A DNA stretch of 64,000 bases from Thermoproteota archaeon (GTDB lineage Archaea; Korarchaeota; Korarchaeia; Korarchaeales; Korarchaeaceae): the NCBI GenBank assembly GCA_030130125.1, contig JARZZM010000013.1, positions 62,001 to 126,000 of the forward strand, read 5' to 3'. Within the stretch, counting starts at the first letter, position 1, and the number at the start of each line of letters is the position of its first letter. The notes beneath the pieces were generated by a model that was given only the letters and a program-made list of their open reading frames with translations, was not told where the DNA came from and made no database searches. A program made the translations under genes and the position numbers. Of the stretch, positions 1-64,000 are shown one piece after another.

Positions 1-2
1 CC

Positions 3-494
3 GGAATAGCTGTGGCCACCGGACTCTTCCTGACCTATTTGGGTACCCCACTGAGCCCCACCATAAGTGGTGCCCCTTTGTTGATCGCCTCCTATACCGT
101 CAGGAAGATCCCGTTCACAGTGAGAGCAGTATTCTCAGGATTAGAGCAGACGGATAAAACGCTTGACGAGGTGGCTTGGACCGTGGGGGCCAGTAGAACA
201 AGGACATTCTTCTCCATAGTCATGCCCATGATCCTCCTAAATGTCCTAGCAGGGGGAATGCTCTCATTCATCTACTCTATGTCGGAGGTCAGCACGGGCA
301 TAGTCGTCGGGGATGCGAATCACAGGGACGCTCCAATGACTTGGAAGATGTACGACATGCTCTTCCATGGACTGGCGGGTGGCACATTCCAGCCCGCTGC
401 GCTGGGCTTCCTGCTCATGACCCTCCAATTCATCTTCATAGTGGGAGCGAACCTGCTCCTGAGGAAGAGGGCTACGGCCCTGATAGGTGTGTGA
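3..494 (+). CDS. ABC transporter permease, 5' end missing
   Basis: This is the C-terminal 163 residues of an inner-membrane permease of a binding-protein-dependent importer. The frame is open from the first bases of the window, so the gene starts upstream; the GTG at 12 is unlikely to be the real start. Several hydrophobic segments are visible, and the stretch EVAWTVGASRTRTFFSIVMP fits the EAA loop (EAA, then G, then I-LP) that contacts the ATPase. The ATPase gene follows 9 bp after the stop. The permease resembles the second half of fused iron(III), thiamine or spermidine/putrescine-type permeases, but the substrate cannot be told from this fragment. Confidence 0.85.
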   Translation, partial: GIAVATGLFLTYLGTPLSPTISGAPLLIASYTVRKIPFTVRAVFSGLEQTDKTLDEVAWTVGASRTRTFFSIVMPMILLNVLAGGMLSFIYSMSEVSTGIVVGDANHRDAPMTWKMYDMLFHGLAGGTFQPAALGFLLMTLQFIFIVGANLLLRKRATALIGV

Positions 495-503
495 GGTGGT
501 CTT

Positions 504-1565
504 ATGGTGTCGATAAGGACCGTGAATCTTACGAAGGTCTTCGGAGAGGTTGTGGCCGTGGATCACGTCAGCTTGGAGATAAAGCACGGGGAGTTCTTCA
601 CCCTGCTCGGACCCTCTGGCTGCGGCAAGACCACATTTCTCAGAACGATTGCCGGACTTGAGTTGGCTGACGAAGGCAGTATCTACTTCGATGATCAGGA
701 CATAACGGACATGCCCGCCCACCTGAGGGGGACGGGGATGGTGTTCCAGAATTACGCCCTGTGGCCCCACATGAATGTCTTCGATAACATCGCGTACGGG
801 CTGAAGATAAGGAAGGTTCCCAAGGAGGAGATTAGGAGGAGGGTCAAGGAGGTCCTCAAGCTGGTCAAGCTCGAGGGCATGGAGAACAGGACACCGCACC
901 AACTTTCCGGGGGCCAGCAACAGAGGGTAGCCTTGGCTAGGGCGCTGGTGATAAATCCGAGGGTCCTCCTGTTTGACGAGCCCCTCAGCAATCTGGATGC
1001 CAAGCTGAGGATAGAGATGAGGGCCGAACTCAGAAGATTACAGAGGGAACTCGGGATCACGGCCATCTACGTCACCCATGACCAAGAGGAGGCCATGAGC
1101 ATATCCGATCGAATAGCTGTGATGAACAAGGGCAGGATAATGCAGGTCGGCACGCCCAAGGAGATATACAAGAACCCGAGGAACGAGTTCGTCGCTAGGT
1201 TCATAGGTCAGGGGACCTTCATCACCGGGGAGGTAGTCTCATCCGGTGAGGAGCTGGAGGTGCGACTGGAGAGTGGTAAGGTGGTTAAAGCAGTTCCTTC
1301 CCACCCCGACGTGAGATTGGAGGTTGGAGATAAGACCCTAATCATGATAAGACCCGAGTCCTTTACTCTGGAGCCGGGTAAGAGGTATAACGAGTTCGAG
1401 GTGGAGGTCTACCATATATCCTTCTTGGGCGACTCTCAGATGCTTCAGGCCAGCAATGAGGTTGAGAACTTCATAATAGAGGTAGATCCCGATCTGGATA
1501 TAAATGTGGGGCAGAAGCTGAAAGTCTACGCCCCGCCAAGGCACACCCTCGCTGTCAAGCTCTGA
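504..1565 (+). CDS. ABC transporter ATP-binding protein (PotA/FbpC/UgpC type)
   Basis: ATPase subunit of the importer whose permease lies just upstream. The 353-residue protein has a complete nucleotide-binding domain: Walker A GPSGCGKT at 36-43, Q-loop Gln82, signature LSGGQ at 134-138, Walker B VLLFDEP at 154-160 and switch His192. About 120 further residues form the TOBE-type regulatory extension found in PotA, FbpC, UgpC and MalK proteins. The ATG at 504 is preceded by GAGGTGG. The length suits the family. The substrate is unknown (iron, polyamine, thiamine and sugar importers all use this type). The last 11 bp overlap the convergent MFS gene. Confidence 0.93.
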   Translation: MVSIRTVNLTKVFGEVVAVDHVSLEIKHGEFFTLLGPSGCGKTTFLRTIAGLELADEGSIYFDDQDITDMPAHLRGTGMVFQNYALWPHMNVFDNIAYGLKIRKVPKEEIRRRVKEVLKLVKLEGMENRTPHQLSGGQQQRVALARALVINPRVLLFDEPLSNLDAKLRIEMRAELRRLQRELGITAIYVTHDQEEAMSISDRIAVMNKGRIMQVGTPKEIYKNPRNEFVARFIGQGTFITGEVVSSGEELEVRLESGKVVKAVPSHPDVRLEVGDKTLIMIRPESFTLEPGKRYNEFEVEVYHISFLGDSQMLQASNEVENFIIEVDPDLDINVGQKLKVYAPPRHTLAVKL

Positions 1566-2703
1566 CCTCGGGGTCACCACCTTCCCCTTTCCTACCTCGC
1601 AGTCGTATCATCGCCCCCGCAGCTAGGCTGAGGATCGAGCCAGCTATCATGGTCTCCGTCAATCCGAGGAGGCCCATGAGGGTGCCTCCCACGTAGTTCC
1701 CCACAGCCTCCGATATGGAGCCGAGGGACGAGGGAACTGACACGGCCGAGGCCTTCTCCTCTGGAGCTAGCTCCATTGCCAACGCGTTCCTTGAGGAATA
1801 GTGGAAGGGAAATATGGGGATCACCATGAGCAGGGCAAGCAGCGTGAGACCCTCGATGAAAGCGGCGATCGAGAAATAGGTGGAGTAAACGAGGCAGGAA
1901 ACGAGGAAACTCCGCATTCCTCCAAGTCTGTCCGTTAACTTGCCGTAAACGGGTCCGGTCAATGTGCCTAATAGGCCGGCTGCCGCTATCAAGAGACCCA
2001 TGAGCGAGTTAGATCTTCCCGAGGCTTCAAAGACCTTTATCGAGAAGGCCACGTAAAACACTGATATGGAGAGGCTCGCGGTGAGGAACATGGGAACGTA
2101 CTCCTTAGTCCTGCCGGGGAATTTCAATTGGATGGTCCTCTTCAGGGCACCCTTGATGTCCAGAGACCTGTAAGGCCCATCCTTAGCCAGCATAAAGAGG
2201 GGCAAGGACGGTAAAGATACAAACGCGGCGAGGATAAGGACGTTCCTTATTCCCAAAGCGTCAGCAAGCATGCCGCCTATAGCCGTCCCTAGGGTGAATC
2301 CAAGCTCTGAGGCGGCGTAGTACTCTCCAGAGGCAGTCCCAGCTTCCATCTCTGCGCTGAGGTATGCTATCATCACGGGTTCGTAGGCGGAGAGGAAGTA
2401 CCACAGCGATATTACGGGGATCCAGAGGTCTATAGGAAGAAAGGCCATCGCCGAGAGCGATGTAACAGTGGAAATACTGCCTAGGAGGAAGAAAGGCCTC
2501 TTCATTCCGGAGGAATCGCTGAGAAATCCCAGAAATCTACTCCCCAAGAAATAAGCTAGGGAGGGCAGGCTCCTAATGAGGGCATACGCGTAGAACCCTG
2601 CTTGAGCATAGGTTTCGAACGCCATGAACATGTAGCTCATGCTCCAAGCCAGCTCTAGGAGCAGAGTTCCCGCTAAGACGGGCAGTTCTCCCTTATTGGA
2701 CAT
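1555..2703 (-). CDS. MFS transporter
   Basis: A 382-residue, strongly hydrophobic protein with about twelve membrane segments, typical of major facilitator carriers. After the second segment it carries a motif A-like loop (GFLSDSSGMKRP), and a second copy (GKLTDRLGGMR) sits at the start of the C-terminal half. The ATG at 2703 has a strong ribosome-binding site, GGAGGAGAGGGG. The gene is convergent with the ABC ATPase and shares 11 bp with it. Substrate and direction of transport cannot be inferred. Confidence 0.88.
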   Translation of the reverse strand: MSNKGELPVLAGTLLLELAWSMSYMFMAFETYAQAGFYAYALIRSLPSLAYFLGSRFLGFLSDSSGMKRPFFLLGSISTVTSLSAMAFLPIDLWIPVISLWYFLSAYEPVMIAYLSAEMEAGTASGEYYAASELGFTLGTAIGGMLADALGIRNVLILAAFVSLPSLPLFMLAKDGPYRSLDIKGALKRTIQLKFPGRTKEYVPMFLTASLSISVFYVAFSIKVFEASGRSNSLMGLLIAAAGLLGTLTGPVYGKLTDRLGGMRSFLVSCLVYSTYFSIAAFIEGLTLLALLMVIPIFPFHYSSRNALAMELAPEEKASAVSVPSSLGSISEAVGNYVGGTLMGLLGLTETMIAGSILSLAAGAMIRLRGRKGEGGDPEVRA

Positions 2704-2817
2704 TACCCCTCTCCTCCCAAAGCTGAAGTCCTAAGTTGGTTATTGGCCTTGGGAGGTTAATGCTTCCCCAATTTAACGCCATCGCCTGAAGAGAGGTGCT
2801 CTGAGCGATCTCATAAG

Positions 2818-2849
2818 GTAATGCGCTCGCTCTAAAAGCCACGCATTAC
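2818..2849. repeat. 8-bp inverted repeat upstream of the MFS gene
   Basis: GTAATGCG (2818-2825) and CGCATTAC (2842-2849) are perfect reverse complements separated by 16 bases. They lie in the 265-bp spacer between the MFS gene, which reads away from it, and the peroxiredoxin gene, which ends beside it. It could be a regulator site for the MFS gene or a weak hairpin at the 3' end of the peroxiredoxin transcript. Evidence is the dyad alone. Confidence 0.3.
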
Positions 2850-2968
2850 TTAATTATCTGGGTAGTTTGCCTCAGGCCTCAATTTACGTAAAATCTCCTC
2901 TAAGAAGGGAATCAGCTATCAGAGCGTGATCCAGGTCGTGATTGGGAATAAAAGAAAAGAAGGGAGGT

Positions 2969-3631
2969 TTAGAGCTTCTTGTAGCAGAACCACCAGTCGT
3001 AGCACTCGAACTCTCCGGCCTTGGCCTTCTCGAGCCTCTCTTTAGCAGTCTTCTCATCACTGGCGGGGGGTATGATCACCTTATCGCCTATGAGCTCATT
3101 CTCGGGCCAGTTGGCCGGAGTGGCCACGCCGTTCTTGTCGGAGGTCTGCAGAGCCTTCACGGCCCTGAGGATCTCGTCCATGTTCCTTCCTATCTCCTGC
3201 GGGTAGTAGAGTATCAACCTGATCACGCCATTCGGGTCCACGACGAACACGGCCCTGACGGTGTTGGTACCCTTACCAGGGTGTATGAGCCCGAGCTTGG
3301 AAGAGACCTTCCCGAGGTCGTCAGCTATTATCGGGAACTCTATCTTCACGCCCAGTTTCTCCTCTATCCACTCGACCCACTTTATGTGGCTGAAGGATTG
3401 GTCAATGCTGAGGCCTATGAGCTCGACTCCAAGTTCCCTGAACTGATCATACCTCTTCTGGAAGGCCACGAACTCGGTGGTGCAGACCGGGGTGAAGTCA
3501 GCGGGGTGGCTGAACAGGATGAACCACTTGCCCTTGTAGTGATCGGGGAGCTTTATCACACCGTGAGTGGTCTTGACTTCCATCTCTGGGAACTTGTCGC
3601 CCAATAGGGGCATCCTCGTTACCTCATCCAT
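2969..3631 (-). CDS. peroxiredoxin, archaeal Prx6-like type
   Basis: Reduces hydrogen peroxide and organic peroxides with a thiol donor in the cytoplasm. The 220-residue protein has the peroxidatic site [11 protein letters not shown] with Cys50, and a C-terminal pair Cys210 and Cys216 (ECYDWWFC). Position and spacing match the archaeal thioredoxin peroxidase of Aeropyrum (Cys50, Cys207, Cys213), so a hexadecameric Prx6-like enzyme is expected. I chose the ATG at 3631, which lies 5 nt after GAGGTGAT, over the in-frame GTG at 3640 inside that site. A TATA box lies at 3681-3690. No reductase is encoded nearby. Confidence 0.95.
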
Positions 3632-3680
3632 ATGTATCACCTCATTGACCTGACTTAGGCCAGTCTAACATTCTGTTAGA

Positions 3681-3690
3681 TATTTAAAAG
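3681..3690 (-). promoter_or_regulatory. TATA box of the peroxiredoxin gene
   Basis: On the minus strand this reads CTTTTAAATA, a good archaeal TATA box. It would place the transcript start near 3660, about 30 nt before the ATG at 3631. Confidence 0.55.
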
Positions 3691-3691
3691 C

Positions 3692-4120
3692 TTTCTGTTC
3701 GTATTTCGAACCTAAAACCTAGCATTACTAAATCCCTGATATGCCTCCTATTGGTACTTCATTCGGCACATACAAAGGAGGGAAAGCGGGACATCAAGAG
3801 AGACGAGATGAGGTTGGAGCGTTCAAACCATGGTGGTCCAATGCTTGTGATAAGGGACGATCTCATATTAAGGGGTTTTTAACGATCTTCCACAGCCTAA
3901 AGGATCCCCCTGCAAGCTCTTACCTTACGTTTCATGCAGGGAGTTCTTGTGAGCATATATGCGGCTCCACTGGCGTTGCTGCCTCTCTTTAACTTCCCGC
4001 GGTCGCGTGAAAGCGATTCTCCCTAAAAGAAATATAAATTATCAATTGGCAATTGTATCGTGCCAACCACCATTACCATCAGTATGAAGAAGATAGAATT
4101 CACTCTACTTACGAAGAGGT
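3692..4120. other. Gene-free stretch with a possible ATPase-gene relic
   Basis: No convincing gene is present. One 16-base segment (3822-3837) differs by a single base from the segment of the DUF4143-type ATPase gene at 4841 that encodes its N-terminal FNPWW motif. Here it would encode FKPWW, followed by a His-Ile pair placed roughly like the His-Leu of the ATPase. The reading does not continue into recognisable ATPase sequence, so at most this is a decayed fragment of a related gene. An 83-codon open frame here looks like chance. Confidence 0.3.
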
Positions 4121-4445
4121 GAGGCTCAAATTGAGGTTGAGAGAGTCCTGATCGACACGGACATGCTGATCTAGGTCTATAGGGGGCAAGGAGGACCTGC
4201 CTGATGTCTCATGTTTCATCTCCGTGGTGAGTCTGTACGAGTTCGTGAGGGGTAAGGTAGATCCCAACAGGGCGAAGTTTCTCGTGGAGGAAATTTGCGT
4301 TGTAGTACCCTTGGATAACGAGGTGATCTCGAAAGCTGTTGAGATATGGAGGGACCTCAGGAAGGATGGAGCTCCTATAGACGACAGGGATCTGCTAATC
4401 GGGGCCACGGCGATAGCCAAAGAACTACCCCCTGTGGACGGGTAA
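4121..4445 (+). pseudogene. PIN-domain VapC-type toxin, frameshifted
   Basis: Two frames together encode a PIN-domain ribonuclease. The first, from about 4133, reads VERVLIDTDMLI and hits TAG at 4172. The second, entered near 4173, reads SRSIGGKEDLPDVSCFISV, then SLYEFVRGK, and ends in a DDRDLLIGATA motif before the stop at 4445. The conserved acidic residues of PIN nucleases are all visible (Asp in IDTD, Glu in YEF, Asp in DRD), so one indel near 4170 separates intact halves. GAGGTGA lies at 4116-4122, but no clear ATG, GTG or TTG is in frame with the first half. No VapB antitoxin is visible upstream. Either the gene is freshly dead or the base call is wrong. Confidence 0.65.
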
Positions 4446-4811
4446 TTTCAGACATTTCGAGAGATTGATCAAGTATGGGTTAAGGCTGTGGAGATAGGAC
4501 CCCCGTTCAATACGGAGCCTCTCAAGTGAAGGACTGACCTCCCAATGAGTACCTCCAACTCAAGACCAGTTCCCTGCAATAACCGGCAGTAACAGTGTTT
4601 TTCAACCACTCGGGGCCTGAGAGTAACTGTACATGCTCTTAAATGGTATTACTAATAAGTTGTAAAATGCCATGAAGCCGCGAAGCCTTCCCTGTTGTAT
4701 TAAGCAGGTAGTGTCTGCTGTGAATAGATGCCAAATCCCCCCCAAGCTTATTTTTCTGTAAGGAAGCCCTACACTAGCTAGTCCCATTGTTGACATTTAA
4801 TTATCAAAAAG
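4446..4811. other. Gene-free stretch
   Basis: I see no gene here. A 64-codon open frame on the minus strand (4602-4796) has no recognisable motif and runs through the promoter of the downstream ATPase gene, so it is not credible. Confidence 0.5.
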
Positions 4812-4819
4812 TATATAAA
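4812..4819 (+). promoter_or_regulatory. TATA box of the DUF4143 ATPase gene
   Basis: TATATAAA, centred about 25 bp before the GTG at 4841. This spacing predicts a leaderless transcript that begins at or next to that start codon. Confidence 0.6.
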
Positions 4820-4820
4820 T

Positions 4821-4842
4821 ACTTGATATTAGAATATCAAGT
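4821..4842. promoter_or_regulatory. Perfect palindrome over the ATPase gene start (operator candidate)
   Basis: ACTTGATATT (4821-4830) and AATATCAAGT (4833-4842) are exact reverse complements with a 2-base centre. The site lies between the TATA box and the GTG start codon and includes its first two bases. A dimeric repressor bound here would block RNA polymerase. No regulator gene is adjacent, so the binding protein is unknown; autoregulation is possible. Confidence 0.5.
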
Positions 4843-5983
4843 GAAGCTCGAACCCTTCAATCCATGGTGGTACGACGACTCATGGGCTAGGCACGATCCT
4901 CATCTAGCTAAACTTTCCAGGTCCAAATACAAGTGGAGACCCGATTGGTTAGACGGCCTTTCCTTGGAGCCCTTCTCCCTTAACTTCGTGCTGGGCCCGA
5001 GGCAGGTGGGGAAGACCACCGGACTGAAACTGCTAATAAAGGAACTCATAGAACTAGGTAGGGAGCCGACCAAACTTGTCTACGTGAACTGCGATCTGAT
5101 CGTCGATCTTAGGGAGTTGAGATCTGCCCTCTCCATCCTTCCGTCTAGGGAGAGTCTGGTAATACTAGATGAGGTCACGGGATTGGAGTACTGGTGGCGC
5201 GTGGTAAAGGGGCTCATTGATCAAGGCCTCTTCTCCAAGGACGTCCTGATAGTGAGCGGATCCTCCTCCGTCAGGGTGCGTAGATACGCGGAGTCCTTCA
5301 CGGGCAGGAGGGGGAAGGGTAGGAATGTTCAAGTCCTACCATTAAGCTTCAGAGAGTTCGTTGGTGTCAGGGGATACGGACTGAAGGAGTTAGAGAGGGC
5401 ATTTGAAGACTACATCAGGCTGGGAGGTTTCCCCAGATCCATAAATGAGGATTCAACTTTCCTGCTGGAGCTCCCAGAGCAAGTAGATAAGGAATTGGCT
5501 AAGGTAGGGAGGAGCGCGAGGATAGCAAGGCAAATTATCCATCAGGTAATAGAGAAAGGACCCTCGGCCATGAGCTATAATTCGATAGCCAAGGAGATAG
5601 GTGTGTCCCATGTAACAGTAAGGGAGTACCTAGAGCTCCTCGAGGATCTCTTTATGGTGGGTGTGGCCTACTGGAGGCGGGGAAATAGGGTGGATTTCAA
5701 GAAAGAGAAGAAAATCTTCTTCAGAGATCCATCCATACCTAGAGCCTTCTATCAGATCAGGGGTGAGGTGAAGAGAGAAGCTCTCTACGAGTGGGTGATT
5801 CAGGAACACCTTTACAGGAAGTACGGAGAGATCTACTACTACAGAGATAGTTACGAGATAGATGCAATCTCAGGAGGGTTGAAGGTGGAAGTGAAAGCTG
5901 GAAAGAGTCACAGGAGGTATCCTAGGGGAATAATCGTATTAGAGGCCGAGGACATACCCTATTTTCTCTTCAAGATGTCATGA
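4841..5983 (+). CDS. AAA+ ATPase with DUF4143/PD-(D/E)XK-like C-terminus
   Basis: Member of the archaeal and bacterial ATPase family with an AAA N-terminal half and a DUF4143 C-terminal half; the cellular role of the family is poorly known. Starting at GTG 4841 the protein has 380 residues and begins with the family-typical FNPWW motif. Walker A is GPRQVGKT (52-59) and Walker B LVILDE (106-111). A helix-turn-helix-like stretch (SYNSIAKEIGVSHVTVREYL) follows the ATPase core. The C-terminus has an EIDAIS...VEVKAG pattern like the restriction-endonuclease fold. A longer frame from TTG 4787 was rejected because it would pass through the TATA box and palindrome. Convergent with the disrupted gene at 5978. 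Confidence 0.8.
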   Translation: MKLEPFNPWWYDDSWARHDPHLAKLSRSKYKWRPDWLDGLSLEPFSLNFVLGPRQVGKTTGLKLLIKELIELGREPTKLVYVNCDLIVDLRELRSALSILPSRESLVILDEVTGLEYWWRVVKGLIDQGLFSKDVLIVSGSSSVRVRRYAESFTGRRGKGRNVQVLPLSFREFVGVRGYGLKELERAFEDYIRLGGFPRSINEDSTFLLELPEQVDKELAKVGRSARIARQIIHQVIEKGPSAMSYNSIAKEIGVSHVTVREYLELLEDLFMVGVAYWRRGNRVDFKKEKKIFFRDPSIPRAFYQIRGEVKREALYEWVIQEHLYRKYGEIYYYRDSYEIDAISGGLKVEVKAGKSHRRYPRGIIVLEAEDIPYFLFKMS

Positions 5984-7195
5984 GTGGATGTCAGCCCTAA
6001 GAACAAGCGATCTCACCTGAGGTCCCTGCACCAGACCGCAAACATACAGAGTTCCATTCCACAAATAGATATCTCCAACATCATTGTTCTCTTGCATATT
6101 CAAGAAAGTCTCCTCAACTAGCGAGTCCTCTCTTAGCAAATCTAGGAAACCAACCATGGAGTACCAACCAAAGTGATATAATCTACCACTAAAGCTTCTC
6201 AGCCCACCCAAACATCCAAAACTGGTGGGTAGCCCCGCGTACACTGGATTCTTGATTCTGGTGATAACCTTACCATCCTTATCCGCGAATAAGAGGGAAC
6301 AATTGAAACTCCACACAGATAACACAATTTTGTCATCCAGTGTAATAGCGCTAATTCCCCCTCCAACACTTCGGTCGATCAACTCCCTAGTATACACTAA
6401 GCTACCATTTGAGTAGAACTTGGCCATTTCGATGACTCCGCTCTCATTGTCGTTTCTTGATGCCATTTACATTCTCTAGGGCCTCCCTCCCCTTTAGATC
6501 ATACCAAAAGGCGTAAAGGTAATGTCCATCAGTCAACAGAATAGGGGGGCTCTCTTTATAAAGATACTTCAGTTTTTCCATGGCATCCCGACTTATTTCC
6601 GCTACAAAGTTCCTCTCATGGATCTTCCCCTTAATATCTATTCTGGCTAAATAGAGTCTGCCATCAACGAATTCAAGGGCATATATCCACTCATCTATCT
6701 CAACAGCATCAGTAAAATTACCTGCTAGATTCCAGACGGAATTTCCATTCCTATCGATTAGAACTAATTGGCTCGGACCAACTAGAAGGAACCCTCTATG
6801 GACATGCTTGACACGCTTAGGCGATTCCCAGGGAATTAGCGTTAAATTCTCTATGTGTAAGGAATGATCAAGCTTAGATAAAATTAGGGTCTTGTTCACT
6901 CTGGTAGGGGTCACTAACTCTAAGAAGATTATCAACTTATTATCGCTGACTGAAAGAGTTTTACAATCCAATATCTTCCTTCTCCATGTAAAAAAGTAGC
7001 ATTAATCTCATTTCTAGACATACTTTGCGTGTTTTGAGTGGTTGAGCCAGTCCGGGCGGAACTAGTCCGAGTTGGAGGTATACTGTTTGATGTTGTAACA
7101 CCCTCACTCGGAAACTGAGATAGGAGAACTACGATTATCATAAACAATGCCAATGCCATCAGACCCAACGAAAGAGCTAACAGCTTAATTCTCAT
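5978..7195 (-). pseudogene. Membrane-anchored beta-propeller-like protein, frame-disrupted
   Basis: Three overlapping minus-strand frames read like one protein. The first (from ATG 7195) gives an N-terminal membrane anchor and a Ser/Thr-rich linker and stops at 6932. The second (usable to 6444) and third (6466-5978) contain short beta-strand-like repeats such as SQLVLIDRNGNSVWNL and LLFADKDGKVITRI, reminiscent of propeller blades. Parts one and three share a frame and part two is offset, so two opposite indels would restore one polypeptide of about 400 residues. The first switch falls near an A6 run (6990-6995). The region is AT-rich. It could be a pseudogene, sequencing error or, less likely, three separate genes. 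Function unknown. Confidence 0.55.
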
Positions 7196-7362
7196 ATCTA
7201 TAACCCCACAACCTGCCGGACTTTCCAGATGTATCACTGAAAAACATAATTAATAATTGCAATTTACGCTAATCTTAAAAAAAGAACGACTTGCATCGTA
7301 AAATCTTTATAACAAAAATTCCAGCCTATATTGATTAAATATTCAACTACAGAGGAGATAAT

Positions 7363-8283
7363 ATGATTTGTATGAAGAGAGCAGGTGGAATCTATAAATA
7401 TATTGTCGTTACAATACTGGTCCTCCTAATACTCCCTCCACTACTCAGCATAGCTGCCCAGCCTAGTAACAAAGATGGTCAGGCGATCAAGGGTCCTACA
7501 CCAGAGGAAATGAAGAAAATGGACGAAATATTGAAGAAATTAGAGGAAGAAGACAGAGAACGACCTCCGATATTCATTCCAGAGCCCAACGTATATGTGG
7601 GCACAGTTCATGAGGATCCTGAAGGGAATATACACTTAGGAAAAGGGAGGAAGATCACCGATGAAAATGGTAACTTCTTAGCGTTGAGTGGCCGTTTCAC
7701 AGAAAAGGGATGTAATGCAACAGATCACTACTGGGATTTTGATGGTAACGATATGTACGTGATAAATGGAAACCATACGGTATTCAGAAAAGTGATGTCT
7801 GCTAACTTTGCCGGGACTTACTTTTCGGTCTTCGATGGGAAACGCTGCCTCAACTGCGACTCGGGGATACAAACTGTAAGGGATTACTGGTCCCCTGATA
7901 CTGTTAAAGAATATGTTGAATCTAATTATCCAGAATACACCTGGTTTCATATAAAGTACTTCATAAATTCTAGACTTGATGACTACGTGTATAAGAATAC
8001 AGAATACGTAAATATATACAAGCTCCATGGAGAACTGTGGAGCGAGGCGAATTACAACAGAAGTGACAACAGATGGGTGAAATACGGTTATCCAGATATG
8101 TGGGGTGGAGGGGCATCGTACATTGTCGGCAAAAGGTTATTCGTCTCTGTAGGTTGCTACTACAACGACTTCTGGCCCTACTACTGGGACTACTATTACA
8201 GGAAATTTGGCTACCCATACATAATATATCTCTTCTCAAATTTTGGACACCAGTTCCTTATAAGGTACGTCACTAGATGGTAA
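7363..8283 (+). CDS. Secreted Tyr/Trp-rich protein of unknown function
   Basis: I do not recognise this 306-residue protein. It begins with a signal peptide (positive start, hydrophobic stretch at about 13-30, then AAQ) and a charged Lys/Glu helix (about 45-68). The rest is rich in Tyr, Trp, Asn and Gly with several Cys (GCNAT, RCLNCDSG, VGCYY), as expected for a disulfide-stabilised surface protein. The end is strikingly aromatic (FWPYYWDYYYRKFGYPY). The ATG at 7363 follows GAGGAGAT with 6-nt spacing. It lies in the AT-richer accessory patch, divergent from the disrupted membrane-anchored gene. A surface or S-layer-associated role is only a guess. Confidence 0.75.
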   Translation: MICMKRAGGIYKYIVVTILVLLILPPLLSIAAQPSNKDGQAIKGPTPEEMKKMDEILKKLEEEDRERPPIFIPEPNVYVGTVHEDPEGNIHLGKGRKITDENGNFLALSGRFTEKGCNATDHYWDFDGNDMYVINGNHTVFRKVMSANFAGTYFSVFDGKRCLNCDSGIQTVRDYWSPDTVKEYVESNYPEYTWFHIKYFINSRLDDYVYKNTEYVNIYKLHGELWSEANYNRSDNRWVKYGYPDMWGGGASYIVGKRLFVSVGCYYNDFWPYYWDYYYRKFGYPYIIYLFSNFGHQFLIRYVTRW

Positions 8284-8384
8284 TTTTATGAAAGATATCC
8301 CTGCCTATCTCTCTTATTTTTCTGAATATCTCCGGCACCACTGTCATTTTAATCTCTCCTAACTCACTAATCGAAGGGGCGAAG

Positions 8385-9251
8385 ATGGGCTTGGATTCGA
8401 TCAGGGTAACGGCCCTAATTGATAACACCACGCACTATGAGGGCCCCATACTGGCGGAGAATGGGATCTCTCTCTTGCTTGAGACCCCGGAGTTGGATTC
8501 TACAGTTCTCATTGATACTGGTATCACAGGAGAAGCCTTGTTGAACAATGCTGAGGTTATGGGGATCGATCTCTCCAAAGTGAGATACATTTTCCTTACC
8601 CACAACCACTACGATCATACTGGTGGCCTGCTCAAGCTTTTAACCCGTGTGAACTCGAATCCCCTGATAATCGCACATCCAGAGGTCTTCTCACCTAAGT
8701 ACGCGATACTGCCATCTCTCGGTCTCAACGAGCTCACCTACACGGGGCCGCCATACTCGCTTGGGGAGCTGAAGAGACATGCCGAGGTCATCCTGTCGAG
8801 GGATCCCGTTCCCATAGCCAAGGACATCATGACCACAGGTGAGATCTCCCGAAAGAACGACTTTGAGATCGTGAGGGGCTTCTACAAGGTAGAAGAGGGA
8901 AGGTTCGTGGTGGACGAGCTCCCGGACGACCAGGCCTTGGTGGTGAGGATGGAGGACGGGCTGGTGATCCTGCTGGGCTGCGGCCATAGTGGGGTGGTGA
9001 ACACTGTAGAAAGAGCTATCTCCCTCACAGGGGAGGACAGGATAAAAGCGATCATAGGAGGATTCCACTTGATCGATGCCAGTGAAGAAAGGATAGAGAG
9101 AACAGTTGAGGCTTTGAGAGAGTACAATCCTGAGATACTCGCTCCAATGCACTGCACCGGTTTCAGGGCCAAATCCAAACTAGCGTCGCAGCTGGGGGGT
9201 AGCTTCAGGGAGTTGTACGCTGGAGAGAGCGTGGAAATATCCTCCCGCTGA
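8385..9251 (+). CDS. MBL-fold metallohydrolase
   Basis: A 288-residue metallo-beta-lactamase-fold enzyme. The metal motif THNHYDHTGG gives His73, His75, Asp77 and His78; further metal ligands are likely His in LLGCGHSGVVN and in APMHCTGF near the end. The arrangement, with GCGH in the middle and MHCTG late, is that of the family including the archaeal 7,8-dihydropterin-6-methyl-4-(beta-ribofuranosyl)aminobenzene-phosphate synthase. That assignment is possible but not provable here, because many relatives have other substrates. It lies 39 bp before the BMP-type importer genes. Confidence 0.85.
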   Translation: MGLDSIRVTALIDNTTHYEGPILAENGISLLLETPELDSTVLIDTGITGEALLNNAEVMGIDLSKVRYIFLTHNHYDHTGGLLKLLTRVNSNPLIIAHPEVFSPKYAILPSLGLNELTYTGPPYSLGELKRHAEVILSRDPVPIAKDIMTTGEISRKNDFEIVRGFYKVEEGRFVVDELPDDQALVVRMEDGLVILLGCGHSGVVNTVERAISLTGEDRIKAIIGGFHLIDASEERIERTVEALREYNPEILAPMHCTGFRAKSKLASQLGGSFRELYAGESVEISSR

Positions 9252-9290
9252 CTCGAACCCACCGACAGCTAGTTTAATATCTGTCCTGAT

Positions 9291-10832
9291 ATGGCGCTCG
9301 GGGGTAGCTTGACCCGAGGATCGGACGGGGAACCTCTTGTGAGGATGGAGGGAATAGTGAAGAGGTTCCCCGGAGTCTTAGCGAACGATCACGTCAATTT
9401 TGAGCTACTTCCCGGGGAAATCCATGCCCTTTTGGGTGAGAACGGGGCCGGGAAAACAACTCTCATGAACATACTCTACGGCATATATCAGCCGGACGAT
9501 GGGAAGATCTTCGTAAAGGGGAAGAAAGTTAGGATACGCAGCCCTAGGGATGCGATAAGACTTGGAATAGGGATGGTGCATCAACACTTCCTTTTGGTGG
9601 ACAAGCACACCGTGGCCGAGAATCTAGCCATGGGTTACGCTAGGAGCTTCCTCAATCCCCTGAGAGAGGTAAAGGATAGGATAAGAGACTTCGCCGAGAA
9701 GTACGGGATCCAGGTGGATCCCGACGCCTACATTTGGCAGCTCTCGGTGGGGGAGCAGCAGAAGGTGGAGATAGTGAAAGCCCTCTATGCAGGGGCGGAC
9801 ATCCTCATCTTGGACGAGCCCACCTCGGTTCTCACGCCCCAGGAGGCCAGGGATCTCTTCAATGTGCTCAGGAGGATGAAGGAAGACGGAAAGGGCATCG
9901 TCTTCATCACGCACAAGCTCTCAGAGGTCTTCGAGGTGGCGGACAGGGTTACGGTCATGAGGAGGGGAAGGGTAGTTGGCACGCTCAGGGTGGAAGAGGC
10001 GACCAAGGAATCGCTGGCTAGGATGATGGTGGGGAGGGATGTGGTCTTCGAGCTGGAGAAGGTGCTTGGCAAGCCAGGAAGGCCGGTCCTCGAGGTTAAG
10101 GACCTCGTCGTCCTCGGTGATAGGGGGAGAGAGGCCGTCAAGGGCGTCAGCTTCGAGGTGAGGGAGGGCGAGATATTCGGCGTCGCTGGAGTAGCGGGGA
10201 ATGGACAGAGAGAGCTGGTGCAAGCTATAGTGGGATTGAGGAGGGTGAAATCCGGCTCCGTGAGTGTGATGGGGGTGGATGCTACCAATAAATCGCCCCG
10301 AGAGATCGCCGAGCTGGGTGTCGGACACATTCCGGAGGAGAGGCTAAAGTTCGGCATAGTCCCCGACATGAGCGTCGCGGAGAACTCCGTGCTGAAGAGC
10401 TACTACAGGCCACCTTACAGGAGAGGTCTGCTACTCGACTACGGCGAGATAAGGAGGACCGCCGAGTCTCTCATAAACGAGTACGAGATAGCCGTCCCCT
10501 CACCTGACACGCAGGCCAGGCTCCTCTCAGGAGGTAACATGCAGAAGCTCATAGTGGGGAGGGAGATAAGGAGGGACCCCAAACTCATAGTGGCCTCCAA
10601 CCCGACCTTTGGCTTGGATGTGGGAGCCACAGAGTACATAAGAAAACTCCTTCTCAAGAAAAGGGACGAGGGAAGGGCCATCCTCCTTGTATCGGGCGAC
10701 TTGGACGAGGTGATCCAGCTCAGCGATCGCATAGCTGTGATGTTCGAGGGTAGGTTCGTGGGAGTAGTCAGGCCGGAGGAAGTGACGAGGGAGGAGATCG
10801 GCCTCATGATGTCCGGATCGGAGGTGCTCTGA
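9291..10832 (+). CDS. Nucleoside/simple-sugar ABC transporter, double ATPase
   Basis: ATPase of a BMP-family (purine nucleoside-type) importer, with two fused nucleotide-binding domains in 513 residues. The first has a canonical Walker A GENGAGKT (49-56), signature LSVGEQQ and Walker B LILDEPT. The second has a degenerate P-loop (GVAGNGQREL), a good signature LLSGGNMQ and a Walker B without the usual acidic pair (ASNPT). One competent and one degenerate site is normal for RbsA/NupA-like proteins. The start is uncertain: a TATA-like GTTTAATAT at 9272-9280 would place transcription near 9300, favouring GTG 9339 or ATG 9345 over ATG 9291. The stop overlaps the next start by one base. Confidence 0.92.
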   Translation: MALGGSLTRGSDGEPLVRMEGIVKRFPGVLANDHVNFELLPGEIHALLGENGAGKTTLMNILYGIYQPDDGKIFVKGKKVRIRSPRDAIRLGIGMVHQHFLLVDKHTVAENLAMGYARSFLNPLREVKDRIRDFAEKYGIQVDPDAYIWQLSVGEQQKVEIVKALYAGADILILDEPTSVLTPQEARDLFNVLRRMKEDGKGIVFITHKLSEVFEVADRVTVMRRGRVVGTLRVEEATKESLARMMVGRDVVFELEKVLGKPGRPVLEVKDLVVLGDRGREAVKGVSFEVREGEIFGVAGVAGNGQRELVQAIVGLRRVKSGSVSVMGVDATNKSPREIAELGVGHIPEERLKFGIVPDMSVAENSVLKSYYRPPYRRGLLLDYGEIRRTAESLINEYEIAVPSPDTQARLLSGGNMQKLIVGREIRRDPKLIVASNPTFGLDVGATEYIRKLLLKKRDEGRAILLVSGDLDEVIQLSDRIAVMFEGRFVGVVRPEEVTREEIGLMMSGSEVL

Positions 10833-11905
10833 TGAGATTGAGAGTGATCAAGAGGCTCGAGACGAGCAGGAAGATTATGATTCTCGTGAGGATATCATCG
10901 GTTTTCGCTGCCCTGATGACGGCCTCGATCGTCTTCTTGGTTTACGGCCTGAATCCCGTCGACGTATACTCCTCCATATTCTACAACGCGTTCGCTACTC
11001 GCATAGGCGTGACGGAATCTGTGGTTAGAATGATTCCCCTCCTCTTGGTGAGCTCAGGCCTCGCCTTGGTGTTCAGGACGGGGTTCTGGAATATAGGGGC
11101 AGAGGGCCAGCTGCTGGCGGGGGCGATGGCCGCTTACGTGATAGCGGTGAATTACGGGTCCCTCCCGTCGGCGTTGCTCATCCCCATCCTCTTCTCCATC
11201 GGGTTCGCCGCGGGAGCCGCTTGGGGCATACCACCAGCGATCCTGAGAGCTAAACTCAACGTGAACGAGGTCATCTCCACCCTCATGCTGTACTACATCC
11301 TGTATTGGGTGTTCCAGCACCTCATCCACGGTCCTTGGAAGGCTAAGGAGAAGGTCGGACAGCTCACTTACGGCGGCTTCGCCCACACGGAGGTGATACC
11401 AGAAGCGTCTCACCTTCCCCTGATAGATGGCACTAGGATCCACTGGCCCACCCTCCTGATAGCTGTGATCACCTCCATCTTGGCCTACCTGATCCTGAGG
11501 AAGACCCCTTGGGGGTTCGAGATGAGGGCCATTGGAAGCAATCCCGATGCCGCCTCGGCGGCTGGCATGAGCTACATGAGGACCGTGGTTCTGGCCATGG
11601 TGGTGAGCGGTGGCTTGGCGGGGATCGCAGGAGTGGGGGAACTTTGCGGCGTACAGAAGAGGTTCACTCCCGAGTTCCTCTCCGGATACGGGTTCTCCGG
11701 AATAATAACCGCTTGGCTGGGGGGTAACAACCCTCTAAGCCTGATCGTGACGAATTTCCTCTATGGAGGACTTTTAGTCGGTGGAGAATACATAATGATA
11801 ACGTACAGGCTTCCCATAGGGGTAGTGGATCTCTTCAACGGGATAATACTATTCTTCATCCTCGCTGGCGAGTTTCTGGTGAGGTACAGGGTGGTGAGGG
11901 GATGA
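10832..11905 (+). CDS. BMP-type ABC transporter permease 1
   Basis: A 357-residue membrane protein of the branched-chain/ribose permease family (BPD_transp_2), with about ten hydrophobic segments and the family-typical GFWNIGAEGQLLAGA motif near residue 85. It forms a heterodimeric channel with the next gene product and is powered by the double ATPase upstream. The start codon shares one base with the ATPase stop and the end overlaps the next gene by four bases, so the three are translationally coupled. Homologues in bacteria import nucleosides. Confidence 0.92.
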   Translation: MRLRVIKRLETSRKIMILVRISSVFAALMTASIVFLVYGLNPVDVYSSIFYNAFATRIGVTESVVRMIPLLLVSSGLALVFRTGFWNIGAEGQLLAGAMAAYVIAVNYGSLPSALLIPILFSIGFAAGAAWGIPPAILRAKLNVNEVISTLMLYYILYWVFQHLIHGPWKAKEKVGQLTYGGFAHTEVIPEASHLPLIDGTRIHWPTLLIAVITSILAYLILRKTPWGFEMRAIGSNPDAASAAGMSYMRTVVLAMVVSGGLAGIAGVGELCGVQKRFTPEFLSGYGFSGIITAWLGGNNPLSLIVTNFLYGGLLVGGEYIMITYRLPIGVVDLFNGIILFFILAGEFLVRYRVVRG

Positions 11906-12837
11906 TCGAGGCCAAGCTAATCGAGAATATCCTCTGGATAGGCTTGAGGTCGGCGACGCCTCTCCTCCTCGCGGCACTAGGTGAGATATATGCAGAGAGA
12001 TCCGGAATTCTGAACTTAGGTGTTGAGGGAATGATGGCCGTGGGTGCCTTGAGCTCTTTCGCGACCGCCCTAGTCACAGGGAACCCGTGGTTGGGAGTTC
12101 TGGTCGGGATGCTTTCCGGGGGCTCGCTATCGATGATACATGGAGCCATAAGCATAGGACTCAAGGGAAATCAGGTGGTTTCGGGGCTTGCCCTGACCAT
12201 GTTCGGCCTAGGACTCAGCAGCGTCCTCGGAAGGGTTTACGTGGGAAACCAGCTACCAGTGGAGGCGAGGTTCCTTCCAAAACCCGTGGAACCACTATCG
12301 TCTATCCCGGTACTGGGGAAGGTGCTCTTCGACCAAGATCCCCTCTTCTACGTCTCCCTGCTTCTGGCCCTGATCATGTGGTTACTCCTATACAGGACGA
12401 AGTACGGGATAGTCATAAGGTCTACCGGGGAGAACCCAGCTGCCGTTGATGCGATGGGCATAGATGTGAACAGGGTCAGGTACTTGAGTACCCTAATTGG
12501 AGGGATATTTGCCGGGCTCGCCGGCGCCTACCTATCGGTCGCGTATAATCCGGCTTGGATAGAGAACATGACCGCCGGGAGGGGGTGGATAGCTCTGGCA
12601 CTCGTGATATTCTCACTTTGGGACCCTCTCAGAGCCCTTTTGGGCTCGTACCTGTTTGGCATCGTGGAGGCGAGCGGTTATACGCTCCAGGCCTATGGTT
12701 ACAGTCAATGGCTTCTAAACGGACTTCCCTACCTTCTGACTGTAGTAATACTAACTCTGGGAGCCACTGAATCCATGAGGAGGAGGATGGGGGCCCCTGC
12801 AGCATTGGGCAAACCGTATGAAAGAGAAGAGAGGTAA
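11902..12837 (+). CDS. BMP-type ABC transporter permease 2
   Basis: The second permease subunit, 311 residues, about nine hydrophobic segments. It has the family-typical ERSGILNLGVEGMMAVGA near residue 30 and the cytoplasmic coupling stretch STGENPAAVDAMGIDV. It overlaps permease 1 by four bases (ATGA). Directly after the stop lies a strong stem-loop (12839-12896), separating it from the substrate-binding protein gene. Confidence 0.92.
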   Translation: MIEAKLIENILWIGLRSATPLLLAALGEIYAERSGILNLGVEGMMAVGALSSFATALVTGNPWLGVLVGMLSGGSLSMIHGAISIGLKGNQVVSGLALTMFGLGLSSVLGRVYVGNQLPVEARFLPKPVEPLSSIPVLGKVLFDQDPLFYVSLLLALIMWLLLYRTKYGIVIRSTGENPAAVDAMGIDVNRVRYLSTLIGGIFAGLAGAYLSVAYNPAWIENMTAGRGWIALALVIFSLWDPLRALLGSYLFGIVEASGYTLQAYGYSQWLLNGLPYLLTVVILTLGATESMRRRMGAPAALGKPYEREER

Positions 12838-12838
12838 A

Positions 12839-12896
12839 TAGGAGAGGCTCGCGACCCCCCATGAGGTTCAAGCCCTCTACCCGCGGGCCTCTCCTA
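12839..12896 (+). promoter_or_regulatory. Strong RNA hairpin between permease and binding-protein genes
   Basis: TAGGAGAGGCTCGCG (12839-12853) pairs with CGCGGGCCTCTCCTA (12882-12896), a 15-bp stem with one T-G wobble. The 28-nt loop can form a small inner hairpin (GAGG, TTCAAGC, CCTC). It begins two bases after the permease stop. There is no T-run after it, so it is more likely an RNA-stabilising or processing element, or an attenuator, that sets different transcript levels for transporter core and binding protein, than a plain terminator. Confidence 0.55.
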
Positions 12897-13030
12897 GGCC
12901 ACCGCCCACGGCAGCCTCCTACTCCTTTCACCTCTTATTTGAAAACTTTTCGGTGCAGGTGAAACGACTGAGTCATCTTTATGAAATGCCCGCTGGCCTC
13001 AGCCACAATACCCCCCATGAGGTAGTTAGT

Positions 13031-14356
13031 ATGACCTCTACCCAGTGGGCCGCGATAGCGGTAATACTCCTTATTCTAGGCCTGATTGCGGGTTATTTTG
13101 CTGCTCCGAGTCGTGTCACCACGGTCACTCAGACCGTGACTGTAGGAGCTACAGGAGCACCCGCTAAGACCGTCACGGTCACCGAAACCAAGACCATCTC
13201 GCCAGAGGGAGGGAAGATAAAGGCCGCTTGGATATACGTGGGGCCGATAGGGGACATAGGATGGACCTACGCCCACCATCAAGCGAAGGAGATGGTGGAC
13301 AAAAAGTACGACTGGCTTGAGACGACTCATGTAGAGTCAGTAGCTCCTGCCGATGCCGCTGGCGTGATAGAGCAGCTCATCTCCCAAGGTTACGACGTGA
13401 TCTTCACCACCAGTTTCGACTTCATGGATCCGACTCTGGAAGAGGCCCAGAAGCATCCTGACAAGATATTCTGGCACTGTTCAGGGTACAAGAGGGCTCC
13501 TAATATGGGTACGTACTTCGCGGACTTCTACCAAGTCTACTACCTGAACGGTCTCATGGCCGGAGCCCTGACCAAGACCAAGAAGATAGGCTATGTGGCG
13601 GCGCATCTGATACCTGAGGTCGTCAGGCACATAAATGCCTTCTCCTTAGGAGTTAAGGAGGTCTGCGGGGACTGCAAGGTATACGTCAGGGAGATAGGAG
13701 CCTGGTACGATCCCACAAAGGCCAGACAGGCAGCGGAGGCCCTGATATCTGAGGGCGTGGATGTGCTCGCGTTCACGGAGGACTCTCCTACCGTCGTTCA
13801 GGTGGCAGAAGAGCACTTCCAGAGGGGAGAGCGCATTCTCGCCTTCGGTCACTACAGCCCCATGGAGAAGTTCGGGAAGGACGTTTGCGTCAGCGGTCAG
13901 CTCGTCCATTGGGAGGTGATATACGACGACATCCTCAGCAAGATATACGCTGGCTCCTACACACCCAAGAACCTCCAAAATGTCGATTACTGGTGGAAGC
14001 TGAAGGAAGGCGCCGTGGAACTCGGCTGTGCCTACAACCAACCGATCAATCCCAAATTTGTGGGCGAGCTGAAGTCTGTTAAGGTGAATGAGAAGGTCCA
14101 GCTCCCGAACGGTACAGTGATAGAGAATCCAGACGTTTACACGCTCGTCATGGCGAGGCTCGTACAGATGGGTGCCGTTTGGACCGGTAAGAAGTGGGTA
14201 TTCGTTAACGACGAGACGTTCGACCCGTTCACCGGACCGATATACGATAACGAGGGCAAGTTGAGGGTGCTCCCCGGGCAGAGGATAGGCCACGATGAAC
14301 TCTGGTCCATGCAGTGGTGGGTAGATAACGTGGTAGGTCCATCGCTGGGAGGCTAA
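13031..14356 (+). CDS. BMP-family substrate-binding protein, membrane-anchored
   Basis: Solute-binding component of the importer upstream, with a PnrA/BMP-type domain (PF02608 family). From ATG 13031, preceded by GAGGTAG, the product has 441 residues: an N-terminal membrane anchor (about 5-25) without a lipobox Cys, a Thr/Val-rich linker (about 28-58) as in many archaeal binding proteins, then the domain beginning KIKAAWIYVGPIGDIGWTYAH. BMP proteins usually bind purine nucleosides, so nucleoside uptake is inferred. A longer frame from 12953 lacks a ribosome-binding site and would put 26 odd residues before the anchor. Confidence 0.9.
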   Translation: MTSTQWAAIAVILLILGLIAGYFAAPSRVTTVTQTVTVGATGAPAKTVTVTETKTISPEGGKIKAAWIYVGPIGDIGWTYAHHQAKEMVDKKYDWLETTHVESVAPADAAGVIEQLISQGYDVIFTTSFDFMDPTLEEAQKHPDKIFWHCSGYKRAPNMGTYFADFYQVYYLNGLMAGALTKTKKIGYVAAHLIPEVVRHINAFSLGVKEVCGDCKVYVREIGAWYDPTKARQAAEALISEGVDVLAFTEDSPTVVQVAEEHFQRGERILAFGHYSPMEKFGKDVCVSGQLVHWEVIYDDILSKIYAGSYTPKNLQNVDYWWKLKEGAVELGCAYNQPINPKFVGELKSVKVNEKVQLPNGTVIENPDVYTLVMARLVQMGAVWTGKKWVFVNDETFDPFTGPIYDNEGKLRVLPGQRIGHDELWSMQWWVDNVVGPSLGG

Positions 14357-14397
14357 GCATCCTCTCCCTCCTTCCTTTCTTCCTCTTTTTAAAGGGG

Positions 14398-15270
14398 TTA
14401 GATCTCCTTCCTCATCCACTTGTACCTGCTTACCGGCTCGAAGCCAGCGGCCTCGAACGCTGCCCTGTACCTGCACCAAGTCTGCGTAACTACCTTGGGC
14501 ACACCCATCTCATTGGCGAGGGTAACCGCCATCTCAGCAGAATCAAATATCTGACCAAGACTGGCCCTCTTCGGTCCCCATATCAGGGCATAAAGGTGAT
14601 CATCGTCCCTAGTAGGCTGGAACATCGCGAGGATGAGTTGCCACAGCCCCACCCTGACCTTCACGACTCTAGGCGAGGGAAGACCCACACTCTCCCTGTC
14701 CCACAGCAGCTCCCAAAGGAGGGATGAGGGCCTTGTCTGTCCAGCGATCATCTGGGCGGCAGCGGGGAATTCCTCCCTAGTAGCGTCCTCTAACTTGGGC
14801 TGCTCGGGTGCAGGCCTCGCCGGCGCCTCCATCAGCACCTGAGAATCGATCTCCCTGAATCCCAGGTTTTCGAAGAAGGGGAGGGCCTCGGTGGTCGGTA
14901 TCGTGTCTAAGTGGCGCATTCCCATTCCCCTAGCTAGATCCATGCACCTCTCAACGAGCTTCCTCCCTACGCCAGTCCTCCTCGCCTCCTCCTTGACCCA
15001 GACCATCTGCAGGTATGCGTGCTCGCCTACGGGGGTGAGGAACCTCTCCGGTACGACCTCAGCTTCACCGATCACCTTTCCATCAGACAGAGCGACCACT
15101 GCCTTGCCACCGGACGAGTAGAGGGACTCCAAGTACCACTCAAATACTTGGGGGTCTCCCCAGTATCCGCACTCCTTGATCCGGAGATCGAAGGTCATAT
15201 CCCTCCAGCTGGGGCAGTGAATCGAGACAACTTCATCCAACAAATCATGCCTGAACTCAACTATCTCCAA
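14398..15270 (-). CDS. GNAT-family N-acetyltransferase
   Basis: A 290-residue protein whose first 150 residues are a GNAT acyltransferase domain. The acetyl-CoA loop is EEARRTGVGRKLVERC (RxxGxG), followed by a FFENLGFRE motif. After a Pro-rich linker (about 150-158) the C-terminal 130 residues look like a second, degenerate GNAT half. It is the last gene of a four-gene overlapping operon and its first 10 bases overlap the sirtuin gene. Pairing of an acetyltransferase with a sirtuin suggests opposite acylation steps on a shared target, which is inference. The substrate is unknown. Confidence 0.82.
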   Translation of the reverse strand: MEIVEFRHDLLDEVVSIHCPSWRDMTFDLRIKECGYWGDPQVFEWYLESLYSSGGKAVVALSDGKVIGEAEVVPERFLTPVGEHAYLQMVWVKEEARRTGVGRKLVERCMDLARGMGMRHLDTIPTTEALPFFENLGFREIDSQVLMEAPARPAPEQPKLEDATREEFPAAAQMIAGQTRPSSLLWELLWDRESVGLPSPRVVKVRVGLWQLILAMFQPTRDDDHLYALIWGPKRASLGQIFDSAEMAVTLANEMGVPKVVTQTWCRYRAAFEAAGFEPVSRYKWMRKEI

Positions 15271-16034
15271 GAGGGATCATCCTCCACCAGCCGGGCGAGC
15301 TCCCTGAAGATCTCTCCCGCCAGCCCTCCCAACCTGATGTTCGCCAAGCTACTTAAATTAGTTTCCTCCGGATTCACTTCCACCAGTATCTTCCCTCGCC
15401 TCGCCGCGTTTATGGGTAACAGGGCTGCAGGCATGACCACACCACTAGTTCCCACAACGAGGACGACCTCTGCCTCAGAGAACAAACTTTCTGCCCTCTC
15501 GAACTGGTCCATCGGAACGGGCTCCTCGAACCACACCACGTCAGGCCTGAGAAGCCCACCACACTCTTTACACCTCGGTAAATCATCCTCTGGTATGTTC
15601 CCGAAACCTAGATTGAACCGCTTGCCGCATGCAGTGCACCTAACCCTCCATATAGAACCGTGAAGCTCTACTACTAGTCTAGAGCCAGCCCTCTGGTGGA
15701 GCCCGTCGACGTTCTGGGTCACCACGCCCATGAGTATGCCCTTCCTCTCCCAGTCAGCCATCACCTTGTGGGCCCAAGTTGGCTCGGCCCTCGCGATTAC
15801 GGACATCCTCCACTTATACCACTCCCAGACCCTCTTGGGGTTAGACTCGAACGCTCGGGGCGTGGCCAACTCCTCAGGCCTGTACCTGTTCCAGAGTCCA
15901 TCCTTCCCCCTGAAGGTCGGGATACCTGCCTCAGCTGAGGTCCCAGCTCCTGTGAACGCCAGCACCTTTCCTGTATGCTCCTTGATCAAGCGGGCCGCTG
16001 AGGACAGGTTCTCGGAAGGGACGACCTCACTCAC
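15261..16034 (-). CDS. cobB: Sir2-family NAD-dependent protein deacylase
   Basis: A 257-residue sirtuin that removes acyl groups from lysines using NAD. The NAD-binding motif GAGTSAEAGIPTFRG is at about 29-43, TQNVDGLHQRAG follows and HGS carries the catalytic His. Two zinc pairs are visible, CTACG and CKECG. GTSGVVMPAA and VEVNPEETN complete the Rossmann fold. Length and order fit bacterial CobB and archaeal Sir2. It overlaps the radical SAM gene upstream by 8 bases and the GNAT gene downstream by 10. Confidence 0.95.
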   Translation of the reverse strand: MSEVVPSENLSSAARLIKEHTGKVLAFTGAGTSAEAGIPTFRGKDGLWNRYRPEELATPRAFESNPKRVWEWYKWRMSVIARAEPTWAHKVMADWERKGILMGVVTQNVDGLHQRAGSRLVVELHGSIWRVRCTACGKRFNLGFGNIPEDDLPRCKECGGLLRPDVVWFEEPVPMDQFERAESLFSEAEVVLVVGTSGVVMPAALLPINAARRGKILVEVNPEETNLSSLANIRLGGLAGEIFRELARLVEDDPSWR

Positions 16035-17337
16035 CCAACCTCACCTCCGGCGGAGAGCTGGGATACGGTCTCACCTCGGCCTCGAGGGGACACCCTCCCC
16101 TGCAGACTTGGAGCAGAGGGCAGGAGAAGCACGCTTCCCCCACGAAGCGGAGTTCCCTGATCTTCAGGCACTCATCGTGATACCAGATCTTCTCCCAAGA
16201 ATCCCTCAGGATGTGACCCAGAACCTTGTAATGACTCTGGCAGGGTATCACGGACCCATCAGGCTCTACCGCCAAGGTTATGCTGCACGCCGAGCAGAAC
16301 TTCGGTCCCAGACCCTCGCTCATTGGATCCAGCTCACAGTAACGGGTCACCCCGAACCACCTGAAGTCCAGATCCAGCTCCGTGGTGAGCTCCTTAGCCT
16401 CAGCCAACACATCTCTTATCTCATCAAAGGAGGGCTCCAGATCTCTCAGGTCCCTGCCCCTTCCGCTGTATATCAGCCTGTTCAGAGAGAATCCATCTAC
16501 ACCCAGATCTGCGGCGAACCGTATCAATGATTCCACCGTGCTCATGTTCCTCCTGAGGAGGGTGGCGTTGACGCTCACGTAGATATCGAACTTGAGCAGG
16601 TTCTTGAGCCCCTCGACCGTCTCCTTCCAGCTTCCCCTCACTTGGGTTATGGAATCGTGGACCTCTGGATCGCTGGACTCCAAGGTCACCTGAGCGAAAT
16701 CCAATCCGGCCTCGATCAACCTCTCAACCAGCTCTCGGGTTAGAAGTCTCCCATTTGTCACTATTCCCGAGACCATCCCGAGCCTCTGGGCCTCGGCCAC
16801 CAGCTCCGGAAGATCTCTCCTGAGCGTGGGCTCCCCACCGGTGAAAGTGACTTGAGGGACTCCCAGCTCATGGAACCTCCTTAACACGGCCTTCCACTCA
16901 TTAGTGCTCAATTCCCCCCGCTCGTCGGGACTGGAGGAGTAGCAATGGATGCAGGCGTTATTGCACCTATACGTGAGGGCCAAGTCGACCCTGAAGGGGG
17001 CGCCGAGGGTTGATGGGTCAGGAAAGGCCGGTTTAAACCCCAGATCGGTTACGGGGTCCTCATATCCCTCGATGAATCTCCTGAGCTTACTGACTACGTC
17101 CTCATAGTGCCTCCTCACCTCATCTTTTCTCATGCCCCTGTAAATCCTCTTCAACTCCCGATAAGCCTCATCCCATCCCTTACCTGAGAGGAAAGCCTTG
17201 GCGAATACCGCTGCTGTGTAGTTGAGGTAAGCGACCCTCTGAGCATCCACCACTAAGGCACCCATGGCTAGGGGATCTATACGGAGCTGGATCCTCCTAC
17301 CATTCAATTTGAATGTCAGGAATTCCCTCTCGATCAA
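16027..17337 (-). CDS. Radical SAM/SPASM enzyme with PqqD-like N-terminal domain
   Basis: A 436-residue radical SAM protein predicted to modify a peptide. Residues about 1-95 resemble the PqqD/RiPP-recognition fold (VAYLNYTAAVFAKAFL, then a helical EEVRR-like stretch). The core has the cluster motif LTYRCNNACIHC (CxxxCxxC) and the SAM-binding FTGGEPTLR. The C-terminus is a SPASM domain with multiple Cys (FCSAC, IPC, CFSC, CRGGC). I chose TTG 17337, which overlaps the upstream stop (TTGA) and follows GGAGGTG; the open frame extends upstream only through the Cys-tail codons of the previous gene in another frame. The adjacent Cys-rich tail is its likely substrate (inference). Confidence 0.88.
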   Translation of the reverse strand: MIEREFLTFKLNGRRIQLRIDPLAMGALVVDAQRVAYLNYTAAVFAKAFLSGKGWDEAYRELKRIYRGMRKDEVRRHYEDVVSKLRRFIEGYEDPVTDLGFKPAFPDPSTLGAPFRVDLALTYRCNNACIHCYSSSPDERGELSTNEWKAVLRRFHELGVPQVTFTGGEPTLRRDLPELVAEAQRLGMVSGIVTNGRLLTRELVERLIEAGLDFAQVTLESSDPEVHDSITQVRGSWKETVEGLKNLLKFDIYVSVNATLLRRNMSTVESLIRFAADLGVDGFSLNRLIYSGRGRDLRDLEPSFDEIRDVLAEAKELTTELDLDFRWFGVTRYCELDPMSEGLGPKFCSACSITLAVEPDGSVIPCQSHYKVLGHILRDSWEKIWYHDECLKIRELRFVGEACFSCPLLQVCRGGCPLEAEVRPYPSSPPEVRLGE

Positions 17338-18992
17338 CCAACCCCACCTCCAGCACAGGCACAAGCGCAACTCACACATGCGCAGGCACATGCGCAGCTG
17401 ACACAGGCGCAGCTGACTGATGCCGTCCTCCTAGCTCGAGGTCTGGAGGGGACTATGACCTCAGCGACTTTGTCAGCGAAGTCCTCTATGTTCCTGACGA
17501 TATTAGAGGAGACCTCCTCGACCGATCTAGCGATGATATCGGCGGCTTTCTCTATGTCCGGGATGACTGGGACATCTACCTTGCCACTAGGCGTCCCAGA
17601 CGTATCAGGAGCTCTGGGAATCCTCGGAGTGGGGGGAATCGAGGTCCATCTACCCCTAGGCCACCATATCCACACATCGTCCAGCGGATAGGAGGTAAAG
17701 ACTACCTTCCCCTTAGGACTCTTCAATGCCTTTCTCAAACTTCTCTCGAAATCAGGATCTGTCAACAGCCATGCAAGATTACTCTTGACGAGATCGAGCT
17801 TCTCCGCCAAGGGAGCATCCTCGATCATCTCCCATATTGATCTCACCTTGCTGTCGTAGAAAGCGAGGGTCTCCCTCCTCGAGTATCCGGATAGCTCTCT
17901 CTCCACCCTCCTGTGTATGAGCCTGATTACCTTAACTAGGCAATCTTGGTCTAGAGATCTGTCCTCCATCACACAGTCCAAGAACCTCTTCTCATAGATC
18001 CTCAGGTTCCTCCCCGATCCCTCTAACTTCCTAAGTTTAAGTGGATCTAGGCTATCCACCGCCAAGAACCCCTTCTCCACCAAGCTGGCTATGAGAACTG
18101 CTAAAATTCGCCCGTAACTGAGCTTGGCTCCCTCCAACTTGCGGAGATAGGCCACTTCCGTTGGACCCATGTTCTTGTTCGGTCCCAAACTCTCCGCGAA
18201 GATCTCAGGGGCTTGATAGGGAAGCTTCTCTATCCATGACTTGAATAACTTGACTATGGCCACGATGGAGATTATTACCGCTCCCAGAAACATGATCCCT
18301 ATAATGAAGCTGAGGTAGTCCGGAATTCCGCCACCCGCAGGTACTACCTTATCGACGTAGTCCCTTGGAAACGACACCCCTATCTCGAACTTGTAGTTGG
18401 GGGGGAGGTCCCTCCTCTCCCAGTAGAGGTATATCCTGCCGTCATCCAGCGTCTGCAAGTTGTCGTAATCGGGCTGGTTTCTCACCTCTCCCTTGGAAAC
18501 CCCAGGAGGTAGTATCACGAATACTTGGAGCAGCTTTACGGGAGCATTGAACCAGGAGGGTGTGAACATGAGGCCCGCATTGCCGGGGTTAGTCTCGTCC
18601 TCATATATGAAGTCCCTGAGCTCGACCTCCACCACGTAAGTCCTGCTCTCCCCCGGGTCTATAGGCTCGCTGGGTCTCATCTTCACCGCGTAATATGAGT
18701 CCTCCCTTACCTCTTGGGCATCGATCTCAACGGTTTTTCCATTGGGAAAGATTTCCTTAGTCTCTAGCACGCTGAAAGATGGGGAGGGCATCCCTACTGA
18801 TACATAGCGGGCTACCGTCCCCGACTTCACCCTCAGAGTGAGGTTGTACCTCAAGTACACCGTTCCCGAACGCTGTATATCAAGAACGACCTTTTCCCTT
18901 TCTATTTCATACACTATCTGACCGCTCGTATTTATTAGAGGAATTATGAGCGCGGAGATAACGAGGAATAGTAGAATAAGCCTGAACCTCAT
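17334..18992 (-). CDS. DUF2207 membrane protein with Cys-Ala repeat tail
   Basis: A 552-residue protein of the DUF2207 membrane family. A signal/anchor is at about 3-22, an extracytoplasmic beta-rich domain follows to about 220, one membrane segment is at 226-249, then a cytoplasmic helical domain to about 440 and a Pro-rich linker. The last 26 residues are extraordinary: nine Cys between 528 and 546 alternate with Ala, built as two copies of CVSCACACA and followed by GGGVG. The next gene, a radical SAM/SPASM enzyme, starts on this gene's stop codon. Such a tail could carry thioether crosslinks or bind metal; I infer it is the modification target. Divergent from the isomerase gene at 19055. 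Confidence 0.88.
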   Translation of the reverse strand: MRFRLILLFLVISALIIPLINTSGQIVYEIEREKVVLDIQRSGTVYLRYNLTLRVKSGTVARYVSVGMPSPSFSVLETKEIFPNGKTVEIDAQEVREDSYYAVKMRPSEPIDPGESRTYVVEVELRDFIYEDETNPGNAGLMFTPSWFNAPVKLLQVFVILPPGVSKGEVRNQPDYDNLQTLDDGRIYLYWERRDLPPNYKFEIGVSFPRDYVDKVVPAGGGIPDYLSFIIGIMFLGAVIISIVAIVKLFKSWIEKLPYQAPEIFAESLGPNKNMGPTEVAYLRKLEGAKLSYGRILAVLIASLVEKGFLAVDSLDPLKLRKLEGSGRNLRIYEKRFLDCVMEDRSLDQDCLVKVIRLIHRRVERELSGYSRRETLAFYDSKVRSIWEMIEDAPLAEKLDLVKSNLAWLLTDPDFERSLRKALKSPKGKVVFTSYPLDDVWIWWPRGRWTSIPPTPRIPRAPDTSGTPSGKVDVPVIPDIEKAADIIARSVEEVSSNIVRNIEDFADKVAEVIVPSRPRARRTASVSCACVSCACACACVSCACACAGGGVG

Positions 18993-19054
18993 CCCGACTT
19001 TGGGAGGGTCCGGAATATTAACTTGGCTCAGGTCCCTATTCCTTGGGAGCGCTG

Positions 19055-19780
19055 ATGATGATAGCCCCCGGCGTCGAGTACAGGGAAGGTGAAGGTGAAC
19101 TCCTAGTCCAAGGTGAGAAGGTTATCCCCAGCGTGAGGAGGTTCTTCGACCTCCTCACGGTCCTGGAGGATCCCAGTGCCCTCAAGGAGGATGGCAACGC
19201 GTACTTAATGTACAGGGACCTCCCCCCTCTGAGAGCGAGATGGGTCCGGTTCGATGTAACGATAATCCCGTCTTGGATGGTCGGAAGGGAGTATGCCAAG
19301 ACGAAGGGCCACTATCATATGCCTCCCTCGGCGGGCAGGCCCTCCTACCCTGAGATCTATCAGGTGCACTCCGGAAATGCGATTTACCTCCTCCAGAGGG
19401 CAGGTCCCTCGCTCAAGGAGATAGTGGATTTCATAGTGGTGAGGGCATCACCGGGAGATGTAGTGGTCATACCACCGAATTACGGACATGTAACAGTTAA
19501 TCCAGGCGAAGAGACGCTCGTCATGAGTAATCTGATCTACAGAGGGGTGGAGTCAGATTATGAACCGTATGAGAGGCTCAGAGGAGCTGCCTACTACTAT
19601 ACGATCGACGGATTCATCAGGAATGAACGTTACTCCTCAGTACCAGAAATAAGAGAGGGTAAGCCGCTCTGGAGGTCTCAATCAATCGCGATCGATTTCT
19701 TAGAGGATGAGAGTTCCTTCTCATGGTTGAAGGACGTTGACAGGGCATGCGAGGAGGGATTCCTCGGTGTCCGGTGTTGA
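19055..19780 (+). CDS. pgi: Glucose-6-phosphate isomerase, archaeal cupin type
   Basis: Interconverts glucose 6-phosphate and fructose 6-phosphate. It belongs to the metal-dependent cupin family of archaea, unrelated to classical Pgi. The 241-residue protein has the metal-binding cupin motif TKGHYH with the glutamate of PEIYQV, and the second cupin half IPPNYGHVTVN. ATG 19055 follows GGGAG; an in-frame TTG at 19043 is less likely. The protein is somewhat longer than the roughly 190-residue enzymes of Thermococcales because of an extended C-terminus. It is divergent from the DUF2207 operon. Confidence 0.9.
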   Translation: MMIAPGVEYREGEGELLVQGEKVIPSVRRFFDLLTVLEDPSALKEDGNAYLMYRDLPPLRARWVRFDVTIIPSWMVGREYAKTKGHYHMPPSAGRPSYPEIYQVHSGNAIYLLQRAGPSLKEIVDFIVVRASPGDVVVIPPNYGHVTVNPGEETLVMSNLIYRGVESDYEPYERLRGAAYYYTIDGFIRNERYSSVPEIREGKPLWRSQSIAIDFLEDESSFSWLKDVDRACEEGFLGVRC

Positions 19781-19841
19781 TCTCCGTGGAGAGGATCTAG
19801 TAACCTTCGTTTGGAACTTTCTAAATAGAGAAGAGGTGATC

Positions 19842-20402
19842 ATGGGGAAGAACGATGTCTTGGAGAGGGTGGCTGGTAAAGGGCTCCTGACATCCCAGAA
19901 GGTGACCACTTTCTCCTGCGATGGACCCACCTATGCAGTCCTGAAGTGCCCTTCCTGCGGTGCCAGCGACTTGGAAGAGATGGAGGCTTGGATTCACGTC
20001 ACCTGTGGATCGGTGACCTACGAGAAAGGTGTATGCCCGAAATGCGGACCTGTTACAGGTAAAGAACTGGTCTCAATAGGTCCCGTGTACAGGTGCAGAT
20101 CCTGCGGGATGATAGTCACTTACCCCACGGTGGAGACCCCCTGCGGGCACCCCACCATTGACAGTTTCGTCATGTATAGATTGACCGAGGAGGGAAAGGA
20201 CATCATAGGGAAGGTCAGGAGGGAGTTAGAGAGGCTGCCTGACCCCAAGATAGTCTTGGCCGATCTGAAGGTGACGAGGGTAGAAGCCCTCCTCTTGGAT
20301 GGACCCACCGGCGTCATCTTGGGAACTAATGACGAATATCAGAGGAGGAGAGAGGGGGAGCTCTCCAAGCTTGGGCTGAAGATCAGGATCTTGGAGATTT
20401 AG
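19842..20402 (+). CDS. Zinc-ribbon protein of unknown function
   Basis: A 186-residue protein with a chain of paired Cys motifs: CPSCG, an HVTCG, CPKCG, CRSCG and a late CGHP, enough for two zinc ribbons in residues about 30-110. The C-terminal half is helix/strand mixed and ends in a compact Leu/Ile/Lys segment. The ATG at 19842 directly follows GAGGTGATC, so the open frame upstream of it (overlapping pgi) is not translated. The last four bases overlap the convergent aIF2-gamma gene. No catalytic motif is visible; a nucleic-acid or protein-binding role is possible. Confidence 0.72.
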   Translation: MGKNDVLERVAGKGLLTSQKVTTFSCDGPTYAVLKCPSCGASDLEEMEAWIHVTCGSVTYEKGVCPKCGPVTGKELVSIGPVYRCRSCGMIVTYPTVETPCGHPTIDSFVMYRLTEEGKDIIGKVRRELERLPDPKIVLADLKVTRVEALLLDGPTGVILGTNDEYQRRREGELSKLGLKIRILEI

Positions 20403-21670
20403 GAGGGTGGTCTGTACTCCTCCCCACCTCTGATGTGCCCGTACCCTATGAGCCTCCACCTGTTGCCTATCCTAGACGAGATGGCGACCCTCTGGTTGAG
20501 CTCAGCCGTGGCAGGTATCCTCAGTAGGAGGGTCATCTCATCCTCGGGAGTCATGTCCCTGAGCACGGCCGGCACGGTGGCCGTGCCGACGTTCAGCTGT
20601 ATGAACTCACCCTTGCTGGGCTTCTTGACCTTCATCTCCTCCCTAGTACCCACTATCTTCTCGAAGAACTTGGCCTCCACATCCAGCTCAACCCAAGTAG
20701 GCGGCAGCTCCCCAGGCATTCCAACTACGTTGCCCACCATGTTGTCGGCTTTAGTGAGTGCCGGGTCTAAAAGAGTCCCCACACCTATGAGCCCTCCTGG
20801 GTAAGCCTCCTCCAAGGGAGCGTTCTCGCTCCTCAGGCTCACTATCTTGGTCGTGAGCGGAATGAACTTACCGGCCCTGTAGGCTCCGGGTCTTATCTCT
20901 ATCTCATCGTTCACCCTGAACCTTCCTTGGATGATAGTGCCTCCGAGCACGCCACCTACTAGCTTGTCTGGCCTCGTTCCCGGCTTGTTCACATCGAAGG
21001 ACCTAGCCACGTACATTCTAGGGGGTTTAGTGGGATCCCTAGGCGGAGGCGTGAATCTCCTCACCATTTCCCTTATCAGATAGCCGATGTTCACCCCATG
21101 GAGGGCGGAGACGGGGATTATGGGTGGGATCTCATTCAAGTAGCTCCTCAGAAACTCCACAATCTGCTCGTAATTCTTCAGAGCTTCCTCATCATTGACA
21201 AGCTCTATCTTGGTCTGAACCACTATGATCTGCTTGACATTCATTATCCTCAGGGCAACTAAGTGCTCCCTAGTTTGGGGCTGAGGCGCTGGCTCGTTGG
21301 CTGCGATGACCAGTAAGGCTGCATCCATTAACGTGGATCCTGCTAGCATAGTGGCCATTAGGGTGTCGTGACCAGGACAGTCCACGAAGGAGACCTTCCT
21401 GAGGAGGACCGTCTCCCCTCCGTCTATGGGACATCTCTCCATGGTGGTGTAGCACTTGGCATCATCTCCTTCGCATGACTTACACTTCCTCAGATCGGCG
21501 TTTGCGTATCCCAGCTTTATGGTGATACCCCTCCTCAGCTCCTCGCTGTGTCTCTCAGGCCATATGCCCGTCAGAGCTTGGACTAAGGTGGACTTGCCGT
21601 GATCCACATGACCAGCAGTCCCTATGTTCATCTCGGGCTGCAAGATGACTCTGTCAACTTCATTTCCCAT
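20399..21670 (-). CDS. eif2g: Translation initiation factor aIF2 subunit gamma
   Basis: GTPase core of the aIF2 heterotrimer that brings initiator tRNA to the small ribosomal subunit. The 423-residue protein has G1 GHVDHGKS (20-27), a zinc knuckle starting CKSCEGDDAKC, G3 DCPGHD and a C-terminal pair of beta-barrels. The G4 position reads TKIE rather than the usual NKIE or NKID, a small oddity. It sits 10 bp after rps6e, an arrangement seen in other archaea, and is driven by the promoter at 22151. Confidence 0.97.
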   Translation of the reverse strand: MGNEVDRVILQPEMNIGTAGHVDHGKSTLVQALTGIWPERHSEELRRGITIKLGYANADLRKCKSCEGDDAKCYTTMERCPIDGGETVLLRKVSFVDCPGHDTLMATMLAGSTLMDAALLVIAANEPAPQPQTREHLVALRIMNVKQIIVVQTKIELVNDEEALKNYEQIVEFLRSYLNEIPPIIPVSALHGVNIGYLIREMVRRFTPPPRDPTKPPRMYVARSFDVNKPGTRPDKLVGGVLGGTIIQGRFRVNDEIEIRPGAYRAGKFIPLTTKIVSLRSENAPLEEAYPGGLIGVGTLLDPALTKADNMVGNVVGMPGELPPTWVELDVEAKFFEKIVGTREEMKVKKPSKGEFIQLNVGTATVPAVLRDMTPEDEMTLLLRIPATAELNQRVAISSRIGNRWRLIGYGHIRGGEEYRPPS

Positions 21671-21680
21671 TGGATCACCT

Positions 21681-22115
21681 TCAGGAGGCCTCGGCTTCCG
21701 CCTCCTCCTTCTTCAGCAATTCCTCTAAGGTTTTCTCCCCGACCTTAACGACTCTTAGGTTTATCTGCTTTATAGCATCGGAGATTATGGCGCCCCTCAC
21801 TGTCTTAGCCCTCCTCTCTCCCTTCTTCCTAGGGTGGAACCCTGGTGGTGATGACAGGAGGACCTTCTTCTTTCCCGGTATCTGGAGCGAGGGGTGCATC
21901 GGGAAGCCGTCCTTGTCGGTCCCACCGGTTATCTTGAACGTGTATCCTGGTAGGCCGAAGGCGTCTCCACTGATCTCCTCGCCTAGCCTTCTTCCCACGA
22001 AGAACCTGATGTTATCCTTGGGCAGCTTAACGTGGAAGGTCTTACCAGTATTGGGATCGCCGATGTCGAGCACGAGGAACTCTTCCTCTACCCTTCTCCT
22101 TCTTCTCATCGCCAT
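21681..22115 (-). CDS. rps6e: 30S ribosomal protein S6e
   Basis: A 144-residue small-subunit ribosomal protein. The N-terminal strand region FLVLDIGDPNTGKTFHV and the conserved GGTDKDGFPMHP and LLSSPPGFHPRKKGERRAKTVRG blocks are diagnostic of S6e. It has a short Glu/Ala-rich tail and a basic N-terminal run of arginines. The ATG is preceded by GAAGGTGAT, and an internal ATG three codons in is also possible. It is the first gene of an rps6e-eif2g transcript with a TATA box at 22151-22160. Confidence 0.96.
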   Translation of the reverse strand: MAMRRRRRVEEEFLVLDIGDPNTGKTFHVKLPKDNIRFFVGRRLGEEISGDAFGLPGYTFKITGGTDKDGFPMHPSLQIPGKKKVLLSSPPGFHPRKKGERRAKTVRGAIISDAIKQINLRVVKVGEKTLEELLKKEEAEAEAS

Positions 22116-22150
22116 GGGATGGAATCACCTTCCCGAAACTGACCACTTCA

Positions 22151-22160
22151 GTTATATAAG
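22151..22160 (-). promoter_or_regulatory. TATA box of the rps6e-eif2g transcript
   Basis: Minus-strand CTTATATAAC is a near-consensus archaeal TATA box. It predicts a transcript start near 22130, about 15 nt before the S6e ATG. It lies in the 50-bp spacer after the aIF5B gene, so S6e-eIF2-gamma can be transcribed apart from the aIF5B block. Confidence 0.65.
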
Positions 22161-22165
22161 TTGAA

Positions 22166-23986
22166 CTAATCCGGGGAGCTGGCTCCCCGGGAGTATCTGA
22201 TCCAGAGGATCCGCCTGTATAGCTCCTTTTCGTCGTCGCTCATCTTACTGAAGTATATGGAGCGGGCCTTATCGTCCTCAAACTCGGACACCTCAGTGTA
22301 AAGCTTCCTGCCCTCCTTGACGTTCCTACCTACTACTCCGCCCTTTATTGAGATGGCTACCCTCTGCCCAGCCTTAGCTTCGGGTACCCTGTTCCCCTCG
22401 TACTGGATGTCCAGTATGGTTCCGACCCTCCTCCCGCTCTCGTTCATCAGGGGATAGCCGGGTCTTATCCTACCTCTAAGGACCTCAACTCCAACGATGG
22501 CAGGGTCGCTCCTCCTGAAAATGAAGTCCGGTAGAACTAAGATTTCAGCCGGGAATACAGCCTGTGAAAGTACTCTCTCCTCCTCTCTCCTCTTTAGCTC
22601 CTCCAAGTACTCTTTGAAGCTCTCAATTAGCCTGTAGATGATGACATCGGTGAATATGGGGATCTTCCTGTCCCCCGCCTCTCTCCTTGCGTCCTCCTTT
22701 ATCTTCACGTTGAATGCCAGTATCACCGCGAACTTCTCCTCCTTCTGCTTTATCACAGCTGCCTCGAACACATCCACTTTGGAGACATCGCCTATGTCGG
22801 CCCTCCTTATTGGTATGCCTTCCTTCTGGAGCTGAGCTATCAAGGCCTCCAGCGTGCCCAACGTGTCTGCCTTTACTATCACGCCGATCTTGTCCGTTTT
22901 TATGATGATACGCTCTACCTCCTCCTGAACCTCCTTCTTGACCTCCTCTATCCTCTCCCTATCTCTAACCACATATAGGGGAGATCCGGCGAGCACCTCA
23001 TCCAAATTAGGTGCGGAGATCATCACTCCAGCAGCTGCTGAGACCTCATCAACTCTCCTGAACTTCTTCGTTGCCCTCATCTCCTGGAGGGGCTCTGGAA
23101 CCAGGAGCGCCCTCACCTTCGTCACGACCGGTCCATTCACACCAGCCACCACTATGGTGTCGTCTTTCCTGAGGACTCCGTCGTAGATTATGGCTGTCAG
23201 CACTGTACCCAGTCCCTGCTGCTGCTTGACCTCGAGCACTGTACCCCTTCCCTCCTCAGTGGTTATCTCCAGCCTGTCGAGCATGAACCTCTGCACGAGT
23301 CCTATGAGCATCGTTAAGAGGTCCGGAATGCCCTCCCCCGTCACCGCACTGGTCGGTACGATGGCGAAGGTCTTGGTGAAGTCTTGGATCCTATCGTACC
23401 TGTCGGCGTAGATCCCCAAGGTGGCCAGCTGATCCACCACCCTGTAGAGCCTCTTCTCCAACTCGGCCAAAACGGAGGGTGGCTGCTCTCTCTCAGCCAA
23501 GATGAAAGGCCTGCCCTCCTCAGACTTCCAGCCGTACAGAGTGTCTATCTTGTTGAGCGCTATGACGAAGGGAACTCTCCTCTCCTTGAGTATGTTTATG
23601 GACTCAATGGTCTGGGGCTGCACTCCCCCATTTATGTCTATCACCAGGATGGCTATGTCCGCTACAGAACCACCCCTCCTCCTCAGGTTGGAGAATACCT
23701 CGTGTCCGGGCAGGTCTATGAAGAGCAAACCTCCGGTCTTTATCTCGAACTTAAGGTTGAGGGCCCTCATCACGGGCTCGCATATCTCGTAGACCACATC
23801 GGTAGGTATCTCTGAGGCCCCCACATGCTGGGTTATCGAGCCCGGCTCCTTAGCCGCCACCCTGGTCCTCCTGATGTAGTCCAGAAGGGTGGTCTTACCC
23901 GAATCCACGTGGCCTAGAACAGATACTAGGGGCTGCCTGTACCTCTTCTCCTTATCCCCCTTATCCTTACCGTCCTTCTTGGGCAA
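22166..23986 (-). CDS. infB: Translation initiation factor aIF5B (IF-2 homologue)
   Basis: GTPase that promotes ribosomal subunit joining. The 606-residue protein has G1 GHVDSGKT (25-32), G3 DLPGHE, G4 NKID, and the aIF5B-specific C-terminal domains with VVVKADTLGT-like (VIVKADTLGTLEALI) and GVEVLRGRIRPGYPL segments. The length is typical for archaeal aIF5B, which lacks the long eukaryotic N-terminus. It follows rpl24e by 30 bp. In many archaea ndk lies between these two genes; it is absent here. Confidence 0.97.
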   Translation of the reverse strand: MPKKDGKDKGDKEKRYRQPLVSVLGHVDSGKTTLLDYIRRTRVAAKEPGSITQHVGASEIPTDVVYEICEPVMRALNLKFEIKTGGLLFIDLPGHEVFSNLRRRGGSVADIAILVIDINGGVQPQTIESINILKERRVPFVIALNKIDTLYGWKSEEGRPFILAEREQPPSVLAELEKRLYRVVDQLATLGIYADRYDRIQDFTKTFAIVPTSAVTGEGIPDLLTMLIGLVQRFMLDRLEITTEEGRGTVLEVKQQQGLGTVLTAIIYDGVLRKDDTIVVAGVNGPVVTKVRALLVPEPLQEMRATKKFRRVDEVSAAAGVMISAPNLDEVLAGSPLYVVRDRERIEEVKKEVQEEVERIIIKTDKIGVIVKADTLGTLEALIAQLQKEGIPIRRADIGDVSKVDVFEAAVIKQKEEKFAVILAFNVKIKEDARREAGDRKIPIFTDVIIYRLIESFKEYLEELKRREEERVLSQAVFPAEILVLPDFIFRRSDPAIVGVEVLRGRIRPGYPLMNESGRRVGTILDIQYEGNRVPEAKAGQRVAISIKGGVVGRNVKEGRKLYTEVSEFEDDKARSIYFSKMSDDEKELYRRILWIRYSRGASSPD

Positions 23987-24016
23987 TTAGAGTCACCGTG
24001 GGATAGAAGGAGGGTT

Positions 24017-24211
24017 CTACTTCCCCTCCTTCTTGGGCTTCTTCCTGACCCACTTAACTTTCTTGGGGTTCCTACCCAGTTTGAGGTAGTTCTTGGCGCA
24101 CTTGGAGGAACAGAAGTATAGGATGGTACCGTCGGCCTTCACGTACATCCAGCCGTGTCCGGGCTCGACATCGCTACCGCAGAACGCACACTTCTTCAGC
24201 AGTATGGACAT
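24017..24211 (-). CDS. rpl24e: 50S ribosomal protein L24e
   Basis: A 64-residue zinc-ribbon ribosomal protein. Two Cys pairs are visible (CAFCG and CSSKC), followed by the conserved [18 protein letters not shown] block. The stop of rps28e is only 4 bp upstream. It belongs to the L7Ae-S28e-L24e-aIF5B cluster. Confidence 0.95.
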
Positions 24212-24215
24212 TCTA

Positions 24216-24434
24216 TCACCTCGGCTTCAGCTTCCTAGCCTCCATCTCGGTCTCTCTAAGGATTAGTATGTCCCCTATCCTCACTGGGCCCTTGACATTC
24301 CTAGTTAGTACCCTTCCCCTGTCCTTCCCGACGAGGATCTTGGCTCTGACCTGTATGACATCTCCAGCTACGCCCGTGCGGCCTATTATCTCGACTACCT
24401 CGGCCGGGTATCCCTTGTCCGCCTCTTGGGACAT
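24216..24434 (-). CDS. rps28e: 30S ribosomal protein S28e
   Basis: A 72-residue small-subunit protein with the conserved [19 protein letters not shown] block and the universal C-terminal [14 protein letters not shown]. The ATG follows GAAGGTGATTGA. It has its own TATA-like box at 24468-24477 in addition to read-through from rpl7ae. Confidence 0.96.
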
Positions 24435-24467
24435 TCAATCACCTTCAGAAAGGAGTGGGGTGAGCAT

Positions 24468-24477
24468 GTTTTTTAAA
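24468..24477 (-). promoter_or_regulatory. TATA-like box upstream of rps28e
   Basis: Minus-strand GTTTAAAAAAC-type box immediately after the rpl7ae stop. The predicted transcript start is near 24447, about a dozen bases before the rps28e ATG, so the S28e-L24e-aIF5B genes may have an internal promoter. Confidence 0.45.
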
Positions 24478-24876
24478 CTACTCGGTTCCTCCAGTCCCCC
24501 TGACCTCCTTTATCTTCTCTATGAGTGCTTCCAAGAGGCTCTTGGCCTGCCCGGCATCCACCACAGCGACTGAGGATGCGGGAACTTCTATACCAGCGGC
24601 CTTTCCCAATTCCTCCTTGCTCGGGACGTAAGCGTAGGGGACTCCCTTGTCGTCGCACAGCAGCGGCAGGTGAGCCACTATCTCAGGGGGATTCACGTCC
24701 TCAGCTATGACCACGAAGAGGGCCTCACCCCTCTCCACAGCCTTAGTGGTCTCGTTGACGCCCTTCCTGACCTTACCACCAGTCTCCCTAGCGGTCTGAA
24801 CTAACTCGAGTATCTTGGGAACGAGGTCATCAGGGACCTCAAACTTCACATAGAAGGGTTTGTCCTGAGCCGTCAT
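24478..24876 (-). CDS. rpl7ae: 50S ribosomal protein L7Ae (also box C/D and RNase P component)
   Basis: A 132-residue K-turn RNA-binding protein. In archaea it serves the large ribosomal subunit, box C/D and H/ACA RNPs and RNase P. The RNA-binding [29 protein letters not shown] block and the [17 protein letters not shown] block are diagnostic. It is relevant to the C/D box sRNA candidate at 33906 in this window. TATA box at 24909-24920. Confidence 0.96.
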
Positions 24877-24906
24877 CCTTCATTCCCTGGAGGGGGCCGG
24901 GGAGTG

Positions 24907-25989
24907 TCATATAAAAATATGCCTCTCATTCGCTAGGGTCTTCAATGGACCCGTCAGCAGGTATTTCCTGGTCAATCTGAGCTGGTTTACTGTGAGAGAC
25001 CCCGTGAGGAACGCGGCGAGCTTCATCTCGAAAATAAATTTATTTAACTCGTCCCTGACGCCGTCACTCCCCTCCTCCACCGCGCGTATGAAGAAGGGGC
25101 GGGCAGCACCAGCCATGTGGGCGCCCAAGGCCAAGCATTTGGCGGCATCCAGACCGGACCTGACCCCTCCGGAGCCTATGACTTTGACGCTAAGGGTGGA
25201 GACCTCCATTACCGCAAGAGGGGTGGGTAACCCCCAGTCAGCGAACCTCCTCGAGGCAACCCATCTAACGGATCCTTCAGGGGATCTCTCTCCCTCTATT
25301 AGAGACCAACTCGTCCCCCCCTGCCCGGCCACATCTATTATCCTAACGCCGGCCCTCTTCAGGACGAGCGCGGCCTCCTTGGATATCCCTGAACCAACCT
25401 CCTTCACTATCACTGGGACATCTAACTCCCTTGTCACATCCCTTATCGCCACCAAGGATCCCGTGAAATCAACCGATCCCTCGGGTTGTATTACCTCCTG
25501 TAGGGGATTGAGGTGGATCGCTAGAGCATCGGCATCTATCATATCGACCGCTCTCTTCGCGTTGTCCGGTCCCTCATCTCCTATGACGTGGGATATACCC
25601 AAGTTGGCTATGACGGGCACCTCTGTGGCCGTCTCCCTGACTATAGAGTAGGTCCTTACGAGGTCCTCATTTCTCAAAGCTGCTCTCTGACTGCCAACCC
25701 CTATGGCGACTCCCTCAGCTTGGGCTGCCTCAGCTAGAGCCCTATTTACGGATAAAGTTGCCTCGTGACCACCAGTCATTCCCTCTATCAGTAGGGGAGC
25801 CTTCAGCTCGTATCCCAAGAACTTCCAAGAGAGATCCACATCGTCGAAGGAGGCATCCGGTAGGGGATTGTGGAGGAGCCTCACATGCTCGAACCAGGAG
25901 CTGGTGGTACTAAGGTCGATGTCGTCCCTCTTAGCTATCATTATGTGCTCGATTTTACGCTGAGAGGTTTCCTCAGGATTATCAATCAT
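24907..25989 (-). CDS. fni: Type 2 isopentenyl-diphosphate delta-isomerase
   Basis: FMN-dependent enzyme that converts isopentenyl to dimethylallyl diphosphate for archaeal isoprenoid lipid synthesis. The 360-residue TIM-barrel protein has the N-terminal RKIEHIMIA block, LLIEGMTGG, the GVGSQRAAL block, AIHLNPLQEVIQPEG, VIVKEVGSGIS, DVAGQGGTSW and the FMN phosphate loop GSGGVRSGLD. Its start overlaps the MEMO gene stop by 4 bp (ATGA), so it is translationally coupled. A mevalonate-pathway gene next to memo is common in archaea. Confidence 0.96.
   Translation of the reverse strand: MIDNPEETSQRKIEHIMIAKRDDIDLSTTSSWFEHVRLLHNPLPDASFDDVDLSWKFLGYELKAPLLIEGMTGGHEATLSVNRALAEAAQAEGVAIGVGSQRAALRNEDLVRTYSIVRETATEVPVIANLGISHVIGDEGPDNAKRAVDMIDADALAIHLNPLQEVIQPEGSVDFTGSLVAIRDVTRELDVPVIVKEVGSGISKEAALVLKRAGVRIIDVAGQGGTSWSLIEGERSPEGSVRWVASRRFADWGLPTPLAVMEVSTLSVKVIGSGGVRSGLDAAKCLALGAHMAGAARPFFIRAVEEGSDGVRDELNKFIFEMKLAAFLTGSLTVNQLRLTRKYLLTGPLKTLANERHIFI
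24909..24920 (-). promoter_or_regulatory. TATA box of the rpl7ae operon
   Basis: Minus-strand ATATTTTTATAT, placing transcription near 24888, about 12 nt before the rpl7ae ATG. The box abuts the stop of the IPP isomerase gene. Confidence 0.6.
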
Positions 25990-26834
25990 CTCGCGAACAC
26001 CACCGAAGCGTAGCCCACCACGAAGGACCTGTCACCACTCGCCTCAGCGCTGGTGGAGTACCTCACGAGCTCGCCTTTCTCAACACCCTTCAACTTCGCG
26101 AAGGTTATGGCCACTGAGGCAGGTCCAGGACCGCACATGGAAACATCTAGCTCGAACAGGGTCCTGAATAGCCCCTCCACATCCATGTCCAAGATAGCCT
26201 CCAACGCGGCCATATCCCTTCTCCTCGCCTCCTCCTCTGGGAGATAGTGGGACATGTCTGATGAGGCTATCACCACGACATCCCTCTTCAGAAATTCGGA
26301 GGCGAGGCCTATGGCCTTCCCCAGAGATGCGGCTGAGGAGGGATTCTGAACGCCCATGGCAATGGGGACTATCTTGGGCGAGTCGTATATCGCCTGTAAG
26401 AACGGTATCTGGACCTCTATGGAGTGCTCTGACATGTGAGCCAGGTCATCAAACTCCAGATCCTTGAAGTACTCTTTAATGGCTAGGGCGAGCTCCTTAT
26501 CAACTTCAACTCTGCCCAAAGGTGTCTCCCAGTAATCTGCATTAGAAACGGAGAACGCGGCACCAAGTCCCGTGTGATTCGGGCCTAAAATGACGAATGT
26601 CTCGGGAATCCCGTCCCTAGCCAAGACTGAGTATCCAGCAGCTGCCGTCCTCCCCGAGTATATGTATCCGGCGTGGGGCGATATCAGAGAGGCTATCCTC
26701 CTCTCCCCGGATGGATTCGGTGAGGGAATCCCGCTCTCCCCAATGCTCAGGAACAACTCCCTTAACAGGGAAAGGAGATCATCCGGATCGGAGGGATAAA
26801 AAGAGCCAGCGACGGCTGACCTCCTGACCTCCAA
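25986..26834 (-). CDS. MEMO1 family protein (AmmeMemoRadiSam protein B)
   Basis: A 282-residue member of the MEMO family, which has the fold of nonheme iron class III extradiol dioxygenases; the archaeal function is unknown. Conserved blocks are the N-terminal RRSAVAGSFYPSDPDDL, SPHAGYIYSGRTAA, FVILGPNHTGLG, the HSIEVQIPFLQ segment and SSDMSHYLPEEEA. The His residues in PHAGY, GPNHT and MSHY correspond to the conserved site. It sits 6 bp after rps2, as in many archaea, and overlaps the fni start. Confidence 0.94.
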   Translation of the reverse strand: MEVRRSAVAGSFYPSDPDDLLSLLRELFLSIGESGIPSPNPSGERRIASLISPHAGYIYSGRTAAAGYSVLARDGIPETFVILGPNHTGLGAAFSVSNADYWETPLGRVEVDKELALAIKEYFKDLEFDDLAHMSEHSIEVQIPFLQAIYDSPKIVPIAMGVQNPSSAASLGKAIGLASEFLKRDVVVIASSDMSHYLPEEEARRRDMAALEAILDMDVEGLFRTLFELDVSMCGPGPASVAITFAKLKGVEKGELVRYSTSAEASGDRSFVVGYASVVFAR

Positions 26835-26840
26835 ATAGTT

Positions 26841-27494
26841 TCACCTGAGGCCCATTATCCTAGTGGCGAAGTCCTCGTAGCTCTCCTCGAGATCACCGTC
26901 GGGAGGTATGTCTCCCCTGTTCCTGAGGACCTCCCTTGTCAGGAGCCAGTAGACTAGGGCCAATGCCCTCCTTCCCTTATTGTTGGCGGGTATCGCCAAG
27001 TCTATGTTCTCTAGCGTGTTATCAGCGTCCACTAGGGCCACCACGGGTATGCCCAGCTTGACGGATTCGACGTGAATCTGCCTGTCCACCCTAGGATCGG
27101 ACAGGAGCACGACATCGGGCTCCAAGTGGAGGGGCGCCTGGGGGTTGGTTAGGGTACCTGGGAGTATCCTCCCGGTTATGTAAGTGGCACCGGTATATTC
27201 GGCGAACTTTCTCACGGGCTTGAATCCATATATCCTAGCTGAAACGGCAAGCATCTTTTCTGGCTCGAACCTAGCCAAGAACTTACCCGCAACCCTGATC
27301 CTCTCGTCCAGCTTCTTTATGTCTATCATGCACAGGCCGTCTGGTCTCACCTTGTAGATGAACTTCTCCATGTCCTTCGTCCGTATCCTAGTGCCCACGT
27401 GGACACCTGCTGACAGGTACTTCTGCTTCGGTATCAGCAGATCCTTATCCTCCACTGGGGGTACATTGGAGAGACTCATATCGTCATATCCCAT
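26841..27494 (-). CDS. rps2: 30S ribosomal protein S2
   Basis: A 217-residue universal small-subunit protein. Diagnostic blocks are [22 protein letters not shown], the [12 protein letters not shown] helix, [19 protein letters not shown]-like sequence and the C-terminal [24 protein letters not shown] chose ATG 27494 because GAGAGGTGATCAA lies directly before it; an upstream ATG at 27542 would overlap rpoN. The spacing to rpoN is 4 bp. Confidence 0.96.
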
Positions 27495-27498
27495 TTGA

Positions 27499-27702
27499 TC
27501 ACCTCTCCATAACTGGAGTGAAGGACAGCTCCAGCTCGGCAAGATCTATGTGGCTTATGAACATCCTCCTGCAGCAGTATCGGGTCACACCTAGGGAGTC
27601 CAGTACCTTACCTGGATCCTCCCCAGACATGACCCTCCGGGAGAACTCTTCCCACTTATCCCCTATAACGCTGCCGCAGGTGAAGCACCTCACCGGGAAC
27701 AT
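27499..27702 (-). CDS. rpoN: DNA-directed RNA polymerase subunit N (Rpb10)
   Basis: A 67-residue zinc-binding assembly subunit of archaeal RNA polymerase. The N-terminal CFTCG pair and the YCCRRMF pair form the atypical CX2C...CC zinc site. VIGDKWEEF and [10 protein letters not shown] are diagnostic. It is the first gene of the rpoN-rps2-memo-fni operon. Its upstream spacer (27703-27796) also carries the promoter of the divergent RFC genes and contains an AT-rich box near 27735-27748 that could serve both. Confidence 0.96.
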
Positions 27703-27796
27703 ATCCTGACCTCGGCTGGTATGACCTACTGAGGTTATTAAATTATGCCGTTGGGGGAGTTCCTGAAGGGAATGTTCCTAAGGAGGTTGATGGGAA

Positions 27797-28783
27797 ATGG
27801 CGTTCGAGCTTTGGATAGAGAAGTACAGGCCGAGGACCTTGGATGACATAGTGGATCAGGAGGATGTCATCCGGGCCCTTAAAGGTTTTGTGGAGAAGAG
27901 GTCCATGCCGCACCTCCTCTTCGCAGGTCCTGCTGGGACTGGAAAGACCACTACCGCCTTGGCCCTAGCTCACGACATCTACGGTTCCGAAGAGCTCTTG
28001 AGGGCCAACTACATGGAGCTCAACGCGAGCGATGAGAGGGGCATTGACACCATAAGGACGAAGATAAAGGACTTCGCCAAGACGGCGCCCTTTGGCGATG
28101 TCCCATTCAAAATAATACACCTTGATGAGGCGGACAGCCTCACGGCCGACGCTCAGCACGCCCTCAGGAGGATAATGGAGATGTATTCTGCCACCACGAG
28201 GTTCATTCTGGCCTGCAACTACTCCTCGAAGATAATAGAGCCTATTCAGTCGAGATGCGCGGTCTTCAGATTCGGTCCTATACCGGAAGAGGCCGTCAGG
28301 GAGAGGCTCGTGATGATAGCTGAGAAGGAAGGCGTGAAGTACACTGAGGAGGGCATATCAGCCATTGTATATGTGGCTGAGGGGGACCTCAGGAGGGCCA
28401 TAAACCTACTGCAGACCGCTTCGGCTATGGCGGACGAGGTGGATGCCAAGGTCGTTTACAGGGTAGCGGGTCTCGCCCATCCCGAGGAGGTGAGAGGGAT
28501 GATAAACGCTGCACTGAAGGGGAGGTTCATCGCCGCTAGGGACATGCTCAGGAACCTCATGATAAACTACGGGATGTCCGCTCAGGACGTTATCAAGCAG
28601 CTGAACAGGGAGATCATAGCCAGCAAGTCCATTCCAGATAATATGAAGGCTCAGCTCATGGTGTTCCTCAGTGAGGTGGACTTCAGGGTGACCGAAGGCG
28701 CCCACGGGGATGTCCAGCTTGCGGCCATGTTGGCCAAGCTGGTCGAGCTAGGTGAGTCCCATGGCGGACCTTCCTTGGACTGA
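27797..28783 (+). CDS. rfcS: Replication factor C small subunit
   Basis: Clamp-loader subunit that loads PCNA onto DNA. The 328-residue AAA+ protein opens with WIEKYRPRTLDDIV (RFC box II), Walker A GPAGTGKTT at about 44-52, ELNASDERGIDTIR, Walker B LDEADS, and the sensor and arginine-finger block NYSSKIIEPIQSRCAVFRF. No intein is present in the P-loop, unlike some archaeal homologues. Its end overlaps the large-subunit gene. Confidence 0.97.
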   Translation: MAFELWIEKYRPRTLDDIVDQEDVIRALKGFVEKRSMPHLLFAGPAGTGKTTTALALAHDIYGSEELLRANYMELNASDERGIDTIRTKIKDFAKTAPFGDVPFKIIHLDEADSLTADAQHALRRIMEMYSATTRFILACNYSSKIIEPIQSRCAVFRFGPIPEEAVRERLVMIAEKEGVKYTEEGISAIVYVAEGDLRRAINLLQTASAMADEVDAKVVYRVAGLAHPEEVRGMINAALKGRFIAARDMLRNLMINYGMSAQDVIKQLNREIIASKSIPDNMKAQLMVFLSEVDFRVTEGAHGDVQLAAMLAKLVELGESHGGPSLD

Positions 28784-30005
28784 GAAGTACCGTCCTAAAA
28801 GCTTGGATGGGATTAAGGGGCAGAATAAGGCTGTTAGTGAGATAAGGGAGTGGATGAGAAGCGTAAGGGCTGGCAAGGTGAGCAAGGCCCTGCTACTGGT
28901 AGGTCCGCCCGGATCGGGTAAGACCTCGGCAGCTTATGCGATAGCTTACGAGCTGGGATATGATCCAGTGGAGGTCAACGCCAGCGATCTCAGGGACAGG
29001 ATCCATCTCAAGTACGTGGTAGAGAGCGCCAAGGCAGTCAGTCTGCTTACCCTTAGCAGGAGGCTGATAATATTGGATGAGGTAGATGCTCTTCCCAGCG
29101 AGGGAGGGGCTTTGGTGTCTTTGGTGAAGGAACTGATAACTAAGGAAGGAGTTCCTGTTGTGATGACGGCAAACGATCCCTATGAGAGACACCTCTATGA
29201 GATAAGATCGCTGTCAAAGGTAGTCAGATTTTACAGACTACGGTGGACCACTGTCCTCTCCGTACTCAAGGAGATATGCAGGAAAGAGGGCGTGAAGGTA
29301 CCCTATAACATCCTGAGGCAGATAGCCGTCAATTCACAGGGAGATCTCAGAGCAGCCATTAACGATCTCGAGAGCCTCATTAAGGGCAGTCACAAACTTT
29401 CTGAGGTTATTGGAAAGAAGTTCGGTAAGAGAGATGTCGAGGCTGATGTATTCAAGGTACTCACAGCCGTGTTTTATGGAGAGAACTGTTATTCTGCCTA
29501 TCTGACGTCCCTCAATACAGATGTGGATCCTGACATGCTCTTCAGGTGGGTCGAGGAGAACTTACCCTACGTTTACAAGGGGAGAGCCCTCTCTAGGGCC
29601 TATGACTATCTATCCTACGCTGATATCGTGAGGAGCCGCATAATAAAGACGAATAACTGGAAACTTTTGGTTTACTACACTCAATTAACGACCTACGCGG
29701 TATGCACGGCCAAGGAGGCCAAGCCTCAGGGGGTGAAGATGAAGTTCCCTGAGATAATCAGAAAGCTCGCTACGACCAAGGAACTCAGGGCTAAGACGAG
29801 AGAGTTTCTGTCTAGGCTTGCTAGGGAACTTCACTTACCGACGAAGACTGTGAGTATGGAGATAGTCCCTATACTCATAGCTGATAGCAAGAGGGAGGGC
29901 AGGATCATAAAGAGATTGGAGAGGGATCTTGGGCTGAGGGAAGAGGACATTAGGGAAATACTGGAGGACCTAGAGGAGCACTACAAGTTAGAGATTAGAG
30001 GCTAA
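28761..30005 (+). CDS. rfcL: Replication factor C large subunit
   Basis: The large clamp-loader subunit. From ATG 28761, which follows GGTGAG, the protein has 414 residues and begins PWTEKYRPKSLDGIKG. Walker A is GPPGSGKT (48-55) and Walker B LIILDEVDA. Many archaeal RfcL proteins are longer and end in an acidic stretch plus a PCNA-interacting QxxLF-type box. This one ends EEHYKLEIRG and I see no such box. The start lies inside rfcS (23-bp overlap) and the end overlaps the convergent cdc6 gene by 18 bp. Confidence 0.95.
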   Translation: MADLPWTEKYRPKSLDGIKGQNKAVSEIREWMRSVRAGKVSKALLLVGPPGSGKTSAAYAIAYELGYDPVEVNASDLRDRIHLKYVVESAKAVSLLTLSRRLIILDEVDALPSEGGALVSLVKELITKEGVPVVMTANDPYERHLYEIRSLSKVVRFYRLRWTTVLSVLKEICRKEGVKVPYNILRQIAVNSQGDLRAAINDLESLIKGSHKLSEVIGKKFGKRDVEADVFKVLTAVFYGENCYSAYLTSLNTDVDPDMLFRWVEENLPYVYKGRALSRAYDYLSYADIVRSRIIKTNNWKLLVYYTQLTTYAVCTAKEAKPQGVKMKFPEIIRKLATTKELRAKTREFLSRLARELHLPTKTVSMEIVPILIADSKREGRIIKRLERDLGLREEDIREILEDLEEHYKLEIRG

Positions 30006-31136
30006 GGGGCTCAATTCCTCTCTCAATACCTCCTTTAGCTTCTCCTGTAGCTTGTCCGCTGGTATAGAGCCGAGAGATATCAGGGTAGTCTGCCCCTTCA
30101 TTCCCTCGCCCGACTTCTTTGCCTCCAAGAACCCCATGTTCTTGAGGTTCCTGACCCTCTTCCAGATGGCCGTGTACTTATAGGGGAGAACACCTAACTC
30201 TTCACACAGGAGCCTATACTCCTCCAATAGATCGCCCATCTTTATCCAAGACCTCCCAGATGAAGCTAGCCTCTTAGACACCGCTAGGAGCAGTATCTTG
30301 TCGTGAAGATCCAAGGGAGTCAGCGAGTCCTCCGTTATCCCGATGACCCCGATCCTCGAGGCCGCCTCACTGACCATGTCCGGAGTTATCTTAGACAGAT
30401 CAGCCTCTTCTGACAGCCTAGCTGCTAAATACAGTATCTTCAGGGCCACTCTAGCGTTACCCATGTGTTCTGACAGCTCTACAACCTTACCCACGATCTC
30501 ATCGTCGAAACTTCCCTCTTCCAAGGATTCCTCAGCCCTGTACCTCACTATAGCCTCCAGCTGCTCCGAGGTGTATTTCTCTAGGGGGAGCCTAGTCACC
30601 ATGAAGGACCTTATCGAGTCATCCATCATGTACGGCGGATCCCACCTAGCGACCACCACGAGAGTCGGTGATTTGGGCGCATCCCCTTCATGAAGCCTCA
30701 GGAGGGTGTAGACTAGGATATCTCCATCCCTGAGGTAGTCTACCTCGTCCAGAACTATTAGCAGATCCCTGTCCTCTCCAGATAACACCTTCTCAAGTAT
30801 CAACACGACCTCCTCGTACGAGAGCCCCCTATCTGGTACTCCGGGGAGGAGGGAAGAGACCACCCTTTGAACGACGGAAGTCGGCGTCCTGTAGGTCCTG
30901 CAGTTGATGTGAACGACGTCTAGGGAATTCAGTTTCTCCTTCAATCTTGCGGATGATAACTTGGCTACCGACGTCTTACCCACTCCCGGCTCTCCTCGGA
31001 TGAGTATGAGCCCCTCGGTCAGGCCATATCCGCTGGCCAGTGTATTAACTAAGAGATTAACCTCTTTCTCCCTATGTGGCAGCTTGGGTGGAGTATATGA
31101 CTCCGAGAACTTGTGGGGATCCTTTATTATCGGTAT
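29988..31136 (-). CDS. cdc6: Orc1/Cdc6 replication initiator, apparent ATA start
   Basis: Origin-recognition AAA+ ATPase with a C-terminal winged helix. The frame from 31136 encodes a typical N-terminus (IIKDPHKFSESYTPPKLPHR), Walker A GEPGVGKT (48-55), Walker B LLIVLDEVD and about 130 C-terminal residues for DNA binding, 382 residues in all. There is a TGA three codons upstream (31145) and no ATG, GTG or TTG between it and the GTG inside the P-loop (30983), which would delete the ATP site. An ATA codon at 31136 stands 5 nt after GGTGAT, the spacing of genuine starts here. Initiation at ATA or a recently lost ATG is therefore likely. Overlaps rfcL by 18 bp. Confidence 0.85.
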   Translation of the reverse strand: MPIIKDPHKFSESYTPPKLPHREKEVNLLVNTLASGYGLTEGLILIRGEPGVGKTSVAKLSSARLKEKLNSLDVVHINCRTYRTPTSVVQRVVSSLLPGVPDRGLSYEEVVLILEKVLSGEDRDLLIVLDEVDYLRDGDILVYTLLRLHEGDAPKSPTLVVVARWDPPYMMDDSIRSFMVTRLPLEKYTSEQLEAIVRYRAEESLEEGSFDDEIVGKVVELSEHMGNARVALKILYLAARLSEEADLSKITPDMVSEAASRIGVIGITEDSLTPLDLHDKILLLAVSKRLASSGRSWIKMGDLLEEYRLLCEELGVLPYKYTAIWKRVRNLKNMGFLEAKKSGEGMKGQTTLISLGSIPADKLQEKLKEVLREELSPLASNL

Positions 31137-31216
31137 TTCACATCACCGAGTGTTACGTCGCGATGAGAAATAATTTCATTGTGGTCCCCTATAGAGAAGG
31201 GGGTTAGGTGAAAGTA

Positions 31217-32230
31217 TTACTTTCTCCTCAGGGACCTCCTATAGAGGAGATAGCTAGCCATCTCGAGCATCACGATTCCTAGAGACACACCTGCCACGAC
31301 TGCATCGGGACTCACGGGATAGATAGGTATCTCATTGGCCAGCTTGAGGGCGTAGGTCAGGTTGGAGCCCACCCTTCTAGGGGCTAGTGTGGAAAACTTG
31401 TAATAGAGGTCGAAGAGCTCCTTGGCCTTCTTGGCCGCTTCCTCGTCTAACGAGAGAGTGGAGGATCTCCTGATCTCCGCGATCTTACGCCTTATTTGCT
31501 CCAGCATTCTAACTTCCTCCTGAGTGTGATTGACTATCCCTAGGAAGAACCAGCCGCTGTATCCAGACGATTCTCTAGTGTCCACAGTGGGACTCTTTAA
31601 CACCCATGAGACCACGACTCTGAGCTCCTTGGACATATTAGCTAGGTAGATAGCGTTTGGAGATGGTCTGGAAATACTTACCACGTAATTCTTCGGCAGG
31701 ATGACCGTTAAGTTGAGAAGATCTAATTCTTTCACGAATAGCTTCGTTATGTTGCTGTAATCCTCTCTAGTAGTGTATATTATACCTTTCCTCCCCTCTG
31801 ACTCTTTCGGGGCCCCTTTCTTGGCTTCTAGATCCATCGTGAGCAGTAGATCTATTCTCTTAGACTTATTGCGGTATATGCTTCTGTGGATCTCCGCTTT
31901 CAGGTCAGTGGGATAGAATTCCATGTCACCCCCTATATAGGGCCCTTTTACCGTCCCTTTTATACTCTTTAAGAAGTTCTTCGTGTAGTTCTGTTCACCA
32001 CCGGTTTGATTAAGTAGTCTCTCTAGGTCGTTAGCCCAGAGCCCATACCAGCTGTAATTGACCACTACCTTGGCCGTAAACTCATCCTTGAAGAAGAATG
32101 TAGCTTGGGTGCTCACATAGTGGGGCTTCTCCGAGAGGATCTCTGCCTCAGATATATGGGCTATAGGAATGAGTATAGCGAGCATTAGGGATACCACGAG
32201 CGCGCCTTTGCCTATTTTTGTGCCATTCAT
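31217..32230 (-). CDS. Hypothetical secreted protein with C-terminal membrane anchor
   Basis: I do not recognise this 337-residue protein. It has a signal peptide (about 8-28), a long extracytoplasmic region rich in Lys, Asn and beta-strand-like segments with many N-glycosylation sequons (NYS, NYT, NKS, NIT, NLT, NMS), a helical pair at about 245-290, and a C-terminal membrane segment (about 307-328) followed by RRSLRRK. That topology places the bulk outside, anchored at the C-terminus. ATG 32230 follows AAGGTG; an in-frame GTG lies three codons upstream. It is upstream of cdc6 on the same strand and divergent from the AAA gene at 32336. Confidence 0.72.
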   Translation of the reverse strand: MNGTKIGKGALVVSLMLAILIPIAHISEAEILSEKPHYVSTQATFFFKDEFTAKVVVNYSWYGLWANDLERLLNQTGGEQNYTKNFLKSIKGTVKGPYIGGDMEFYPTDLKAEIHRSIYRNKSKRIDLLLTMDLEAKKGAPKESEGRKGIIYTTREDYSNITKLFVKELDLLNLTVILPKNYVVSISRPSPNAIYLANMSKELRVVVSWVLKSPTVDTRESSGYSGWFFLGIVNHTQEEVRMLEQIRRKIAEIRRSSTLSLDEEAAKKAKELFDLYYKFSTLAPRRVGSNLTYALKLANEIPIYPVSPDAVVAGVSLGIVMLEMASYLLYRRSLRRK

Positions 32231-32279
32231 CGAACACACCTTAGTCTGGAGGTATGCAACACTTTTTCATTGGGCTAGA

Positions 32280-32288
32280 TTATATAAA
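32280..32288 (+). promoter_or_regulatory. TATA box in the divergent spacer
   Basis: TTATATAAA lies between the two divergent genes. For the plus-strand AAA gene it predicts a start near 32310, 26 nt before the ATG. Being nearly symmetrical it could also serve the minus-strand gene. Confidence 0.5.
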
Positions 32289-32335
32289 CGTAGTTGGGGC
32301 TTAGACGTAGCCTAGAATAAGTGAGGGTCCTATGA

Positions 32336-33466
32336 ATGCCAGATGAAAGCGATGTCAGGGTAGTAGAAGCTGGTTATATGCGCTGGATGCTCAGAGCCAA
32401 CCCCTTCGCCTACCTGAGCAGTGAGAGCTTGGAAGAAGTGAGGACTCTACATGTCGACACGGATGTGGACGAAAGACTAGCTCAGCTGATTGACGAGGTC
32501 ATAAAGGGTAAAAAGAAGCACCTTGTTTTTCTGGTCGGCGAATTTGGAACTGGTAAGACCCACAGGCTGAGGTTGATCAGCGAGATTCTCCTTGATGTGC
32601 CGACCTTCTACGTGAAGATAGATGTGGACGATTATGAAGCTTCCCTCTACAGGATAGCTACTAATGTCAAGAAGATGCCTCCTCTGAAACCTCTCCGAAG
32701 GAAGTTTCCGAGAGACCCAGACTCTCTCTTCTCTATCATAAAGGAAGAGCTCAACAAGTACGATGTCGCAATACTCATGCTGGACGAGGTGGAGAACATT
32801 GTGATCTCGGGGACCAGAAAAGACGCTGAACTATTCTCCGAGTTTATAAGGCGGCTGTACAAGGGAATGGAGCCCGGCCGAATGTTGATAATAGCCTGCA
32901 TACCTCCTGCCTATGATATAATGAAGAGGCTCCTTGGCAAAATACCCCACGATAAGATCGAAATGAGGACTATCAGTCCCGAGGAAGCTAGTAAAATATT
33001 GAAGAAGAGAATACAGCACTATAGAGACGTATTAAACGAGGAAGCGAGGGGTCTCAACTTAGGTGAGCCTTTCACGGAAGACTTGGTCAGGAAGATGAAT
33101 GAGCTTGCTGGAGGAAATCCGAGGAGGTTGATGAAACTGGCCAGAAATCTACTAGCCATGTTAACTAGGGAACTCAAGGAAAGCGGGAAACTCAGCCAAG
33201 ATAAGATACTCAACCTGATTTCCGAGGCCAGCGAGGAGAGGGAGATCCCCAATGAGGAAGAAGGGGAAGAAGTGATTCTAGAGGATATAAGGCCCGAGAT
33301 AGCTATACTGCGTAAGAAGTTCCCACCAGGAACCACTTTCTCGCTTATAGAGGCTTCTAAGGCTCTAGAAATGAAGCTGACTCGAACGAGAGAGTTACTA
33401 CAAGAGCTCATGGAGGAGGGGCTTATAGAAAAGGCTCCTGGAGGGAGGTTCCTTCTCAGGAGCTAA
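32336..33466 (+). CDS. AAA+ ATPase with C-terminal winged-helix-like domain
   Basis: A 376-residue ATPase of the Orc1/Cdc6-like or archaeal AAA_16 type. Walker A is GEFGTGKTH (about 69-77), Walker B ILMLDEVEN, with an NPRRLMKLARNLL helix as in Cdc6 sensor 2 regions. The C-terminal 75 residues (after an acidic EEEGEE linker) look like a winged helix ending ELMEEGLIEKAPGGRFLLRS. The N-terminus contains NPFAYL, as in some archaeal ATPases that precede partner proteins. Target unknown. Its last 11 bp overlap the convergent gene at 33456. It may be a DNA-binding regulator or a membrane-associated ATPase; neither is established. Confidence 0.78.
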   Translation: MPDESDVRVVEAGYMRWMLRANPFAYLSSESLEEVRTLHVDTDVDERLAQLIDEVIKGKKKHLVFLVGEFGTGKTHRLRLISEILLDVPTFYVKIDVDDYEASLYRIATNVKKMPPLKPLRRKFPRDPDSLFSIIKEELNKYDVAILMLDEVENIVISGTRKDAELFSEFIRRLYKGMEPGRMLIIACIPPAYDIMKRLLGKIPHDKIEMRTISPEEASKILKKRIQHYRDVLNEEARGLNLGEPFTEDLVRKMNELAGGNPRRLMKLARNLLAMLTRELKESGKLSQDKILNLISEASEEREIPNEEEGEEVILEDIRPEIAILRKKFPPGTTFSLIEASKALEMKLTRTRELLQELMEEGLIEKAPGGRFLLRS

Positions 33467-33845
33467 TTTCTCCAGATACCTCAGTATCGAGCCCCTCTAA
33501 AACGCTCTTAAGGGATTCCCTCCATAGTTGCAGGACATCCTTCGTTTCCATCTCCTTGAACGGTTCCTCCTCAAGGAACCTGTCGATTGATTGAATGATC
33601 ATGAGTAACTCGTCCTTGTCCATCCTGATGCTTTTCCCCAACAGGCTCCTCTCCTCGAAGTTGCCCTCTCTCAAGCTCTTCACTACCACCTGCAGATGCT
33701 CACGTATGACTGAGCCCTCGTCGTAGCTCGAGAGCGCGCTAGAGATCCTATTCAAGAGATCATCCTCGACCGACCCCTTTTTCCTGTACTCCAGAAGAGC
33801 CTTCGACAGTAGTTCCGGTAGTTCCTCCACTACAGAGCTGTCCAT
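33456..33845 (-). CDS. Hypothetical acidic helical protein
   Basis: A 129-residue protein with no motif I recognise. It is nearly all alpha-helical by composition (runs such as LLSKALLEYRKKG, LQVVVKSLREGN and LLMIIQSIDRFLEEEP), acidic overall, without Cys. The start could be ATG 33845 or GTG 33851. It converges on the AAA gene with an 11-bp overlap, and its upstream side faces the C/D sRNA candidate. It may be a small adaptor, but nothing shows this. Confidence 0.6.
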   Translation of the reverse strand: MDSSVVEELPELLSKALLEYRKKGSVEDDLLNRISSALSSYDEGSVIREHLQVVVKSLREGNFEERSLLGKSIRMDKDELLMIIQSIDRFLEEEPFKEMETKDVLQLWRESLKSVLEGLDTEVSGEISS

Positions 33846-33905
33846 ACTCACATCCCCGGAAGGGGGGAGGAGGCATTAATAATATCATCCCCCTCCACGT
33901 ATAAG

Positions 33906-33970
33906 CTGGGGGGATGATGTAAAAGGGCCCTCTGATCCGTGAAGACGATCTTGAGTCCTGACTCCCCCAG
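33906..33970 (+). ncRNA. Box C/D sRNA candidate (2'-O-methylation guide)
   Basis: All parts of an archaeal C/D guide RNA occur in order: C box ATGATGT (33914-33920), an 11-nt guide, D' box CTGA (33932-33935), a 3-nt spacer, C' box GTGAAGA (33939-33945), a 12-nt guide, and D box CTGA (33958-33961). A terminal stem is available from GGGGGG (33908-33913) before C and CCCCC (33964-33968) after D. ATTAATAAT at 33876-33884 can serve as TATA box about 27 bp upstream. C and C' each differ by one base from RUGAUGA. The RNA would bind L7Ae, Nop5 and fibrillarin. Targets were not assigned. Confidence 0.68.
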
Positions 33971-34052
33971 AGAATCCTCTATTGTTCCTGAACTTCCTCT
34001 TGCACATGGGAGGGATGAAAAACTTTATTTAAGGGACCTCCCACACCACAAG

Positions 34053-34128
34053 GGGCCGGTGGTCTAGCGGCTATGACGCCGCCTTGACGAGGCGGAGGTC
34101 GGGGGTTCGAGTCCCCCCCGGCCCACCA
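34053..34128 (+). tRNA. tRNA-Val (anticodon GAC), CCA encoded
   Basis: Acceptor GGGCCGG pairs with CCGGCCC, anticodon arm CCGCC-TTGACGA-GGCGG gives anticodon GAC, and the T arm is GGGGG-TTCGAGT-CCCCC. Discriminator A is followed by an encoded CCA (34126-34128). No intron is seen. A TATA box TTTATTTAA at 34024-34032 lies at the expected distance. The body is nearly identical to the second valine tRNA at 41881. Confidence 0.95.
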
Positions 34129-34150
34129 ATGAGAAAAGAGGGACAAGAAT

Positions 34151-34432
34151 ATGGCCAGGTACTCGGTTTCTAGGCTCGCTGGTAAACCCATAATAACGGA
34201 CAAGGGGCTCATGCTAGGGGAGGTTACCGATCTGGTTGTCGATGAGATAACTGGTAAGATGATCTCCCTAGTGGTGAGGAGCAGCAGGGGAGCAGCTGAT
34301 GCGTTGCTGCAGAAGCTGAAAAAAGACAGGAAGGGCAACGTTCTTATCCCATACTCCACAGTGAAGTACATAAGGGAAATGATCGTTGTGGATGAGCGTC
34401 TCCTGAAGGTGTACATAGCCACTAAGGGTTAG
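34151..34432 (+). CDS. PRC-barrel domain protein
   Basis: A 93-residue single-domain protein with the PRC-barrel pattern: SRLAGKPIITDKGLMLGEVTDLVVDEITGKMISLVVR, then a helical insertion and IPYSTVKYIREMIVVDERLL. Such small archaeal proteins are of uncertain role; PRC barrels in RimM contact ribosomal protein S19, others bind photosynthetic reaction centres. It begins 22 bp after the tRNA-Val gene and may be co-transcribed with it. The last 4 bp overlap the convergent small gene. Confidence 0.85.
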   Translation: MARYSVSRLAGKPIITDKGLMLGEVTDLVVDEITGKMISLVVRSSRGAADALLQKLKKDRKGNVLIPYSTVKYIREMIVVDERLLKVYIATKG

Positions 34433-34686
34433 TCAAAGGCAGCTTCCACAGCGAAGGACCTTAACTCCTCTGTTAAGAGGGTAAGTATCGCCTTAACCTT
34501 CAGGACGTTAGGAACATCCTCCTCGCTCCAATAGAGTGGTACATTATTCCTACCCATCAGATTCAGCAACTCATCTACTCTTTCAATCAAATATTCTACT
34601 TCTAGGGGGCTGGGATCTGGGAGCGATCCCCTAGCGAACCTCCTTATCTCCGCATTCTTCTCTAACACTAGGGTTAGCGACACCAT
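34429..34686 (-). CDS. Hypothetical small acidic protein
   Basis: An 85-residue protein, unrecognised. It is helical (EVEYLIERVDELLNLMG, LKVKAILTLLTEELRSFAVEAAF) and acidic. I used ATG 34686, preceded by GAGGAAGGA; the open frame continues upstream to 34953, but that part is Ser-rich and antisense to the Rpb8-like gene, so it is a shadow. Divergent from that gene, with only 70 bp between starts. Confidence 0.6.
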   Translation of the reverse strand: MVSLTLVLEKNAEIRRFARGSLPDPSPLEVEYLIERVDELLNLMGRNNVPLYWSEEDVPNVLKVKAILTLLTEELRSFAVEAAFD

Positions 34687-34756
34687 TCCTTCCTCTAGGA
34701 TGAGGGAAGATGTTTTTATTACGGAGGAGGCGTGGCAACGAAGAGGTGAAAGTTTG

Positions 34757-35101
34757 ATGGGAATAGAAGCCACTCTAGAGACCCTAGAAAGAGATCCCGT
34801 GTTCGACATAGAGGTGGCTAAGTTCAAATCCAAGGATGGATCCATCACCCTATTACTGGAGCTACCTAAAGATCTAAAAGATCTAATCAACCTGAAAAAG
34901 GGATCTAAGGTCCTGATAGATCTAGGCGAGGAGGCCGACGGTGATTTGATCATGAAGGGAATTGTCTATAAGCTAGATGAAGGAGAAAAGAGGATCGAGG
35001 TGTCCTTTCACGGTCTCTGGCTGAGGATGTCTTATAAGAAGAACCCGTTCGACTTGGAAGAGGGAAAGGAGGTATACCTAGTGGTGAAACTCCTCAAGTA
35101 G
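34757..35101 (+). CDS. rpoG: RNA polymerase subunit Rpb8/RpoG homologue
   Basis: A 114-residue protein I assign to the Rpb8 family (archaeal Rpo8/RpoG). From ATG 34757, 7 nt after GAGGTGA, the middle and end match the shape of eukaryotic RPB8: a G-x-VYK strand (MKGIVYKLDEG), then VSFHGLWLRM where RPB8 has VSYGGLLMRL, then an EVYLVVKLLK end where RPB8 has RVYLLMKKL. The first half (SITLLLELPKDLKDLINL) fits the OB-fold strand and helix. Rpb8 is known in Thermoprotei and Korarchaeota and absent from Euryarchaeota, so it is also a lineage marker. The assignment is by motif memory. Confidence 0.75.
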   Translation: MGIEATLETLERDPVFDIEVAKFKSKDGSITLLLELPKDLKDLINLKKGSKVLIDLGEEADGDLIMKGIVYKLDEGEKRIEVSFHGLWLRMSYKKNPFDLEEGKEVYLVVKLLK

Positions 35102-35186
35102 ATGAAGTATCTTAATATTTATGAAAATTTTATTTGATTTACACGCAAGAAATGATTAAAAATGTGAGAAATTCATGCTATAATGT

Positions 35187-35918
35187 ATGAGGAGATGTCC
35201 ATTATGCGGATCCCCCCTCCATGATGAGGGAGGATTGCTAGTCTGCGGGAATTGTGGATTCATAGCCGACGAAGACCTAGTCCCCAGTGTGTTTGACCGC
35301 AATGATTCTCCGATGATGAGTAGAAGCAGATCATTGGAGCACATAGGAAGGGAACTGGGTCTCTCAGATGAAGTCGTTAAGCTAGCTGAAGAGCTCGTAA
35401 GGGCATATAACTCCTTGCATGGCAGGATTCACGCACCTTCGATACTCTTAGCAGCCTTGATAGTGGCTAGCAGGCTGCAAGGATCACCTATCCCCATAAA
35501 AGAGGCGATAAAACGTCTCTCTATCGGAGTATCACCTTCGAGAGTAGCCTTCTATGTGGGAAAGATCGAGGAGCTGATGCCCAGGAAGAGGATCCCTTGG
35601 GAGGGTTACATAAACTACCTGATAGTCAAGATGTCCAGGGACGAGAAATTCATGAGGAAACTGGAAAGGGCTTCAGGTAAAGTGGATCCAAGACTTCTCT
35701 TGGAGAGGCTCAGAATGAGAGCACTGAAGGAAATGAAGGAACTGAGAAACAGAAAGAGATCCATCTTGGTAGGGAGGAACCCCGTGTACATCGCTGCCGC
35801 AGTTGTGTACATGGCCGGAAGGAAGATAGGGATGAGATACCTCTCACAAGGAACGATCGCTGATCTGCTAGGAGCCAACAGATCGACTATCTCCAAGGTC
35901 TTAGGCTTGGTGAAATGA
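35187..35918 (+). CDS. TFB-like transcription factor, divergent and short
   Basis: A 243-residue protein with the architecture of transcription factor B: N-terminal zinc ribbon CPLCG...CGNCG (residues 4-24), a linker, then two cyclin-like repeats. The second ends in a helix-turn-helix-like YLSQGTIADLLGANRSTISKVLGL. Canonical archaeal TFB has about 300 residues and a conserved B-reader after the ribbon; here the linker is short (about 25-45) and lacks that motif. It is thus likely a paralogue with altered start-site function or a regulator rather than the main TFB. The spacer upstream is AT-rich and the transcript may be leaderless. Overlaps the 47-residue gene downstream. Confidence 0.72.
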   Translation: MRRCPLCGSPLHDEGGLLVCGNCGFIADEDLVPSVFDRNDSPMMSRSRSLEHIGRELGLSDEVVKLAEELVRAYNSLHGRIHAPSILLAALIVASRLQGSPIPIKEAIKRLSIGVSPSRVAFYVGKIEELMPRKRIPWEGYINYLIVKMSRDEKFMRKLERASGKVDPRLLLERLRMRALKEMKELRNRKRSILVGRNPVYIAAAVVYMAGRKIGMRYLSQGTIADLLGANRSTISKVLGLVK

Positions 35919-36058
35919 TGGAGGAAAAACTGGAGCTTGAGTCCATAGAGCATCAGATAGAATACTTGTTCTTCAGGTTAGATGACATAATCTCTAGGAT
36001 ACGTGAAATTGAATCTAGATTGGAACTGCTGGAGAGGAAGGTCCTCTATGAGGGCTGA
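35915..36058 (+). CDS. 47-residue coiled-coil protein
   Basis: A small gene between the TFB-like and HerA-like genes. It starts ATGATG overlapping the TFB-like stop (ATGA) and ends in TGA inside the beginning of the next gene. The product is an almost pure amphipathic helix with heptad spacing of Leu, Ile and Phe (IEHQIEYLFFRLDDIISRI, then REIESRLELLERKV). Double overlap and coiled-coil composition make translation plausible. It might link its two neighbours. Confidence 0.6.
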   Translation: MMEEKLELESIEHQIEYLFFRLDDIISRIREIESRLELLERKVLYEG

Positions 36059-37757
36059 TACAGGAGATATGCCTGTCATAGTGACTTTCATCCTACTAGC
36101 GGGCATTTTAGTGTACAAGAGAGGACATCAGCTCCTACTCTCTCTGGATTTGTCATCCATCGCCACGTATTTAACCCCTCTAATGTTGGTCCTCTCTCTT
36201 ACAATCGTAGCTCTCAGGCTCAGGAGAGGTAAGAGAGGAATTCCATCCATCAACGCCGCTCTCGTGAGCACAGACAGAGGGACATTCCTAGCAGCACCTC
36301 TGAGGATCGAGGTTAAGGGAAGCGAGTCCCAGCTCGATTTTAATTCACTGAGCAGTATGCTTGAGGACTTGGGCGTGGGGATCACAGTGATCATCAACAG
36401 GTGGCCTGGGAGGACCTTCCTCTCGTGGAAGCAGGAGGGTAGCCTGTTCCTAAGCGGGTTGATATGGAGGAAGCTGGATAGCTTGGAGGAGACGCAGAGC
36501 ATGATAAAAGCGGCGATATCTGCCCTGAACAGTTCTATGGATGGAATAAAGGTAGAGATCGACCAGAGAATCAAATTGGATCCTGAACTATTCTCCGAAA
36601 TAATGAGTATGGGTTATGAGGGTGAGGAACTCTCTGTCAGGGTGGGGAGGGGGGAGAGGACCGATATCTCCGTAATTGAGCTAGGAGAGAGTGAGGGCAG
36701 GACGTTCGGCATATCCCTCAGGGACCTCACTAGACACATCCTCATAATCGGCCAAACCGGTTCTGGTAAGACCACCACCGCTAAGAGAATAATTTATGAG
36801 GCTTGGAACCTCGGCATACCCTCCCTAATTCTCGATATTCACTGGGAATACAAGGGGTTCGTGTTTCAGCTGGGAGGCAGGATCTTCTCGACCAAGGAGG
36901 GATTGCCCCTCGCCTGCATAAACCCGCTATCGGACTTACACGAGGTGGGAGCGACATTCTTGATATCAGAAACTCTTTCCTCCATACTGGATCTGACCCC
37001 TTCTCAGTTTTACCTTATGAATCGGGCTCTCAAGATGATGAGAGATCTATCCATGAGCGGCACAGCACCCAACCTCAGAGACCTTGTAGAGATAGTGCGG
37101 ACCTTGGAACCGACATCCCACGCCGAAGAAGAGAGCAGAGCATCACTCCTGAGGAAGATAGAGCCGATAGTCAGCTCACCCGGTGCAGAGATCTTTGACT
37201 GCGACAACCTCAACGAGAGGATATTGGGGGAGACCATATCACTCATAGAGATGGGAGATGTAGAGAGCGATATCTTGAAGCAGATAGCTGTCTTCTTCAT
37301 CCTAAAGAGGTTAAAGGACCTGTTCACTCGGGAAGAAAGGAAATCCGCCCACCCTAAATTGATCGTGGTGATTGAGGAGGCCGAGAAGCTCCTTCCCAGC
37401 TACAAGGATGCCACGGGCATGGACATCATAGACAGATTGTTCTCGGAGCTCAGGAAGTTCGGCGTGTCCTTGGTGCTAGTGTCCCAGAATATCTCCGAGA
37501 TACCTGAGGGGGTCGTGAGGAACGCTGGCACTAAGATATTTCACAGGATGGACTCACCATCCGACGTGAAGGGGATCAGATCCTTGATAAGCGACAGGGA
37601 AATTGTGGATAGGATAACTAGACTGTCTACTGGGGAGTGCATCGTCTCAACTCCAAAGTACATCAAGACGGTGGAGATTTCACCGCCAGAGGAGGAACCA
37701 CTCGATCCCAAGTCCATAGAAGGGGTTATATTGAGGGAGAGGTTCTACTTCCCGTGA
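36048..37757 (+). CDS. HerA-like (DUF87) ATPase with N-terminal membrane segments
   Basis: A 569-residue motor ATPase of the HerA/FtsK superfamily. Two hydrophobic segments near residues 8-22 and 42-56 suggest membrane attachment, which canonical HerA does not have. Walker A is GQTGSGKT (235-242), Walker B LIVVIEEAEKL, and LVLVSQNISEIPEGVVRNAGTKIFHRM is the conserved sensor region. No nurA, mre11 or rad50 gene is adjacent, so it is unlikely to be the end-resection HerA. ATG 36048 overlaps the previous small gene. The 3' end overlaps the convergent kinase gene by 13 bp. DNA or protein translocation at the membrane is inferred. Confidence 0.8.
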   Translation: MRADTGDMPVIVTFILLAGILVYKRGHQLLLSLDLSSIATYLTPLMLVLSLTIVALRLRRGKRGIPSINAALVSTDRGTFLAAPLRIEVKGSESQLDFNSLSSMLEDLGVGITVIINRWPGRTFLSWKQEGSLFLSGLIWRKLDSLEETQSMIKAAISALNSSMDGIKVEIDQRIKLDPELFSEIMSMGYEGEELSVRVGRGERTDISVIELGESEGRTFGISLRDLTRHILIIGQTGSGKTTTAKRIIYEAWNLGIPSLILDIHWEYKGFVFQLGGRIFSTKEGLPLACINPLSDLHEVGATFLISETLSSILDLTPSQFYLMNRALKMMRDLSMSGTAPNLRDLVEIVRTLEPTSHAEEESRASLLRKIEPIVSSPGAEIFDCDNLNERILGETISLIEMGDVESDILKQIAVFFILKRLKDLFTREERKSAHPKLIVVIEEAEKLLPSYKDATGMDIIDRLFSELRKFGVSLVLVSQNISEIPEGVVRNAGTKIFHRMDSPSDVKGIRSLISDREIVDRITRLSTGECIVSTPKYIKTVEISPPEEEPLDPKSIEGVILRERFYFP

Positions 37758-38362
37758 TTCTCGCGGGCGAGGCGTTCCAGCAGAGACATGAAATCGTTAG
37801 TCCAATTGAATTTCCTACTCGCATCTTTGCCCTCGAGCTTCATCAAGATATGCTCAACCTCGAGGTCGAGATCGCCGCTACAACCGTCAACCTGCACTAT
37901 CCTATCCCAGTCAGCAATCTCCAGTGCGTCCTGTAAGGGACCATCTATCGCCTCATACTCTACATTCTCCCTGATCTTAAGGGAACGATATCCTCTCGAC
38001 TTCAGCCTCTCCAAGAGGACGGAGGGCCTACACCTGACGACCACCACCAAAACCACATTCTCTTGTGGAATGGCGTAAGGAGAAATAGTCTCGACGATTA
38101 AGCATTTCTCTACCCTTAGAATCTTGGAAATTTCTTCTTGGATACCGTCATCATCTAGGATTAGCGTGTCTCTCTCCTCATCCCTTCCTAAGATGTATCC
38201 CCTCTCCTCGGCCATGTCACCCACATTTATATGGCGGCATCCCAGCACCTCAGCTAATCTCCGGCACAGGGTACTCTTGCCGGAAGCAGGGGCTCCCATA
38301 ACTACTATTAGGCCCAACGGTCTAGAGCGAGGGCCAGAAACATTTATATTTCCCATACACAT
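37745..38362 (-). CDS. Fap7/AK6-type adenylate kinase-like NTPase
   Basis: A 205-residue P-loop protein of the Fap7/hCINAP family, which combines adenylate kinase and ATPase activity and assists small-subunit rRNA maturation. Walker A is GAPASGKST (23-31), followed by the GCRHINVGDMAEERG substrate-binding block and the LIVETISP strand. The start is uncertain: ATG 38362, ATG 38356 or TTG 38317, since family members usually begin only a few residues before the P-loop. The upstream ATGs overlap the TATA box of tRNA-Glu on the other strand. Convergent with the HerA-like gene. Confidence 0.82.
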   Translation of the reverse strand: MCMGNINVSGPRSRPLGLIVVMGAPASGKSTLCRRLAEVLGCRHINVGDMAEERGYILGRDEERDTLILDDDGIQEEISKILRVEKCLIVETISPYAIPQENVVLVVVVRCRPSVLLERLKSRGYRSLKIRENVEYEAIDGPLQDALEIADWDRIVQVDGCSGDLDLEVEHILMKLEGKDASRKFNWTNDFMSLLERLARENHGK

Positions 38363-38375
38363 CCCTTGGCCATGG

Positions 38376-38453
38376 GCTCCGGTGGTGTAGCCCGGTCAAG
38401 CATAGGGGCCTCTCGAGCCCCAGACCCGGGTTCAAATCCCGGCCGGAGCACCA
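38376..38453 (+). tRNA. tRNA-Glu (anticodon CTC), CCA encoded
   Basis: Acceptor GCTCCGG pairs with CCGGAGC; anticodon arm GGGGC-CTCTCGA-GCCCC gives CTC; T arm CGGG-TTCAAAT-CCCG. Discriminator A and CCA (38451-38453) are encoded. A TATA box TTTATATT at 38343-38350 lies about 29 bp upstream. No intron is seen. Confidence 0.95.
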
Positions 38454-38476
38454 CTTCCCTTACCTATTTTGTCGTT

Positions 38477-38866
38477 TCAGTATGGGAGCTCTCCGAACAT
38501 GGAAGTTATCGGGTGGAACTCCGCGACACCTACTAGGATAGACCATATTACGTAAGCTGTGAGGGCTGCCACCATCAGACGGACAGGTTGCTTATTGTAG
38601 GCAGGTATCAGCAGGAAAAGCGCTTGGATCATCACCAACACCAAGTAGAAGTTCCCCATTATGACATCGTAAGGCTGCATCCACACTATCATTACCCACA
38701 CTCCTAATTCCGCTATAAAGAGCGCGACTGGAAAAGTGAACACCGCGAAGAGAACGCCGTATACTGCCTCCACTAACGTCTTCTTTATGGCGGGAGGTAG
38801 TCCTCTCCTCCTTCTCCTAGAAATAGCTGTTCTACCCCTTCTCCAACTCCTAGAGGATCTTAACAT
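38477..38866 (-). CDS. Hypothetical membrane protein with basic N-terminus
   Basis: A 129-residue protein of unknown function. The first 30 residues are extremely basic (SRSWRRGRTAISRRRRRG), followed by three or four hydrophobic segments (about 33-50, 52-65, 70-90, 97-113). The basic N-terminus should stay in the cytoplasm and could touch nucleic acid or ribosomes. It is 4 bp downstream of the UMP kinase gene, in the taw1-pyrH transcript. Confidence 0.7.
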   Translation of the reverse strand: MLRSSRSWRRGRTAISRRRRRGLPPAIKKTLVEAVYGVLFAVFTFPVALFIAELGVWVMIVWMQPYDVIMGNFYLVLVMIQALFLLIPAYNKQPVRLMVAALTAYVIWSILVGVAEFHPITSMFGELPY

Positions 38867-38870
38867 GAGA

Positions 38871-39560
38871 TCACCTCGGTTTGATTAGGCTCCCCGTCCT
38901 CTTACCACTCACCAAGTCAAGTAGAGCCTCAGGTTCATCCCCACTTAAAATTATCGTTGAGATAGACGATCTCTTCAGTATCTTGATTGACAATGCGTCG
39001 AGAAGCTCGTACCTACCCGGATGATATAGTTTGTCCCTCAGAATACGCTCCAAATCGTCGTAGGATAACTCCTCTATCTTCTTGGCGTCTTGATAACGGG
39101 TGGGGTCCTTATCATAAACTCCGTCCACCCCGGTCATCTTCACTAAGAGGCCCAAGCCAAGCCTCTCGGCCATGAGCGCTGCAACAGCGTCCGTGGACTG
39201 CCCGGGCTGCATACCTCCAGATACAGGTATCTTGCCCAACTGGAATGCGAGAGCAGCTTCATCGTAATCCCCGATCACCTTGGGGAAGGCGCCCTTCCCC
39301 AGCGCCGCTATCATGACTAGGGCGTGTAGCCTTGTGGCGAGTATCCCGGCCTGATCCTGCAGGAACTTACTACCACCCAAAGATCCGACGGCCTCTATGT
39401 ACCTCCTAGCGGTATCGCTTCCACCCGTGACTATAGCCAGTTTTCTGCCCTTGAAGAGGTCTCTAACAACCTTAGCCGTTCTCTCGATCAGGCTGAAGTC
39501 CCCATCGGCGATGCCCCTGAACACATGCCCTCCCAGAAGTAGGACGAATCCCTCAGTCAT
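38871..39560 (-). CDS. pyrH: UMP kinase, archaeal type
   Basis: Phosphorylates UMP to UDP in pyrimidine synthesis. The 229-residue amino-acid-kinase-fold protein has the VTGGSDTARRYIEAV block, VSGGMQPGQSTDAVAALMAERLG (substrate loop and helix) and MTGVDGVYDKDP, which are diagnostic of archaeal PyrH. The length fits. It lies between the Taw1 gene (9 bp upstream) and the small membrane protein gene. Confidence 0.95.
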   Translation of the reverse strand: MTEGFVLLLGGHVFRGIADGDFSLIERTAKVVRDLFKGRKLAIVTGGSDTARRYIEAVGSLGGSKFLQDQAGILATRLHALVMIAALGKGAFPKVIGDYDEAALAFQLGKIPVSGGMQPGQSTDAVAALMAERLGLGLLVKMTGVDGVYDKDPTRYQDAKKIEELSYDDLERILRDKLYHPGRYELLDALSIKILKRSSISTIILSGDEPEALLDLVSGKRTGSLIKPR

Positions 39561-39569
39561 GAGATCACC

Positions 39570-40574
39570 TTAGTAAAATCTTATCGCCCTCTCCAATCTC
39601 GATAAGAGCACTATCCTACTCTCAGGAGACTCATCTATGATGTTATAACCCGCCAGCTCCGCTATTTTGGATGCGAAAGCCCTGACCTCCTCATGGGTTG
39701 GCATGTTCTCCCTCCCTAGCCTCCTTCTAGAGTAGCCTACCCACATGTAGGCCTTGGGCTCCACATAAGTGGGCTGAGATTCCTTTATAAGCCGAGAGAA
39801 TTCCTCTATAACTTTATCATCCATATTAAACCCCTTTATTAAGGGTATCCTCATGACGGTTGGGGAGGAGAAGGACTGGAGCATCTCTAGGGTCTTCTGA
39901 AGCCTAGACCATGCATCAGGCCACAATGGGCGGGTTATTTCCATGTAGAGCCTCTCGTTTGGGGCGGGGACAGTGACATATAGCTGAGTAGGTTCTCTTT
40001 CCAACTTCTCCAGCCTCTCCGGGAGGGTACCATTCGTGACGATGAAGGTGGTCATCCCCCTCTTTGCGTACGCCTCTACGAGTCCGCCTATGTGCGGGTA
40101 AAGTGTGGGCTCCCCTGTCAGGGATATGGCTGCATGCTTTGGCTCCTCTGCCTCGTACACCCATTCTTTTCTAAACACCTTCACTCCCTTGTAGCCCTGT
40201 ACTATCATCCTCTGCAATCTGATACTCTCATCAGCTATTTCCTCCGGATCATCCCATTTCTCCCCCTCTTCAGGTACCTCCTTCCACCTGAACTCGGCCG
40301 GTACATCGCTCACATTCAACCTCCAGCAGTAGAGGCACTGTAGGTTGCAGAAGGACGCGGTGGGGGTCATCTGGAGGCATCTCCACGAGGGAATGCCGTA
40401 GAACCTGTGTTTGTAGCAGGTTCTTCCCTCCATTAGAGCCTTTCTAAACCAATAGCATGGCTTCATGGCAGAATGATTCAGAATAATTTTGTACCCCTGC
40501 TTCTCCATGAGTTTCCTTACGTGATCGGGTATCCTCACGAGACCGGTGGATAACATCTTTATCCATGCTGACAC
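39570..40574 (-). CDS. taw1: tRNA 4-demethylwyosine synthase Taw1 (TYW1)
   Basis: Radical SAM enzyme that forms the tricyclic base of wyosine at position 37 of tRNA-Phe. The 334-residue protein has the cluster motif CNLQCLYCW (CxxxCxxC), LTGEPTLYP, and the family-typical N-terminal Cys residues (KPCYWFRK, RTCYKHRFYGI) that hold a second cluster. MTPTASFCNLQC and the AYMWVGYSRRRL segment confirm Taw1. The start is GTG 40574 or ATG 40556. It is divergent from the translin gene with 17 bp between starts. Confidence 0.95.
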   Translation of the reverse strand: MSAWIKMLSTGLVRIPDHVRKLMEKQGYKIILNHSAMKPCYWFRKALMEGRTCYKHRFYGIPSWRCLQMTPTASFCNLQCLYCWRLNVSDVPAEFRWKEVPEEGEKWDDPEEIADESIRLQRMIVQGYKGVKVFRKEWVYEAEEPKHAAISLTGEPTLYPHIGGLVEAYAKRGMTTFIVTNGTLPERLEKLEREPTQLYVTVPAPNERLYMEITRPLWPDAWSRLQKTLEMLQSFSSPTVMRIPLIKGFNMDDKVIEEFSRLIKESQPTYVEPKAYMWVGYSRRRLGRENMPTHEEVRAFASKIAELAGYNIIDESPESRIVLLSRLERAIRFY

Positions 40575-40591
40575 CGAGTTCCCGATAAATA

Positions 40592-41206
40592 ATGATTCGC
40601 CCGAGCAAGGTGACTGAACAGCTGAGGAAGTCTCAACTCGAACTGGAGAAACTGAATATCCTCAGAGAGAAGGCCATATCCCTCTCTAGAGGCTGGCTCA
40701 CTAGGTGCAGGGAGCTTATATTGAGGGCTAGGGGCATGGAGGATCTGGACAGGGTCGAGAGGGAACTGGCGGGCATCCTAAAAGAGATAAGAGAATTCCT
40801 CTTGGAGTGCAAGGAGGAGTTGGGATACTTGGATCCCACTCTGAGGAACATCGTCTCCGATTCCATGCAAGAGGCGGTCGAGGGGATAGTTCTGTCGAGA
40901 TTGCTTTCCGGAAAAGAAGTTCCGTCCCATGAAGATCTGGGAGTTGGCCCTAGAGAGTACGTGCTGGGCATCGGTGATTCGGTGGGGGAGCTCAGGAGGG
41001 TAGCTCTACATTTACTATTGGAGGGAAGGATTGGCGAGGCTGAACGCCTCGCCGAGATTATGGAGGAGATATATGAAGGACTGAACCTCATAGTGCTTCC
41101 TGACTCATTAGTCCCGGTCAGGAGGAAGGCGGATGTCGCCAGATCCTTGGTCGAGAAGACCCTCTCGGAGATTCTCATGCTCAAGTCATCGGGTGGTGGG
41201 GGATGA
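40592..41206 (+). CDS. Translin family protein
   Basis: A 204-residue all-helical protein of the translin/TRAX family, which binds single-stranded RNA or DNA; eukaryotic translin-TRAX (C3PO) degrades small RNAs. Conserved blocks are the N-terminal helix with REKAISLSRGW, GPREYVLGIGDSVGELRRVALHLL and the C-terminal IVLPDSLVPVRRKADVARSLVEKT. Archaeal translin forms octameric shells. Its start is close to the divergent taw1 gene, and its end overlaps the riboflavin kinase gene by 4 bp. Confidence 0.9.
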   Translation: MIRPSKVTEQLRKSQLELEKLNILREKAISLSRGWLTRCRELILRARGMEDLDRVERELAGILKEIREFLLECKEELGYLDPTLRNIVSDSMQEAVEGIVLSRLLSGKEVPSHEDLGVGPREYVLGIGDSVGELRRVALHLLLEGRIGEAERLAEIMEEIYEGLNLIVLPDSLVPVRRKADVARSLVEKTLSEILMLKSSGGGG

Positions 41207-41880
41207 GCAGGGACTTCAAGGAGCTGGATCCCTACACATCACACCTGCTGCTGGCCGTCATCCTCTTGGGGGGATCGAAAAAACCAGTGAGAGCCTCCGA
41301 TTTATGCGAATATCTCAACACCTCCAGAGCTACGATATCTAGATGGATTTCTAGGGCGGAGGACTTGGGCTTTCTCAGGTCGACCATGGCTAGAAGGGTC
41401 CAGTACGTGATGACCACTCAGAAGGCATTGGAACTCGTCAGAACCCTCTATGAGATGACTCAGGGTATAAGCTGGGACGAAGAGGTACTTATGGCCGAGG
41501 TATTCTCGGGGATGAAAGAAGGAGCCTACTACATGTCCAGACCGGGCTATGTGATGGGCTTCAAGGAGGTTGTGGGCTATATACCCTTCCCAGGCACGTT
41601 AAACCTCAGAGTGAGGGGAGAAGACATCTCCAAGATAAGGGAATGGAGGAGGAGGGTGAGGCCCAAGGTGGTGCCTGGATTCGTGGAAGCGGGCAGGACA
41701 TTTGGGGATGTGGAGGTTCTACCCGTGGTTCTAAACGGATCTGTGGAGGCTCACGCAATCTTCCCTCTCAGGAGACATTACGGCGATGATGTACTAGAGA
41801 TAATACACCCCGAAAGCCTGAGGATTAAATTGAACGCTAAAGACGGAGATATAGTAGCCATCACTCTGAAGAAGTGGTAG
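41203..41880 (+). CDS. ribK: CTP-dependent riboflavin kinase with N-terminal HTH
   Basis: Converts riboflavin to FMN using CTP, the archaeal route. The C-terminal part (about 95-225) has the RibK signature GMKEGAYYMSRPGY and VGYIPFPGTLNLRV. The N-terminal 90 residues are a winged helix (DLCEYLNTSRATISRWISRAEDLGFL), so the protein may also regulate transcription in response to flavin, as proposed for RbkR-type fusions. 225 residues. It overlaps translin by 4 bp, and its TAG stop abuts the 3' end of the tRNA-Val on the other strand. Confidence 0.95.
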   Translation: MSRDFKELDPYTSHLLLAVILLGGSKKPVRASDLCEYLNTSRATISRWISRAEDLGFLRSTMARRVQYVMTTQKALELVRTLYEMTQGISWDEEVLMAEVFSGMKEGAYYMSRPGYVMGFKEVVGYIPFPGTLNLRVRGEDISKIREWRRRVRPKVVPGFVEAGRTFGDVEVLPVVLNGSVEAHAIFPLRRHYGDDVLEIIHPESLRIKLNAKDGDIVAITLKKW

Positions 41881-41953
41881 TGGGCCGGGGGGGACTCGAA
41901 CCCCCGACCTCCGCCGTGTGAGGGCGGCGTCATAGCCGCTAGACCACCGGCCC
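41881..41953 (-). tRNA. tRNA-Val (anticodon CAC)
   Basis: Minus-strand acceptor GGGCCGG/CCGGCCC, anticodon arm CCGCC-CTCACAC-GGCGG with anticodon CAC, T arm GGGGG-TTCGAGT-CCCCC, discriminator A. CCA is not encoded: the next bases are CTA, the reverse complement of the riboflavin kinase stop codon. A TATA box (minus-strand GATTAAAAT, 41976-41984) lies about 27 bp upstream. It is nearly identical to the tRNA-Val(GAC) at 34053 outside the anticodon loop. Confidence 0.95.
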
Positions 41954-42152
41954 CCTGAGTCAGACCGATCGCTCGATTTTAATCTTTATGTGGCCCTCTA
42001 GGTGGGTATACCATCGATTTTTTCAGGTAATTAAAATGATGATTGAGGCGATATAAGAAACTTAAAGAGAGTAATCTACGTTTTTTTATATAGTTAGATG
42101 GGAATATCAAAGAAGTAAGGTAGCTATTTTAATTAAAAAGAGCGGATAGTTG

Positions 42153-43448
42153 ATGACTGAAATGATTAACGGAATCAGGGAGCTAGAAAGGGATCTGAAA
42201 CTATTGCTCATAGCAAGCATACCGACGGGGCTCTCTGGTGGGATGTTCTACGCCGTCTGGGGTTTATATTTCGAAACAGAAGGTGTAAATGTTAGTCTAC
42301 TGGGTCTCTATAGCTTCTTGGAAGGTCTATTAATGGCGGCAGTCTTCATTCCGGCCGGTCTCATCACCGATAAGATGGGAAGGAAGAAACCCGTGCTGAT
42401 AGGGTACATGTTTTCCGCCGTGTCTCTAGCCATAGTATCGCTATGGGGTCTAAACCTACTGGCGATAATCGTGAGTGGGATCTTGGGAGGCTGTAGCTCC
42501 CTCGCCCTACCCGCCTTCCAAGCCTGGCTAGCCGACCTCGCTGGTAGCAGAATGGAAGAGGCCTCGAGCATCCAGATGTTCCTTTACAGCGTCAGCTTCT
42601 CAGCTGGGAGTCTAATGGGATGGGTTCCCGAGCTTATGGTCATGTCGTCTCGAGACATGAACTACTCCCAAGCCTACCGAATGATGATACTCCTCTCCAT
42701 GCTCGCGACTCTGATCGCCATACCCTTCTTTCTGGCCACTAAAGACAAGAAGATGGCATGTTCAACGGCCAATCACCCAATAACTCTCAAAGACATCCTG
42801 AGACCTCTGAACTCCTCCATGATACGGAGGCTCACTTTCCTCCTAGTCCTATCCAGCTTGGCCACAGGGTTCTTCTATCCTTTAACCAGCTATTACTTGG
42901 GAGAGAAGTATGGGGTCGAGTCCGGACCGGTTGGGACCGTTCTCTCCCTGATATACCTTATATCATCATTCAGTTACCTAGTAGCTCCGGTGTTCTCCAA
43001 GCTCTTGGGGCTCGTGAAATTCATCGTACTGTCCCAAGGCTTCGCCATACTCGTGATGGCTCTGATCCCCCTAACCCAAGACTTCCTGCTAGCCTCTACG
43101 CTACTTATCCTTCAAGTGATGGGAACTTATGCGCCCTTCCCGCTGATATGGGCACTTTTCATGGAGTACTCACCTCCTGACGAGAGAGGAATGGTTAACT
43201 CTCTCTATAACCTGTCGGTAGTGGGTCCTAGGGCCATTTCCTCGCTGGCAGGAGGAAATATGATGAGCATATCACTTGAGTACCCCATATTCGCCTTCAT
43301 CCTTCTGTATTCCCTCTATAACTTATTATTCGCCACTCTCGTGAGGAGTCCCCATTACAAGAAGAGTTATCTGGCAAAAGTGGCAGAGAACACGGGAGAT
43401 GAGAATGGATTTGAGGGGCAGGATAGATGCAACACTACTGAAGCATGA
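42153..43448 (+). CDS. MFS transporter
   Basis: A 431-residue membrane protein with about twelve hydrophobic segments. Motif A is seen as GLITDKMGRKKP after the second segment. TAATTAAAA at 42130-42138 is a possible TATA box, and no ribosome-binding site precedes ATG 42153, so the transcript may be leaderless. The 3' end overlaps deoC by about 50 bp in another frame. Pairing with deoC hints at nucleoside or deoxyribose use, but the substrate is not identifiable. Confidence 0.88.
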   Translation: MTEMINGIRELERDLKLLLIASIPTGLSGGMFYAVWGLYFETEGVNVSLLGLYSFLEGLLMAAVFIPAGLITDKMGRKKPVLIGYMFSAVSLAIVSLWGLNLLAIIVSGILGGCSSLALPAFQAWLADLAGSRMEEASSIQMFLYSVSFSAGSLMGWVPELMVMSSRDMNYSQAYRMMILLSMLATLIAIPFFLATKDKKMACSTANHPITLKDILRPLNSSMIRRLTFLLVLSSLATGFFYPLTSYYLGEKYGVESGPVGTVLSLIYLISSFSYLVAPVFSKLLGLVKFIVLSQGFAILVMALIPLTQDFLLASTLLILQVMGTYAPFPLIWALFMEYSPPDERGMVNSLYNLSVVGPRAISSLAGGNMMSISLEYPIFAFILLYSLYNLLFATLVRSPHYKKSYLAKVAENTGDENGFEGQDRCNTTEA

Positions 43449-44022
43449 TGTCTCCCTGTCGGCGGTCGTGGAATTCGCGGAAAGGGCAGCAAGGGAGGGG
43501 ATGAGGTCCGTCGTGGTTTACCCCTTCTATGCTCAGCGTCTGACGGTGATAGATATGGGAATACCCATATGCACAGTTGTAGGCTTTCCTCACGGCTCTC
43601 AACTCAAGGAAGCGAAAGTGGGGGAGGCGAAACTGGCTCGAGAGATCGGTGTCTCCGAGATAGACTATGTGATCAGCATACCTGCGGTGAAGAACGGACT
43701 GTTCGATTACCTGAAGGAGGAAGCTGATCTCATAACTGCTGCCTTCTCAGGTACGGTTAAGGCCATTATTGAGGTACCTCTTCTCTCTGAAAATGAGCTC
43801 AAGAGCACATTAGAGGCCTTAGAGTCCACCGACGTGGAGTACGTGAAGACATCCACTGGACTGTACAGGCCCGTGACACCCGACGATGTCAGGAGGATAA
43901 AAGAGCTCACTGACAAGAAGATAAAAGCTTCCGGAGGAATAAGGACCAAGGAACAGGCTATTGAGCTGGTTAGTTCGGGAGCCGATGTTTTAGGGACCAG
44001 TAAGCCCTTTGACATACTGTAG
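43399..44022 (+). CDS. deoC: Deoxyribose-phosphate aldolase
   Basis: Cleaves 2-deoxyribose 5-phosphate to glyceraldehyde 3-phosphate and acetaldehyde. The 207-residue TIM barrel has GRIDATLLKHD near the start, CTVVGFPHG, the active-site EIDYVISIPAVKNG and the Schiff-base lysine block EYVKTSTGL, followed by IKASGGIRTKEQA. The start is ATG 43399 or ATG 43405, both inside the MFS gene. With a nucleoside-type importer elsewhere in the window this would complete use of the sugar part of deoxynucleosides. Convergent with the radical SAM gene, 6 bp apart. Confidence 0.94.
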   Translation: MRMDLRGRIDATLLKHDVSLSAVVEFAERAAREGMRSVVVYPFYAQRLTVIDMGIPICTVVGFPHGSQLKEAKVGEAKLAREIGVSEIDYVISIPAVKNGLFDYLKEEADLITAAFSGTVKAIIEVPLLSENELKSTLEALESTDVEYVKTSTGLYRPVTPDDVRRIKELTDKKIKASGGIRTKEQAIELVSSGADVLGTSKPFDIL

Positions 44023-44028
44023 CGGGGA

Positions 44029-45132
44029 TCAGGCTCCTATCACCCAGCGGGCAATGTAGCTCCTAGGGCACTGGACGGCACCCCTGTAATAGGGGCAGAA
44101 GGAGCAAGTTGGACTGTTACCCCAACAGTCGAACTCGTTGCTGTTGGCTATGTGACAGCCATCCCAGAGGAGGCAGTCGTTGCATGACGGGAAGTCAGCG
44201 ATCCTCACCTTAGCCCTGAAAGATACGTACTCGGGGGACCACCATATCTCCCTCAAGCTCCTCTCCTTCAGATCGCCGAAAACTAGCTGCTTTACCTCCA
44301 CCTCCCTTCCATCGATCCAAGCCCTGTAGTCGTGAAGGGTGAAGAGGCATGGGACGACCTTCCCATCAAACGTGATGGCGAAGGCCCTCTCCTCGATGAA
44401 GGGACACCTCCTCTCAGTCTTGTAGTAGAAGAAGGGCTCTATCACCCTAATATGGTGGAGCATTGACAAGGTCCTGACCTCTTCCATGATTTTCGTGACG
44501 TTATCGGGCTGCACCTTATCATGTATCTGCTCACGAGCGAGGGCAGGGTGAGTAGCTATCAGATTGGACAGGAGAACACCCCTAGCCCCTACCTCAGCTG
44601 CCCATTCTATTAGATCAGGTAGCTTGCTAACCGTGCTCTTCAGGAGGACGGTGGAGATCCACAGCTCCGCCCCATCCCTGTTGGCTAGCTCCCTGATCCC
44701 TTCCTCAACTACGTGAAAGCTCGATCCCACCCTGATCTTCCTGTACATCTCCGGATCCGTGACATCCACGCTTACGAAAACCCAAGAGAAATAGCGACTT
44801 ATTGCATCGGCTTTCCTCAAGAGAGTGGTTCCGTTGGTAATCATCCCTAGATCGAATCTCTCCGCCGCTTCCCTCGCGAAGTCCTCGAACCTCGGGTGGA
44901 TCGTGGGCTCTCCCCATCCGCTGAACCACAGATCTTGGACACCCATGTTGTTGAGCTCCCCGAGCACCCGATCGAACAGCTCCTCACCCATGAATCCTAT
45001 CCTCTCATTCCAGCTCTGCCTATAACAGAATTTGCAGTTGAGGTTGCAGGAGGTTGTGAGCTCCACATGTGCCTCCTTGGGGGGATCAGGATCCGGCAGA
45101 TAAAATCCTCCGTGTACCCTTATCTTCTCCAA
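44029..45132 (-). CDS. Radical SAM/SPASM protein, tungsten-oxidoreductase maturase-like
   Basis: A 367-residue radical SAM enzyme with cluster motif CNLNCKFC, SGWGEPTIHP and a Cys-rich SPASM region (CPF, VPCLF, CNDCLLWDGC). The end, NEFDCWGNSPTCSFCPYYRGAVQCP, strongly resembles the radical SAM proteins that neighbour tungsten-dependent aldehyde oxidoreductases in Thermococci and are named tungsten cofactor oxidoreductase maturases. No such oxidoreductase gene lies in the window, so the target is elsewhere or different. Two direct repeats at 45187-45207 lie in its promoter region. Confidence 0.82.
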   Translation of the reverse strand: MEKIRVHGGFYLPDPDPPKEAHVELTTSCNLNCKFCYRQSWNERIGFMGEELFDRVLGELNNMGVQDLWFSGWGEPTIHPRFEDFAREAAERFDLGMITNGTTLLRKADAISRYFSWVFVSVDVTDPEMYRKIRVGSSFHVVEEGIRELANRDGAELWISTVLLKSTVSKLPDLIEWAAEVGARGVLLSNLIATHPALAREQIHDKVQPDNVTKIMEEVRTLSMLHHIRVIEPFFYYKTERRCPFIEERAFAITFDGKVVPCLFTLHDYRAWIDGREVEVKQLVFGDLKERSLREIWWSPEYVSFRAKVRIADFPSCNDCLLWDGCHIANSNEFDCWGNSPTCSFCPYYRGAVQCPRSYIARWVIGA

Positions 45133-45186
45133 TGCTCCTCGACCGCCCCTCCATCAGACCCGTATTAAATGATTGCTATAACTTAG

Positions 45187-45207
45187 GTGTTTAAGTAAGT
45201 GTTTAAG
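45187..45207. repeat. 9-bp direct repeats in the radical SAM promoter region
   Basis: GTGTTTAAG occurs at 45187-45195 and 45199-45207, 12 bp apart centre to centre, about one helical turn. They lie about 55-75 bp upstream of the radical SAM start (45132). On the minus strand they read CTTAAACAC, partly TATA-like. They could be two half-sites of a regulator or a doubled promoter element. Confidence 0.35.
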
Positions 45208-45217
45208 AGAGGAAACA

Positions 45218-45940
45218 TCAGCCGAGGAAAGTATTAGCTGCCCCTCTGGGGGACCTACCCCACACCTTTTCGACCTCCTCTACGGGCAGATCCAGCTGCT
45301 TGGCTACTAACTCCATAGAAATTTCTGGGTTCGTCCTCTTTATATCATCGACGGCGTGGGCCAAGTAATCCTCATATGAAATGGCTTCCTCCCACAACCT
45401 ATCGAATCTCTCCTTGAAGATCTTCGCCAGACTCTCCGACTCCACCTTTATACCAGTTCTCGTGGGCTGTTCCACCCCTATCTTCTCCGGGAATCCCATG
45501 ACCACGACTCTGTCGTCAACCACCATGTGTCTGAGATCGTACACTACGAGTCCTCCGTGGTACCTAACCTCGGCCCCGGCCTTCGAATACCTGTAACCCA
45601 CGTAGAGCTTCTCCCTTCCCTTGGGCATCATGTACCTAATTTTCACACCCCTCGATGTGGCAGCTTCTATCTCCTTGACGATCTTGTCGAAGAATTCGGT
45701 AGAGTCCTTGGGCTTAGCGCCCGTCACAGACCCGAAGATCTCTTTAGCAGCTCCTCTCATGGCCTCCAGCACCGCATTAAAGTACTGGGTTCTAGTGAGC
45801 ATCTTGGTCACTTCCATGAGGTGCTCCACAAGCCTCTTCCTACCCTCGAGTTCATGTCTGCTGAGGTAGAGCAGGATTATGGTGGCTATTAGCAGGGTGA
45901 GCTCCACTATCAGGAGAGCTAAGGCCACTAAGTCCTCCAT
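45218..45940 (-). CDS. Membrane-anchored TrmB/PLD-like sensor-type protein
   Basis: A 240-residue protein. Residues about 3-25 form one membrane segment, then a helical linker, then an alpha/beta domain with VKIRYMMPKGREKLYVG, GGLVVYDLRHMVVDDRVVVMGFP, resembling the degenerate phospholipase-D-like sensor domain of TrmB-type regulators. One HxxxDD-like half motif is visible without the full HKD, so no phospholipase activity is expected. The end (LVAKQLDLPVEEVEKVW) looks like a small helical domain. ATG 45940 follows GAGGGAT and lies 10 bp after the homoserine kinase stop, so the two are probably co-transcribed. Confidence 0.68.
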   Translation of the reverse strand: MEDLVALALLIVELTLLIATIILLYLSRHELEGRKRLVEHLMEVTKMLTRTQYFNAVLEAMRGAAKEIFGSVTGAKPKDSTEFFDKIVKEIEAATSRGVKIRYMMPKGREKLYVGYRYSKAGAEVRYHGGLVVYDLRHMVVDDRVVVMGFPEKIGVEQPTRTGIKVESESLAKIFKERFDRLWEEAISYEDYLAHAVDDIKRTNPEISMELVAKQLDLPVEEVEKVWGRSPRGAANTFLG

Positions 45941-45950
45941 AGGGGATCCC

Positions 45951-46850
45951 TCATACCTCATCAGCGCCGCCAGCCGGCGCCACATTCATCACCGTTGCTG
46001 GTATACCTAGCCCCTTATAAGCCCGCCTCACCTCTTCGGCAACTCGGTCGCACTCCTCGCATAGGAACAGCATGCTCGGTCCTGCTCCGCTGATGGACAC
46101 ACCTAGGGCCCCAGATCTCATAGCTATGTCCCTGACCTCCCTATATCCTGGAATGAGCCTGGATCGGGACTCGTCTACTAGGGAGTAAGACATCCCCTCT
46201 CCTGCTAACCTCAAATCGCCTGTAGCAAGTCCGAGCAGTAAGGAGGCCAAGTGGGAGTAGTGCCTGATCATCTCTTCAATCTTCACGCTTCTGGGGACCA
46301 GGGACCTCATTTTTTCAGTCTTCCTCTCGGGAATAGGTGTCCAGGGAACGGATAGGACGAACCTCGCATCAGGATCCAGCTTCACGATCCTCCTTCCTAT
46401 GACGACCAACCCCCCGAACAGAGAGGGAGCGACGTTATCCGGGTGAGGAGAACCCGATGCCTCCCTCTCCCCTTCAGCCGCTGCTCTCACGAGATCCTCC
46501 TCCGATAGCACACCACCCAGCTCCAAGTCCACTGCCCTCACCGCTGCGGCCGAGGACGCGCCACTGCTTCCTAGACCCCTACCCGGCGGAACTCCCTTCC
46601 AAAGCTTTATCCTAGCGGTTAAATGCTGCTCCGCAGCTTTCAATGCGGCTCTGGCGGCAGCGGCAGCACTGTTTCTCCTTCCGAGGGGTACGGACTTCGC
46701 ATAGGGGCCCTTAACCTCAGTAACTACAGCGTCCGGGCCACCGCTAACAAGCTCGATCTCGACCGTGTCGGAGAACGCATCAATTGCTATCCCCATTATG
46801 TCATAACCAGGCCCCAAGTTGGCGCTAGTGCTCCACGCCCTGACCCTCAT
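45951..46850 (-). CDS. thrB: Homoserine kinase
   Basis: Phosphorylates homoserine for threonine synthesis. The 299-residue GHMP kinase starts VRAWSTSANLGPGYDIMGIAI and has the ATP loop PPGRGLGSSGASSAAAV (about 84-100) and the C-terminal GVSISGAGPSMLFL motif. The length fits ThrB. Its start overlaps the threonine synthase stop by 4 bp (ATGA). Confidence 0.95.
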   Translation of the reverse strand: MRVRAWSTSANLGPGYDIMGIAIDAFSDTVEIELVSGGPDAVVTEVKGPYAKSVPLGRRNSAAAAARAALKAAEQHLTARIKLWKGVPPGRGLGSSGASSAAAVRAVDLELGGVLSEEDLVRAAAEGEREASGSPHPDNVAPSLFGGLVVIGRRIVKLDPDARFVLSVPWTPIPERKTEKMRSLVPRSVKIEEMIRHYSHLASLLLGLATGDLRLAGEGMSYSLVDESRSRLIPGYREVRDIAMRSGALGVSISGAGPSMLFLCEECDRVAEEVRRAYKGLGIPATVMNVAPAGGADEV

Positions 46851-48028
46851 AGGGCTAGCCCCCTTATCTTATCCACGGCCTCATCAACGCTGGAGGCCCT
46901 CACTGGCTCGGGGAATGGAAAGGCGTCCGGATCCTTTAGGGCGTGGCCGGTGGCCACAAGCACAACCCTGTCGTCCGGGAAGATCTCCCTTCCCAGTAAC
47001 TTCAGGTAACCCGCGTACGATGCGGCCGAAGCTGGTTCCACCCCCACACCCATTTTCCCTAGCTTCCTCTGAGCCTCCAGAATCTCTCCATCGGTCACGA
47101 TCTCGACGACACCCCTGCTCTCCCTGAGGGCCTTGAAGGCCTTCGGCCAGTTCACAGGCCTCCCTATTCTTATCGCGGTGGCCACGGTCTCGGGATTATC
47201 ATTAAAGATAGGCTCGCTAAGCCCCTTCTTAAGAGCTCTAGCTATTGGAGAGGCGCCCGCTGCCTGTATGCCCGCCAACCTAGGCATCTTGTCGATCAGA
47301 CCCAGCTCTCTCATCTCTTTGAATCCCTTCCATATCGCTGAAATGTTGCCAGCGTTTCCTACGGGCAGCACGACCCAGTCCGGCACGCCTATCTCATCGG
47401 CTATCTCGAAGGCGAGGGTCTTCTGACCCTCCAACCTCCAAGGATTGATTGAATTGAGGGGATAAAGTCCGCTCTCCCTCCCAGATACTTTCATCACCAC
47501 ATCCAATGCGGCATCGAAGGGACCGTCTATCTCCACGATGGTGGCACCGTGGAGCACCGCCTGAGCCAGCTTCCCCTTGGCTACCTTTTCCCTCGGCAGT
47601 ACGACGAAGCTCCTCATGCCCGCTCTGGAGGCGTAAGCAGCGACGGAGGCGGAGGTGTTACCAGTGGAGGCGCATATGACGCTCTTCACACCAGCCTCCT
47701 TGGCCAAGGACACTGCTACAGTCATTCCCCTATCTTTGAAGGATCCTGTTGGGTTGCTCCCCTCGAATTTCACCCAGAGCCCCTCGCCTATCTTTATGAG
47801 GGGAGTACCTCCCTCGCCCATTGTTATGGGCCTCACTCTGGGTAGAAGCTCCTTATACCTCCATACCCCGAACCTCCTCGTCCTGAAAAGAGCCCAAGAT
47901 ACGCCGAGGGGCTTCCTCCTGAAGACGGGCTCCAGCAGGCCTCCGCAGTGAGGGCAAACTATGGTCCAAGGGTCGGCTCTGTAGGTCCTGCCGCATTTGA
48001 TGCAGCGAAGCTCGTATTCCCCGAGCAT
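46847..48028 (-). CDS. thrC: Threonine synthase
   Basis: PLP enzyme that makes threonine from phosphohomoserine. From ATG 48028 the protein has 393 residues: an N-terminal zinc ribbon (CIKCG...CPHCG), EGGTPLIKI, the PLP lysine block SNPTGSFKDRG, ASTGNTSASVAAYASRAG and the phosphate-binding LPVGNAGN. The open frame continues to 48127, but the extra 33 residues are unlike the family and would overlap the divergent glyA start. A TATA-like GTTATAAC at 48049-48056 lies in the spacer and could serve either gene. Confidence 0.94.
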   Translation of the reverse strand: MLGEYELRCIKCGRTYRADPWTIVCPHCGGLLEPVFRRKPLGVSWALFRTRRFGVWRYKELLPRVRPITMGEGGTPLIKIGEGLWVKFEGSNPTGSFKDRGMTVAVSLAKEAGVKSVICASTGNTSASVAAYASRAGMRSFVVLPREKVAKGKLAQAVLHGATIVEIDGPFDAALDVVMKVSGRESGLYPLNSINPWRLEGQKTLAFEIADEIGVPDWVVLPVGNAGNISAIWKGFKEMRELGLIDKMPRLAGIQAAGASPIARALKKGLSEPIFNDNPETVATAIRIGRPVNWPKAFKALRESRGVVEIVTDGEILEAQRKLGKMGVGVEPASAASYAGYLKLLGREIFPDDRVVLVATGHALKDPDAFPFPEPVRASSVDEAVDKIRGLAL

Positions 48029-48087
48029 CCCGGCTTTCTTCGACACACAGTTATAACTTCTCCCCTCGGTGGAAACTGGGTGGGTGT

Positions 48088-49392
48088 TTGGATCCGGAGG
48101 ATGCTTACAGGAGAGTCCTATCCTCAATTGAGGAACACCATAGGTGGTTCGACTCGTCTCTACCCATGATAGCCAGCGAGAATGTCACTAGTCCTGCAGT
48201 TAGGAGGGCAATGACCAGCGATTTCGGTCACCGGTACGCTGAGGGATGGGTGGGGGAGAGAGTCTACGCCGGGACGAAGTACATCGACGATGTCGAATCG
48301 CTTGCGATGGAGCTCATAAAGAAGCTGTACGGGGTGAAGTTCGCAGATGTACGTCCAATAAGCGGGGTAGTTGCTAACCTATCCGTATATACGGCCCTCA
48401 CACAGCCAGGAGATGTCGTGATGGCGCTGCCCATAACCAAGGGAGGGCACATCAGCATGGGACCCTTGAAGGGGTCCAAGGGACAGTTCATAGGGGGTAC
48501 GGCAGGAGCCGTCAGGGGCTTGGATGTGAAGTACATAGCCTTCGACGACGAGAACATGAACATAGATGCCGATAAGACCATCAACAGGATGGAAAAGTAC
48601 AAGCCCAAACTGATAATGATGGGAGGCAGCGTGATACTCTTCCCTCAACCGGTGAAAGAGCTAGTGGAGGCGGCTAAGTCCATGGGAGCTGCGGTTAACT
48701 ACGATGCCGCTCATGTCGCTGGTTTAATTGCGGGAGGTAAGTTCCAGCGTCCCTTAAATGAAGGAGCCGATGTGATGACCTTCAGCACCCACAAGACCTT
48801 CTTCGGCCCCCAGCACGGTGCGGTGATCACTAACGACGAGGAAAAATTCGAACTGATCAAGTTGGCCAACTTCCCGGGTCTCTTGAGCAACCACCATCTT
48901 CATGCGGTGGCAGCGCTGGCAATAGCAGCCGCGGAGATGCTCGCATTTGGTGAGGAGTACGCTGAGGCTGTTGTTAAGAACGCGAAAGCCTTGGCCCAGG
49001 CGTTGCATGACGAGGGATTCAAGGTGGTAGCAGAGCACTTGGGGTTCACCGAGAGCCATCAGGTCCTCCTCGATGTTGACGATCTGGGTGGAGGATACAA
49101 GTGCGAGAAGCTGCTGGAGGAGGCCAACATAATTGTGAACAGGAACCTCCTTCCGTGGGACATAAAGAGGGGAAGGAGCTTCAAGGATCCGGGCGGCCTG
49201 AGGCTGGGGGTCTCCGAACTCACCAGGCTCGGCATGGGACCGGACGAGATGAGGGAGGTGGCGAAGTTCTACAGGGAGGTCCTTATAGACGGAGAGGATC
49301 CAAAGGAAGTCGCTAGAGAGGTTTCAGAACTCAGGAAAGAGTTCAAGACCGTTAAATATACGTTCGAGGAGGGCCCAGCCTACGAATACTGA
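48088..49392 (+). CDS. glyA: Serine hydroxymethyltransferase
   Basis: PLP enzyme that interconverts serine and glycine with a pterin C1 carrier. The 434-residue protein has PMIASENVTSPAVRRAM, GHRYAEGWVGERVYAGTKYIDDVE, the DAAHVAGLIAGG block and the Schiff-base lysine STHKTFFGPQHG. The start is TTG 48088 after GGGTGG. It is divergent from thrC, so glycine, serine and threonine genes cluster here. The carrier may be folate or tetrahydromethanopterin-type. Confidence 0.95.
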   Translation: MDPEDAYRRVLSSIEEHHRWFDSSLPMIASENVTSPAVRRAMTSDFGHRYAEGWVGERVYAGTKYIDDVESLAMELIKKLYGVKFADVRPISGVVANLSVYTALTQPGDVVMALPITKGGHISMGPLKGSKGQFIGGTAGAVRGLDVKYIAFDDENMNIDADKTINRMEKYKPKLIMMGGSVILFPQPVKELVEAAKSMGAAVNYDAAHVAGLIAGGKFQRPLNEGADVMTFSTHKTFFGPQHGAVITNDEEKFELIKLANFPGLLSNHHLHAVAALAIAAAEMLAFGEEYAEAVVKNAKALAQALHDEGFKVVAEHLGFTESHQVLLDVDDLGGGYKCEKLLEEANIIVNRNLLPWDIKRGRSFKDPGGLRLGVSELTRLGMGPDEMREVAKFYREVLIDGEDPKEVAREVSELRKEFKTVKYTFEEGPAYEY

Positions 49393-49429
49393 TATTCGCC
49401 GCCTGATAGAGGACAGGACGAGGGGCTCG

Positions 49430-50200
49430 TTGGAGATATTCGAGGAGGCCCTGATCTTACTCAATAAGTCGAGAGATCCGTGCAAAGATGCTAGAGTCCT
49501 CAGAGAAGCTCATCCAGAGATGACGGCCCTGGAATACTTGGAGATGGCAGCGTGCTCCGGCTCTCTGTTCAAGTTAAGGGAGTTCTACGGTAGATCCAAG
49601 GAGGAACTGGCTTCTACATGCTCTAACCTCCTATCTGAGCTGGGAATCGAAGTTATAGCTACTTTAAGCAGGAGCTCCGCAGTCATAAACTGTCTGAAGA
49701 GGTCATCCGTGAGCGAGGTGATAGTCGGGGAATCTAGACCGGGAAGAGAGGGGCTAAGGACCGCAGAAATTCTCAGAGACGCAGGGTTCAAGGTGACTCT
49801 AGTGGTTGATGCCCTCCTCCCATGGTACTCCAAGAGGAAAGGGGCCGTGGGCTTGGTCGGCGCGGACAGGGTCACCCCATCCCGCCTGATAAACAAGGCT
49901 GGTACCTTGCCACTCGCAACCCTGATCAAGACGATAGCGGTTCCCGGACTTCTCAAGCTTCACAGGGATGGTTACACCATAGAGAGGAGGGATCCAAGGG
50001 AAGTGGCAGTGTTGGAGGGTGTGGAAGTGGTGAACATCTACTTCGACGAGACGCCCCTGAATTCTCTCCACAGGCTGGTGTTCGAGGAACTCGTGCTTAA
50101 ACCTAAAGAGATAGGAAAGGCCTTCGAAAAATTGGAGACGGTGCTGGGAATCAGAGCAGATGGAGGATCATCAGGAAGAAACCTATCACAGCCGAGATGA
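49430..50200 (+). CDS. eIF2B alpha/beta/delta-like protein (aIF2B/R15P isomerase family)
   Basis: A 256-residue member of the IF-2B family. A helical N-terminal part is followed by a Rossmann-like domain with VIVGESRPGREGLRTAEILRDAGF, a VDALLPWYSKRKGAVGLVGADRV block and NKAGTLPLATLIK. Members include eIF2B regulatory subunits and ribose-1,5-bisphosphate isomerase, and I cannot choose between them from this sequence. The TTG at 49430 follows GAGGGG; the open frame continues upstream into glyA, so a slightly longer protein is possible. The 3' end overlaps the convergent membrane protein gene by 50 bp. Confidence 0.82.
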   Translation: MEIFEEALILLNKSRDPCKDARVLREAHPEMTALEYLEMAACSGSLFKLREFYGRSKEELASTCSNLLSELGIEVIATLSRSSAVINCLKRSSVSEVIVGESRPGREGLRTAEILRDAGFKVTLVVDALLPWYSKRKGAVGLVGADRVTPSRLINKAGTLPLATLIKTIAVPGLLKLHRDGYTIERRDPREVAVLEGVEVVNIYFDETPLNSLHRLVFEELVLKPKEIGKAFEKLETVLGIRADGGSSGRNLSQPR

Positions 50201-50507
50201 TCCAAGCAACTACCGAGATGGCCGCAGCAGTCAACCACCCGACCCTAAACCACACCTTCAGCACCCAGATCCAGATCACTATGATTAAGATCTTCTCTAG
50301 TATCCACAGGGGGAGCAATACGAAGATGATCCCGAGCACGAAGTCTATCACTGACCAAACGAAGGCGAGGGCCAAAGCCGATAGGAAGGACCGCTCCTTC
50401 TTCTCGGGAAGCACTATCTTCTGAGCCAACCATAGGACGACGGCACTCACAACTAGGGTCACGAGGAACCTCACGAGGGAACCGAAGATACCTGTCATCG
50501 AGACCAT
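50151..50507 (-). CDS. Hypothetical small membrane protein
   Basis: A 118-residue protein that is mostly hydrophobic, with three or four membrane segments (about 8-30, 42-60, 61-85, 90-115) and a charged cytoplasmic loop PEKKERS. The Trp/Ile/Val-rich segments resemble small integral membrane proteins of unknown function. The last 50 bp overlap the end of the IF-2B family gene on the other strand. Confidence 0.65.
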   Translation of the reverse strand: MVSMTGIFGSLVRFLVTLVVSAVVLWLAQKIVLPEKKERSFLSALALAFVWSVIDFVLGIIFVLLPLWILEKILIIVIWIWVLKVWFRVGWLTAAAISVVAWIISAVIGFFLMILHLL

Positions 50508-50552
50508 GTAACTCCTAGAATTCCTCTCTAAAGAAGTTAAAAACGGAGGCGG

Positions 50553-53180
50553 TCAGCCGACCTCACCCCTTATAATTTTCTCTATCTCACTCTGGAACCT
50601 CCTCAAAGCTGCCATCTTATCCTCCATGAATATCAGGTCACTCAGACCCTCCAGAACTATGTTGTGGGCGAAGGGCGTGGGCACATCCACCATGCCTATG
50701 TCAACGACCCTTATCCTACCGCTCTCTATGCCGCCCACCACCTCCTCAGCCCTCTCAACATCCATGTAATCCTCCAAGATCTCTCTATAAGCTTCCTTAA
50801 GCAGGGGAAATCCTTCTATCTTCTCGACTATCCTGAGGAGACTCTGAGCACTTATCTGCTGCTTGTTAACGCTGATCTCGTATCCCTTGTAGTTTCTGAG
50901 GACCATCAATCCCCTAGCAGCTACGTGCCTGAACCTCCTCCTGAGGAGCTCCGTCTTCGCCAGAGCCTTCTCTAGTACATCCCTGAGGTCCCATCCCACC
51001 AAATCCTCTATCGTTGCGACAGGCTTAACTCCCCTAGGATATATAATCGCGAATCCAGTATCTTTAACCGCTATCCCCAGGTTCCTCCTCACCTTCCTCC
51101 CAGCTATATAGGCTAGGGCCCTTGAGAGGGCGTCATTGGTCCTCCGGCCGTAGAGGGAGTGGGTCACTTGGTGTATCCTCCCCTCCTCATCTACGTAGCT
51201 CTCAACCAAGATGACCTCGTGGGACGGCATATCCTCCACGCTCACGCCGAGAGACTTCAGGTAGAGGTACTGCTGTCTCAGGTAGTTGTATATGGCGAGG
51301 GCCGCCATCCTGTTCGCATTGCTCATCCTCATTATCATGCTAACAAGCTCCCTCTTAGTGGCCCCCTCCTCGAGCATCTTGAAGAACTCGCCCCTGAACT
51401 TCCCAATCTCCAAGGCGAGCTCGTAGCTGAGAGGAAGCATCTCCGAGAACCACGCAGGCACTGTCGGCTTCTGATCGAAGGCTGGCCTGACCTTGACCCT
51501 CAGCCCTCTCGCCGACACGAACTCATAGACCTTTCCGCCCAGCACGAACCTGTCCCCAGGCATGAGCCTCTCTAGAAAGCCCTCTTCCAAGTTCCCCACG
51601 TACCTGCCCTCCGTGGTGTACACCTTGGCGGCGACCTCGTCGGGTATCGTCCCTATGTTGGTGGCGTAGATCACCCTAGCGTACTTCCCCCTCCTACCGA
51701 ATACCCCCTCCTCCGGGTCGTACCATATCTTCCCGTATACCTTCCTGCTCTCCAGCTGGGTGTACTCCCCGGCTAGGTACCTGAGGATGGACTCGAAATC
51801 CTCCCAGCTCAGGTCCACGTAGGGATAGGCCGACCTCACGAGATTATAGGCGTCCTCGACCCTCCACTTACTCTCGACGGCCATTCCCACTATATGCTGC
51901 GCCAGCACGTCGAGGGGCCTCCTAGGAATGTGCACCCTGTCCAGCCTGCCCGCTAACGCTTCACGGAGCATGACCGCAACCTCGACAGCATCATCTCTAT
52001 CCGCGACAATGAACCTGCCCTTAGAGACCTCGTGGAGCCTGTGACCGGCCCTACCGATCCTCTGCAATGCCCTAGTCACTGATTTGGGACTGCCTATCTG
52101 CACCACCAGATCTATGTAGCCTATGTCGATGCCCAGCTCCAAGCTAGTGGAGCTCACTATCGCCTTGAGCTCCCCTCTCTTCAGCCTTTCCTCCACCTCA
52201 CCCCTCACATCCCTAGAGAGGGAGCTGTGGTGAGCAGCTATCTTCTCGTCTATGTCCTCCACACTATCCTTCAGGACCTTCTTCAGGTGGAAGACGACCC
52301 TCTCGGTTCCGCTCCTCGTGTTGGTGAATATGAGGGTAGTGGTATGCTCCTTTATGAGCTTGGAAATGAGCTTGTACATCCTAGCCGAGACCACTTCCGT
52401 GGGCGTGTTCACCAGATCGCTCACCGGTGATAGCAGAGCTAGGTCGAGGGCCTTGGCCCAGTTGGTCTCGACTATCAAGCAGTCCCTAGCCCTGCCATTC
52501 TCGTAGCCCACCAAGAACTTGGCGACCTCATCGAGGGGATTTATCGTGGCCGATAGACCTATCCTGATGAAGTTCCTGCCTACCAGCCACCTCAACCTCT
52601 CTAGAGAGAGGGAGAGATGGGTACCCCTCTTGTTCTCCACTAAGCTGTGGATCTCATCCACTATGACCCACTTAACGGTCTTCAGCTTCTCCCTGAACTT
52701 GGGAGCCGTTAGAATGATGCCCAGCGTCTCGGGAGTCGTTATGAGTATGTGAGGCGGCTTTCTAAGCTGCTTGGCTTTTTCACTGGAAGGAGTATCACCA
52801 GTCCTTACTGCATGTCTTATCTCCGGTAGATTAGGCGAAAGCTCCCTTATCTCTCTGAGAGGGACCTCTAGGTTCCTGTATATGTCGTTGTTCAGCGCCC
52901 TCAGCGGGGAAATGTATATGGCGTAAACCGAGTCCTGGAGCTCCCCCCTCTCACCCATCTCCAAGAGCTCACTTATTATGGACAGGAAGGCCGTCAGGGT
53001 CTTGCCCGTGCCCGTGGGGCTGGTGACCAAGACATTCCTACCCTCATGGATCGGAACCACAGCGTATCTCTGTGGAGGACTTAGATCGACGAACTTGGAG
53101 TCGAACCAGAGGGCTACAGCCGGGTGGAGCACCTCAAGCACTTCCGCTTTAGTGTACTCCCTGAGGGCCCTAGCTATCAT
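50553..53180 (-). CDS. Lhr-family ATP-dependent DNA helicase
   Basis: An 875-residue superfamily 2 helicase. Walker A SPTGTGKT (54-61), DEIH box (175-178), TATINP motif III region, and QRIGRAGHR motif VI define both RecA domains. About 430 C-terminal residues form the Lhr winged-helix and core-extension domains. Archaeal Lhr proteins (Hel112 type) unwind or remodel DNA in repair. The start MIARALREYTKAEV is a natural beginning, though no close ribosome-binding site is seen. HAD and phosphoesterase genes lie upstream on the same strand across a 258-bp spacer. Confidence 0.93.
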   Translation of the reverse strand: MIARALREYTKAEVLEVLHPAVALWFDSKFVDLSPPQRYAVVPIHEGRNVLVTSPTGTGKTLTAFLSIISELLEMGERGELQDSVYAIYISPLRALNNDIYRNLEVPLREIRELSPNLPEIRHAVRTGDTPSSEKAKQLRKPPHILITTPETLGIILTAPKFREKLKTVKWVIVDEIHSLVENKRGTHLSLSLERLRWLVGRNFIRIGLSATINPLDEVAKFLVGYENGRARDCLIVETNWAKALDLALLSPVSDLVNTPTEVVSARMYKLISKLIKEHTTTLIFTNTRSGTERVVFHLKKVLKDSVEDIDEKIAAHHSSLSRDVRGEVEERLKRGELKAIVSSTSLELGIDIGYIDLVVQIGSPKSVTRALQRIGRAGHRLHEVSKGRFIVADRDDAVEVAVMLREALAGRLDRVHIPRRPLDVLAQHIVGMAVESKWRVEDAYNLVRSAYPYVDLSWEDFESILRYLAGEYTQLESRKVYGKIWYDPEEGVFGRRGKYARVIYATNIGTIPDEVAAKVYTTEGRYVGNLEEGFLERLMPGDRFVLGGKVYEFVSARGLRVKVRPAFDQKPTVPAWFSEMLPLSYELALEIGKFRGEFFKMLEEGATKRELVSMIMRMSNANRMAALAIYNYLRQQYLYLKSLGVSVEDMPSHEVILVESYVDEEGRIHQVTHSLYGRRTNDALSRALAYIAGRKVRRNLGIAVKDTGFAIIYPRGVKPVATIEDLVGWDLRDVLEKALAKTELLRRRFRHVAARGLMVLRNYKGYEISVNKQQISAQSLLRIVEKIEGFPLLKEAYREILEDYMDVERAEEVVGGIESGRIRVVDIGMVDVPTPFAHNIVLEGLSDLIFMEDKMAALRRFQSEIEKIIRGEVG

Positions 53181-53438
53181 GAATACCGCGCTTCATACAG
53201 GGAGGGTTTGATAACCTTGGTGGGCACCGCTTCCGATCTTAAACGAAAATGTAGAAAATTAAATGGTAAACAATTTAATGATACTTATTTTAGCTTCCTT
53301 AAACGACATGCTAATATCGTATAATTACCTAAATTGGTAACATTGTTCCGGAAAGGCAGGCCATCGCATGGTATCGGTGAGGAAAGGTGGAGGAGTCCCC
53401 CTGCAAATGACCACTTAGCGTTGCAAGCTCGATGGGAT
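53181..53438. other. AT-rich spacer without a gene
   Basis: No gene is seen. 53240-53345 is AT-rich and may contain the Lhr promoter. The part from 53345 to 53438 is GC-richer and contains TGAGGAAAGGTGGAGGAGTCCCCC; I looked for RNase P, SRP or C/D RNA features and could not complete any of them. Confidence 0.4.
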
Positions 53439-53945
53439 CTACTCTTTCCCAACTAGCATTTCGAAGGTTCCATCGGGCCTGTGCAGGAAGAGAAGAGCTT
53501 CGGGAAAGATCTTTCTGACCTCCAACAGCGTCTCCAAATCGTCATCGTGATACTCGACCACCTCGCAGCCCAGTTTCCTAACTAAGGAGGGTTTCAGTTC
53601 CCTATCCACTTGATAGTTGTCGTTGGGCCTCATGACCAGCTCGTCGAAGGGAATGCCAGCGGCCATGAGCTGGAGGATGGTATCCCTTCTGAGCCACTCG
53701 TATCTCCCTGTAATCAAAACGACCCTCAAACCTCTCTTCTTTGCATCGTGGACCATCTCTATAGCCCTGTATAACGGTCTATCCAGTTTCAGGAGGCTGG
53801 GATCCATGAAATCTCTCCAAAATTCCTTCTGAAGTTCGAACGGCAGCTCCCTCGGAGACCTCACTCCGAATCGGCTTATGGCCACCTCGAACCTGTTCCT
53901 GGCGTCGAATAGCGTGTTATCTATATCGAACACCGCGCATCTCAT
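53439..53945 (-). CDS. HAD-superfamily hydrolase
   Basis: A 168-residue HAD-fold phosphohydrolase. Motif I is FDIDNT (Asp nucleophile pair), motif II the Thr in LITGRYEW, and an acidic YHDDDLE near residue 130 is motif IV. The small cap and short length fit the HAD families related to polynucleotide phosphatases or 5'-nucleotidases, but the substrate is unknown. It shares one base with the upstream phosphoesterase stop, so the pair is coupled. Confidence 0.85.
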   Translation of the reverse strand: MRCAVFDIDNTLFDARNRFEVAISRFGVRSPRELPFELQKEFWRDFMDPSLLKLDRPLYRAIEMVHDAKKRGLRVVLITGRYEWLRRDTILQLMAAGIPFDELVMRPNDNYQVDRELKPSLVRKLGCEVVEYHDDDLETLLEVRKIFPEALLFLHRPDGTFEMLVGKE

Positions 53946-54700
53946 TAGAGCACCCTAGCAGCCCTCTTCACCACGCCGAGGGGACCCAGCTCCTCTACAC
54001 CCACCTCCTCGTCCACAATATAAACGATGAAATTATCCAGATTCACTCGCCTCAATAGGGGTGAGAGCAGACCGTTGCTCCCCACCCTCAGTATATCCGT
54101 CCCTGGAGCTAGTGGGGAAAGGGCGGGCAGGACGAGGACCTCGGCCCCCATGTAGTTTCCCCTGAGGAACACCTTGAGCTTGTGTCCTCCACCCAAATCG
54201 TCCCTGAGCGATATTGCTGGATGCTCATGCCCCATCACTATGAGATCCACCCCTTCTGGAATCGCTAGCAGTTCCTTATGCCCGTGAAAGTACATAATGT
54301 TACCAAGGATGAGGTAAGGATCCCTTATCTCAATGCCCTCTCTGAGGAGGATGGGGATCAGGTAGTTATCGTGGTTCCCCCTGACCACCTCGATCCTCAC
54401 ACCCTCCTCCCTCAGAGACCTTATCAGATCTAGGACCTCCCTCCACTCTTGACTGAGGGCCCCTCCGAACTCGTGCTTTATGTCACCGTTGAGGACCACC
54501 GTTTCCGGATCTCTCTCACTAATATACCTCAGAATTTCCCCTTTTATCCACGGGTACTGCTCATAAGGGAGTTCCACTCCTTTCTCCCTCAACGCATCCT
54601 CATAGCCCAAGTGGAGGTCCGCCACTACCAGCGTGCTGTTCACCATGGCTCCGTAGGGGAACACTTCGATACTGTTCGCGAGCAGGTATTTCCTCATCAC
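53945..54700 (-). CDS. Calcineurin-like metallophosphoesterase
   Basis: A 251-residue phosphoesterase with the full two-metal motif set: ADLHLG, NGDIKHE, RGNHD, FHGH and MGHEHP. It belongs to the small archaeal and bacterial Mre11-like group often found near Lhr-type helicases or DNA ligases and tied to DNA repair. Here it heads a transcript with the HAD hydrolase, and the Lhr helicase lies downstream on the same strand. Start is GTG 54700 or ATG 54697. Confidence 0.88.
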   Translation of the reverse strand: MMRKYLLANSIEVFPYGAMVNSTLVVADLHLGYEDALREKGVELPYEQYPWIKGEILRYISERDPETVVLNGDIKHEFGGALSQEWREVLDLIRSLREEGVRIEVVRGNHDNYLIPILLREGIEIRDPYLILGNIMYFHGHKELLAIPEGVDLIVMGHEHPAISLRDDLGGGHKLKVFLRGNYMGAEVLVLPALSPLAPGTDILRVGSNGLLSPLLRRVNLDNFIVYIVDEEVGVEELGPLGVVKRAARVL

Positions 54701-55069
54701 GGGATAGTCTAGGAGACTGGTTAATAAGCTCTAACCGAAAATGGATTGAGACCGAACTTTCCTTCTTGTCTTGTTGGCAAGGGAAAGGCGAAACACTTTC
54801 TTGAATGGAGTAGATGTAGGGCGCCACACTAGTAAATGCTGTGGAATGAAGGTAGAGCGAAAATGGATTAAGTAATAAATAAATATAATATCTTATAAAT
54901 ATAATATCTTAACACACAGAAAAGCACGGCGAATTATGTGGAAATGTCCCTGTTCTCGATCTAATGATGTCCAATAATATGATGTTCCAAAGTATATCTA
55001 TTCCATCTTTCGTCAAAAATTGAAGAATATTTAAATATGTATCAATCCAAATATTTTTGGTAGACATCA
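54701..55069. other. AT-rich spacer with short repeats
   Basis: No gene is seen. Two 15-base copies, CGAAAATGGATTGAG (54736-54750) and CGAAAATGGATTAAG (54858-54872), differ by one base. A perfect 16-bp tandem duplication follows at 54879-54910. The end (55025-55069) is very AT-rich and contains TTTAAATATG at 55029-55038, a likely TATA box for the gene at 55070, which would then be nearly leaderless. Confidence 0.45.
54879..54910. repeat. Perfect 16-bp tandem duplication
   Basis: ATAAATATAATATCTT occurs at 54879-54894 and again at 54895-54910 without mismatch. The short direct repeat is AT-only except for one C per copy and lies next to a pair of near-identical 15-base segments. It suggests slippage or a recombined insertion site. 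Confidence 0.6.
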
Positions 55070-55801
55070 ATGATCTCGAAAAGTAGAATAACTGCCTTGG
55101 TAATATCCGCCTCTTTGTTAATTATTTTGTCAGTTATCCTATCGTTCGCGCTTAACCCTCCGGAGTCTATGAGCCTTTCGATGGGACCCGTCTACTCCCC
55201 TCCCATCTCAAAGGTCAAGAAGGATCTATTGGACAGCTTCATGAATGTCACTTTAGAGAAATTAAAGGAAGACAGGGAATATAGTTTAAAGTATCTGAAT
55301 TTCACGCGATGGTTAGGCGAAACATACGGCCTCGCTTACGATGAACTTTTCTGGACCAGGGAAGAGCTTGTCAAGATAATGGAGAAGGCCAAGCAATTAG
55401 ACGAGGAGGCCGCCGACTGGCTCAAACAGGTGAACGCAACCCTCATCGTGGCCTTTACCCTGCCGCCGGGTACTAACCTGTCATATGCTAATATGATGGC
55501 GGATCTCATCTCCAAATATGCCCCAAACTTCAAGGCGGTCAAGGTGCAGGTCCTCTATAGCATAGACAGGTACAAGGTGAAGTACAAGGAAGGGTCCATG
55601 GATCTGTACCTGAGCATCATCAGGGCGTTCCTCCAGAGGAACCTCAGTATTAGAGTGAAGACCATTGAGCCATACGGAATAGGAAGCGTGGAAATCACGC
55701 CAGCAGATCTGGACAAGCTCACACCACAGTATCTGGAAAAGGCATTGGATGCGACCGAGGAAACGGCAAAGGGCGAGAAACCTAAAGCTTACCGACTATA
55801 A
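55070..55801 (+). CDS. Membrane-anchored protein of unknown function
   Basis: A 243-residue protein with one N-terminal membrane segment (about 8-28), then an extracytoplasmic part: a charged helical region (KKDLLDSFMNVTLEKLKEDREY) and an alpha/beta domain (VAFTLPPGTNLSYANMMADLI, VKVQVLYSIDRYKV, LSIRVKTIEPYGIGSVEI). I do not recognise it. It stops at TAA 55799, but Cys-rich coding-like sequence continues downstream in shifted frames, so this may be only the front part of a longer, broken gene. TATA-like TTTAAATATG lies about 35 bp upstream. Confidence 0.6.
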   Translation: MISKSRITALVISASLLIILSVILSFALNPPESMSLSMGPVYSPPISKVKKDLLDSFMNVTLEKLKEDREYSLKYLNFTRWLGETYGLAYDELFWTREELVKIMEKAKQLDEEAADWLKQVNATLIVAFTLPPGTNLSYANMMADLISKYAPNFKAVKVQVLYSIDRYKVKYKEGSMDLYLSIIRAFLQRNLSIRVKTIEPYGIGSVEITPADLDKLTPQYLEKALDATEETAKGEKPKAYRL

Positions 55802-56266
55802 GTCAGCTTGGGAATGTGGGCAATGGTATCAGGGACCTGTAACGGTCTATAACACGAATTTTCACTGGAAGTGGTGGTTCTGGCATTTCTGCGGAGGTTG
55901 GGGTGAATCAGGCTGTAAGATGTACGCACCTGAGGAGAGCGATGGTGTGACATTCATTACAATCGCTGGATGCATTTTCTTATGGAAGGAGATTATATCT
56001 TCGGCCTTATAGACTCTCCGGGGTGAGAATACGCAAGTAACTGTGGAGGAACCTGCGGGTCAGCTAATACTAAATTTCATGGTTTTTGCGCCGTTACATA
56101 CGCGAAAATGAGCCCTTACATAAGGTTTTACTCTTATTATATGATAGCTGATTATACACTGACCTATCACAGCACATACGGATGCCCGTATTATTCATAT
56201 TGCGGCTGCATGGGTTCGTGTAATTACCCTCAGGTGTTTATCGTAAACGTGATAAGAATACCATAG
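55802..56266 (+). pseudogene. Cys/Tyr-rich continuation, frameshifted remnant
   Basis: Coding-like sequence follows the stop of the previous gene. In one frame (about 55800-55975) it reads SAWECGQWYQGPV, WKWWFWHFCGGWGESGCKM and TFITIAGC. In the frame of the upstream gene it then reads GDYIFGLIDSPG, a TGA at 56024, EYASNCGGTCGSANTKFHG, SPYIRFYSYYMIADY and CPYYSYCGCMGSCNYP, ending at TAG 56264. Two opposite shifts plus one stop thus separate it from the upstream gene. The Cys and aromatic content suggests a disulfide-rich secreted domain. It may be decay, sequencing error or an unknown recoding; decay is most likely. Confidence 0.5.
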
Positions 56267-56611
56267 TCTATAGATCTCCAGAATTTGTGGAAGTACCTAT
56301 TTTTTTTACCAACTTTAATGTACCATATGCTACTTTTATTGAGTGGTGAGTGGTTACCTCCACTTAAGAGGCTCAGCCACCCAGGCTTGCCAAGTAAATT
56401 TGATACTACACTCCCTACCCTTTCCGATTAATTCTTCTCTTATCTCAATAATTAATAATTCCTCTTTCTTTTTAATACGGGAAACGAACTTTAAATCGAA
56501 CAACAAAGACAGCTAGGCGCAAAAGAAAGAGTCAATATGCAATAAGGAGAAAAGGTTAGAGATCTCTTTAGATACATTTGAATATTTGATGCCAGTGTAG
56601 ATACTAGGAAA
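56267..56611. other. Gene-free AT-rich spacer
   Basis: No gene is seen. A T8 run within CTATTTTTTTTACC (about 56296-56309) shortly after the remnant gene could end its transcript. The rest is AT-rich and includes the promoter region of the MntA/HepT pair, for example TTTTAATACGG near 56471. A 93-codon minus-strand frame (56491-56772) is antisense to the MntA gene and not credible. Confidence 0.4.
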
Positions 56612-57034
56612 ATGGAAAGGAGAAGAGTGCATATGTCCACCCTCAGAAATAGACTTAAGTTAGTAGAGCGAGAATTAAAGAGGAGAGGTATAGTAGCGAT
56701 TATACTCTTCGGTTCCTCGCTAAAAGGAAGAATCCATCCACTTAGCGATGTGGACATTGCCGTTCTCTTCAAAGATGAACCGCTAGAGCGTGATATCGAA
56801 TGGTTATATCTGGAGCTTCAAAGATATCTCAGGAGAGAAGTAGATCTCATCATCCTCAATAAGGCTCCTCCCAGAATAAGATTTTCTGCCTTGAAAGGTG
56901 AACTGCTTTACGTTGGAGACGAGAGAGAACTAATCCACTTCATGACTAAGGTTTACGACGAGTGGGCTGATTTGGAGTATCTCAGGAGAGTGATCTGGAA
57001 TTACACGGAGAGGTGGCTGACCGTTGGAGGTTGA
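56612..57034 (+). CDS. mntA: MNT-domain nucleotidyltransferase (MntA antitoxin type)
   Basis: A minimal nucleotidyltransferase of 140 residues. The motif GSSLKGRIHPLSDVDIAVLF gives G34-S35 and the two metal Asp47 and Asp49 (GSx10DxD), with a later EVDLIIL strand providing the third acidic residue. Such proteins act as antitoxins that transfer AMP onto a HEPN partner, and the partner follows directly. The start is ATG 56612 or ATG 56633. The end slightly overlaps the region before the HepT start. Confidence 0.88.
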   Translation: MERRRVHMSTLRNRLKLVERELKRRGIVAIILFGSSLKGRIHPLSDVDIAVLFKDEPLERDIEWLYLELQRYLRREVDLIILNKAPPRIRFSALKGELLYVGDERELIHFMTKVYDEWADLEYLRRVIWNYTERWLTVGG

Positions 57035-57035
57035 C

Positions 57036-57446
57036 ATGGAAGCGGTCAAGTCCAGAATAGAGCTACTGAGGGGATATTTATCCTCCTTAGAGGAACTGAA
57101 ATCGAACGAGGAAGAATTTTACAAATCCTTGGTATACCGAATGGCGGTGGAAAGACTTTTGCATCTGTCCATTGAATGTCTTTTAGACATACCGCAGCAC
57201 ATAGCTGCGGCTAAGGGGCATAGGCCTCCTGAGAGTTATGCTGATACTATCACAGTGCTCGAGGAAGCCGGACTTGTACCTCCTGAGAGAGCAGACACTT
57301 ATAGGAGGATTGCTAGGTTCCGAAATGTCCTAGTTCACGCGTACGTATCAATAGACCCAGATAGAGTTTTTGAGTTTTGGATGAGAGAGTTGGAGGATCT
57401 CAGGGAAATGGCGAGGGACCTCATGAACGCCGCTACCGATCCCTAG
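57036..57446 (+). CDS. hepT: HEPN-domain ribonuclease toxin (HepT, DUF86)
   Basis: A 136-residue helical HEPN protein, the toxin of the MntA/HepT module. The active-site motif RNVLVHAY gives Arg96 and His101 (RNxxxH) and Tyr103, the residue that MntA-type partners modify in characterised systems. I used ATG 57036, 4 nt after GGAGGT; an upstream TTG at 57024 is in frame. It directly follows mntA, as usual. The module lies in an accessory patch and may serve plasmid-like maintenance or phage defence. Confidence 0.88.
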   Translation: MEAVKSRIELLRGYLSSLEELKSNEEEFYKSLVYRMAVERLLHLSIECLLDIPQHIAAAKGHRPPESYADTITVLEEAGLVPPERADTYRRIARFRNVLVHAYVSIDPDRVFEFWMRELEDLREMARDLMNAATDP

Positions 57447-57501
57447 TGCATCGCGTTCCTCATAGGGGAACCACTTTTACTGAGAGTAGAGGTTGTGGTT
57501 G

Positions 57502-59343
57502 ATGTATTGGGAAGATGCCATGGAGTACTTCCCCTATAAGCCACGTAGATTTCAGAGGGAGGCTATAGTCTCCATAAGGTCGGCAGTGGAGGAAGGCAGG
57601 GGGTTCTGTCTCCACGCCCCAACTGGATTTGGGAAGACACCAGTGGTCCTCGCGGCATTGCTTCCGATAATAGAGGAGATGGATGGAGCCATTATATGGG
57701 CTGTCAGGACTGGGAACGAGACAGACAGACCCATAGAGGAGCTGAAACTGATTAGCAGGAGGAAGTCCGTTTTCGGCCTCTCCTTCAGGGGTAAGAGGGA
57801 CATGTGTCCCCTCGCTAGAGATCTAGGAGTCACCAGCTACGAGGGAGTGGGGACCCTCTGCAGGATGAGGAGGGACAAGTGCCCCTACCACAGGAACCTG
57901 AAGAGGTTAAAGGGCGAGGAAGTAGTCCCCCCTCCTAATCCCCTCACGTTCTCTGAGACTTTCGAACTCGCGAGGGAGATGAAGGTATGCCCCTACTTCC
58001 TCCAGATTGCCTTTCTAGAGTACTCCCACGTTATCTCACTCAGCTACAACTACGTCCTCTCTCCCTTGGGATGGGTCATCAGGCACAAGGTACCCTTCAG
58101 GGAGTCCGTACTCGTCGTCGATGAGGCCCATAACATAGAGAGGGCCGCAATGGAGTTGAATAGCAAGAGTGTGACCTCGACAACCGTGGAGAGGGCCCTG
58201 AAGGAGGTTAAGAGGCACGATCCGGATGACGAGACCGGTTTAGGAGAGAAGCTCTCCTCAACCCTCACATTCATGTCCCAAGTAGCGGTCTCGGAGGACG
58301 GAGTGTTCGACCTGGATTCCTTTCTCGGGGAGACGGATCTGGGTCCGGACGACATAAAGGCCATGTACGCGATAGCGGAGGAGGTGTATCGGGACCAGAT
58401 GAGGAGAAGCAAGGAACCGCGCTCCTACCTCAACTCCATGGCGGAGTTCCTCATCGTGGCCTTGGAGAAGAGAGGGCAGGAGGGAGTAGCTTACCTCTAC
58501 TCCAAGGAGAGGTCGGGTATTAAGCTGGAGGTGTGGGACATGAGGACCAAGGAGTCCTTGGCCCCGGTATGGAATGACTTCTACAGCGTCGTCTTCATGT
58601 CAGGCACGCTCGAGCCAATAGACGCATTCGCCGAAACCGCGGGCGTCGAGAATTGCGCCAGGATGAGCATACCCTCGATGGCCGATCCTGAGAAAGTGAG
58701 GAGCCTTATAGTGAGCGGAGTGAGCACCAAGGGAGAGGAACTCTCGGCTGAGATGGTCAGGAGGTACCTCAGAGTCGTAGACGCGTTTCTATCGCTCCCA
58801 GGAAACTTAGCTATATTCACGGCCAGCTACAGGATTCAAGAGGAGGTACTCCCCGGAATAAAGGAGCTCGCAGAGGACCACGGGAGGCACATGTTCGTAG
58901 AGAGGAGGGATATGCCCGGTGATGAGGCGAGCTGGATACTCAGGGAGTTCAAGTCTCTACCTAAACTAGGGAAGGAAGGCCTTCTGGTGGCGCCTGCCGG
59001 GGGTAGATTCGCGGAGGGAGCCGATTTCCCCGGAGAGGAGTTGGAGGGGGTGATGCTCTTGGGAATACCATTCGACCGCCTCACCACAAAGACCAGACTC
59101 TTCATCGAGTACAATCAGAGGATCTACGGGAAGAAGAGGGGAAGATACCTGTCATACGTGGTTCCGGCCCTCAGAAGAGCTTCCCAAGCGTTGGGAAGGG
59201 TCATCAGATCGGAAGAGGACGAAGGAATCTTCGTTCTGGCGGATGAAAGATATATGAGGCGCACTTACTTCAAACTACTCCCGGACTTCGTCAAACAAAA
59301 TGTGAGCTTGGCCAGGTGGGATGAGATAAAACCCCCATACTGA
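57502..59343 (+). CDS. XPD/Rad3-family DNA helicase with 4Fe-4S domain
   Basis: A 613-residue superfamily 2 helicase of the XPD/DinG group. Walker A is APTGFGKT (39-46); four Cys (102, 120, 127, 163) form the iron-sulfur domain typical of XPD; the DEAH box is VVDEAHNIE. The C-terminal RecA domain has a Q-x-x-GRVIR motif VI (ALGRVIRSEED). It unwinds DNA 5' to 3' in repair. ATG 57502 is preceded by GAGGT; TTG 57493 is an alternative. It begins 55 bp after hepT, probably a chance neighbour. Confidence 0.92.
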   Translation: MYWEDAMEYFPYKPRRFQREAIVSIRSAVEEGRGFCLHAPTGFGKTPVVLAALLPIIEEMDGAIIWAVRTGNETDRPIEELKLISRRKSVFGLSFRGKRDMCPLARDLGVTSYEGVGTLCRMRRDKCPYHRNLKRLKGEEVVPPPNPLTFSETFELAREMKVCPYFLQIAFLEYSHVISLSYNYVLSPLGWVIRHKVPFRESVLVVDEAHNIERAAMELNSKSVTSTTVERALKEVKRHDPDDETGLGEKLSSTLTFMSQVAVSEDGVFDLDSFLGETDLGPDDIKAMYAIAEEVYRDQMRRSKEPRSYLNSMAEFLIVALEKRGQEGVAYLYSKERSGIKLEVWDMRTKESLAPVWNDFYSVVFMSGTLEPIDAFAETAGVENCARMSIPSMADPEKVRSLIVSGVSTKGEELSAEMVRRYLRVVDAFLSLPGNLAIFTASYRIQEEVLPGIKELAEDHGRHMFVERRDMPGDEASWILREFKSLPKLGKEGLLVAPAGGRFAEGADFPGEELEGVMLLGIPFDRLTTKTRLFIEYNQRIYGKKRGRYLSYVVPALRRASQALGRVIRSEEDEGIFVLADERYMRRTYFKLLPDFVKQNVSLARWDEIKPPY

Positions 59344-59458
59344 GGTCGAACATGGAAACTCTAGGGAAGGATCGATCGTGGTCCTCTCCCATCCTGAGAC
59401 TGCTTGTATTATCTGGATCGAACTCAAAAGTTATTATTGCGGGCAGCCGTAACCTTGG

Positions 59459-60151
59459 ATGCTCGGAACCATCATTAACACGGTCACTGTGCTGGTTGGA
59501 TCGTCTGCTGGTCTCCTCCTAGGTAAGAGGATGGGAGATTCGGGGAAGGAGACGGTATTTCAGGTCGTAGGTCTTTTCACGTTCTATCTAGGGACAAGCA
59601 TGGCGCTGGAAACGAGGAACCCCATTGGTCTGATCTTGGGGCTGCTTACAGGAACTCTGCTCGGTGAAAGTCTCGGACTGGAGGAGATCTTGGAGGGTGC
59701 GGCGGAGCGCCTGAGACAAAGGATAGGAGGGGACTCAAACTTCGTGGAAGGACTCATGACAGCTTTCCTCACGTTTTGCGTAGGTCCCATGACTATTATC
59801 GGCTCCATAAGGGATGGAATGGGCGATCCATCCATAATAATGGCCAAATCCGTGATGGACGGCTTCGCCTCCATGGCCTACGCGACAGCCCTCGGTCCTG
59901 GTGTAGTGTTCTCCTCCATCCCGCTCTTCCTGTTCCAAGGGTCTCTGTCCATCGTGGGCTCTCTAATAGGCGCTTCTCTCCCCGAAGCGGCCGTAGGTGA
60001 TCTTACCGGAGCCGGTGGGGTGATATTACTGGGATTGGCTCTCAACCTCCTCAAGGTCAGGAGGATAAAGATGGGAAACATGCTCCCCAGTCTTCTAATG
60101 GCTCCACTGATCTCTATCCTCTGGTCCGGCCTTCTCATTCCTACTCCCTAA
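59459..60151 (+). CDS. DUF554 family membrane protein
   Basis: A 230-residue integral membrane protein of the DUF554 family, with about seven hydrophobic segments. The first residues MLGTIINTVTVLVGSSAGLLLG and FCVGPMTIIGSIRDGMGDPSIIMAKSVMDGFASMAYA are family hallmarks. Function is not established, possibly a transporter. No ribosome-binding site precedes ATG 59459, and an AT-rich box near 59430 suggests a leaderless transcript. Its end overlaps the convergent shikimate kinase gene by 11 bp. Confidence 0.9.
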   Translation: MLGTIINTVTVLVGSSAGLLLGKRMGDSGKETVFQVVGLFTFYLGTSMALETRNPIGLILGLLTGTLLGESLGLEEILEGAAERLRQRIGGDSNFVEGLMTAFLTFCVGPMTIIGSIRDGMGDPSIIMAKSVMDGFASMAYATALGPGVVFSSIPLFLFQGSLSIVGSLIGASLPEAAVGDLTGAGGVILLGLALNLLKVRRIKMGNMLPSLLMAPLISILWSGLLIPTP

Positions 60152-60956
60152 TTCTCGCCCTCCTATTCGTGATCCTCCTCTTAATGACTCTTCCCAAGGC
60201 GAACCATGCTTCTTCTATCTCCTCACAGCTCTCACATACGGCCGCCACAGCCGGACCTGTACCGGACAGGCCCGCTCCCAATGCTCCGAGTCTCACCGCC
60301 TCCAGAGCTGGAGAAGGGTCGTAACCTAACAGTAGTGAGTAAAGTAGGCCGTTCAGCGTCATGGCATCCCATATCCTTCTCGGGAGAAGAGAGAATATGG
60401 AATCAACAGTCCCAGCGTAGGACCTCAGGAGATCCGTGTCGACCTCGATAGTGGACTTTGGAGCGTGACTCTCGGGCAGGAGCACTAGAACTTCCATCTC
60501 TTTTATGGGAGCCCTCATGACCAGCTCATCCCTCGAGTTATCGGTCATAACGAATCCTCCCAGCATGGAAGCGGCCGCGTCATCTAGAGCACCGGTGATG
60601 GTAACTCCCGCCGACCTAGCAGCTTTAACTGAAATTTTCAAGGCCTCAAAGAGGTCCCTCCTGCCGTGAAGAGCCATGACGGATAGTACAACAGCGTTGG
60701 CCACGGCACTACTGCTCTTCAAACCCCAGCCCGCTGGGATCTCCGAGTCCACCCGAACCCTTACCCCATCACCACCCACCTCTTTCAGGGCTAGAAGTGC
60801 TGCTTCCCTGACGAGAGGGTCCCCGGGTTCCACCTCCAATTCGTTGGAAGGTTCGGCTCGAGCCCTCACTTCGAAATCAATCGAGATAGCTGCCCCCTTC
60901 CAGCTGGCTATCGCATTAACGACGGTTATAGCTCCATTCACCCGAACCTCAACCAT
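60141..60956 (-). CDS. aroK: Shikimate kinase, archaeal GHMP type
   Basis: Phosphorylates shikimate for aromatic amino acid synthesis; archaea use a GHMP kinase instead of the bacterial AroK fold. The 271-residue protein has the ATP loop IPAGWGLKSSSAVANAV and the C-terminal GAGLSGTGPAVAAV motif, with TGALDDAAASMLGGF between, which marks the shikimate branch of the superfamily. ATG 60956 follows GGTGGTG; the GTGs just upstream are part of that site. It overlaps the end of aroE. Confidence 0.92.
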   Translation of the reverse strand: MVEVRVNGAITVVNAIASWKGAAISIDFEVRARAEPSNELEVEPGDPLVREAALLALKEVGGDGVRVRVDSEIPAGWGLKSSSAVANAVVLSVMALHGRRDLFEALKISVKAARSAGVTITGALDDAAASMLGGFVMTDNSRDELVMRAPIKEMEVLVLLPESHAPKSTIEVDTDLLRSYAGTVDSIFSLLPRRIWDAMTLNGLLYSLLLGYDPSPALEAVRLGALGAGLSGTGPAVAAVCESCEEIEEAWFALGRVIKRRITNRRARIRE

Positions 60957-61785
60957 TTCCACCACCTAGGAGAGACTCAGCCACCTCCATCATCAGATTC
61001 TCATCTGGATCGATGCCGAACCATATCCTCTCAGCCTCGGCCGCCTGTCTCACGAGCATGGGGAGACCACCGACAGCCTTGCAACCCCTCCTCTTGGCCT
61101 CCCTCACAAGTACAGTCTCAGGAGGGTTGTACACGAGATCGAACACGTAACAACTCGGCTTCAAGTAGCCGGGATCCAATGGAATCCCCTCACCTAGCGT
61201 GCCTAGAGGGGTGGCGTTGATCAGGAGGTCAGCTTTTTCAGCGACTCGAGATCTCTCTTCCCATTCCACGGCCACAGCATCGAACCCAAGCTTATCGCAT
61301 AGAGGGAGGACCCTCTTCACCCGCTCGATCCTCCTAGAGGTTACGTAGACCCTTTCAACCCTTCCAGAAAGCCCCACGAGGACGGAACGGGCGGCGCCAC
61401 CGGCACCTAGAAGCAGCGCGTTCTCAATGCTGCGTATCCCTAGAATTTCTAGGCTATGGAGGACGCCGCTGACATCCGTGTTATAGCCCAATGCCTTCTC
61501 CTCGAATCTTATCGTGTTCACAGCACCTACTAGTTTGGCCTCATCGCTCAACCAGTCAACGGAGTCGTGAGCCATCTCCTTATACGGGATCGTCACATTA
61601 CAGCCAACGGTCCCCAGAGCCCTCAACCCATCCAAGGCCTTAGGGAAATCGAGCACATCGAAGGCCAAGTAGATGGCATTTATCCCCATCCTCTCATAGG
61701 AGGCGTTGTGGATGGCCGGTGAGATCGAGTGGTGCACCGGATGCCCGAGAAGGCATGTGAGCCTCGTACTCGAGTCTATCCTCAT
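60949..61785 (-). CDS. aroE: Shikimate dehydrogenase
   Basis: Reduces 3-dehydroshikimate with NADPH. The 278-residue protein starts with the substrate-binding LLGHPVHHSISPAIHNASY, then NVTIPYKEMA (catalytic Lys), the NADPH loop LLGAGGAARSVLVGL, and NATPLGT. It is followed by aroK with an overlap, so two successive steps of the pathway are co-translated. Confidence 0.96.
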   Translation of the reverse strand: MRIDSSTRLTCLLGHPVHHSISPAIHNASYERMGINAIYLAFDVLDFPKALDGLRALGTVGCNVTIPYKEMAHDSVDWLSDEAKLVGAVNTIRFEEKALGYNTDVSGVLHSLEILGIRSIENALLLGAGGAARSVLVGLSGRVERVYVTSRRIERVKRVLPLCDKLGFDAVAVEWEERSRVAEKADLLINATPLGTLGEGIPLDPGYLKPSCYVFDLVYNPPETVLVREAKRRGCKAVGGLPMLVRQAAEAERIWFGIDPDENLMMEVAESLLGGGNG

Positions 61786-61883
61786 CCCATCATAGAATCC
61801 GTCCCTCCTTTTAAGGGATGAGTGCGTCCCTGCCAGCAGATGAGAAGACTTAATTCCTCAACTCACTCACTGGCTGGGTGTCT

Positions 61884-62837
61884 ATGAGGACCTCCCACGT
61901 GGGCAGCTACCCCTTGGACCACTCCCCGGATAATCTGAGAAGGGCGTTCCTCGACACGGTAGATGCAGGAATTACTGTCCCACCAGTTCCCCAGCTCAGA
62001 CCTTTCACGGACATGTACTTGGAACCTTTGGCGGAGATGGGTCAACTCGAGCCCATAGGGGGCGGCAAGTATAGGCCCATCGACCTTCACGGCGAGCCTG
62101 AACTACCCAAGTTGGATGAGGTAGAATGGTTCCTCGAACTTGCCAACGAGATGAACTTCGACTTGTCCACAGTCAGGCTCCCCCTAACGGGCCCCTTCAC
62201 ACTGGCGAGCAGGGTAGAGGTAGGGGATGGCGGGGTCTTTAACTCACTCTTGGCGGACAAGAAAGCTCTATTCGACTTCTTCGTCCCCTACGTGTCAAAG
62301 ATAGCCGAGAGAATGGATTCCGTTGGGTTCGGATACATCTTCGTCGATGAGCCGGTCATAGGGCTCTTGGTGGGGAGGAGGATCCTCTTCGATTACAGGG
62401 AGGAGGACATAATAGAATCATATGAGCGGGTCTTCTCCAGCGTAAAGGCCGAGAAAGGCACCCATATATGCGGGAAATTATCTCCCAAGCTCTCGGAATT
62501 GCTGATGAAGGTTCCCGTGAGGTATCTGAGCCACGAGTTCTTCGACTCCAGATCTAATCTCGAGAGGTTCTCCCGACAGAAGCTGGAGGATGCTGACAAG
62601 GTTATCTCCCCCGGTGTGGTGAGCGCGCAGAGCATGGAGGTGGAGAGGAGAGAGGTGGTAAGCGGGCTCCTCAAGGAGTTGATGGAGAGGTTCGGGGCTG
62701 AGAGAATAGACTTGATCAGCGGGGATTGTGGGTTCGGTGGATTGAAGGCCGCTGGACCCCGAGCGTATGAAGTGGCCATAAGTAAGCTCAGAGTAATAGT
62801 GGAGGTGGTCACATCCCTACAGAGCGAGTGCGGGTGA
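61884..62837 (+). CDS. Core-MetE-like methionine synthase
   Basis: A 317-residue protein equal to the C-terminal catalytic domain of cobalamin-independent methionine synthase, without the N-terminal half. Zinc ligands are likely His and Cys of HICGKL and the later Cys of SGDCGFGG; TSHVGSYP at the start is typical of the UROD/MetE fold. Short core-MetE enzymes are reported to take the methyl group from a methyl-corrinoid rather than methyl-folate. The next gene overlaps by 4 bases and encodes a corrinoid-protein reactivator, supporting that mode. ATG 61884 was chosen over GTG 61878. Confidence 0.87.
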   Translation: MRTSHVGSYPLDHSPDNLRRAFLDTVDAGITVPPVPQLRPFTDMYLEPLAEMGQLEPIGGGKYRPIDLHGEPELPKLDEVEWFLELANEMNFDLSTVRLPLTGPFTLASRVEVGDGGVFNSLLADKKALFDFFVPYVSKIAERMDSVGFGYIFVDEPVIGLLVGRRILFDYREEDIIESYERVFSSVKAEKGTHICGKLSPKLSELLMKVPVRYLSHEFFDSRSNLERFSRQKLEDADKVISPGVVSAQSMEVERREVVSGLLKELMERFGAERIDLISGDCGFGGLKAAGPRAYEVAISKLRVIVEVVTSLQSECG

Positions 62838-64000
62838 AGATCCTACCCGCTGGCGTGGAGGTCGAGGCGGACAAGGGCGAGCTACTATCCGATATACTCA
62901 GCAGAACCGTATCATTCCCCCTGCCGTGTGGAGGCGCTGGGTACTGCGGAGGATGCGCCGTGAGAGTGCTCGAGGGAAAGGTGACCCCTCCTACTAGGGA
63001 AGAGCGACTGACCGGTGTGATAGAGAGGGAGATGAGGCTAGCTTGCAGGACTAAAGTGATGGGGAATGTAGCTGTCGAGGTCCCCAGAATAGCCCCTGTG
63101 GCCACAGTCTCGGGAATGATGCCCCGATTCGAGCTGAGCCCTCTGATCAGGAAATCCGGACTTGGAGATATGGCCCTCCCCAGATCTCTCCCTCAACCCT
63201 CATTCAGCTTCAAAGGAATCGCCTTCCGCTCCGGAGGGGGAGAAATCGGACTTGCGGTGGATCTTGGGACTACCAACATATCCGGATCGCTGCTCGACCT
63301 GAGGAACGGGAGACCTCTGGTCGAGGGTTTCGTGAGGAACCCCCAAGTGTCGAGGGGAGCTGATGTGATCACTAGGATGGAGAAGGCCTTGGAAGGTGAG
63401 AGGGAGGCGTTGAGGAACATGGCGATTCAAGGCATAGAGGATCTGTCCTCGAAACTCTGCAAAGCTGTAGATGTCAGGGAGGAGGATGTATCCATAGTCT
63501 CGGTAGTCGGAAACTCGGTGATGCATGCTCTCCTTCTTGGATTGCCCGTCGATTCCCTATCTGCAGCGCCGTTCGAGCCCCCCCTCAAGATGTGGGTCTC
63601 AGGGCCAGCGGATGAGGCCGGATTTGAGAGGCTCTCCGAGAGCTGGCTCTTGGTTCCCCCGCCCTTGGCAGGCTTCGTTGGCTCCGACGCCTTATCCGAC
63701 CTTGTAGTTGCGGAGATGCTTGAGCTGGAGAGGCCCTACCTCCTGATCGACTTGGGAACGAACACGGAGGTGATGCTAGTGACGGACGATGTGCTGGCGA
63801 CCAGCGCACCAGCAGGCTCTGCCTTTGAATCTAACGTCCCGTCGGGGGTGGGTGGCGTTCGGGGGACAATAAACAGGGTGAGAATCACCGAGGAGGGAAT
63901 CGAGGTGGAGGTAGAGGGTAGACCCGTGGGCCTGAGCGGCTCAGGACTCATCTCAGCCGTGGCTGAGATGCTGAGATGGGGTCTCCTCTCAGAGAACGGG
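62834..64000 (+). CDS. RACo-like corrinoid-protein reactivating ATPase, 3' end missing
   Basis: A ferredoxin-ASKHA fusion cut by the window end; 389 codons are present. Residues about 1-85 are a 2Fe-2S ferredoxin domain with CGGAGYCGGC and a later Cys in RLACRTKV. After a linker, an actin-like ATPase domain begins GLAVDLGTTNISGSLLDL, with VGNSVMHALLLGLPVDSL and LLIDLGTNTEVML. Such proteins (RACo, RamA-related, DUF4445) reduce the cobalt of inactive Co(II) corrinoid proteins using ATP. The GTG start overlaps the MetE stop (GTGA). The corrinoid protein itself must lie outside the window. Confidence 0.88.
   Translation, partial: MKILPAGVEVEADKGELLSDILSRTVSFPLPCGGAGYCGGCAVRVLEGKVTPPTREERLTGVIEREMRLACRTKVMGNVAVEVPRIAPVATVSGMMPRFELSPLIRKSGLGDMALPRSLPQPSFSFKGIAFRSGGGEIGLAVDLGTTNISGSLLDLRNGRPLVEGFVRNPQVSRGADVITRMEKALEGEREALRNMAIQGIEDLSSKLCKAVDVREEDVSIVSVVGNSVMHALLLGLPVDSLSAAPFEPPLKMWVSGPADEAGFERLSESWLLVPPPLAGFVGSDALSDLVVAEMLELERPYLLIDLGTNTEVMLVTDDVLATSAPAGSAFESNVPSGVGGVRGTINRVRITEEGIEVEVEGRPVGLSGSGLISAVAEMLRWGLLSENG

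Follow-up and report, generated by a model that had tools for sequence, protein, structure and literature searches.

The locus described here raises the question of why a full-size membrane protein should end in a tail of closely spaced cysteines, and whether the radical SAM enzyme encoded beside it acts on that tail. Between positions 14398 and 18992 of the window (the whole stretch of 64,000 nucleotides that was analysed) lie four minus-strand genes (Table 1), which overlap by TTGA at 17334-17337, by 8 bp at 16027-16034 and by 10 bp at 15261-15270. An earlier note on this DNA had claimed overlaps at all three junctions, and the sequence bears out their coordinates. It had further taken the four genes as one set, in which the enzyme modifies the tail while a sirtuin and a GNAT acetyltransferase regulate acylation; in the following, these two proposals are separated.

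Table 1. Coordinates of the genes and protein features in the window
Feature	Position	Strand	Remarks
Cys-tailed membrane protein P0001, 552 aa	17334..18992	-	signal peptide, beta domain, transmembrane helix, winged-helix-like/helical domain, tail
Signal peptide, P0001 residues 1-24	18921..18992	-	hydropathy; modelled helix 2-22
Extracellular beta domain, P0001 residues 25-214	18351..18920	-	ribophorin I/Ost1-like fold (predicted)
Transmembrane helix, P0001 residues 226-255	18228..18317	-	AF2 model and hydropathy
Winged-helix-like and helical domain, P0001 residues 277-422, predicted cytosolic	17727..18164	-	AF2 model
Conserved pre-tail helices, leader-like, P0001 residues 479-515	17448..17558	-	AF2 model and conservation
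Cys-Ala tail VSCACVSCACACACVSCACACAGGGVG, P0001 residues 526-552	17337..17417	-	proposed modified core
Tail Cys residues 528-546 of P0001	17355-17411	-	
Radical SAM/SPASM enzyme P0002, 436 aa, TTG start	16027..17337	-	
RRE/PqqD-like winged helix, P0002 residues 4-90	17068..17328	-	AF2 model, SkfB alignment, Pfam matches of relatives
CxxxCxxC (C125, C129, C132), CNNACIHC in P0002	16942..16965	-	invariant in 41/41 aligned members
SPASM auxiliary-cluster Cys C348, C366, C403, C406, C412, C416 of P0002	16090..16296	-	
Sirtuin P0003	15261..16034	-	genus-level neighbour, outside core pair
GNAT acetyltransferase P0004	14398..15270	-	genus-level neighbour, outside core pair

The C-terminus of P0001 (...SVSCACVSCACACACVSCACACAGGGVG) agrees with the earlier description of a nine-Cys tail with two CVSCACACA copies and GGGVG: cysteines stand at residues 528, 530, 533, 535, 537, 539, 542, 544 and 546, and the two copies follow each other head-to-tail (residues 530-538 and 539-547). 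The AF2 model gives this tail no structure (pLDDT 30-38), while the pre-tail helices may act in recognition by the enzyme. In model comparison the beta domain matches 6ezn_A with Z 16.9, unrelated aminopeptidase domains reaching 13.9. A simple topology analysis predicts a signal peptide in 55/55 tailed proteins, which holds partly by construction, because start codons were picked with a preference for hydrophobic starts. A second transmembrane candidate occurs in ten of these proteins; in the 45 with a single helix, the Lys/Arg balance favours a cytosolic tail in 36, is equal in 4 and opposes it in 5. The tail is thus predicted to be cytosolic in most, not all, members of the family. It is under selection, since codon changes there are almost exclusively silent: at one locus (L036, genome G014) 14 silent and 0 replacement changes fall in the 27 codons of the tail, against 42% of codons differing by replacement in the body.

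The name DUF2207, under which P0001 had first been read, is not upheld. DUF2207 (PF09972) proteins combine a signal peptide, an extracellular beta domain, a transmembrane helix and a cytosolic part, and P0001 shares this general plan, but at E<=1 it matches nothing in Pfam or NCBIfam; PF09972 finds no match at E<=0.1 among the 36 members of the tailed-protein alignment A2, and a profile search of the source genome returned 0 matches. A Lachnospiraceae relative (L070) scores E=0.0021 and 18.7 bits, under the cut-off of 24.4. The assignment was rejected as the PF09972 gathering score is not reached.

P0002 is recognised by Pfam as Radical_SAM (1.6e-31) and SPASM (2.3e-7), both of which are found in 41/41 members of the enzyme alignment A1, and the CxxxCxxC motif and SPASM domain reported for it earlier are present. 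The SPASM cysteine pattern reads CX9-15GX4C ... CX2CX5CX3C ... C; its last Cys is absent from P0002, which keeps the other six auxiliary cysteines, and C403 and C412 are missing from the six enzymes of Bacillota in A1. Fisher p-values calculated alongside leave relatedness out of account. As to the PqqD-like N-terminus, the claim stands on the AF2 model, where residues 5-90 form four strands and three helices, on the SkfB alignment, and on relatives, of which 16/41 are scored as PqqD by Pfam at E<=0.01, but not on P0002 itself, which Pfam leaves unscored for PqqD at E<=1. Model comparison points to SkfB (Z 29.2 over 351 residues, RRE included, aligned from residue 14) and SuiB (Z 27.9) as the nearest solved full-length enzymes, and SkfB is also the best phmmer match (3.9e-27). 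Further fold matches are PqqE (Z 25.4), anSME (24.6) and the epimerase EpeE (17.9), and the barrel alone resembles viperin-like enzymes (Z 25.1). Products of SPASM enzymes include thioethers, C-C bonds, formylglycine, epimers and more. Among the best 25 of 92 rows, no named NCBIfam radical SAM equivalog (PqqE, SkfB, MftC etc.) reaches its cut-off, the top score of P0002 being 152.9 bits for TIGR02109 (cut-off 381); a previously established family name for P0002 was rejected, no NCBIfam cut-off being met among the matches listed.

Does the enzyme accompany the tail elsewhere? Starting from the enzyme, 20 loci were collected by homology alone (at least 55% identity); a CACA tail adjoins in 19 and the remaining locus stops at a contig end. 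Starting from the tail, a scan with the exact pattern C[AV]CACAGGG, whose letters are identical across the loci because the scan selected them, gave at least 81 matches in at least 80 loci. Five were set aside as chance, four by rule (L064, L065, L076, L106) and L086 by hand (a 99-aa open frame, no enzyme), leaving at least 76 credible tails. These are not as many genomes: L071 has two tails, L100 and L111 share one contig, and L091-L093 correspond to the genomes G016, G003 and G015. An enzyme with CxxxCxxC lies within 500 bp on the same strand of 46 of the at least 76 tails (L094 is counted because its A1 enzyme has all three cysteines) and elsewhere in the surrounding 8 kb for another 7, 53 in total; 9 have an enzyme copy cut by the sequence end, 2 a motif-less copy only, and 12 none. 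Any family homologue within 500 bp would give 61 tails, some by virtue of a motif-less copy, and the recount therefore required CxxxCxxC. Among the 12, a genome-wide search of 11 found the enzyme elsewhere in 10, and L093 also corresponds to a genome (G015) with the enzyme.

Whole genomes give a similar picture. For the CACA tail, 345 archaeal genomes divide into 23 with both partners, 1 with the tail only, 8 with the enzyme only and 313 with neither; six of the eight enzyme-only archaea have a tail of a second type, (CHSA)n, and in the other two the contig ends there. The corresponding figures are 17, 0, 21 and 112 in 150 genomes of one bacterial class, and, for the CHSA type, 27, 3, 1 and 16 in 47 genomes. 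The reversed tail pattern, used as a control, occurs in 0/345 archaeal and 0/150 bacterial genomes. The pair is thus supported as non-random, and the pairing of radical SAM enzyme and Cys tail proposed earlier is supported, notably by the 19 of 20 enzyme-first loci and by 23 archaea with both against a single one with the tail alone. Whether the two genes are always adjacent, as the earlier note had asked, is another matter: they lie apart in G026, G027, G041 and G288 and on separate contigs in G111, G048, G367 and G455. Cys tails in genomes lacking the enzyme, named there as refuting cases, were found in five: G025 (91% complete), G042, G506 (74%), G534 (77%) and G540 (92%). Incomplete assembly or sub-threshold enzymes may explain some of them; they weaken the strict form of the pairing. 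Conversely, whole-genome exact patterns find the enzyme and no tail in G527, G360, G361 and G483 (on cut or short contigs in G361 and G483), and no tail lies within 14 kb at L250.

Among the matches listed, the pair is found in Chloroflexota, Bacillota, Planctomycetota, Bathyarchaeota, Asgard archaea and others, with Ornatilinea apprima and Gemmiger formicilis among the cultured carriers. Both repeat types, Cys-x-Cys (CACA) and Cys-x3-Cys (CHSA), are present in Bacteria and Archaea, the former also in Asgard archaea. In an enzyme tree to which 16 bacterial enzymes were added, and which omits six paralogues without the motif as well as six remote outgroup rows, the 15 enzymes observed together with a CHSA tail, 5 from archaea and 10 from bacteria, all fall into one clade of 19 rows (SH-aLRT 100), which contains no CACA enzyme. 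Tail type therefore follows enzyme clade. At L052 the tail gene runs off the contig; in G288 the CHSA tail lies ~8.5 kb from the enzyme of L224.

Taken together, we consider it probable that the full-size membrane protein has its Cys tail modified by the enzyme, perhaps through thioether links, and that the two genes form a widespread maturation system. The signal peptide would export the membrane protein and the transmembrane helix would hold it, so that a cytosolic domain, ending in the leader-like helix and the Cys-repeat tail, stays inside. The N-terminal RRE of the radical SAM/SPASM enzyme would bind this helix, and the tail would undergo 5'-deoxyadenosyl radical chemistry, the most likely outcome being bonds between Cys sulfurs and the Ala or Gly carbons in a neighbouring block. 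A full-size membrane protein would thereby acquire a cross-linked knob in the cytosol. Substrate role, recognition of the helix by the RRE and thioether chemistry are all inferred. For the broader reading, in which enzymes with an RRE knit cytosolic Cys tails across domains in two co-evolving dialects, to give membrane-anchored cross-linked or metal-holding intracellular knobs, we see about even chances.

The tail could also be modified by other chemistry: the alternating Ala might be epimerised (to an L-Cys/D-Ala strand), Cys might be oxidised, C-C links might form, or a methyltransferase might complete the reaction. The fold is common to anSME, PqqE, SuiB and the epimerase EpeE, strict alternation would suit a reaction at every second residue, and in neighbour clustering (without eight of the 80 pattern loci, namely the five chance matches and L091-L093) 25/103 clustered loci contain a gene family of which all three members scanned are class I methyltransferases. 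However, the best full-length match, RRE included, is SkfB, a thioether-forming maturase, and Cys is the repeated letter in both tail types; we regard such chemistry as possible, though clearly the less probable course. Gene calls in the neighbour surveys covered products from 60-70 aa upwards. ABC ATPase genes are found in several clustered loci.

Alternatively, the tail might be an unmodified metal or Fe-S module, with the enzyme acting elsewhere or drawing clusters or electrons from it. Nine closely spaced cysteines, the His of the second tail type and a small transmembrane protein with a zinc-ribbon-like end in 23/103 clustered loci (its Pfam matches are weak) are in keeping with this. A substrate nevertheless fits better, because the enzyme carries an RRE, the pre-tail helix is conserved and tail type matches enzyme clade, and we hold the metal module to be unlikely.

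The remaining part of the earlier proposal, that acylation of the tailed protein or of a partner is under the control of sirtuin and GNAT, can be judged from the distribution of these genes. P0003 is a sirtuin (Pfam SIR2 2.3e-55; NCBIfam NF001753 302.5 bits, cut-off 243) and P0004 a GNAT (Pfam). A functional set is suggested by the gene overlaps in the window and by the conserved order of all four in 13/15 other loci of the genus, but the sirtuin is absent from one locus of the same genus (L037), and in eight loci outside the genus (L046 being cut downstream), all of which have the enzyme, searches at E<=1e-8 found no sirtuin and a single 28% GNAT match. All four genes together are an arrangement at genus level, with tail protein and enzyme as its core; because sirtuin and GNAT do not travel along in these outside loci, both are placed outside the core, the four-gene system was rejected, and the proposed control of acylation is very improbable. 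Finally, that the tail is low-complexity drift and its neighbourhood chance, as its simple, predicted disordered sequence might suggest, has next to no probability, and chance was ruled out by the almost purely silent codon change, the recurrence in two domains and the zero counts of the reversed pattern.

RRE-containing radical SAM/SPASM maturases are familiar as enzymes that act on short peptides. P0002 resembles the RiPP maturases SkfB, SuiB and CteB in full-length architecture and fold, and its gene likewise adjoins a candidate substrate with cysteines; unlike theirs, this candidate is not a short secreted peptide but a membrane protein, of 300-700 residues in the family and 552 aa in the window, with a tail predicted to be cytosolic in most cases.

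Two described systems come close. According to excerpts of PMC12452194, TIGR04222 membrane proteins have Cys-bearing low-complexity C-termini beside MNIO enzymes and have been proposed as protein substrates. This arrangement of a membrane protein with a low-complexity Cys tail next to a RiPP-type enzyme is shared with our pair, but those excerpts describe Ser/Gly-rich tails with Cys that are predicted to be periplasmic and occur mostly in Actinomycetota, and the MNIO enzyme is a multinuclear iron oxidase (PMC12452194). P0001 has no NCBIfam match at E<=1, and for one CHSA relative the TIGR04222 match is weak, at 20.8 bits against a cut-off of 43. In the TvgB/TVGG and Asp-Cys repeat systems, as given in excerpts of PMC9062424, SPASM enzymes are likewise paired with a repeated motif and act on repetitive cores, the TVGG product being a C-C cyclopropane; there, however, the substrates are peptides, and those excerpts contain neither a membrane-protein substrate nor a CACA or CHSA motif. 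Nor is the tail-enzyme system mentioned in the excerpts of PMC12452194, PMC12144867, PMC12710340 and PMC9062424. The earlier remark that the four-gene set is not known as a described system is consistent with the unreached NCBIfam cut-offs (among the matches listed) and with the openly licensed PMC literature, in which we found no description of the pair; one may exist elsewhere. The Pfam and NCBIfam searches yielded no dedicated family model for either partner (for the enzyme in NCBIfam, among the matches listed).

Over a very large evolutionary distance, one type of enzyme is thus paired with a full-size membrane protein whose Cys tail is its most conserved segment, and the pair may represent a means, so far undescribed, by which whole proteins are modified. 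Should the tail prove to be modified, this would be protein modification and not the making of a natural product. The two motif dialects allow direct enzyme-substrate swap tests, and the cultured carriers named above make the system testable.

The arrangement described in the earlier note, four minus-strand genes overlapping at every junction, was reproduced from the sequence, which belongs to an archaeal assembly of 1.5 Mb in 66 contigs, from a phylum sampled with only 29 genomes. Likewise confirmed were the C-terminus of the membrane protein P0001 (nine Cys at residues 528-546, in two tandem CVSCACACA copies, then GGGVG), the CNNACIHC motif of the enzyme P0002, for which Radical_SAM and SPASM domains were scored, and the identities of P0003 (sirtuin) and P0004 (GNAT). 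Pfam supports the DUF2207 label neither for P0001 nor for the 36 members of the tail-protein alignment. Of the 15 other loci from the genus, 13 keep the order tail gene, enzyme, sirtuin and GNAT, the exceptions being L037 (without the sirtuin) and L045 (cut before the tail gene), and eight loci outside the genus, one of them (L046) cut on that side, have no sirtuin and a single GNAT match (28%). Since this order was seen in loci of the genus and not in the eight outside it, the sirtuin and GNAT are probably late neighbours of the pair and not, as had been proposed, part of the system.

In an enzyme-first search with P0002 as query, an orthologue was found in all 16 genomes of the genus (its own included; one is cut by a contig end). 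A CACA-tailed protein is adjacent in 19 of the 20 loci with at least 55% identity to P0002, and the remaining one (L016) stops at a contig end. The next four matches (37-45%) have no CACA tail adjoining the enzyme; G017 has a Cys tail of a different kind, and in G021 the neighbouring gene runs off the contig. Of 345 archaeal genomes, 24 have the CACA tail and 31 the enzyme (E<=1e-55): 23 have both, G025 the tail only, eight the enzyme only, and 313 neither; six of the eight carry a second Cys tail of CHSACHSAC repeats, and in the other two (G005, G021) the contig ends at that point. The adjacency raised in the earlier note does not hold in G026 and G027, where the two genes lie 29 kb and 4.4 kb apart.

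Of the 47 genomes in the family of G202, 28 have the enzyme (E<=1e-40) and 30 the CHSA pattern; 27 have both, G506, G534 and G540 the tail only, G527 the enzyme only, and 16 neither. In 150 genomes from the bacterial class of G048 (a Thermoflexales record), 17 have the CACA tail and 38 the enzyme (E<=1e-55), which is present in all 17 tail genomes, on a separate contig in at least three (G048, G367, G455). Seventeen of the 20 closest enzymes of this sample (E<=5.1e-80) are in CACA-tail genomes; in G360, G361 and G483 a whole-genome scan did not find the exact CACA pattern despite a close enzyme. For the 18 more distant enzymes 13 loci were fetched: a CHSA tail adjoins in ten, the contig ends in two, and L250 shows no tail in the 14 kb it covers. 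The reversed pattern had no match in the 345- and 150-genome sets. Fisher tests of co-occurrence gave p-values from 4e-28 to 1e-8, which overstate the case as the genomes are related.

The pairing was also approached from the tail, by scanning bacterial and archaeal genomes, one for each species, with a degenerate nucleotide pattern that encodes C[AV]CACAGGG, whose letters are fixed by the scan, so that their identity in scanned loci is not evidence. At least 118 stretches were found, with 81 matches among the 80 loci listed. Of these 81, 76 were judged credible tails, with no fewer than four Cys among the 30 residues that lead up to GGG and a stop that follows within 40 residues; some of them lie in short reading frames that are truncated at the locus end or may be frameshifted. 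According to record titles, carriers among the matches listed include Chloroflexota, Bacillota, Planctomycetota, Armatimonadota, Zixibacteria, Krumholzibacteria, Aminicenantes and Coatesbacteria, the archaeal Bathyarchaeota, Heimdall-, Hod- and Sigynarchaeota, Thermoplasmatota and Methanocella, and further groups. Common forms among these matches are CACACACAGCACACAGGGR at the extreme C-terminus and, in Bacillota, CACACACACAGGGRAGCSxKDFYxT about 18-35 residues short of the C-terminal end.

An enzyme homologue is present in the locus for 64 of the 76 listed credible tails, 53 with CxxxCxxC visible: 46 (L094 included) at most 500 bp away on the same strand and seven elsewhere in the locus DNA. 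Nine copies are cut by the locus end, two loci (L060, L123) have a motif-less copy alone, and 12 have none. For 11 of the 12 the search was extended to the whole genome: the enzyme turned up in ten (best E 6e-94 to 1e-48) and not in G042 (L128) at E<=1e-15; the contig of the twelfth, L093, is as long as G015:C43, which holds the enzyme. The counter-example envisaged in the earlier note, a Cys tail in a genome without the enzyme at the thresholds used, was found in G025, G042, G506, G534 and G540.

Two quick maximum-likelihood trees were built without bootstrap, with long branches flagged that include the join of the CHSA clade to the outgroup, so that rooting is unsure; the CACA/CHSA split is independent of rooting. 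The first (65 rows: 48 family enzymes, six motif-less paralogues, 11 outgroup radical SAM proteins) accounts for its seven labels with six changes, the fewest possible. In the second (69 rows, bacterial enzymes added) all 15 enzymes seen with a CHSA tail, five archaeal and ten bacterial, fall in one 19-row clade (SH-aLRT 100) with four rows in which no tail was seen and no CACA enzyme, and the six Bacillota enzymes whose CACA is internal group in a clade of their own (100). Tail type tracks the enzyme branch in these sequences, the pattern that would be expected of enzyme and substrate.

Coordinates of genes, predicted P0001 segments and neighbouring genes (L, fetched locus)
Feature	Position	Remark
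P0001	17334-18992	552 aa
P0002	16027-17337	
P0003	15261-16034	
P0004	14398-15270	
ABC transporter genes with BMP-type binding protein (presumed)	9291-14356	flank gene string
Gene resembling cupin-type phosphoglucose isomerase (presumed)	19043-19780	flanks gene string
P0001 signal helix	N-terminal	model
P0001 beta domain	residues 27-209	model
P0001 TM helix	residues 226-255	model
P0001 winged-helix-like segment	residues 277-322	model; then helical bundle
P0001 two short helices	residues 480-513	model
P0001 tail		model; unstructured, pLDDT 30-38
Scanned methyltransferases	L055:5292-6041; L227:5825-6577; L229:5504-6289	in L229 adjoins enzyme, no tail gene within 13 kb
Zinc-ribbon-like TM protein	L055:428-826; L073:2376-2744; L131:4267-4659; L227:2467-2832	directly upstream of tail gene; ends in EEPKW or ESPKW
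Motif-less radical SAM-like paralogue near tail gene	L055:4111-5313; L057:3371-4519; L080:4251-5447; L112:6222-7373; L099:3680-4936; L060:1712-2974	
Bacillota, conserved GCSxKDFYxT after CACA block	L070:2906-4216; L056:2078-3448; L089:2707-4014	
Further Cys-repeat protein (CPTGAKCPSQPKC... repeats)	L052:3857-4786	adjoins CHSA-clade enzyme; 310 aa with 34 Cys, truncated at contig end; hydrophobic C-terminal segment
Proteins of ~380-405 aa	L249:1735-2928; L252:8298-9458; L256:4583-5728; L053:1610-2824	adjoin CHSA-clade enzyme; similar by eye; one scanned, no Pfam family above cut-off

The P0001 model has a pLDDT of 81.4 and a pTM of 0.46. By simple hydropathy, with start codons chosen with a preference for one, a hydrophobic N-terminus is present in 55 of 55 tail proteins, followed by one later TM candidate in 45 and two in ten. 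Because Lys and Arg are richer after the TM segment in 36 of the 45 single-TM proteins (equal in four, poorer in five), most members, including P0001, probably have the tail in the cytosol; for the ten others, several Chloroflexota among them, it could lie on either side. The best solved match of the beta domain (residues 25-214, 18351-18920) is a luminal domain of Ost1/ribophorin I, a subunit of the eukaryotic oligosaccharyltransferase (Z 16.9, 177 residues, 12% identity); aminopeptidase N-domains score lower (Z 13.9). The Ost1 domain also sits directly ahead of a TM helix; the likeness, judged from the model, speaks for a shared fold and says nothing of function. Asgard archaea carry sequence relatives of P0001.

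Segment 479-515, ahead of the tail, is more conserved than its flanks (0.66 vs 0.48 and 0.47 in 12 close rows; 0.45 vs 0.30 and 0.30 in all 36) and reads FA...S..V......F...V...(TNP)PP, alike in many archaea and bacteria; we infer that it may be the leader bound by the PqqD-like domain (RRE) of the enzyme. Across the 27 tail codons of 14 same-genus loci, differences from the window are almost all silent (silent/replacement 14/0 in L036, 15/1 in L044, 19/1 in L039), compared with replacements in 42-49% of codons in the rest of the gene in L036-L044; the one large exception is L037, with one block missing and 10/5.

Radical_SAM and SPASM were scored by Pfam in 41 of 41 aligned enzymes and PqqD in 16; C125, C129, C132, C348, C366 and C406 are invariant, and the six Bacillota enzymes lack C403 and C412, which belong to the second set of SPASM Cys. 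Among solved structures the confident P0002 model (pLDDT 91.3) is closest to SkfB (Z 29.2, 351 residues, 24% identity), followed by SuiB (27.9), PqqE (25.4), ChlB (25.1), viperin-like enzymes (25.1, barrel only), 5why, a sactipeptide thioether enzyme (24.8), and anSME (24.6). SkfB also came first by sequence (3.9e-27, residues 24-422), and P0002 reached no NCBIfam cut-off in the best 25 of 92 rows. An enzyme-like copy often lies next to the tail gene in Chloroflexota and Planctomycetota, without CxxxCxxC in six of six checked, and in most cases a live enzyme lies close by. A PqqD-like region is retained in two members that were scanned or aligned, and such copies may be dead scaffolds or leader-binding partners. 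Other neighbours in the 103 clustered loci are a class I methyltransferase family (25 loci; 3/3 scanned members) and a small TM protein with a zinc-ribbon-like C-terminus (23 loci; ...CPYCG...EEPKW in several).

PMC12452194 proposes TIGR04222 membrane proteins with Cys-rich tails as MNIO substrates, the nearest published idea found to the P0001-P0002 pair. The chemistry and enzyme family are a variant of the RiPP SPASM kind; in the openly licensed literature searched we found no description of the four-gene set or the pair as a known system, in line with the earlier note, nor of the tail of a full-size membrane protein as target, in both domains.

The tail is very probably the substrate of the radical SAM/SPASM enzyme, which would have access to it in the cytosol, with the conserved helix ahead of it perhaps held by the RRE. 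Its Cys-Ala runs form two or three blocks with VS or AG turns between them, a layout that would fit a hairpin with links from the Cys on one strand to backbone carbons of the opposite strand; CHSA repeats, with a Cys spacing of three vs one in CACA, go with a separate enzyme clade. Ala and Gly are known thioether acceptors in sactipeptides. There is about an even chance that the modification consists of thioether links. The resulting knob may serve in metal holding, partner binding, or resistance to heat or proteases.
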